Source: a virus
Reading direction: 5' to 3' (one strand)
DNA length: 25,396 nucleotides
Virus record (IMG/VR): IMGVR_UViG_3300017728_000098
Coordinates: 1 to 25,396 of that record
In this document: in pieces, positions 1 to 25,396 of the stretch
Layout of the letters: the number at the start of each line of letters is the position of its first letter
Numbering within the stretch: the stretch's first letter is position 1
Notes under the pieces: generated by a model
What the model saw: only the letters and a program-made list of their open reading frames with translations
What the model was told of the DNA's origin: nothing
Database searches by the model: none
Translations under genes and position numbers: made by a program

Positions 1-573
1 AACGTAGCAGATTACAACGAAAAGAAAGCAAAGGCTGATGCTCAAGCTTATAAAAATATTAAAGTCAAGCAAATTAACCGAAAGAAGAACAGCGATAATA
101 TCAACGCGAATAGCAATAACGTAAATGTGGCTACAGATCTTACACAGACTACTGGTAGCCATAAGGATTTTACAAATGATATTATGGGAAATAATAATAG
201 TAATATCGGCAATGACTACAGCGTCAATATTGCAAGCCAGGGAGGCGATAGCGGTAGCGGCGGGGGCAGCGGCTTAAATAATATGCAAGATGCAATGGCC
301 TTTATTGGGCTGAATGACAACAGAGCTGCTAAAGATAATGCTTTGTTTAATCCTTACGATGACGTTGGTTTGACAATGAACGCAATCGACAATGCTGCAG
401 GGAAAGATGTAGATCGGCGTATTTACAACTCAATAGGATACGACATTAATTACTGGGAAGATAAAGCTAAAGAACAAGATAATCTTGCCTTTGGTGATCT
501 TTGGGGGTTCCAGGCTCCTGATTATCAGATGGCTTCTTCGCCTAGTGATCCCTTTAAGAAGGTGAACTCCTAA
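1..573 (+). CDS. Hypothetical phage protein, 5' end outside window
   Basis: The reading frame is open from base 1, so the gene begins left of the window. An internal GTG at 127 is a possible but unnecessary start. The visible 190 residues begin with a Lys/Asn-rich helical stretch, pass through an Asn/Ser-rich segment and a Gly-Ser linker (about nt 240-275), and end in an acidic, aromatic tail rich in Asp, Tyr and Trp. No family is recognised. The composition resembles other small virion proteins in this window (3536-3988, 10518-11665). Its position directly before the portal gene suggests a structural or packaging-associated role, which is inference only. Confidence 0.6.
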   Translation, partial: NVADYNEKKAKADAQAYKNIKVKQINRKKNSDNINANSNNVNVATDLTQTTGSHKDFTNDIMGNNNSNIGNDYSVNIASQGGDSGSGGGSGLNNMQDAMAFIGLNDNRAAKDNALFNPYDDVGLTMNAIDNAAGKDVDRRIYNSIGYDINYWEDKAKEQDNLAFGDLWGFQAPDYQMASSPSDPFKKVNS

Positions 574-633
574 GAAGTTGTTCATTTCATTGCTTGTATC
601 GTTAGACTTGATATGGATATAAAGTAGTAAAAA

Positions 634-2892
634 ATGTCGAACAATAGTGCTCAGTTTCAGGAAATACTTAACGCAGCTAAGGAGAAAAGAGGCGATCTTC
701 CAGTAGACACAATGATTGTGTCATCGCATCTTGCTCAAATGCGATTATTTATTCTTCGTCGCGGTGTTGAATTCTTCTGTGATCAAGATTCGTTCGGTGG
801 CCGTAGAGAGTTTCTCAAGAAAGTTTATGAGAGCAATATGCTCGAAATGAAGCTAGACAGTATTATTGATTATTTCCTATGTGACGGGCAGGGTTTATTT
901 TACTTCAGACCATCGGGTGATACATATCAGCTACTTTATTTCCCAAAAGATAGCTATCGCTGTTATAGGGATCAAGTCAATGAGATTGAGCATGTTGAGC
1001 TGATATATAGCTTCTCAGTTAAAGAACCCAACTTGATGGATGCTTACGCTACTCAAGGGAAGCGGGGTGGGAGGAAGAAGTACATCAAGCTGAAAGTATA
1101 TAAGGATCGAATTGACCAAACGATTTCAAATGAAAAAATTGAGTTTGAGAACGCTGGCACCATTACGATGCAGCAGCCAGGTCAGACTGAAACTCTTAGC
1201 AACAGCTTAGGTTTTATTCCTGCTGTAGAAGTCTTTAACCACTTGGATTGTACAGGTGTTTCAACAGGTACTGGTGAGTTTGATTGGATGGCTAATCAAA
1301 TACTCTTCCATGATGAGCTAGTACGAAATGTACGGAAGAACATGAAGTTCTTTGGTAATCCAACGCTTGTTTCCAGCCGTCCTCGTCATGACATTCTTGA
1401 AAGTGGTGATGAGAATTCAATGCGTCCAACCATTAGCTCTCAAGCTGGGTTCTACGCAATGGATCGTCCGAGCACACGAACCAGTCAACCAGGATTTAGT
1501 GCTGGATTAGATGGTCAAATCAAAGTTCCACGTGTTATTGCAAACTTAGAGCCAACTGATCGTGTCTCATACATGACTCCCGATGCAGTGAGTGGTGATC
1601 AGAATATGTACGTGAAGCAGTACAGGTCTGAAATTCGTTTAGCCCTTGGTGGGGTTGATGACCTTGATTTCAATATGGCGTCATCTGCCTATGAAATGAA
1701 ATCACTGTACGGAAGATGTGCTGCTACAGCCGAGAAAAAAGCTAAAGCCTTATTCGAATTTGGATTGTGTAAGCTCTTTGCACTAATGATTCAGCACGAA
1801 GAGTATCTCTTTGAAGAATCATTTGCCGTTGCCAAAGGTCTTGTAAAACCAGAGCCACCTTTAGAAGAAGAGTACGATGATCCAGAGCTTTTTCAAGAAG
1901 CTGAGAATACTTATGCTCTTGATGTTCAAAAATACACTGTATCAAAGGATAAATTGCTATCTGCTAGTATTGAGTCAGGTGATATACCTAACGGGGTTAT
2001 TGGTTTAATCCCTGATGGCAGCGACAAAGTCAATTGGCGCTGGACCGGAGAGATTTTCGAAGAAGACTCACAAGGCATTCTTAACAACAGTATTGTCGTT
2101 CGAAACCTTCAAGAATTAGGTGTCGATTCTATTGAAGCACTTAAGTATCTCTTCCCAAGCAAAACTGATGAAGAACGCGCTGCCATGCTAACTGGATTTC
2201 CATTCAGGATGGTCCAGCAATCACAACAGGCTTTCAATACATTCGTTTCGATGATTGGCCAGTTATATCAACTGCCTCATCCACAAATACCCAATCAGCC
2301 TTTAGCAGCTGATCCGAATCTTGATATCACAGGGTTCCTATATAGATCACTCGATTTTTTACGCAAGGAGTTAAGTTACAGTGGAAAGTACAAGCCCAAT
2401 GATGGCGAGCGGAGCACAAGCAAGCTCAGCGACGCCGACCGTAAGCGCTCCGAGCTTGGTCTCCCAACCAGGGATGAGCGCCCCGTCCAGCTACCAGGCA
2501 GCCCCTCAGGCAGCTCCACAGGCACCAATGGGTTACCAGCCAACGGCGGCCCCGCAGGCTTCGGCGGCCCCGGCAGCAGCAGCGAATCCTTGGCAGGAGG
2601 CGTTCCAGGCACTCAGCGCAAGCCTGAATACGCCTCAAGCGTCCCCGGCCCAGGCGTCGTACTCGGCATATCAGACTCCGACAACTCAGGCCAGTACCCA
2701 GGCAACTTGGGGTTCACAGCCCCAGCAATGGGACCAGCAGGCTCAGCAGACATACGCTCAGCCAGCTTCAACCCAGGCTTATTCGGCCCAGGAGCTCAAT
2801 CAAATCCAGCACTTGGTGGCTCAGCAGCAGTATCAGCAACAGGCAGCGGCTCAGGCTCAGTACCTAAGTCAAGGAGCAAGCGAGGCAAGTGA
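634..2892 (+). CDS. Portal (head-tail connector) protein with long overprinted C-terminal tail
   Basis: 752 aa. Residues 1 to about 585 form the folded part and look like a phage portal: mixed alpha/beta, charged, no membrane segment or signal peptide. Portals form the dodecameric ring at the capsid vertex through which DNA passes. The call rests on size, general character, position at the head of a capsid cluster and the scaffold-like gene directly after it; it was not confirmed by a search. After residue 582 the frame overlaps the next gene for 512 bp. The first part of that tail (up to about residue 625) still looks like ordinary protein, rich in Lys, Asp, Arg and Glu; the rest is Gly/Pro/Ser-rich and disordered. 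The ATG at 634 has no clear Shine-Dalgarno; a weak -10-like TAGACT lies at 603-608. Confidence 0.65.
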   Translation: MSNNSAQFQEILNAAKEKRGDLPVDTMIVSSHLAQMRLFILRRGVEFFCDQDSFGGRREFLKKVYESNMLEMKLDSIIDYFLCDGQGLFYFRPSGDTYQLLYFPKDSYRCYRDQVNEIEHVELIYSFSVKEPNLMDAYATQGKRGGRKKYIKLKVYKDRIDQTISNEKIEFENAGTITMQQPGQTETLSNSLGFIPAVEVFNHLDCTGVSTGTGEFDWMANQILFHDELVRNVRKNMKFFGNPTLVSSRPRHDILESGDENSMRPTISSQAGFYAMDRPSTRTSQPGFSAGLDGQIKVPRVIANLEPTDRVSYMTPDAVSGDQNMYVKQYRSEIRLALGGVDDLDFNMASSAYEMKSLYGRCAATAEKKAKALFEFGLCKLFALMIQHEEYLFEESFAVAKGLVKPEPPLEEEYDDPELFQEAENTYALDVQKYTVSKDKLLSASIESGDIPNGVIGLIPDGSDKVNWRWTGEIFEEDSQGILNNSIVVRNLQELGVDSIEALKYLFPSKTDEERAAMLTGFPFRMVQQSQQAFNTFVSMIGQLYQLPHPQIPNQPLAADPNLDITGFLYRSLDFLRKELSYSGKYKPNDGERSTSKLSDADRKRSELGLPTRDERPVQLPGSPSGSSTGTNGLPANGGPAGFGGPGSSSESLAGGVPGTQRKPEYASSVPGPGVVLGISDSDNSGQYPGNLGFTAPAMGPAGSADIRSASFNPGLFGPGAQSNPALGGSAAVSATGSGSGSVPKSRSKRGK
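2365..2383 (+). promoter_or_regulatory. Internal Shine-Dalgarno and GTG start of the scaffold-like gene
   Basis: AAGGAG at 2365-2370 precedes GTG at 2381 with a 10-nt spacer, all inside the portal frame. It is one of the clearest Shine-Dalgarno sequences in a window where most genes lack one. It decides the start of the overlapped gene and argues for internal initiation rather than frameshifting. Confidence 0.65.
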
Positions 2893-3424
2893 TTCTTACC
2901 TAAGCCAAATCTCTGATGTCAGTCTTGAGGTTCTAGAGCATTTCGGTGCTGAAGCCCCTGGCTTGCTGAACAACTATGCATGTGCAGTAGAAGACGCACT
3001 CATTGAGCAGGTTGGCCGGAACAGCACCATGGATCTGATGCTCGATGCAGCATCCGAAGAGCGTTCAGCAATGAACATCATGCTCACCAATCCAGAAGTG
3101 CTCTCTGACTACGTGCTTGGCTTCTTCGGTCCTGAAGGTCCTTATCCAACACCTTCTTCCTCCGAGCAAGCTCAGATCAATGAGTACCTTGCACGTGAGC
3201 AGTTTGCTCAAGAGATCGCTCATCAGGAAGAGCGTGGTGTACCACAGAACTTCCAACGTCCAGTAATGGATATGCCTACACCTGGTCGTCAGGAAAGCGC
3301 TACCAATTCCTTCTGGGGTGACTTCAGTTCACTGATGGATAACAACCCAGAGAATGCTTGGCAGTATCTCTCCGGTGCTCCAGCTCAGGCGTTCCAAAGC
3401 AAGATGCTTGTTCAGGACTACTGA
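2381..3424 (+). CDS. Scaffold-like capsid assembly protein, starting inside the portal gene
   Basis: 347 aa from a GTG at 2381. The start is supported by AAGGAG at 2365-2370, 10 nt upstream, inside the portal coding sequence. Residues 1 to about 170 are low-complexity Ala/Gln/Pro/Ser (many CAG and GCN codons). Residues 171-347 are acidic and helical, with FFGPEGPYP near residue 248 and a short C-terminal tail. A disordered N-terminal half, helical acidic C-terminal half and location between portal and major capsid gene are typical of phage scaffolding proteins, which build the procapsid and are then lost. The gene ends at a strong terminator (3437-3467). The first 512 bp overlap the portal in the +1 frame and are GC-richer than the surroundings. 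Confidence 0.6.
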   Translation: MESTSPMMASGAQASSATPTVSAPSLVSQPGMSAPSSYQAAPQAAPQAPMGYQPTAAPQASAAPAAAANPWQEAFQALSASLNTPQASPAQASYSAYQTPTTQASTQATWGSQPQQWDQQAQQTYAQPASTQAYSAQELNQIQHLVAQQQYQQQAAAQAQYLSQGASEASDSYLSQISDVSLEVLEHFGAEAPGLLNNYACAVEDALIEQVGRNSTMDLMLDAASEERSAMNIMLTNPEVLSDYVLGFFGPEGPYPTPSSSEQAQINEYLAREQFAQEIAHQEERGVPQNFQRPVMDMPTPGRQESATNSFWGDFSSLMDNNPENAWQYLSGAPAQAFQSKMLVQDY

Positions 3425-3436
3425 TCAATAAAGCAT

Positions 3437-3467
3437 GAGGGTTTCTTATTAAAGGGAACCCTCTTTT
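3437..3467 (+). terminator. Rho-independent terminator after portal/scaffold unit
   Basis: A 9-bp stem, GAGGGTTTC (3437-3445) against GGAACCCTC (3455-3463) with one G-U pair, encloses a 9-nt loop and is followed by TTTTGTTT. It starts 13 nt after the scaffold stop codon and closes the portal/scaffold transcription unit. Confidence 0.85.
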
Positions 3468-3505
3468 GTTTAAATACAACTAATTCTTGTTAAAGCATTA
3501 CTTAT

Positions 3506-3511
3506 TACAAT
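3506..3511 (+). promoter_or_regulatory. -10-like hexamer TACAAT for 3536 gene
   Basis: TACAAT ends 24 nt before the ATG at 3536, in the gap after a terminator. No good -35 box is seen 16-18 nt upstream. It belongs to the recurring TANAAT set described in the findings. Confidence 0.55.
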
Positions 3512-3535
3512 AGGACTATATAGAGTTAATTTAAA

Positions 3536-3988
3536 ATGGCTTTCAACATCTCCCGCCTACCTAACGAAGAATCTTCATATGCCAGACAGGCTTTGACAAA
3601 TTCGAATTTTGTCAACGGTAACGGTGCTATGAACCCAGTTAATACTGGGATGTTCAATGCAAATGATGGTAGTGGCTACACTAAATTTGGTAACCCCCAA
3701 GAAGATATTGTTAGGCAGCAAAGAGAAACTGATATTCAGCAGAATGCGATCTCTTCCGCATCTCAGCGATCAGCGGCTGCTATTCAGGGTGTTGACATGG
3801 AGATGACAAGACAATCTGATTCTGACTTTAAAGCTCAGATGGGCTTAAATGCTAAGTTGGCTAATATCATTGAGACTCTGCCTAGTAAAGGTGCAGCAAC
3901 AAAAGAATTTGCTAACCCACAATTGTTTAATAAAAGACTTGAGGATGTGAATATTACTCGCCTCATGAACGCTAAGTCGATGGGTTGA
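3536..3988 (+). CDS. Hypothetical small virion-type protein (150 aa)
   Basis: 150 aa, no recognised family. The N-terminal 60 residues are Asn/Gly/Ser-rich. The middle (about 60-110) is a polar, Gln/Ser/Ala-rich predicted helix. The C-terminus is basic and ends NAKSMG. There is no signal peptide or membrane segment. The ATG at 3536 has an A-rich leader without a Shine-Dalgarno and its own TACAAT box 24 nt upstream. It sits alone between the portal/scaffold terminator and the next promoter, so it is probably a monocistronic late gene. A role as an internal or minor capsid protein is inferred from composition and neighbours only. Confidence 0.7.
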   Translation: MAFNISRLPNEESSYARQALTNSNFVNGNGAMNPVNTGMFNANDGSGYTKFGNPQEDIVRQQRETDIQQNAISSASQRSAAAIQGVDMEMTRQSDSDFKAQMGLNAKLANIIETLPSKGAATKEFANPQLFNKRLEDVNITRLMNAKSMG

Positions 3989-4015
3989 TCAAACCTTTCT
4001 TTGTTCAATATTTAC

Positions 4016-4021
4016 TACAAT
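4016..4021 (+). promoter_or_regulatory. -10-like hexamer TACAAT for 4048 gene
   Basis: TACAAT ends 26 nt before the GTG at 4048. No matching -35 box is evident. It is part of the recurring TANAAT set. Confidence 0.5.
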
Positions 4022-4047
4022 TAGAGAACATGTAGTGGATTATTATT

Positions 4048-4338
4048 GTGCGTTTAGCAGGCGATTGTGCATGTGATAATCCAGAGGTTTTTCAAACTAT
4101 CTGGAAACACCTCAAGAGTGATGGTGTGCCTGATCAGGCTGCCAATCAAATGGCAGCAGAGATGCTTACACATGGCGAAGACTTTGAAAGTAGCGTAGCA
4201 AAGTATCAACAGTACGAAGATAACTATAAGTCAAAAGGTTTTAATGAGCACGCTGCTCAAGCAATGGCAGTAGAAGCACTAGAAGGAAGAGAAGAAGAGC
4301 CTTCGGTATCAATTAGATTCGCAAGACTTCGCGGTTAA
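4048..4338 (+). CDS. Hypothetical protein with two copies of a short helical motif (96 aa)
   Basis: 96 aa from GTG 4048; the ATG at 4030 is followed at once by a stop. The protein has two related segments: GVPDQAANQMAAEML (about residues 31-45) and GFNEHAAQAMAVEAL (about residues 64-78). Both fit G-x4-AA-x2-MA-x-E-x-L and both follow a Lys-Ser pair, which suggests an internal duplication of a helix-turn unit of the UBA or antiterminator-like size class. No family can be named. Two Cys flank an Asp near the N-terminus (CACD). It lies directly upstream of the sigma factor gene but is separated from it by a strong promoter, so the two need not be co-expressed. Confidence 0.7.
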   Translation: MRLAGDCACDNPEVFQTIWKHLKSDGVPDQAANQMAAEMLTHGEDFESSVAKYQQYEDNYKSKGFNEHAAQAMAVEALEGREEEPSVSIRFARLRG

Positions 4339-4340
4339 TG

Positions 4341-4369
4341 TTGACTTAGCTAGAATTTACAGCTATAGT
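4341..4369 (+). promoter_or_regulatory. Sigma-70-type promoter of the phage sigma gene
   Basis: TTGACT (4341-4346) and TATAGT (4364-4369) are separated by exactly 17 nt, close to the bacterial consensus for both boxes. The -10 box ends 23 nt before the ATG at 4393. It is the only place in the window where a near-consensus -35 box accompanies the -10 box, so the host polymerase could start this gene unaided. Confidence 0.75.
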
Positions 4370-4392
4370 TAATACATAGGCAAGCGTATTAT

Positions 4393-5334
4393 ATGTCATC
4401 AATCAAGCTTTCAGGAGATTCTGTTCGTTCATATTTAAGAGACATTGGTAGAATTCCACTCTTGGAGCATGAAGAAGAGATTCTTCTTGGACGACAGGTC
4501 CAACGGTTAATGGAGATCAAAGAAATTGAAGACGAAATGGAAGTTAAGAGCCAAGATGATTTGGCTGGGATTCTTGGTATCTCTACTCTTGACTTGAAGC
4601 GTCAGTTAAGAGCAGGAACTAAAGCTAAAGACAAGATGGTCACAGCAAACTTGCGTTTGGTTGTGAGTGTTGCCAAGAAATATACTAAACGCAATATGGA
4701 GTTGTTAGATATCATTCAAGAGGGAACAATTGGTTTAGTACGTGGTGTTGAAAAGTTTGACCCTAGCCGTGGTTATAAGTTTAGTACCTATGCTTATTGG
4801 TGGATCCGTCAAGGCATCACGCGGGCCATTGCGGAGAAATCGCGGGCAATACGCCTACCAATTCACGTTACAGAAAACCTCAACAAGCTTAAGAAAGCTC
4901 AACGTGAGCTAAGTCAGATCAATGGGGAAATGCCTACAGTATTTCAACTGGCTGATTATCTAGATTCTTCTGTAGATGAAATCAAAGATCTAATGTGTAA
5001 GGCACGTCAACCTACGTCACTTGAGATAAAGATAGGAGAGAACAGGGATACTGCTTTGATCGACCTGCTTGAGGATGAGACACAGCTTCCCGAAATGTTA
5101 TTAGATCGACAAGCTGTTAAAGAAAATATCCGCGACATCATTGATGAGTTGCCTGAGATGCAATCAGCTGTTATTAGAATGCGTTACGGGATTGGCGAGG
5201 AAGTACTTGAGCCAATGTCCATGACTGCTATCGGTCAAGTCCTTAACATGAGTAGAGACCGTGTACGGACTCTAGAGAATAAAGCGCTGCGTTATATCCG
5301 CGAATGCCCTGATAGTCTGGTGGAGTATCTTTAA
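4393..5334 (+). CDS. RNA polymerase sigma factor, cyanobacterial RpoD-like (group 2) type
   Basis: 313 aa. Region 1.2 is at about residues 9-42 (SVRSYLRDIGRIPLLEHEEE). Region 2, at about 80-155, has the core-binding and -10-recognition hallmarks NLRLVVSVAKKY, IQEGTIGLVRGVEKFDP and FSTYAYWWIRQGITRAI. Region 3 follows, and a region 4 helix-turn-helix at about 245-306 includes MRYGIGEE and SRDRVRTLENKALRYIRE. Length and order match cyanobacterial group 2 sigma factors, not the short T4 gp55 type. It would direct RNA polymerase to specific promoters. Finding it among capsid genes suggests capture from a host and use as a late-gene specificity factor. All regions look intact. Confidence 0.95.
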   Translation: MSSIKLSGDSVRSYLRDIGRIPLLEHEEEILLGRQVQRLMEIKEIEDEMEVKSQDDLAGILGISTLDLKRQLRAGTKAKDKMVTANLRLVVSVAKKYTKRNMELLDIIQEGTIGLVRGVEKFDPSRGYKFSTYAYWWIRQGITRAIAEKSRAIRLPIHVTENLNKLKKAQRELSQINGEMPTVFQLADYLDSSVDEIKDLMCKARQPTSLEIKIGENRDTALIDLLEDETQLPEMLLDRQAVKENIRDIIDELPEMQSAVIRMRYGIGEEVLEPMSMTAIGQVLNMSRDRVRTLENKALRYIRECPDSLVEYL

Positions 5335-5340
5335 TACAAT
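5335..5340 (+). promoter_or_regulatory. -10-like hexamer TACAAT for 5364 gene
   Basis: TACAAT begins 1 nt after the sigma-factor stop codon and ends 23 nt before the ATG at 5364. No -35 box is visible. It is part of the recurring TANAAT set. Confidence 0.5.
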
Positions 5341-5363
5341 AGAAGAAATAGCACTAATGGCCA

Positions 5364-6053
5364 ATGAGTGTCACTAAAGAAATAAATAATAACTATATTG
5401 TTTACGGTGCAAGTGATTACACTTCCAGCAAAGGTAACGCAGCTAGTAAGCAGCTGAACTATGCTGCAGGTGCATCAATCACTAAGCCTGATACACAGAC
5501 TATTAGTGTGATTCCGCACACGTTTAAATATCAGGATAGTGTCGGCTTGATGGGAGCTGAGAATTACTTTGTCAAAGTACAGCTAACTATTGTTGGAGAT
5601 ATTGTGCGATCGTGCTTTGAGGAAGAGTTCTTCTCTTGCGCCAATATCAAGGGGGGACAAGATCTGGACTCTAACTACACCCGTGCTGAATTTGATTTTG
5701 GCACTTTTCCCACGGTTAATACCTATGAGGAAGCTATTGGCGCTGAAGATCGTCTTCCGTTCTTGCCTGGAGGCCGAGGTTTTCTAAGTGTTCAGTTAGA
5801 TAATCTTAAAACAGGCAATGCTTACATCGATAAGGATTTAGAGATCTGCCTGTATACAGCTGATCGCGAAGAGCATCCTTATGACAAGATGTATGTTCAA
5901 GCCAATGATCATTTTTATATTGGCTTCCACGCACGAAATACAAAAAGAGTAAGTTTCGATGCTGAATGTACTATTGGAACTGAGCTTCGATCTTACGATT
6001 CGATCAGTGACAAACGTCTTGTCATGAGAAAGCTCAATTCGGGCTCTTATTAA
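5364..6053 (+). CDS. Hypothetical structural protein (229 aa)
   Basis: 229 aa, not recognised. Predicted to be mostly beta with many aromatic residues. It contains a Gly-rich loop (LPGGRGF, about residue 135) and a basic C-terminus. There is no signal peptide, membrane helix or catalytic motif. Its place between scaffold and major capsid genes suggests a head or neck protein, but that is inference. The stop codon overlaps the stop codon of the convergent minus-strand gene at 6050-6053 (shared TTAA), so no independent terminator separates them. An upstream ATG at 5357 opens only a 6-codon frame and is not the start. Confidence 0.7.
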   Translation: MSVTKEINNNYIVYGASDYTSSKGNAASKQLNYAAGASITKPDTQTISVIPHTFKYQDSVGLMGAENYFVKVQLTIVGDIVRSCFEEEFFSCANIKGGQDLDSNYTRAEFDFGTFPTVNTYEEAIGAEDRLPFLPGGRGFLSVQLDNLKTGNAYIDKDLEICLYTADREEHPYDKMYVQANDHFYIGFHARNTKRVSFDAECTIGTELRSYDSISDKRLVMRKLNSGSY

Positions 6054-6781
6054 TCTGAAGTTTCTTCTGTCTCTTCAGTTGGTTCCGGTTCAGGTGCTGG
6101 CTCTACTGATACAACCCGAAAGCCGGATTGAGGGCTATCGCAAACATTAGGATCAGCAGAGGATGCTGTACAGGTAACGCCTACGTTACCTTTTCCCAGC
6201 TTCACCTTTACAGACTTAAGCGATGTTTTGCCAACGAACGTCCCTTCACCGGTCAATGTCCACTGGTAACTCAGTGTCTCAGTTTCTATATCTGTTGCGT
6301 TTCCAGTAGTCTCAACATTAAATGTACATGTATCGCCTTCCTTTCCTGACGATGGGCCACTGACGATAACCTCTCCGATATCTTTTTTGAAAGGCCTCTC
6401 AGCAGCACCAGGAGGAATCACTGTCATGATTTTCCCGCCACTGATTCTAGGGAACAGGTAATGCTCAATGATTTGCTTGTCTTCCGTAAATAAAGCAGCT
6501 CTGGAAACACCATTGCAGATGTAGAAGTTAAAGTTAAACCGACCATCATGGTCAATGCGTACTGTTGAAAGAGAGCTTGCATCAACAGCTAGTAGAACTG
6601 AATTCCCATTGACAGTTACTTTAAATAGTGCACAGGATACGTACTGAACTTGTCCTGCATTAACTGCCCACCATTTTTTCATCTTAGTTTCACTTCCACG
6701 CTTCGGAAGTTGAAGTTGCATTTCTTTCCCAGTATGCTTTTTAACTTCTTTGAAACCCTTCAGCACAAGACTATCAGCCAT
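6050..6781 (-). CDS. Ig-like domain protein (243 aa)
   Basis: 243 aa on the minus strand. The N-terminal 130 residues are a mixed alpha/beta region that is not recognised. About residues 133-228 look like a bacterial/phage Ig-like or PKD-like beta sandwich: VSGPSSGKEGDTCTFNVET, then LSYQWTL with the core Trp, then VGVTCTASS with the partner Cys strand. The tail (about 229-243) is acidic Pro/Glu/Thr-rich. In tailed phages such domains usually decorate capsids or tails and bind carbohydrate weakly. TAAAAT on the minus strand (6811-6806) ends 24 nt before the ATG, inside the end of the HNH gene. With the HNH gene it forms a reverse-oriented insert among plus-strand capsid genes. Confidence 0.75.
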   Translation of the reverse strand: MADSLVLKGFKEVKKHTGKEMQLQLPKRGSETKMKKWWAVNAGQVQYVSCALFKVTVNGNSVLLAVDASSLSTVRIDHDGRFNFNFYICNGVSRAALFTEDKQIIEHYLFPRISGGKIMTVIPPGAAERPFKKDIGEVIVSGPSSGKEGDTCTFNVETTGNATDIETETLSYQWTLTGEGTFVGKTSLKSVKVKLGKGNVGVTCTASSADPNVCDSPQSGFRVVSVEPAPEPEPTEETEETSD

Positions 6782-6786
6782 CAGAT

Positions 6787-7152
6787 TTACGTATTACTTT
6801 CTTCTATTTTAGTCCATTTAAGATTGTCTATTTTGTTATCTAGTTTGTCTCCGTTTATATGTGCAATCTTACTGCTTGACTTAGTTTTGCCCAAAGGAGT
6901 TGGAGGTGATTCTAAAAACGCTAGAGCAACTAGTTTGTGCACAGCAACCGTGATTGTTTGTTTGCGTCCAATCCGTTGAGTAAGATTTACTTGGCGATAT
7001 CCATTTTTGTTTACTCGTTGCTTCAGGATACGCTCTACAACTCCTTTTGTGCTTTTGATTTCGCCAAGGCAATTTATGTAGTACTCAATGCAACATTCAA
7101 ATCCTGGCAGTGAATGTACTGGCTTCCATACGCTGTCATCTATAAATTCCAT
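6787..7152 (-). CDS. NUMOD4/HNH homing endonuclease
   Basis: 121 aa from ATG 7152; a GTG at 7158 is in frame, but NUMOD4 proteins usually start just before the conserved W-K-x-V. Residues about 7-50 form NUMOD4 (VWKPV, then GEIKS). The C-terminal half has the HNH_3 pattern: VHKLVALAFL, then HINGDKLDNKIDNLKWT with the catalytic His and the following Asn residues. Such genes cut DNA lacking the insert and spread by repair of the break. It is free-standing, lies just upstream of the major capsid gene and sits back to back with the Ig-like gene. TATAAA (minus strand, 7181-7176) is 23 nt upstream of the ATG. It looks intact. Confidence 0.88.
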   Translation of the reverse strand: MEFIDDSVWKPVHSLPGFECCIEYYINCLGEIKSTKGVVERILKQRVNKNGYRQVNLTQRIGRKQTITVAVHKLVALAFLESPPTPLGKTKSSSKIAHINGDKLDNKIDNLKWTKIEESNT

Positions 7153-7235
7153 TACCACAATATTTTGGGGTCTACTTTATAAATACTAGCAATTAATACT
7201 AATATCTAACTATGTGGCTAAGTCGAAGTCACTTA

Positions 7236-7254
7236 TATAACTATTAGTTTGGAG
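7236..7254 (+). promoter_or_regulatory. Promoter box and ribosome site of the major capsid gene
   Basis: TATAAC at 7236-7241 ends 23 nt before the ATG at 7265, the spacing seen across the window. GGAG at 7251-7254 is a Shine-Dalgarno 10 nt from the start. A further TATAAATA at 7178-7185 matches the T4 late-promoter box, but it is a single occurrence. Confidence 0.5.
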
Positions 7255-7264
7255 TTACGATCCT

Positions 7265-8413
7265 ATGTGGATTGATAATGACTTTCCCAAACTTCTTGGT
7301 GCAGAACTTTACCGTCCTCATCCTGCCTACATCATTGAGATGGCAGTTGAGCCAGTAGTCGTACACGATTTCTCAAAGCAGCCCGGCCAGACCGTACAGC
7401 TTGATCGTTACCGCTTCTGGGGTAAGCCTGGTACTAAGGAGTCCCGTGAGCGTACAGCCGATCAAACCCTCGGTACCGCTTCAGCTCGCAACATTGTCAA
7501 GGACAAGGTGCTTGTCACTCTGCGTGAGTACACCGGCCCAGCCGATACTCGCGACAGTGCACAGCCTTCAACCTTCAAGGTTGCTCGCGAAACCCTGATC
7601 ACTGCTCAGCGTCTGCTGCTTGATACAGGCAACCTCAACGTCTTCCATCAGTCGATTGGAAGCTTGACCCTTTTGGATGATTACCGCCGTTGGCGTGATC
7701 GCGTGTTTGCCAACGAACTGCTTAAAGCAGAAGCAACTGGTCAAGCATCTAAAGAGCAAGGTGGCTACTACCTTCCCGGTGGTAAAGCCAAAGGCGGTTC
7801 AGGTGGCACCTTGGGTGTTACTTACGCCGCTGGTGAGTCAGCCAAGTTTGATATCACCACTGACCTTCTCGAAGTTGTTAAGGACATGCGTAAGCGCAAC
7901 GTCCCTACCTTCGCTGACGGTTACTACCGCTGCATCGTGGACCCCACGGCAATGATGCACCTGCGCCAAAACAACGACTTCCGCGAGATTGCTCGTTATC
8001 CCGGCACAGGCATGATCAACCCCATGCAGCCCAACCAGGCACCCAATGCAAATTTCTACCAAGGAATGGGTCCTGCTTACGGTCAAGCCGGCTTTGTTGC
8101 TGGTCAGCCCGTAATGCCTACAGGCTTCCTCTTTGAGGGTGTCCGTTGGTTTGAGTCCACCAACCTGCCCGAAACTACATACAACCTTGTGGTTACTGAC
8201 GAAAACAGCAGTGCCGCTGATTACAGCGCTAGCCAGCTGATCTTCTTCGGCCCTCAAGCTGTCGGTGTCGGCATCGGTGGTAATAACGCTCAGATTCTTC
8301 TAAATAACAATGATGACTTCTCACGATTCATCATCATGATTTGGAGTCTGTTCGCCGGTTTTGAAACCCTGAATAAGGATTTCATCACGGTTGGTTACTC
8401 TTTCGTATATTGA
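7265..8413 (+). CDS. Major capsid protein, N4-gp56-like
   Basis: 382 aa. The family call rests on the segment ITTDLLEVVKDMRKRNVPTF then ADGYYRCIVDP (about residues 195-225), followed by a stretch of LRQNNDFREIARYPG and a late GFLFEGVRWFEST. These match the order of motifs I know from the N4-gp56 family of HK97-fold major capsid proteins. The C-terminus is hydrophobic and aromatic. Length is normal for the family. Codons lean to C-ending forms (GCC, CGC, ACC) more than in its neighbours, consistent with very high expression. It is followed after 16 nt by the putative decoration protein in one unit that ends at the 9085-9109 terminator. Confidence 0.85.
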   Translation: MWIDNDFPKLLGAELYRPHPAYIIEMAVEPVVVHDFSKQPGQTVQLDRYRFWGKPGTKESRERTADQTLGTASARNIVKDKVLVTLREYTGPADTRDSAQPSTFKVARETLITAQRLLLDTGNLNVFHQSIGSLTLLDDYRRWRDRVFANELLKAEATGQASKEQGGYYLPGGKAKGGSGGTLGVTYAAGESAKFDITTDLLEVVKDMRKRNVPTFADGYYRCIVDPTAMMHLRQNNDFREIARYPGTGMINPMQPNQAPNANFYQGMGPAYGQAGFVAGQPVMPTGFLFEGVRWFESTNLPETTYNLVVTDENSSAADYSASQLIFFGPQAVGVGIGGNNAQILLNNNDDFSRFIIMIWSLFAGFETLNKDFITVGYSFVY

Positions 8414-8429
8414 TAGGAGCTAACTAATC

Positions 8430-9062
8430 ATGACTGTAATTTTTCCAGGTAACTATGTCGCACAACTGAACGCATATCGCGATCAGGGTGTTGTGGCCCT
8501 CCCCGGTGTTGAGTTCTACCGTCTCGTCGGTGCTGTTGTACTTAACCCTGATACTGATAGTGTCACTACAGCTGCTGGTGTTCTGAATGCTGGTGATTAC
8601 CAGCCTCAGATCCTGTCTCCAGACCTTCGTCAGGATGACAAGCCACGTAAGGATAAGCTTATGGTTATCCCTAAGAACGCTGTTGTTTATCGCACCGCTA
8701 TTTCCGCTCCTGGCGTGAAAGCGAATGCTGCTGCTGACACGATTGTTGTCAAAACTCTCGGTTCAAATGCTCCTACAAGTGGAACATTGACTGCTGGTTC
8801 TGATAAGTTCTTCCCAGAAGACGGTGTGTCTTCTGCACTTAAGAACATTGTTGACGGTACTGCAATCAGTACTTCAGCTGCAACCAACGTTGAAATCACA
8901 ACTTCAGCTGCATTCACTGCAGAATTGAAGGATACCGCTGGTGCAGGTCGTAATGCTCCTTCAGCAATTATTGTTGAAGTCTGCTTCTATGTCCCTGCTG
9001 CTGCTCCTGGCTACGACGATGTCAACATCCCTTATGCTGTTGAAGCTGGTCAAGGTACTTGA
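8430..9062 (+). CDS. Putative head decoration or minor capsid protein (210 aa)
   Basis: 210 aa. It follows the major capsid gene by 16 nt, with AGGAG at 8415-8419 as ribosome site, and is the last gene before a strong terminator, so it is probably made in large amounts with the capsid protein. The protein is Ala/Val/Thr-rich and predicted all-beta, with no Trp and few charged residues in the middle (about 90-180). That profile fits a capsid-surface cement protein or a major tail-tube-like beta protein. No named family is recognised. Codon choice resembles that of the capsid gene. Confidence 0.65.
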   Translation: MTVIFPGNYVAQLNAYRDQGVVALPGVEFYRLVGAVVLNPDTDSVTTAAGVLNAGDYQPQILSPDLRQDDKPRKDKLMVIPKNAVVYRTAISAPGVKANAAADTIVVKTLGSNAPTSGTLTAGSDKFFPEDGVSSALKNIVDGTAISTSAATNVEITTSAAFTAELKDTAGAGRNAPSAIIVEVCFYVPAAAPGYDDVNIPYAVEAGQGT

Positions 9063-9084
9063 TCACTTTTAACAAGTAATTTCA

Positions 9085-9109
9085 AGAGGTCCTTCGGGGC
9101 CTCTTTTTT
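9085..9109 (+). terminator. Strong rho-independent terminator after capsid unit
   Basis: AGAGGTCC (9085-9092) pairs with GGGCCTCT (9097-9104) around a stable TTCG tetraloop, with one G-U pair, followed by a run of T to 9109. It lies 23 nt after the stop codon at 9062. Confidence 0.93.
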
Positions 9110-9116
9110 ATATGCC

Positions 9117-9122
9117 TATAAT
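9117..9122 (+). promoter_or_regulatory. -10-like hexamer TATAAT for 9146 gene
   Basis: Perfect TATAAT, 23 nt before the ATG at 9146 and only 7 nt after the preceding terminator. The -35 region would fall inside the terminator hairpin and has no match, so any activator or sigma contact must be at the -10 box. Confidence 0.6.
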
Positions 9123-9145
9123 GTTGGAGTGTAGTAAGTATAGTA

Positions 9146-9577
9146 ATGAGTAACTTATTTCAGGATCAGAAAACAGGAAAGCTTGTCGAGTTTATCAATA
9201 AGCATGATAAAGAATTTGCAATGGTTCGGGATGCAGGAGGACAAATTACTTACGTAAATTTAGAACAGCTTGTACCTTATGACCGTGAGAAAGGTCGTTT
9301 AGCAAAAGTTGCAGCTCCCCAAATCGCATTAGAGCCGGAAGAGCAACTTCCAACAACAGTTGTGCCTATTGAAGATTCACGACTTAATTTGAATACAGCA
9401 CCAGCAGAACAGATTGCCAAACGTCTACCAGGCGTAGGTTATGCAACAGCCAAGCGCATTGTTGAGCTGCGCATGTCATTGAGTGGTGAGCGTTTTGCCA
9501 ATCTTAAACAGTTGGAAAATATTCCTCGTGTTAATTGGGAACAGCTAATTGATGAGGACTTAATCTTTATTAGTTAA
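9146..9577 (+). CDS. Helix-hairpin-helix (ComEA/PsbU-like) protein
   Basis: 143 aa. The N-terminal 50 residues are charged and may form a small SH3-like fold (FAMVRDAGGQITYVNLEQL). Residues 80-140 are a helix-hairpin-helix domain: LNLNTAPAEQIAKRLPGVG, then YATAKRIVELR, then a second half ending near IPRVNWEQL. The same motif is found in ComEA and PsbU, where it binds DNA without sequence specificity or mediates protein contacts. In a structural operon it may contact genome DNA in the capsid or neck. There is no signal peptide, so it is not a secreted ComEA. Its own TATAAT box precedes it. Confidence 0.8.
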   Translation: MSNLFQDQKTGKLVEFINKHDKEFAMVRDAGGQITYVNLEQLVPYDREKGRLAKVAAPQIALEPEEQLPTTVVPIEDSRLNLNTAPAEQIAKRLPGVGYATAKRIVELRMSLSGERFANLKQLENIPRVNWEQLIDEDLIFIS

Positions 9578-9580
9578 AAT
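9575..9580 (+). promoter_or_regulatory. -10-like hexamer TAAAAT for 9598 gene
   Basis: TAAAAT overlaps the end of the previous gene. It is 17 nt before the ATG at 9598 or 23 nt before the in-frame ATG at 9604. The latter matches the spacing of the other sites and weakly favours 9604 as the real start. Confidence 0.4.
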
Positions 9581-9597
9581 ATAAGTAAACAGGCTTA

Positions 9598-10002
9598 ATG
9601 ATAATGGACCCACGTATTCAACAAGTACTCTTGGCCCAAGCTGCACAAGAAGCGGAAGAGGGTCCACGTCTAAGCGATATGGTTGCATTAGGCGTTGGTG
9701 GCGGCGCTGCCCTAGGTGCCTTAACTGGAACTTTGCCACATGTAATTGGCAGAGGCGTTGGACATTTGCGTGGAACTAACAGCAGAATTAAGCCTGGCTT
9801 GCGAATGGCTGGTGGAATTGTTGGAGCACTTCTAGGTGGAGGGCTTGGTGCAGCTGCTCAACAGCAAATGGCAAATGAAGCTGGTCCTGCTGGAGCATTG
9901 CTAGCCAAGATTCAATCGCAGGGTGGCTTGATGCCAGGTGACGAGGCAAGGCTGGAATCAGTTCTCCGTGATGCTTATTCACAACAGGGGTTAATCGGCT
10001 GA
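9598..10002 (+). CDS. Small Gly-rich, possibly membrane-active virion protein (134 aa)
   Basis: 134 aa, with in-frame ATGs at 9598 and 9604. Two Gly/Ala-rich hydrophobic segments (about residues 28-47 and 69-87) are separated by a basic Arg-rich loop; this has the look of glycine-zipper membrane helices. The C-terminal 45 residues are polar and helical. In phages, small internal proteins with such segments are often ejected and inserted in the host membrane during DNA entry; a holin is a less likely alternative given the position in the neck/tail genes. Its stop TGA overlaps the next ATG (TGATG at 10000-10004), so the two genes are translationally coupled. Confidence 0.65.
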   Translation: MIMDPRIQQVLLAQAAQEAEEGPRLSDMVALGVGGGAALGALTGTLPHVIGRGVGHLRGTNSRIKPGLRMAGGIVGALLGGGLGAAAQQQMANEAGPAGALLAKIQSQGGLMPGDEARLESVLRDAYSQQGLIG

Positions 10003-10484
10003 TGGAATTAGATGATCTACTTAAATCAAAAGCAAGGTTCCACCTAGGGATCAATGCAGGTGCTCAAATTCCAGCTGGTGATAGAGCACGACTTGAAGAA
10101 GCAATGGCTCTCATCCCAGATGAGTACTGGTATAACCAAATCGTTAACCATATTCGTAGGTGCGATACAGCATGGGAGAACAGTGAGTACTTCCCAGCGG
10201 ACTCCAGTGGTTCACCTAATTACAGTCGTTTAGAGCAGATTGCTGGTGATGTCCAACGGACTATTGCTACATCAGATCCGCTTAAAGGTGATGAGTTTTT
10301 TAGAGAGATTTATCTACGAGAAGTAGATCGTTTGGCTGAAACATTATACGTTGCTAATTATCGTAGACCTGAAGTAAGGCGGTATTTATTTGATCGTTCA
10401 GGTTCAGAATTTATTATGGCAGTACCTGGACCAGCAGACACTGCGGTAGGAACCAGAATTATGCTAAATAATATGTGGCGTTAA
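10002..10484 (+). CDS. Hypothetical head-tail connection protein (160 aa)
   Basis: 160 aa, overlapping the previous stop by one base. All-helical, charged and rich in Arg and Glu, with aromatic clusters (EYWYNQIVNHIRR about residue 42; YRRPEVRRYLF about residue 122). No family is recognised. Size, helical content and place after capsid genes fit a neck adaptor or head-completion protein, but nothing in the sequence proves it. Translational coupling to the Gly-rich protein suggests that the two act together. Confidence 0.65.
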   Translation: MELDDLLKSKARFHLGINAGAQIPAGDRARLEEAMALIPDEYWYNQIVNHIRRCDTAWENSEYFPADSSGSPNYSRLEQIAGDVQRTIATSDPLKGDEFFREIYLREVDRLAETLYVANYRRPEVRRYLFDRSGSEFIMAVPGPADTAVGTRIMLNNMWR

Positions 10485-10487
10485 CTG

Positions 10488-10493
10488 TAGAAT
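10488..10493 (+). promoter_or_regulatory. -10-like hexamer TAGAAT for 10518 unit
   Basis: TAGAAT ends 24 nt before the ATG at 10518 and starts the four-gene run 10518-13961. No -35 box is seen. AAGGAAAGGA follows at 10494-10503. Confidence 0.55.
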
Positions 10494-10517
10494 AAGGAAA
10501 GGAATAATTAGAAAATT

Positions 10518-10961
10518 ATGGCAACTCAAAAAATTACGATGGGTCGCGGTAGAAATACTGATTACGAATCCCAAAAAGCTGCAGCAATCGCTCAGGCTGG
10601 AATGGGTGGTGACTATATGTGGGGCCTTCAGTCTGGTATGCAACAGGTCTACAGAGGTGGCACCGGTCAAGCATCTAAAGCCTCACGTAATCCACAATAT
10701 GGGAACGTAAATATTATGACAGGAGATGCTCTGGATGGTGCTTATGGGAACTTTAAGCCGCTGATGGATTCAGCCGGTAATCAAGTAACAGAAGAGCCCC
10801 GTAATCAAACAGGCTATTTAGCTGGCCAATACTCCCAAACTGTGCAGCCACAGATTGATTCTGAAATTGCAGGTCAGCAAGCTGCTGAACGAGTTCAAAT
10901 GATGGCTCAAGGTCATCAATATTTGGGACTCAACGACCGCTCACAAATGTACCGGGTTTAA
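10518..10961 (+). CDS. Hypothetical virion protein (147 aa)
   Basis: 147 aa, unrecognised. Gln-, Gly- and Met-rich with few hydrophobic runs, so probably extended or disordered. It carries the hexapeptide TGQASK (about residue 50), which is also in the major capsid protein with the same codons. It is the first gene of an operon-like run: the next ATG lies 2 nt after its stop. By neighbours it belongs to the neck or tail module. Confidence 0.65.
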   Translation: MATQKITMGRGRNTDYESQKAAAIAQAGMGGDYMWGLQSGMQQVYRGGTGQASKASRNPQYGNVNIMTGDALDGAYGNFKPLMDSAGNQVTEEPRNQTGYLAGQYSQTVQPQIDSEIAGQQAAERVQMMAQGHQYLGLNDRSQMYRV

Positions 10962-10963
10962 TT

Positions 10964-11665
10964 ATGGCTAATGATTTAAAGCGTAAGCGTCGCGAAGAAT
11001 TAGGCGACACGCCTTTGGGTGAAAGGATTCTTTCAAATGATTCGACAAGTGGTATCCCATCACAGCCCATGCCAGGAATGCCACAAGGTCCGGGCAACAT
11101 GATGAATAACCCACAAGTTCCGAAGTCGATGGGTGGTGGAATGCCGCAGCCTGGGAGATTAGATCCAAAAAATCCTCAGTCGCCTTATGGTGATGGTGTT
11201 TTTTCACCTGATCAGTACGCCCAAACAGGAACACCTGGCTTCGCCGACAGAACTGAACAGTACCAATTTTATGTTCCTGGAAGGGTTTTGAATGCGGAAG
11301 CATATAACACTGTTGCTCAGCCAAAAGATGACACTATGCTGCGGCTAGACGGCATAGGTATTTCTCAAGAAGCAGTTAGTCGTGCTCAAAAAGCGTATGC
11401 TTCATCAGGCGATCCCACTCCCTCATATCAAATTACAGCTATGGGACCGGGTGGAACAAATATGGAAGAAGTAATTAATGGTAGTCCACTTATGGCTGGT
11501 CAAATGTCTGGTGAGCTGAGTGGTAATTCTATGAATACTTTGGCAATGGATGGTAACACTACTCAGAGCATGCCTAAGGGTGATCCTGCTTCTCTGTTTT
11601 CAGGGAATTCCGGTAGCTTAGGAATGAGCACAGGCCGTGGCGGCGGTCGCAATCAACTCGCATAA
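10964..11665 (+). CDS. Hypothetical Gly/Pro/Met-rich protein (233 aa)
   Basis: 233 aa, start 2 nt after the preceding stop. The N-terminus is highly basic (KRKRREE). Residues about 30-90 are Pro/Gly/Met/Asn-rich; the middle has a short better-ordered stretch (EQYQFYVPGRVLNAEAY, about residues 98-114). The end is Ser/Gly-rich, closing with GRGGGRNQLA. No family is recognised. Low complexity and position suggest a flexible virion component made with 10518-10961. Confidence 0.65.
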   Translation: MANDLKRKRREELGDTPLGERILSNDSTSGIPSQPMPGMPQGPGNMMNNPQVPKSMGGGMPQPGRLDPKNPQSPYGDGVFSPDQYAQTGTPGFADRTEQYQFYVPGRVLNAEAYNTVAQPKDDTMLRLDGIGISQEAVSRAQKAYASSGDPTPSYQITAMGPGGTNMEEVINGSPLMAGQMSGELSGNSMNTLAMDGNTTQSMPKGDPASLFSGNSGSLGMSTGRGGGRNQLA

Positions 11666-11676
11666 GGTAAATAACA

Positions 11677-12177
11677 ATGGCTTCAACTTCTACTAACAAA
11701 CAACCTCTTCTTGTAGATCGTGTATTGCACGAAGTGGTTGATCTTGCAGGCGCAACTGTCGCTGAAAATGCTGGTGTAGACATCGCTGGTACTAACAATG
11801 CTTCAATTGTGATTGACAGCACAACTGCTGACGGCTGCATTATTGAGGATATTTACTCAATTGCCAGGACGATTTCAACTGGTTACAAGATTAACTTGTA
11901 CCTCAGTTCTGCGTCTGACTATCTAAGGCAGCAACAGGCAGTATTTGTTGCGACTCTCACTGCTGGAACAACCGTTGGCGCTCGAACTCACATTACGGCT
12001 TTGCCTTACATTTTGGCACCAGTCCCTCAGACAGCCAATTCAGGCACAGATGCAATCAGATTTAAGGCACTTTATGTTCCTAAAGGTAAAGCATTATGGG
12101 CTGCAGTAGAGCAACAGTCAGCTAGTGATACAGCAACAGCTGCTCCGTTACTCGGTGTACAAGGCGGCTGGTATTAA
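11677..12177 (+). CDS. Hypothetical beta-rich tail or neck protein (166 aa)
   Basis: 166 aa. Start ATG 11677 with AAGG at 11664-11667 as weak ribosome site. Ala/Thr/Val/Ile-rich, predicted beta sandwich, with no Cys cluster, membrane segment or catalytic motif. The stop TAA overlaps the next ATG (TAATG, 12175-12179). It is probably made in equal amount with the 594-aa protein that follows. It could be a tail-tube, neck or decoration protein; the sequence does not decide between them. Confidence 0.65.
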   Translation: MASTSTNKQPLLVDRVLHEVVDLAGATVAENAGVDIAGTNNASIVIDSTTADGCIIEDIYSIARTISTGYKINLYLSSASDYLRQQQAVFVATLTAGTTVGARTHITALPYILAPVPQTANSGTDAIRFKALYVPKGKALWAAVEQQSASDTATAAPLLGVQGGWY

Positions 12178-13961
12178 TGCCTAAAAAGCAGAATGGCTTT
12201 GGTAAATCTAAGTCTTTTGCTTTTAAAGGGTTAGGTTCAATTGATGTGGGCAAAAAGCCAGCAAAAGCTGGACTTGCCCCATCCGTAAGAAAATTTGGTA
12301 CAACTGTACAGAAGTCAATTATTCAAAAATATAACTTTAATTCAAAGTGGGTGAAGTGGAGAAAAGGTTATGAGTATTACAACCAAGCGGCTTGGTATGA
12401 ATTAGAGACTTACGATCCTTTGTCTCAGTTGTACTCCAGAGCACAGCTAGAATCCAAACTTTATCAAGGTACTGCAAACGAGGTAAATGCTCTCTTTGAA
12501 GGATTTAAGTTTGCAACTAATGGTTCTGATAGCAACAACCACTATGTAATGAAGCGCACTTGTACTTCAAGTGTTGACATAGGAACCATCGGCAGTGTTG
12601 ATAATGATCCGTATCAGTTCAATACTAACCGTCTAAATCGTGAGATCTGGTGTAATTTTACAAGTGGTCCTAACTATCAAATGCTGCTTGAGATGATAGG
12701 GGAACGTATTGATGATAGTGAGACCGAAGCGACCATTTCATACTTACTTACGTCGGATAAATACCCTGCCATTTACCTAGGTAAATCTGAAGAACCTACG
12801 ACGGCTGTCACTGTATCTATTCCAATCACAGATCTTGTGTATCAGTCAGGAGTAAGCCCCATTCAAGACTTCAGAGTTTTGTTGGGTCAAATTGTTTATA
12901 TACCGACCTTCTTCGTGAGTCAAGCCAAAAGCTCTATCGACTCTCTTACGTGGACGGATGAGATTGATTTCTTCTATGTTGACTTAGAGGATTCAGCACA
13001 AGGTCAAGATCTAGAGATTTTAAATCGTGCATCTACCGAACTGCCACCATCTTTGTTTGACATTACTACACTGCCAAATACTGTTAGTACTTCAAATGCT
13101 TCATATACTATAAACGGCAGATTTAAATTTAACAAGGCTGATTATCAACGCTTTTTCGGCAAGAAGTATCTCACTGCTGATCTTGTAGATAGTAATACAG
13201 ATAAAGCATCATATTCAGTTATGCCATTTGCAATCTTAGGAGTGGAAGTTCAAGGAGGCAACCTTATCTTGAAATCAGTCCCTGCTCGTACTCAACTCAA
13301 ACTCACATCAGATCCTAATAACGGAACAATTATTTTTACTGACTACAGTTTCACTAAAACTAATTTAGATACTTATAGTGGTCAGTACTATCACGTAGAC
13401 GATATAGGCGAAGAGCCATGGAAGCTATTAGATACTGATATTGATCCTTGGATGGACGAGGTGTTTACAAAGGGCGGTGCTCTTAAACCGTCTACTTTGT
13501 ACGCTTGCAGCTGTCCTAACTATTCTCAGTCAATCCTTAGTTCTCCACAATCAACTGAGGATGCAGGTACTAGAAAGATTAATAGGCAGCGTCGCTACCC
13601 TCTCCCAACAGCCATGAGTGCTGATGACTTCGCAATGCAGGGCCGAAATCAAGTAGCTGGTAAGAGTACTTCATGGGAAAAGCGTGAGCATAAAATGGGA
13701 TATAAAATGTGTAAACATACTGTAGCTGCTAAATTTATTGACAGAATTAAAACTAAAGAGCCAAATGATTATCCGACGATTGACAAAAGAGAGGAGTTTG
13801 ACGACAAACTAGCGAAAGAAATGAATGAAGTTGCTAACCGTTTTGTTGCTTCTTATAAGCGTGGTGGTATAACTACTTTAGAGCTTATCTTTGCGTTAGG
13901 CCAAGGTCTTAACTTAGATGACGTTGAGATGGCCTATGTTATATTCGGCATGAATTACTGA
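12177..13961 (+). CDS. Large structural protein with SWIM-type zinc-finger motif (594 aa)
   Basis: 594 aa. The N-terminus is basic. Residues 55-420 are mixed beta and aromatic, with repeated Tyr/Trp/Asp-rich stretches, unrecognised. Near the C-terminus is C444-x-C446 followed by C512-x-H514, the CxC...CxH pattern of SWIM zinc fingers. The 65-residue spacing is longer than usual and the insert is Arg/Ser-rich. SWIM motifs bind DNA or protein. The last 45 residues are helical. Its place between beta-rich protein and tail fibre suggests a tail or baseplate-like protein. Which virion part it forms is unknown. It is translationally coupled to the previous gene. Confidence 0.75.
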   Translation: MPKKQNGFGKSKSFAFKGLGSIDVGKKPAKAGLAPSVRKFGTTVQKSIIQKYNFNSKWVKWRKGYEYYNQAAWYELETYDPLSQLYSRAQLESKLYQGTANEVNALFEGFKFATNGSDSNNHYVMKRTCTSSVDIGTIGSVDNDPYQFNTNRLNREIWCNFTSGPNYQMLLEMIGERIDDSETEATISYLLTSDKYPAIYLGKSEEPTTAVTVSIPITDLVYQSGVSPIQDFRVLLGQIVYIPTFFVSQAKSSIDSLTWTDEIDFFYVDLEDSAQGQDLEILNRASTELPPSLFDITTLPNTVSTSNASYTINGRFKFNKADYQRFFGKKYLTADLVDSNTDKASYSVMPFAILGVEVQGGNLILKSVPARTQLKLTSDPNNGTIIFTDYSFTKTNLDTYSGQYYHVDDIGEEPWKLLDTDIDPWMDEVFTKGGALKPSTLYACSCPNYSQSILSSPQSTEDAGTRKINRQRRYPLPTAMSADDFAMQGRNQVAGKSTSWEKREHKMGYKMCKHTVAAKFIDRIKTKEPNDYPTIDKREEFDDKLAKEMNEVANRFVASYKRGGITTLELIFALGQGLNLDDVEMAYVIFGMNY

Positions 13962-13979
13962 TTTAGTTTGTGTGCTGTT

Positions 13980-13985
13980 TAGAAT
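13980..13985 (+). promoter_or_regulatory. -10-like hexamer TAGAAT for 14009 gene
   Basis: TAGAAT ends 23 nt before the ATG at 14009. A weak TTACTG lies 17 nt upstream (13957-13962) over the previous stop codon. Confidence 0.5.
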
Positions 13986-14008
13986 GTTAATAGCGTTATA
14001 TATTTTCT

Positions 14009-14227
14009 ATGTTTACTGAAGCTGATTTTGTACTACCTTTAGAAAAAGAGCTTAGGCTTCAAGTTATCAAAACCGAAATTGAAGACTGTACTGATATTAA
14101 TGCAATCAAAGAACAATTGATTTCTTGCGCTGAGTCCTTGATGAAGTATCAGCATCTATTGACCAAGGCTGTTGAAATTAATCTCATGGGATATCTAGAA
14201 GCTTTTGACAACGAGCATATTAGTTAA
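14009..14227 (+). CDS. Hypothetical small helical protein (72 aa)
   Basis: 72 aa, acidic and Leu/Glu-rich, almost entirely helical with heptad-like spacing, containing two Cys. No family is recognised. It sits alone between the 594-aa protein and the tail fibre with its own TAGAAT box. A fibre chaperone or assembly factor is possible from position, but unsupported by motif. Confidence 0.6.
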   Translation: MFTEADFVLPLEKELRLQVIKTEIEDCTDINAIKEQLISCAESLMKYQHLLTKAVEINLMGYLEAFDNEHIS

Positions 14228-14271
14228 TACGCCGATATCTTTAATTGAAATGGCTAAAATATATAGAGGAT

Positions 14272-14277
14272 TATTAT
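14272..14277 (+). promoter_or_regulatory. Possible -10 box TATTAT for tail fibre
   Basis: TATTAT ends 20 nt before the ATG at 14298. A better TAAAAT at 14255-14260 lies 37 nt upstream, outside the usual spacing. Either could serve the fibre gene. Confidence 0.3.
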
Positions 14278-14297
14278 TCTGATATAGGTTTTTACCA

Positions 14298-17200
14298 ATG
14301 GCAAAGATTCAATTAAAGAGATCAGTCATATTAGACGGCGGTAATGCCAAAGAGCCTACCGCTTCACAAATGCAGTATGGCGAAATTGCTATTAACTATA
14401 ACGAGAACGACCCTTCAATTTTTATTAAAGATAGTAGTGATGCCATTGTGCGTATCGCTGGGGTAAATGCTAGAGGTAATATTCCAAGTGACATTCAAGG
14501 CTACCCAGATATAACAGATAGTCAGGGGGCAACTCTAGATGCTCGCTATCTCAAGCTTGGATCAGGGATAGGAGCGCAAGTTGTTCAGTCTTCTTCTACA
14601 ACTGATTTTAATGGTGGACTAAAAGTAAGTGGTGGTTCAACGTATCTGTTAGAGCTTGCAAGCGGTGGAGCTACCAAGCTTGTAGTGCTTCCTACTGGAC
14701 AAGTAGGCATCGGTGTCACATCACCCACAGCACCCTTGCAGGTCAGTGGTCAAGTTATTGCTAGCAGCTTTTCAGGTACTGGTAGCGCACTAACTTCACT
14801 CGATGGAGGAAATATATCGCAAGGCACTATTGATACAGCAAGAATGCCTGCAACATACACGTTAGCCGACAATATCACGATTAAGGCGACAGGTGCTAGT
14901 AACGCCTTGGACTTAAAATCGGAACAACATGTAAGAGTAAGAGCACTTAATACAGGCAGTTATATTAAATTTACTGGGAACAATGGGCAAGCGTCATATC
15001 GTTTTACCAAAGCCGGCCAAGTAACAATTGAAGGAAAATTAGATTTCGAAAGCCTTACTGCTGACCGGACATTTACCTACCCTAACGTGTCTGGTACGAT
15101 TGCTCTTATCAGTAGCACAATTGATAATTCAGACAAGCTTGACGGATTGCATGCTGCTAGTTTTATTCGATCTGATGCTTTAACAGAAGTAACTTCAAGT
15201 ACTGAATGGCAGGATAACCAAAAAGCTATGTTTGGTAATGATGGAGATCTTCAGATCTACCATACTGGAAGCACAGCATTTATTGATAATAATACCGGTA
15301 ATTTGGTCCTTAGTTGTAATGTAGATGATGATGACGGCGGTAATATTGTTCTTAGAGCTAAGGCAAATGAACAATCAATTGTCTGCAATGACGACGGATC
15401 TGTCAAGCTATTTTTTGACAATGATCCTAAGCTGGAAACAAAAGCTCATGGTTCCACAACTACTGGCATTCATAAAAGTGATCAACTCGAATCTACGATC
15501 GCAAATGGGACATCTCCTTTAATCGTTGCTAGTTCAACATTAGTAGCCAATTTAAACGCTGATGCCGTTGACGGTGTCCATGCCACTTCATTCCTTAGGT
15601 CTGATGTAAGTACAACGTTTAACGCAAATCTTGCTGATTTTAAATTTAATAGTGATGGTGATAGGATCTTAATCAAATTCCAATATAATGCAGCCTCTAA
15701 GTGGAATCTGAAACAGAACAATAATGGTCTCGACTTAGATTTTGAAAATGTCGGTACTCATAGTGGTTCTATGAGAATTGATGGTAACTTGATTTGGCAT
15801 GCAGGGAATGATGGTGCAGGATCTGGCCTAGATGCAGATACTCTCGATGGCAATGATTCAAGCAACTTTATTCGTTCTAATGTTGCTTCTAATATTACCA
15901 ACACAATGGAGTTCCAAGATAATGTCGAACTACAGTTTGGCAATAGTTCCGATTTTCGAATATTCCATAACAGCAGCTCTAATAATAATATTATTCAAAA
16001 CTACCGTAATAGTGATGGAAACATTCTTATTAATGGTGACAATACTGCTGGTATTACTCAGACGATGCTTGTTGCTGACTCCAGTACCGCTAGAACTTTT
16101 GTACAGCTAAATGAAAACGATGCAATACGTCTAAAAACTACTGATATTGGTGCAACTGTTTACGGTTCACTTACAACAACAGCAAGCCAAGGTACTGCAC
16201 CTCTTATTGTTACTAGTTCTACTGTAGTTACGAATCTAAATGCAGATCAGTTAGATGGTTTACATGCTGGATCCTTTGTTAGAGGCGACGGGCAAACTTT
16301 TGGCAGCGGCTCAGTAGATATAAGAGCAGATGATGTTGATTTTATAGTCAGAGATCTTACAGAACCTAGCGGAAGCAGAAACTATATTTGGCGTGATTTT
16401 TCTGCAGGCTTGCTTTATCTTGGCACCACTAATGCTGTTGTGACTCCTAGATCAAATGTTGTACCTTTTACTGATAGCAATTTCACCCTTGGTACAGATA
16501 CAATGCGGTGGTCGCATTGCTATGTCGATGACCTAACTATCACTAACGGTATTGCTGGAACAGATATCACAACTGGCACGATTAGTGAAGATCGTATTCC
16601 TTCAAATATTGAAAAGCAAGCCAATATCGAAATCAAGGCTAACGGCACAGGTAAAGACCTTAAGTTATATGCGTCTGATCATGTCTTTGTTAATGCAGGT
16701 ATTGATGAACCTGGGGTCATCTATTTCCGTGCTAGTAATGGTGTTTCTTCATATAGGTTCGCAAAATCAGGACAAACAACTATTGAAGGATATTTGAGTT
16801 TTGAAAGCCTTACTACTGACCGGACATACACTTTCCCTGATGAATCAGGGACGGTGATGCTTACAACATACCCAGTAGATAACGCTAATAAACTAGATGG
16901 CCTTGATTCTACACAATTCCTTAGGAGCGATGTAGCGGCTACAAAGACTGGTAGTACTACTTTTAACGCGGTTGTAAATATTAGAGGGCACTTGGATATT
17001 AGTGATGCACAAGAAGTTCGTTTCGGTTCTAGTGATGATTTCACAATGAGCTTCGATGCCAATGGTTGGCTGTATATCAATCAAAAGGCTAGTGGAATTA
17101 TCTTCCAAGATAATGGCACAAACGTAGTTCGCCTGGAAGATGATGGAACCTTCCGGCCAGAGGTCACAGAAACATGCACTCTCGGTGGGTCAAGCAAGTA

Positions 17201-18863
17201 CTGGGCCAACGCCTATATCAAGAATGTATCCATTTCATCGACATTAAACGTTCGAGGTGCAATTGACTTGGCTGATAACGACATTTTGAGATTTGGCACC
17301 GGTGATGACGCTCAGATGGTGCATGATGGCTCACATCTCTATTTAAAGTTATTAGCTGATGACGACTTAATTATTACTGATGAAAATAGTAGCTCACTTG
17401 CTGCAGTTAGGGTTGATTCCAGTGCTCGTCGTGTTTATGTTCAAGATAATATTTACGCTGGTTATAATATGGCCGCTTACAATTCCGGGTCAAGTAATGC
17501 AATAAGTACTTACGCCAGGGATGCTGCTAACCAGGCCGAAAATGAATGGACTTCCTATACGCAAATCGCTGCTGATTGGCGTGGCAAAACAAATGAAAGT
17601 ACTAATGAAAGTACACATCATTTTATTTCTGCTGTAAAAGACCAAGCGGGTAATACTGCTATTGTTCACAAACTCGATGTTAGCGGATCGCATTGGGGCT
17701 TAGGAAGTATGTATGCAGGCCGGACGCAAAGTACTACCACCGCTACAGCTACAAATTACTATGGGCGTACTGGTAATGGCTATGGATTTCATTGTTATAA
17801 CGGTAACCCCACAGCGAGTGGCTTGCTGTATTCAACTAACTATCGCGCTTATGCGAGATTGACTGCAGTATTTGAGGATGCAGATGATAGAAAAGCTTTG
17901 TATGGGATCAAATCAGATACTGATGGCACTATTGATTACGATCAAGATCAATATTTAGCCTGTTCTGCAATGGGCCGTTTTGATGTAAAAGGTGGTATTC
18001 GATCTGGCCGTGTTGAATCAGATGAAGCAACCCCTAATCAGGTTTATGCGCCAGTAGGCTGGGGTGGTGGTATTGGCATATTATCGTACGGAGGCAATAG
18101 TAATTCTTACACTGCAATTTCCGGACGCTCTACATCTAATAGTGATTATGTTCTTCGTGTCCGTGTTAACCAAGCTGCTGATAAAGTACGAATTCAATCA
18201 AACGGTCAATGTTATACAGATGGAGCTTGGAACAATGTCCCTGCTGACTATGCAGAATATTTTGAGTGGGAAGATGGTAACGTTAATGATGAAGACAGAA
18301 GGGGTGTGACTGTAGTCTTACTTCAAGATGGCAAAATTCGTGCTGCAACAGCGGAAGACGATAGTGAAAGTATTATTGGCGTTATTTCAGCTTATCCAGC
18401 ATTTGTTGGTGATGCAGCGGAATTATCTTGGCATGGAATGTATGAGAAAGATTCTTTTGGTAAACCTGTTGAAGAAAACGAGTTATGGTTGATTTGGAAC
18501 AAAGAATATAAAGATGGAGTACCTATCAACCAGCCAATTGCAAGTGATCCAAATAGCTGGGGGGCTTGTGAAGGCTTTCCTTTGTCAGATCTTCCACGTA
18601 TTGAAAAAGCCATGGCTGATGGAATACAGACAGGTATTCCACGTTGGGCAATTGATCAAAATTGCGTTGTCAATAAGCCAAAGCAAATTGTATCAAGTGC
18701 TTATGATCCAAGCAAAGTCTATATTCCAAGATCAGAACGTAAGGAATGGGATACTGTTGGTTTAATTGGAAAATTACCAGTAGTTAAAGGTTCTCCTATA
18801 GGTTCTAGGTGGATTAAGATGGGTGAGTTGTCCGATACCTTAGACCGCTACTTTGTTCGGTAA
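14298..18863 (+). CDS. Tail fibre/spike with C-terminal self-processing (Peptidase_G2/IMC) domain
   Basis: 1521 aa. The N-terminus (1-60) has the phage fibre attachment pattern: IQLKRS, YGEIAINYN and FIKDSSDAIVRIAG. The shaft is built of repeats: five copies of an LDG-x5-F-[IVL]-R unit (nt 15139, 15568, 15842, 16252, 16894 onward) and four copies of an FG-x3-D-[LF] beta unit. A block of about 115 residues around nt 14840-15190 recurs at 16590-16930. The C-terminus, from about residue 1310 (ADYAEYFEW, then EDRRGVTV), matches the intramolecular chaperone Peptidase_G2 domain, which trimerises the fibre and then cuts itself off. It is the likely receptor-binding organelle of the virion. Confidence 0.88.
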   Translation: MAKIQLKRSVILDGGNAKEPTASQMQYGEIAINYNENDPSIFIKDSSDAIVRIAGVNARGNIPSDIQGYPDITDSQGATLDARYLKLGSGIGAQVVQSSSTTDFNGGLKVSGGSTYLLELASGGATKLVVLPTGQVGIGVTSPTAPLQVSGQVIASSFSGTGSALTSLDGGNISQGTIDTARMPATYTLADNITIKATGASNALDLKSEQHVRVRALNTGSYIKFTGNNGQASYRFTKAGQVTIEGKLDFESLTADRTFTYPNVSGTIALISSTIDNSDKLDGLHAASFIRSDALTEVTSSTEWQDNQKAMFGNDGDLQIYHTGSTAFIDNNTGNLVLSCNVDDDDGGNIVLRAKANEQSIVCNDDGSVKLFFDNDPKLETKAHGSTTTGIHKSDQLESTIANGTSPLIVASSTLVANLNADAVDGVHATSFLRSDVSTTFNANLADFKFNSDGDRILIKFQYNAASKWNLKQNNNGLDLDFENVGTHSGSMRIDGNLIWHAGNDGAGSGLDADTLDGNDSSNFIRSNVASNITNTMEFQDNVELQFGNSSDFRIFHNSSSNNNIIQNYRNSDGNILINGDNTAGITQTMLVADSSTARTFVQLNENDAIRLKTTDIGATVYGSLTTTASQGTAPLIVTSSTVVTNLNADQLDGLHAGSFVRGDGQTFGSGSVDIRADDVDFIVRDLTEPSGSRNYIWRDFSAGLLYLGTTNAVVTPRSNVVPFTDSNFTLGTDTMRWSHCYVDDLTITNGIAGTDITTGTISEDRIPSNIEKQANIEIKANGTGKDLKLYASDHVFVNAGIDEPGVIYFRASNGVSSYRFAKSGQTTIEGYLSFESLTTDRTYTFPDESGTVMLTTYPVDNANKLDGLDSTQFLRSDVAATKTGSTTFNAVVNIRGHLDISDAQEVRFGSSDDFTMSFDANGWLYINQKASGIIFQDNGTNVVRLEDDGTFRPEVTETCTLGGSSKYWANAYIKNVSISSTLNVRGAIDLADNDILRFGTGDDAQMVHDGSHLYLKLLADDDLIITDENSSSLAAVRVDSSARRVYVQDNIYAGYNMAAYNSGSSNAISTYARDAANQAENEWTSYTQIAADWRGKTNESTNESTHHFISAVKDQAGNTAIVHKLDVSGSHWGLGSMYAGRTQSTTTATATNYYGRTGNGYGFHCYNGNPTASGLLYSTNYRAYARLTAVFEDADDRKALYGIKSDTDGTIDYDQDQYLACSAMGRFDVKGGIRSGRVESDEATPNQVYAPVGWGGGIGILSYGGNSNSYTAISGRSTSNSDYVLRVRVNQAADKVRIQSNGQCYTDGAWNNVPADYAEYFEWEDGNVNDEDRRGVTVVLLQDGKIRAATAEDDSESIIGVISAYPAFVGDAAELSWHGMYEKDSFGKPVEENELWLIWNKEYKDGVPINQPIASDPNSWGACEGFPLSDLPRIEKAMADGIQTGIPRWAIDQNCVVNKPKQIVSSAYDPSKVYIPRSERKEWDTVGLIGKLPVVKGSPIGSRWIKMGELSDTLDRYFVR
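15048..16827 (+). repeat. Duplicated module inside the tail-fibre gene
   Basis: The 25 bases starting at 15048 and at 16803 differ at one position (both begin GAAAGCCTTACT). They sit in two related blocks of about 115 codons, 14840-15190 and 16590-16930, that share FESLT-[AT]-DRT, SYRF-[TA]-K-[AS]-GQ and LDGL motifs. Near-identical DNA in one stretch within otherwise diverged repeats suggests recent exchange between the copies. Confidence 0.7.
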
Positions 18864-18879
18864 TACCTGATATTCGGTT

Positions 18880-18925
18880 GGCAGCATTAATTACACCGGT
18901 TTTCACCTCTTTGCTGCCTCTCTTT
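18880..18925 (+). terminator. Weak terminator-like hairpin after tail fibre
   Basis: GGCAGCA (18880-18886) pairs with TGCTGCC (18912-18918) around a 25-nt loop and is followed by TCTCTTT. The long loop and mixed tail make it weaker than the terminators at 3437 and 9085. Confidence 0.4.
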
Positions 18926-18941
18926 ACTATTTAATCTTTGC

Positions 18942-18947
18942 TAGATT
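18942..18947 (+). promoter_or_regulatory. -10-like hexamer TAGATT for 18970 gene
   Basis: TAGATT ends 22 nt before the ATG at 18970; no -35 box is evident. Confidence 0.45.
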
Positions 18948-18969
18948 AAAGCTTGAATAATTCATTCAT

Positions 18970-19152
18970 ATGCCTTGTAAAAAATCAGAACTAGCCAGTG
19001 CCATTAATAGCTTTGCTGCAGCAAGAACAACCGGCGACGGTAATCTTCAGAAGATGGCAGCTCATGTTCTTGAGCAGCTGATTGATACGCTTCAGTTTTC
19101 TAATGAAGATGCAACAGAGGTTAGTGAGACAGAAGTTGTCGAAGGTGACTAA
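18970..19152 (+). CDS. Hypothetical small acidic-tailed protein (60 aa)
   Basis: 60 aa. The N-terminus has MPCKKSELASAINSFAAAR, then a short loop (TGDGN), a second amphipathic helix (about 26-42) and a Glu/Asp/Thr/Val tail. The two-helix plan with an acidic tail resembles small conserved proteins I recall from marine cyanophages, function unknown. The stop codon overlaps by two bases the stop of the convergent lysozyme frame (19149-19152), with no terminator between them. Confidence 0.7.
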   Translation: MPCKKSELASAINSFAAARTTGDGNLQKMAAHVLEQLIDTLQFSNEDATEVSETEVVEGD

Positions 19153-19610
19153 TTAGCAGATAGCTTAATTTCAGCGGCTCTCCTTCGGATTAATCCGGGG
19201 AGAGGCCCGTTCGGCCCATTCACCCATTTAGGGAATTCCTGTTGAAAGCACAGTGCTTTGTTCTCGCCGTCATTTATGCGTCGAGTGAAAGTGCTGTTTT
19301 CTAGTGCGCTACTACCTACGTTAAATGCAAAGCTGACAATTGCATCAAACTCATGTTGCGTAAGGACAGGCAGAATAATTTTGACAACCTGCTCTTCGAA
19401 CCACATAAGGTCTTTACGTAATAGCTCCTCCGCATCATCTTTGGTGATGACTTGACCCTCAAACACATGCTGAGTGTGGCCATATCCAATCGAGAGTATC
19501 GAGCTAGCGCAATAGTACGCTTCAAGCTCTAAGCCCTCAAAGGACTTAATAAGGTCAATTCCTGCTTGTGATGTGCGGGAAGGCTCAGAAACATGAGCTC
19601 CCGCCTTTAC
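19149..19610 (-). CDS. GH24 lysozyme (endolysin) domain in the -1 frame of the peptidase gene
   Basis: This frame encodes a complete T4/lambdoid-type GH24 muramidase that cuts the glycan strand of peptidoglycan. From the slip point it has 153 residues. LIKSFEG carries the catalytic Glu (261 of the fused product), then E-x8-C-x5-S (Cys270, Ser276) and IGYGHT; FDAIVSFAFNVG and GLIRRRAAE complete the family pattern. The usual third residue is Thr; here it is Ser. Upstream the frame runs only to a TGA at 19626-19628 and has no ATG, GTG or TTG before the Glu. A GTG at 19466 would drop the active site. Expression therefore most likely needs a -1 frameshift from the peptidase at 19610-19616. An A-run indel is the alternative. 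Confidence 0.88.
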   Translation of the reverse strand, partial: VKAGAHVSEPSRTSQAGIDLIKSFEGLELEAYYCASSILSIGYGHTQHVFEGQVITKDDAEELLRKDLMWFEEQVVKIILPVLTQHEFDAIVSFAFNVGSSALENSTFTRRINDGENKALCFQQEFPKWVNGPNGPLPGLIRRRAAEIKLSAN

Positions 19611-19616
19611 TTTTTT
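19575..19616 (-). promoter_or_regulatory. Programmed -1 frameshift site: slippery heptamer plus hairpin
   Basis: Reading the minus strand: A AAA AAG (19616-19610) is in the zero frame of the peptidase (gcA AAA AAG) and is followed at once by TAA. After a 5-nt spacer a stem forms: GCGGGAGCTCA (19604-19594) pairs with TGAGC (19587-19583) and TCCCGC (19580-19575), with a 2-nt bulge CT and a 6-nt loop, 11 bp in all. Slipping one base back leads exactly into the lysozyme frame. Heptamer, spacer length, hairpin and adjacent stop all match known bacterial -1 frameshift cassettes. Confidence 0.82.
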
Positions 19617-20317
19617 GCGCTCGGATCACTTACATCCATATACCAACCGGTGCCTTCTCCTTCAACAGTCCAACGTGGGTTAAAGTTTTTGTAGCTGTAC
19701 TTTATACCTGCACCATCTAAATTAGCTGTGTATCCTCCACTGCGAAGTGAGGCTTCTCCATTTGGATCATTTACAATCCATGTTTCATTCTCATCGTCGT
19801 ATCCAATAATTACTGAATAGTGGCCTCCACCTGAAGGCGAACTGACTGGTCCTTCAAACAACCAGCCCACTGCTACAGGTCTTCCTGAATCAATAGCATC
19901 TTTCAATGTTTGAGTTGTACCATCAAATTTAAACTCTGCGTCAAGACCAATTGACTTCAAAGTTTTAACTTGTGCTTGTGCATCTGTTGTATCACCATAT
20001 TGCTTACGGATTGCGTTGTAATCGTCATCGTTATCAATCTTTCCGTAGTACATGGCGACCATGGCCATGCTGCTTGAGAAGCATTCTCTAAATCCCGTTC
20101 CAGAAGAATTATCGTTTTGACTTTGAAATGGCACACTTAATATGGTGCTGCTTGTAACCTCAAGCTTGTCACGGTAAGTCTTAACCCAAGCATGTTCATT
20201 ATCTTTCAATATATCCCTCATTTGCCCATACAGTATCCGAATACCTTCCTTCTGTTGAGCTTCTGAGTTGTAATACTTGAAAAAGTTTTCAAACTCTTTA
20301 AACGATAGATTAGCCAT
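19607..20317 (-). CDS. C39-like papain-fold cysteine peptidase, first half of a two-domain endolysin
   Basis: 236 aa in the zero frame. Residues 1-55 are a charged helical lead. Residues 60-200 match the Peptidase_C39_2 fold: VPFQSQ, catalytic Cys79 in FRECFSSSMAMVAMYYG, His166 in GGGHYSVIIGYD, and Asp184 in WIVNDPNGE. There is no signal peptide. In phage lysins such domains cut peptide stems or cross-bridges of peptidoglycan. The frame ends SAKK-stop exactly on the slippery site, so termination gives a 236-aa peptidase and frameshifting gives a 389-aa peptidase-lysozyme. The minus-strand TAGAAT at 20344-20339 lies 21 nt before the ATG. A holin gene was not found nearby. Confidence 0.85.
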   Translation of the reverse strand: MANLSFKEFENFFKYYNSEAQQKEGIRILYGQMRDILKDNEHAWVKTYRDKLEVTSSTILSVPFQSQNDNSSGTGFRECFSSSMAMVAMYYGKIDNDDDYNAIRKQYGDTTDAQAQVKTLKSIGLDAEFKFDGTTQTLKDAIDSGRPVAVGWLFEGPVSSPSGGGHYSVIIGYDDENETWIVNDPNGEASLRSGGYTANLDGAGIKYSYKNFNPRWTVEGEGTGWYMDVSDPSAKK

Positions 20318-20338
20318 TTTATATTTCTATTCTTAAGC

Positions 20339-20360
20339 ATTCTAACCACTACAATATAAT
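20339..20360. promoter_or_regulatory. Divergent promoter region between lysis gene and 20376 gene
   Basis: On the minus strand TAGAAT (20344-20339) is 21 nt from the peptidase ATG. On the plus strand TACAAT (20350-20355) is 20 nt, and the overlapping TATAAT (20355-20360) 15 nt, from the ATG at 20376. The two -10 boxes are only 5 bp apart, so the two transcription starts must lie back to back. Confidence 0.55.
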
Positions 20361-20375
20361 AAATGAGTCTTTATT

Positions 20376-20651
20376 ATGACACCCGAAGAACGTACTACCT
20401 TCTGGAAAGCTGTAGAAAGTGGAGAAAGCCCCTTATTGTCTGTACTTCACAACTTAGTGGAAAAGTGGGGATTGCCTGCAATTATTATGTGCTTAGGTGA
20501 TATTTCTAATGTCTTATCCGAAGACGCAGAAACAGCACCACTTAGCCCAAATCAGCGTGGGTTAATTTTAGGTGCTTGTGCACAAGTGTGTGCTCTGAGT
20601 GATCAAATGCATGCTGAGATGGATTTTCTTACCCTTACAGACAATGGATAA
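20376..20651 (+). CDS. Hypothetical protein (91 aa)
   Basis: 91 aa, helical and slightly acidic, with four Cys in the second half (MCLGD, GACAQVCALS). A moderately hydrophobic stretch at about residues 32-42 is too short for a clear membrane helix. No family is recognised. The last 8 bases overlap the start of the next small gene (ATG 20644), so the two are probably co-translated. It heads the small-protein cluster downstream of the lysis locus; whether it acts in lysis cannot be told from sequence. Confidence 0.65.
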   Translation: MTPEERTTFWKAVESGESPLLSVLHNLVEKWGLPAIIMCLGDISNVLSEDAETAPLSPNQRGLILGACAQVCALSDQMHAEMDFLTLTDNG

Positions 20652-20772
20652 ACACGAGAGAGACAATTGGGTCAAAGTTAAAGAAGCACTTGAAAAAGCT
20701 AATAAAACTGATTGTTACTTTTACAAACGTGCAGTTGCAATTATTGCAGGGAAACCGGACCCATTACAATAA
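20644..20772 (+). CDS. Very small conserved-looking cyanophage protein (42 aa)
   Basis: 42 aa, starting MDKHERDNWVKVKEALEKA, followed by KTDCYFYKRAVAIIAGKP and a short tail. ATG 20644 overlaps the previous stop codon region. The pattern of an amphipathic helix, then KTD-x-YFYKRA and G-K-x-DP resembles small proteins I recall from marine T4-like cyanophages; function is unknown. Its last codons contain the TACAAT box used by the next gene. Confidence 0.65.
   Translation: MDKHERDNWVKVKEALEKANKTDCYFYKRAVAIIAGKPDPLQ
20765..20770 (+). promoter_or_regulatory. -10-like hexamer TACAAT for 20796 unit
   Basis: TACAAT overlaps the end of the 42-aa gene and ends 25 nt before the ATG at 20796, which heads the overlapping basic-protein cluster. 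Confidence 0.5.
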
Positions 20773-20795
20773 ATATAGAGTTTAAAAATATTAAT

Positions 20796-21095
20796 ATGGC
20801 TGGACAAACTGCGGCAAAATCTAAAGCCAAAGCTCCTGCTAAAAGCAAAAAGAAAGGCGCTATGAAAGGCATGACCGTTAAAGGCGGCCATAAACTTTCA
20901 GTTAAACAAGGTGCAGGCCTTACTGAAAAAGGGCGAAAAGCGATCAACCGAAAAACAGGATCAAACCTCAAGGCACCTGCACCTAATGGTAAGCCTGGAA
21001 CAAAAGCAGGTGCACGTAAGAAATCATTCTGCGCTAGATCACGTGGTTGGACAGGTGAGCGTGGTAAAGCAGCACGAGCGAGGTGGAAATGCTAA
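20796..21095 (+). CDS. Lys/Ala-rich basic protein, DUF6321-like (99 aa)
   Basis: 99 aa from ATG 20796. An upstream TTG-type extension to 20712 overlaps the previous gene and gives a Cys-rich N-terminus that does not fit the rest, so it is rejected. Residues 1-35 are Lys/Ala/Gly repeats. Residues 40-99 follow a conserved plan: GAGLTEKGRKAINRKTGSNL, then KAPAP, then SFCARSRGW and a terminal KAARARWKC. I recall this plan from small marine-phage proteins assigned to DUF6321, function unknown. The strong positive charge suggests nucleic-acid binding. Confidence 0.75.
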   Translation: MAGQTAAKSKAKAPAKSKKKGAMKGMTVKGGHKLSVKQGAGLTEKGRKAINRKTGSNLKAPAPNGKPGTKAGARKKSFCARSRGWTGERGKAARARWKC

Positions 21096-21232
21096 TTCGT
21101 ATGGCAGGTCAAGCATTAAAACCAATGGTAAATACAGGTGAAGGTTGTGCATCTAAGCCTGAAACTTATCCAGCAAAACCCCGTGGTGGAACAAGCCATG
21201 GCCCACAACTACTAGGTCAAAAGTATGTCTAA
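21089..21232 (+). CDS. Small protein (47 aa), overlapping start
   Basis: 47 aa. ATG 21089 overlaps the previous stop and has AGGTGG just upstream. An in-frame ATG at 21101 gives 43 aa starting MAGQALKPMVNTGEGC. The sequence is Gly/Pro/Lys-rich (AKPRGGTSHGP near residue 29), probably extended, with one Cys. The next gene starts inside its last codons. No family is recognised, but four consecutive overlapping starts make chance unlikely. Confidence 0.6.
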   Translation: MLIRMAGQALKPMVNTGEGCASKPETYPAKPRGGTSHGPQLLGQKYV

Positions 21233-21299
21233 ACTAGCAAAGAAACCCGTAAAACCTAAAGGCAATTGCGGCTGTAAGCACAGTAAAGGTAAAAAGTAA
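21225..21299 (+). CDS. Micropeptide with CxCxH motif (24 aa)
   Basis: 24 aa: a Lys/Pro-rich N-terminus, then GNCGCKHSKGKK. It starts 5 bases before the upstream stop codon's first downstream base and ends in TAATG (21297-21301), overlapping the next start. Nine or more Lys residues and a C-G-C-K-H cluster suggest nucleic-acid or metal binding. Support comes from the tight overlaps on both sides and matching composition; on its own it would be too short to call. Confidence 0.45.
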   Translation: MSKLAKKPVKPKGNCGCKHSKGKK

Positions 21300-21712
21300 T
21301 GGCTGACGGAACTGCTAAAAAGAAAGATCCAGCAAAGTGGGCAGCTGCTAAATCAAGAGCTAAAGCCAAGATGGGTGGCAAGCACAGTGCTCGTGCGATG
21401 CAACTGGCAACTAAATACTACAAAGATAGTGGCGGTAGTTATGCAGGTAAAAAACCTACTTCTAAAACTAATAAGCTCAAGAAATGGGGCAAAGAGAAAT
21501 GGCAAACTAAAGATGGTGCTGGTGACAAAGCCAAGCAGTCTGATGGTTCGACTAAACGATATCTTCCTAAAAAGGCTTGGAGTAAATTAACGCCGAAACA
21601 GAAAGCCGCAACAGATGCTAAAAAACGAGCAGCATCTAAGAGTGGGCAGAAAGTGACACCCAACACGAAAGCTGCAAAATCTGCAGGCAAATCAGCTAGA
21701 AATGCTAAGTAA
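21299..21712 (+). CDS. Lys-rich basic protein, DUF5872-like (137 aa)
   Basis: 137 aa, very basic. Residues about 10-50 are helical Lys/Ala-rich (KHSARAMQLATKYYKDSGG). The core pattern KWGKEKW (about 63), RYLPKKAWSKL (about 88) and KQKAATDAKKRAA (about 102), with a closing PNTKAAKSAGKSARNAK, matches the plan I know as DUF5872, found in cyanophages and giant viruses with unknown function. The gene starts in the stop codon of the 24-aa frame. With its two upstream partners it forms a set of histone-like basic proteins that might condense DNA or RNA; that role is inferred from charge. Confidence 0.75.
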   Translation: MADGTAKKKDPAKWAAAKSRAKAKMGGKHSARAMQLATKYYKDSGGSYAGKKPTSKTNKLKKWGKEKWQTKDGAGDKAKQSDGSTKRYLPKKAWSKLTPKQKAATDAKKRAASKSGQKVTPNTKAAKSAGKSARNAK

Positions 21713-21721
21713 AAGCTTAGT

Positions 21722-21727
21722 TAAAAT
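21722..21727 (+). promoter_or_regulatory. -10-like hexamer TAAAAT for LamG fibre
   Basis: TAAAAT ends 26 nt before ATG 21754 (23 nt before the TTG at 21751). Confidence 0.45.
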
Positions 21728-21753
21728 AATAGTAATGTAACTGCTTATGATTG

Positions 21754-22836
21754 ATGATTAATAATGCAAACAAAGCCTTAGGTTATGCGGAAGTTTATTA
21801 CAACTATAGAACTGAAAAGTTCTTCACAGATGCTGTCGGTAGTCAATTTTTAGAACTGGATATTACTTTTGCAGGTGGCGGTAGTTCTGGTGTTAATAGC
21901 ATAACCGCAGGTAATGGAATTTCTGTAGATCCAACGACAGGCAATGTCACAATTACTGCTGATCCAGAGTCAAGCACTCTTGATGACGTTACCGGAAGAG
22001 GATCAACTACTACCAATGATATTAGTATTGGAAGGCTGACAGCATCTAAAATAGGACTGCCTTCTCTCAGTGCACTTCCAACTACTAATTTAAACTTTGG
22101 CGATCTTTGTGCATTAACAAGTGATAACCGCCCATATTTTTACGATGGAAGTAATTGGCGAAAGCTTTATCTAGTTGACGTACCTCCAGCAGCAGGAGAT
22201 CCTGATACTGACTGGGATCAGGTCATTTTGCGACTCACATTCGATACGAACCTTGAGGACCAATCAGATAATAGCTACACTGCAGCATTTGACGCCAACT
22301 ACATATCCCGTGTTGGAAGCCCTAAAAAGTTTGGCACCCATTCGGCAAAATTAGAGGCAGGTAGACTCTCTTATAGCTCCGTACCTAATTTTCTTACTAG
22401 TGCATTTACTATAGAATTTTGGCTATATCTTGATACTCATGTCAGTGGTTCTAGCAACACGCATACTGTAAGTTTATTTGAATACGGCAGTACACGTTTT
22501 CAGTATGTGGCAACAAATGGAAGTAATACAGTAACTTTCAGGTTCACCGATTCTGATGGCACACAATCTTTTGGGAATTTTTCCTTTAGTACACAAACTT
22601 GGCGTCACATTGTATTTTCAAGGAATGCAACTTCTGGTGTAATAACATTTTACATAGATGGGACAGTTAAAGGAACAGTAAGTGGTAATAATATTTCTGG
22701 CACGACTTCTAGTTCTATGTCGTTTGGAGACGCTTTTCGGAATGATTATTTTATCGACGATGTAAGAATCTCTAGTTTTGAGCGGTATACAACTGGCTTC
22801 AATCCTCCAACCGCTGCTTTGCCTACTAGCGATTAG
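21754..22836 (+). CDS. Tail fibre/adhesin with LamG (concanavalin A-like) lectin domain
   Basis: 360 aa from ATG 21754; a TTG at 21751 is also in frame. Residues 1-130 have fibre features: GNGISVDPTTGNVTITADPE (about 51-70), STLDDVTGRG, and an NFGDLCALTSDNRPYFYDG segment typical of phage fibre tips. Residues 150-355 are a LamG_3/concanavalin A-like jelly roll: LRLTFDTNLEDQSDNSYTA, FTIEFWLYLD, WRHIVFSRN, ITFYIDG and FIDDVRIS. Such domains bind sugars. It is a second likely receptor-binding or cell-wall-binding protein beside the 1521-aa fibre. Confidence 0.85.
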   Translation: MINNANKALGYAEVYYNYRTEKFFTDAVGSQFLELDITFAGGGSSGVNSITAGNGISVDPTTGNVTITADPESSTLDDVTGRGSTTTNDISIGRLTASKIGLPSLSALPTTNLNFGDLCALTSDNRPYFYDGSNWRKLYLVDVPPAAGDPDTDWDQVILRLTFDTNLEDQSDNSYTAAFDANYISRVGSPKKFGTHSAKLEAGRLSYSSVPNFLTSAFTIEFWLYLDTHVSGSSNTHTVSLFEYGSTRFQYVATNGSNTVTFRFTDSDGTQSFGNFSFSTQTWRHIVFSRNATSGVITFYIDGTVKGTVSGNNISGTTSSSMSFGDAFRNDYFIDDVRISSFERYTTGFNPPTAALPTSD

Positions 22837-22875
22837 TCCTAAGTTTTTTACTTACAATAAGCGTTAATAAACAAC

Positions 22876-22881
22876 TATGAT
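22876..22881 (+). promoter_or_regulatory. -10-like hexamer TATGAT for 22903 gene
   Basis: TATGAT ends 21 nt before the GTG at 22903. A TACAAT at 22853-22858 is a second candidate, 44 nt upstream. Confidence 0.4.
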
Positions 22882-22902
22882 AAGGCTAGTTGTTAATATA
22901 AC

Positions 22903-23331
22903 GTGGCAAATTTTTCTAGTTGGTTTTCACGCTGTCAGGGAGATTGGAAGTCTTACCGTAGATATCTCTCGTTACCTGCTCATAAAGATGATTCATACAA
23001 CACTGAATTCTCAATCACCGTGAATGACGATAAAGTTAATATCACATGGAATGGTGATGTTAGTTCGGGCGACATGAATCTTACAATCGACGGTGACGTG
23101 CTACACCGTGATATTGGTTACTTCAGTGATGAGCCCAACGACAGCAAGCTGACACTGCTTGACGAAGATACGGTCGTATTACATAGCGCCTATGACGGCA
23201 TGGAATTCCGTGAAGAGATTCGTCTGCTTGATGATGACAATCATCGCCTTCGTCAGACAGTTGGATATCGCAACGGAAAACCTTTTCTAGTCGGCCAGTA
23301 CTGGGAAGAGCGAAAAGCTGTTAAGGGGTAA
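22903..23331 (+). CDS. Probable phycobilin lyase-like (CpcS/CpeS, calycin fold) auxiliary gene
   Basis: 142 aa from GTG 22903. The pattern FSSWFSRCQGDWKSYRRYLS at the N-terminus, then successive beta strands with ITWNG, then HRDIGYF, LLDEDTVVLHSAYDGMEFRE, and a closing RLRQTVGY...LVGQYWEER, resembles the short CpcS/CpeS bilin-lyase family, which attaches chromophores to phycobiliproteins. It is shorter than typical host enzymes and was not confirmed by a search; another calycin-fold protein is possible. Cyanophages often carry pigment genes to keep light harvesting going. It lies between a fibre gene and the tRNA, an end of the module where accessory genes collect. Confidence 0.55.
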   Translation: MANFSSWFSRCQGDWKSYRRYLSLPAHKDDSYNTEFSITVNDDKVNITWNGDVSSGDMNLTIDGDVLHRDIGYFSDEPNDSKLTLLDEDTVVLHSAYDGMEFREEIRLLDDDNHRLRQTVGYRNGKPFLVGQYWEERKAVKG

Positions 23332-23473
23332 CCCCTCCAATAGCTAGATGGAAGAGTTATCAATTATGTGGCTGGAAACTACAAAAAACGCCACAACCCA
23401 ATGCGAAACTCTGACGTAGTTCTTCTTCGAGTTTCTTAATTATATTAGCTAACTGTAGTTAACTATGTGTTTA
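23332..23473. other. Non-coding gap with inverted repeats, downstream of tRNA 3' end
   Basis: No gene seen. It holds GAAACTC (23405-23411) with GAGTTTC (23429-23435), and GTGGC (23368-23372) with GCCAC (23390-23394). These could end transcription from either side but lack a clear T-run. AGGGGTAACCCCT (23324-23336) spans the stop codon of the preceding gene. If the element integrates at the 3' end of the tRNA, an attachment core would reach into this gap. Confidence 0.4.
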
Positions 23474-23546
23474 TGGAGCTTAGCGGATTCGAACCGCTGA
23501 CCCCTTGCATGCAATGCAAGTGCTCTACCAGCTGAGCTAAAGCCCC
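23474..23546 (-). tRNA. tRNA-Ala (anticodon TGC)
   Basis: The minus strand folds into a full cloverleaf of 73 nt. Acceptor GGGGCTT pairs with AAGCTCC and contains the G3-U70 wobble that identifies alanine tRNA. The D arm is GCTC/GAGC, the anticodon stem CTTGC/GCAAG with loop ATTGCAT (anticodon TGC), and the T arm AGCGG/CCGCT with TTCGAAT. The discriminator is A and CCA is not encoded, as usual in cyanobacteria. TAGAAT on the minus strand (23578-23573) lies 26 nt upstream. It may be the host target of the adjacent integrase or a tRNA carried by the phage. Confidence 0.96.
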
Positions 23547-23834
23547 GTGCTCGCTTTCTTTAGCGCAGGGTGATTCTACCATCCCAGCCCCCTCTAAATC
23601 TTCTTTGCTTGACTGGTAGAGGTGCACTGGTAGAGTTCTGGTAGAGCGGTTCAGAATCGCAGGCTATGACTAGCTTGTCATGTAAATGGCATTTTGTGCA
23701 CACAGTTGCATAAAACAAGTCATAGACTGGGATCTCAACTGTTAAGTGGTAGGGCAAATCAGGTCAAACTGAGACAACTACCGCCAACTTCACCCACTGA
23801 CTTGGCCTCAATTCTGCTTTTCAGAGTTGATTAG
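23547..23834. other. Putative integrase arm-site/attachment region
   Basis: About 290 bp without a convincing gene. It contains three direct repeats of CTGGTAGAG (23613-23621, 23627-23635, 23638-23646), the same 9-mer as in the tRNA D arm on the opposite strand, and an inverted pair CTATGACT (23664-23671) / AGTCATAG (23718-23725). Clustered short repeats between a tRNA and an integrase start are typical of arm-type binding sites of lambda-type integrases. A minus-strand frame at 23560-23757 is judged not to be a gene. Confidence 0.45.
23613..23646 (+). repeat. Three direct copies of CTGGTAGAG
   Basis: Copies start at 23613, 23627 and 23638 (spacing 14 and 11 bp). The sequence is identical to nine bases of the neighbouring tRNA-Ala D arm. 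It is either an integrase arm-site set or the remains of repeated tRNA-end insertions; the third copy continues with AGCGGTTCAGAATCGC, which loosely resembles a T arm. Confidence 0.6.
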
Positions 23835-25396
23835 ATGCCACGTCAAGTACATCCGGTGGAGGAAATAGCTCCCAAGTGGTCTCAGCTTATGGCTCCTGCA
23901 AAAGGACAAATTTATAAAGTCGATCTACCTACCCGTCACGGCAAGTCACGCTCTTTGGCGTTAGAGATTGAAAGCAACTCAAGAAGCTTCCGTCTCCGAG
24001 CAAGAGATCACTCACGAGCACGACCAGTAGTTGCTCGTAGTCTTGATCTTCAATGCCCGATAGAGATTACAAGCAAAGAAGATGCACTAAAATACTTGCA
24101 AAAATTTCCAGAGAAGTTTTTGCTCTTCCAAGGGGTTTTGGAAGAAATGCAGAATGGCTACTGGATGGGAGAACTTAACGTTAGACATGAGAAGCGTAAG
24201 CACATTAATCGCAATTATCCTCACGGAACTTTAGGACATTGCTTGCGTTGGTATATGTCAGAGGAGACAGGATCTGATAATCAAAGAGATAAATATGGAG
24301 CAGACGCTTACACGTTGCTAAGAATGGAAAGTAAGAATGGAGAATTCTTTGGCCATATCAATGCAGAAGATCTAGATGAAGACATCGCTGACCAGATGCA
24401 CTTTGAATGGATAAAGGCAGGCCGTGCTTATACAACCTTAAGAGGAGCATTCGCTCTTCTATCAGCCGCTCTATCAAGAGGTGCCAAGTTTCCTAAGTCA
24501 ACTGGTGTCAGGCGAGGGCAGTACTGGGGCGCTGTTGACAGCGAAGGCCGAGGCAACCCTATTAACAATGAACGTAAGCGCGTTGATTCGATAATTGCTG
24601 ATAATCGTTTGAAAGACGAGAACTCACGCCCTCAGCCATTTACACAAGAAGAATGCACAGCGCTAACCAAAGCATTCTTACGTCATGAGCACTTGAAGCC
24701 GTACTTCCCGTTATTTGCGTTGTTGCTATCTACAGGCAGTCGCCCAAACGAAGTACTGGCGTTGAGGTGGAGCCACGTTATGGGGCTGTGGAAAGGGCAT
24801 CAAATTGGCACTCATGTACCTGCTGCACAGAAGTTTGTTCTAGATGGTCAGCCTGTATTTTTCGAGTTTGGAGTTGATAGAAGGAATAGATTACATATTG
24901 AACCTGAACAGCGTTTCAAATGCGTCAAGAATGGATGTGAGCATCAGCCTTTGCTGAATTCCTATGTGCCTGAGTTTGAAGACCTGTTCGCCAAAGCAAT
25001 AAAGGCAGCATTACCACCAGTTCTGGAATGCATGACAAATAGAGACTGGCGTAAAAACTTAGTATTTCAGGGACCAAAGGCAAAAGATGACTTTAGGCTT
25101 CCGTTTGATTGGCATAACTTCAGAAGGTACTTTATGCAGGCATGTGCTTATTCAGGTGTTCGTTACCGCAGGCCCTATAACCTTCGGCACACCTATGTCT
25201 CATTAATGGTTCATCATGGTCAGTACAGCTGCAAGCAGGTAGCTACTTGGATTGGCGATACAGAAAGCACTACTAGAAGCAAGTACTTAGGTGTAGTCAA
25301 TTTTCCTCTTATGGATAAGGTAGAAGGCAAGCCCGACCTGAGCACCATGATTAATTCCATGAGTGTTGCTGAAAAGGCTCAGTTGATGGCCCAGCT
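23835..25396 (+). CDS. Tyrosine recombinase/integrase, 3' end outside window
   Basis: Open from ATG 23835 to the window edge, 520 residues visible. Residues 1-120 are a basic N-terminal arm-binding-like region; about 120-260 form the core-binding helices. The catalytic domain has Arg303 in STGSRPNEVLALRW, Arg451-His452 in YNLRHTYVSLM, Trp472 in the usual His/Trp position, and nucleophile Tyr484 in SKYLGVV. The first position of the HxxR box is Tyr instead of His. About 35 residues follow the Tyr before the edge. It catalyses site-specific integration and excision; the neighbouring tRNA-Ala is the obvious target. It lies on the 5' side of the tRNA, which is unusual. No TANAAT box precedes it. 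Confidence 0.92.
   Translation, partial: MPRQVHPVEEIAPKWSQLMAPAKGQIYKVDLPTRHGKSRSLALEIESNSRSFRLRARDHSRARPVVARSLDLQCPIEITSKEDALKYLQKFPEKFLLFQGVLEEMQNGYWMGELNVRHEKRKHINRNYPHGTLGHCLRWYMSEETGSDNQRDKYGADAYTLLRMESKNGEFFGHINAEDLDEDIADQMHFEWIKAGRAYTTLRGAFALLSAALSRGAKFPKSTGVRRGQYWGAVDSEGRGNPINNERKRVDSIIADNRLKDENSRPQPFTQEECTALTKAFLRHEHLKPYFPLFALLLSTGSRPNEVLALRWSHVMGLWKGHQIGTHVPAAQKFVLDGQPVFFEFGVDRRNRLHIEPEQRFKCVKNGCEHQPLLNSYVPEFEDLFAKAIKAALPPVLECMTNRDWRKNLVFQGPKAKDDFRLPFDWHNFRRYFMQACAYSGVRYRRPYNLRHTYVSLMVHHGQYSCKQVATWIGDTESTTRSKYLGVVNFPLMDKVEGKPDLSTMINSMSVAEKAQLMAQ

Follow-up and report, generated by a model that had tools for sequence, protein, structure and literature searches.

A conserved slippery heptamer and downstream stem support programmed −1 ribosomal frameshifting in a peptidase-lysozyme endolysin locus of a probable cyanophage and its relatives

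How can a complete lysozyme be translated when its reading frame has no start codon and opens only at the very end of another gene? This question is raised by a minus-strand locus in a virus record of 25,396 bp (IMG/VR record IMGVR_UViG_3300017728_000098), the whole of which was analysed and is called the window here. The major head protein encoded in the window belongs to PHROG 1357 and shares 65.9% identity with a protein of the Synechococcus phage S-EIVl, which is the sole phage record matching it at E-values up to 1e-10. An RNA polymerase sigma factor is encoded among the structural genes (4393–5334), and an integrase lies at the window end (23835–25394). A cyanobacterial host is probable, inferred because the head protein resembles that of S-EIVl and the sigma factor and integrase are also present. 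This S-EIVl-like phage may be temperate.

A sequence-only reading of the locus had described a C39-like peptidase and a complete GH24 lysozyme in adjacent minus-strand frames, to be joined by a −1 slip, and this description was borne out by profile matches, coordinates and folding. The 0-frame ORF (19607–20317, minus strand, as are all features below) encodes 236 residues plus the stop, matches the C39-like cysteine peptidase profile PF13529 (E = 7.6e-16) and ends with GCA AAA AAG TAA. The slippery heptamer A AAA AAG (19610–19616) is in phase and directly 5' of the TAA stop (19607–19609). A 5-nt spacer overlapping the stop (19605–19609) separates it from a probable stimulatory stem-loop (19575–19604) with an 11-bp stem, a 2-nt bulge and a 6-nt loop, which was assigned from folding and from conservation in the clade. 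The −1 frame (19149–19610) encodes 153 lysozyme residues after the slip, followed by a stop, and its GH24 domain is complete, covering positions 1–125 of 125 of PF00959 (E = 1.5e-37). As the reading had also claimed, no ATG, GTG or TTG is found in this frame before the codon (19536–19538) of the putative catalytic Glu in the motif SFEG. Upstream of the heptamer, a TGA (19626–19628) bounds the region in which a slip could occur. Ahead of the 0-frame stop the −1 frame is thus open over just 16 nt, and therefore the slip must be confined to the heptamer or its immediate vicinity. The computed products are the 236-residue peptidase after normal termination and an uninterrupted peptidase-lysozyme of 389 residues (236 + 153) after a −1 slip.

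We take the Glu of SFEG to be the GH24 catalytic residue, and the catalytic triad motif to be E-8aa-D/C-5aa-T. At these positions the window has E...C...S and its relatives L002, L097, L098 and L266 have E...C...T, so that the window differs at the third position. The peptidase sequence had no match in the PDB at E-values up to 0.01. Its AlphaFold model has a mean pLDDT of 88.7, and the best Foldseek matches of the model in the PDB are C39-type peptidase domains with modest TM-scores, such as 6mpz (E = 1.2e-6, TM-score 0.49 by query length). The model also resembles a pseudomurein endoisopeptidase with a weaker E-value, a modeled likeness that would suit a cross-link-cutting partner of a muramidase. 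Cys79, His166 and Asp184 are invariant in 22 sequences, and putative catalytic roles were assigned to them by analogy. Peptidoglycan is inferred to be the substrate because the peptidase is linked to a lysozyme and matches PHROG 10051 ("endolysin"); there are no activity data.

Close relatives retain the whole arrangement. The peptidases of L002, L097, L098 and L266, the last of which is a contig binned in a metagenome-assembled genome, are 87%, 68%, 57% and 69% identical to that of the window, and in all four loci A AAA AAG still precedes the stop, the lysozyme is in the −1 frame and a stem is present. In L098 a different stem occupies the same place, and the lysozyme is cut by the contig end after 67 residues. 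The heptamer is also present in L001, a near-identical stretch of a 67-kb contig. The sequence-only reading had proposed to ask whether heptamer, frame and hairpin are kept in related phages; they are, both in this near clade and in a distant clade with 35% peptidase identity that includes the cultured phage S-PM2. Both frames of the window are under purifying selection, with dN/dS values against L002 of 0.096 for the peptidase and 0.095 for the −1 frame lysozyme.

The hairpin of the window is, by itself, only moderately beyond chance. Its folding energy is −17.8 kcal/mol (z = −2.76), three of 200 shuffled sequences are equally stable, z is −1.94 in a 55-nt frame, and an Rfam search of 19400–19800 gave no match at E-values up to 1. 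Across the relatives, the stem is far beyond chance, as described below. The window, L002, L097 and L266 share the 11-bp stem with standard pairs in 93.2% of the pair cells and a variable loop. No covariation was found within this clade, where a covariation test is not possible because the stem pairs are too conserved.

Relatives were gathered by scans of viral contigs, genome contigs and phage records, and the best 80 were kept per scan: 80 of 424 for the S-PM2 peptidase, and 80 of 283, of at least 578 and of at least 442 for other scans. Two small scans gave 2 and 25. Because only the best 80 were kept, the sample is biased to relatives of the queries, and the queries S-PM2, ACG-2014f and S-CAM7 were picked once the pattern was already known. 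Loci were counted as distinct junctions when the 120 nt surrounding their slip sites shared less than 95% identity. L003, L182 and L224 (copies of the window's stretch or duplicate retrievals) and L262 and L263 (further S-CAM7 isolates) were omitted from the junction count. In total, at least 133 overlapping peptidase/lysozyme splits were obtained, representing at least 71 distinct junctions. The figure of 133 refers to loci and not to contigs, because some contigs were returned by two scans under two ids. In all 133 of 133, the lysozyme is in the −1 frame.

Among the relatives listed, an in-phase slippery heptamer is present at 65 of the 71 distinct junctions: A AAA AAG at 63, A AAA AAA at one and T TTT TTT at one (S-CAM7), with G- and C-type heptamers sought as well. 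The six junctions without a heptamer all have an ATG or GTG overlapping the stop. Thus 58 of the 71 junctions listed have a heptamer alone, seven have a heptamer and an overlapping start codon, six have a start codon only, and none has neither (Fisher p = 1.2e-5 on the 71 junctions). Of 65 split loci, 64 have an in-phase heptamer within the last 11 peptidase codons; in the same test it was found in none of 98 loci without an overlapping lysozyme, none of 26 lysozyme-peptidase fusions and none of three peptidase-lysozyme fusions. The 98 include L178 and L179, both with a separate lysozyme gene, and "no lysozyme" here means no match to a lysozyme profile built in this work, so phages with other lysozymes are included. 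Elsewhere in the two ORFs of the 48 representatives (18,524 codons), no in-phase A AAA AAG was found, and there are 26 other slippery heptamers (T TTT TTC, 18; A AAA AAA, 4; T TTT TTT, 4). Only A-type heptamers were considered in the survey of overlaps and starts, while A6A/G or T6T/C was used for the 48 representatives and the in-frame fusions. Five loci (L285, L288, L291, L308 and L321) have a peptidase and a lysozyme with an ATGA overlap and no heptamer. Their lysozyme frames carry an N-terminal extension (E-I-L-D-E-F-A-R) that may resemble the peptidase N-terminal region. In S-CREM2 (L005, 2498–4374), the peptidase is followed by two consecutive annotated lysozyme genes.

The folding signal of the 48 representatives peaks in the 50-nt window starting 3 nt past the heptamer (mean z = −3.6). 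Mean z is −2.1, −1.1 and −1.2 for the overlapping or neighbouring windows at −10, −30 and +20, and the other fourteen positions range from −0.88 to +0.22. Among the 58 distinct junctions without an overlapping start in the relatives listed, the stem has a median z of −3.34, and z is below −2 at 50 of them and not at the other eight; the upstream and downstream controls from the same junctions reach this value in 6 of 58 and 11 of 58. When folding was begun 4 nt past the heptamer, a first helix of at least 6 bp was located at 4–8 nt in 57 of 65 heptamer junctions. Stimulatory RNA structures of −1 frameshift sites are generally located about 5–9 nt downstream. The stem sequences vary between lineages and the location remains the same. 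In a clade of 17 sequences sharing one 14-bp stem, four pairs have changed on both sides and 98.7% of the cells pair, and none of 500 shuffles reaches either value; the count of further pair types was equalled by 44 of 500 shuffles. The downstream stem is a probable stimulator of slipping, for which there are no stimulation data.

One alternative is coupled re-initiation: having terminated the peptidase, the ribosome would begin the lysozyme anew from a codon, standard or not, that lies close to the stop or beyond it. An ATG, GTG or TTG overlaps the stop at 13 of the 71 distinct junctions among the relatives listed, where coupling is likely for that part of the family, and 19 of 49 loci counted (the 48 representatives and L084) have some other such codon between the heptamer and the Glu. 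Initiation of the lysozyme is therefore open to some relatives. However, the other 58 junctions listed have no start codon overlapping the stop, 23 of the 49 loci, including the window, have no ATG, GTG or TTG at all between the heptamer and the Glu, and in 12 of the 19 the sole such codon is a TTG located 15 or 30 nt before the Glu. Moreover, re-initiation predicts neither a stem nor a phased heptamer, and junctions with a start codon overlapping the stop are the very ones that mostly lack a stem: z is below −2 at one of seven junctions with both a heptamer and an overlapping start (median −0.16), and at none of the six with a start only (−1.68 to 1.52). The sequence-only reading had stated that relatives whose lysozyme has its own start codon would refute frameshifting. 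Such relatives do exist, as these 13 junctions, but with a stem at z below −2 in only 1 of 13 the pattern fits frameshifting rather than opposing it. We regard re-initiation as a very unlikely explanation of the locus in the window.

An equally improbable alternative is transcriptional slippage, in which the polymerase adds a base within the A run and some mRNAs encode the fusion directly. The homopolymeric site, the T8 run of S-CAM7 and the existence of loci with A7 are compatible with it. Efficient transcriptional slippage usually requires longer runs, and the run is A6 only in 44 of the 48 representatives; its codon phase is constant, and the stem stands at the ribosome-like spacing of 4–8 nt noted above. 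Finally, a sequencing error or decayed gene, with one missing base splitting an ordinary fusion, has some precedent in the two A7 fusion types described below, one of which has an A6 relative, but was set aside as scarcely credible because many different metagenomes have yielded contigs with A6, the S-PM2 records also have it and are 100% identical over the junction, dN/dS of the lysozyme frame is 0.094–0.18 for 11 of the 12 pairs examined (the remaining one was saturated), and an error would bring neither the stem nor the pattern of heptamers and start codons.

In-frame fusions also occur. Among the relatives listed, 17 distinct peptidase-lysozyme fusions were found, 12 without a heptamer, three of the ACG-2014f type and two with A7. 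ACG-2014f has an annotated ORF of 405 residues, with the peptidase followed by the lysozyme. Fusions of this type keep an in-phase A AAA AAG, the 5-nt spacer and the stem, and the heptamer and stem are constant where the upstream linkers differ. A −1 slip there reaches a stop after one residue; therefore, the short form would come from slipping, and the two outcomes are swapped. The A7 loci with one continuous frame, which the sequence-only reading had named as a refutation, were found in other phages (seven loci on five contigs among the relatives listed) as two junction types, L074 and L096. Both keep the stem (z = −3.97 and −5.24), so that their pattern fits frameshifting, and a slip would stop after 11 residues. 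Our reading is that these variants restored the frame, given that the S-PM2 records and contigs from many metagenomes have A6; genuine polymorphism was not distinguished from base-calling error. The junctions of L340 (A6, split) and L096 (A7, fused) are related, a possible natural length switch. The A7 continuous frames and the 12 of 17 fusions lacking a heptamer indicate that not every phage needs two products.

Two cultured phages carry the split arrangement. The S-PM2 peptidase is 35% identical to that of the window and ends with GAT GCA AAA AAG TAA, and the lysozyme follows in the −1 frame. The locus is identical over 1401 nt in AJ630128, NC_006820 and LN828717. These records annotate only a "putative lysin" of 72 residues that starts past the Glu. 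S-PM2 encodes its own tRNA-Lys with the anticodon TTT (L006, 5607–5657), located about 2.4 kb past the slip site, and its heptamer comprises two lysine codons. S-CAM7 has T TTT TTT in phase, a lysozyme in the −1 frame without a start codon, and a stem of −16.7 kcal/mol for 60 nt; the T8 run is present in three isolates. Both S-PM2 and S-CAM7 have lysozymes annotated as fragments starting past the Glu; recoding, if it occurs, would account for this and hence for the truncated enzyme in their records. S-CRM01 (L264, 1324–2633) was excluded as a split endolysin; the break is inside the lysozyme near its C-terminus, the second frame continues into another domain, and no sign of a C39-like peptidase was seen in the stretch read. 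Its broken GH24 frame may reflect an indel, an error or another recoding site.

The peptidase tree separates the window clade (three rows, 100/99) from the S-PM2 group. The starred branches of this tree force at least three changes of the frameshift label, with a bootstrap that has not settled, and the label also includes L084, which has no heptamer. A quicker lysozyme tree without L098 likewise placed the window and S-PM2 apart on a starred branch, and the two lysozymes are 30% identical. The arrangement may have arisen repeatedly, or once long ago with many subsequent losses; either history fits these trees. Since the lineages differ in both domains, wholesale transfer of the cassette is less likely.

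Taken together, selected −1 programmed ribosomal frameshifting that yields a peptidase and a peptidase-lysozyme fusion is, in our judgment, the strongly favored explanation of this locus, although no frameshift product, reporter or mass-spectrometry data are available. The alignments of divergent relatives demonstrate the retention of heptamer, phase, frame and downstream stem, and the substitution pattern of the −1 lysozyme is that of an evolving protein. Ribosomal slippage as the event itself, the activity of both products in lysis and the importance of their ratio are inferred. In the proposed mechanism, one endolysin gene would be read in two ways. Part of the ribosomes would terminate at the TAA and release the 236-residue C39-like peptidase. 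Others would be held by the hairpin while their P and A sites are occupied by the two lysine codons, slip by −1 on A AAA AAG and complete the 389-residue peptidase-lysozyme. The two products would cut the peptide bonds and the glycan of peptidoglycan. The fixed ratio of two lysis proteins suggested by the sequence-only reading remains an inference without efficiency or protein data. A broader proposal is that a recoding switch of cyanophages sets the proportion of peptidase alone to peptidase-muramidase, and that different domain lineages acquired it on two or more occasions; the switch would be able to change its heptamer (from A AAA AAG to T TTT TTT), to be lost when a start codon appears, and to be reversed (in ACG-2014f, fusion by default and the short form by slipping), which would point to selection for both forms. 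We consider this proposal evenly balanced between acceptance and rejection.

The combination of A AAA AAG and a stem just beyond it is a classic bacterial −1 site, as in dnaX. In E. coli dnaX (tau/gamma), as in the window, this heptamer is followed within a few nucleotides by a stem and gives products of two lengths; an upstream Shine-Dalgarno-like stimulator is also known for dnaX. The ACG-2014f type has the polarity of dnaX, in which the slip leads to an early stop. In the split endolysin loci, by contrast, slipping yields the longer of the two products, which thereby gains a second catalytic domain. The tail assembly chaperone, for example G/GT of lambda, resembles the endolysin as a conserved phage frameshift that gives a short and a C-terminally extended protein. 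However, the chaperones are structural, the proteins here are lysis enzymes, and homology is not expected. PHROG 3617 matches the window peptidase (E = 2.6e-28, 4–229) and then the lysozyme (E = 5.5e-4, 235–402) in the same order, but it is a profile of one-frame proteins, while the parts are in different frames in the window.

In the portion of the PRFect paper available (PMC10885494), the tail assembly chaperone is the main phage case of frameshifting, and lysins are listed among genes reported with a frameshift, with a lactococcal paper among the references. As far as this source indicates, the lactococcal lysin is spread over two overlapping genes, like that of the window. Two endolysins of different length are produced from the single lysA gene of mycobacteriophage Ms6, and the authors suggested that the longer one may need ribosomes to shift frame at the GTGA where gp1 meets lysA (PMC3111421, available in part). 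The second Ms6 endolysin is embedded in frame, and the suggested site is a GTGA between genes, apparently without a slippery heptamer and stem in the part available. In the open-licence literature, judged mostly by listings and the beginnings of abstracts, we found no description of a cyanophage endolysin encoded through a frameshift. The design of the site is well known, and its use in a two-enzyme endolysin of cyanophages is apparently unreported.

The at least 65 distinct junctions with a heptamer are mostly from uncultured viruses, and they also include S-PM2 of Synechococcus WH7803, in which the prediction is directly testable. The absence of the stem at stops overlapped by a start codon is a natural experiment on the requirements of a frameshift site. 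If frameshifting is confirmed, the two-enzyme endolysin would be a new gene class among the conserved phage frameshifts.
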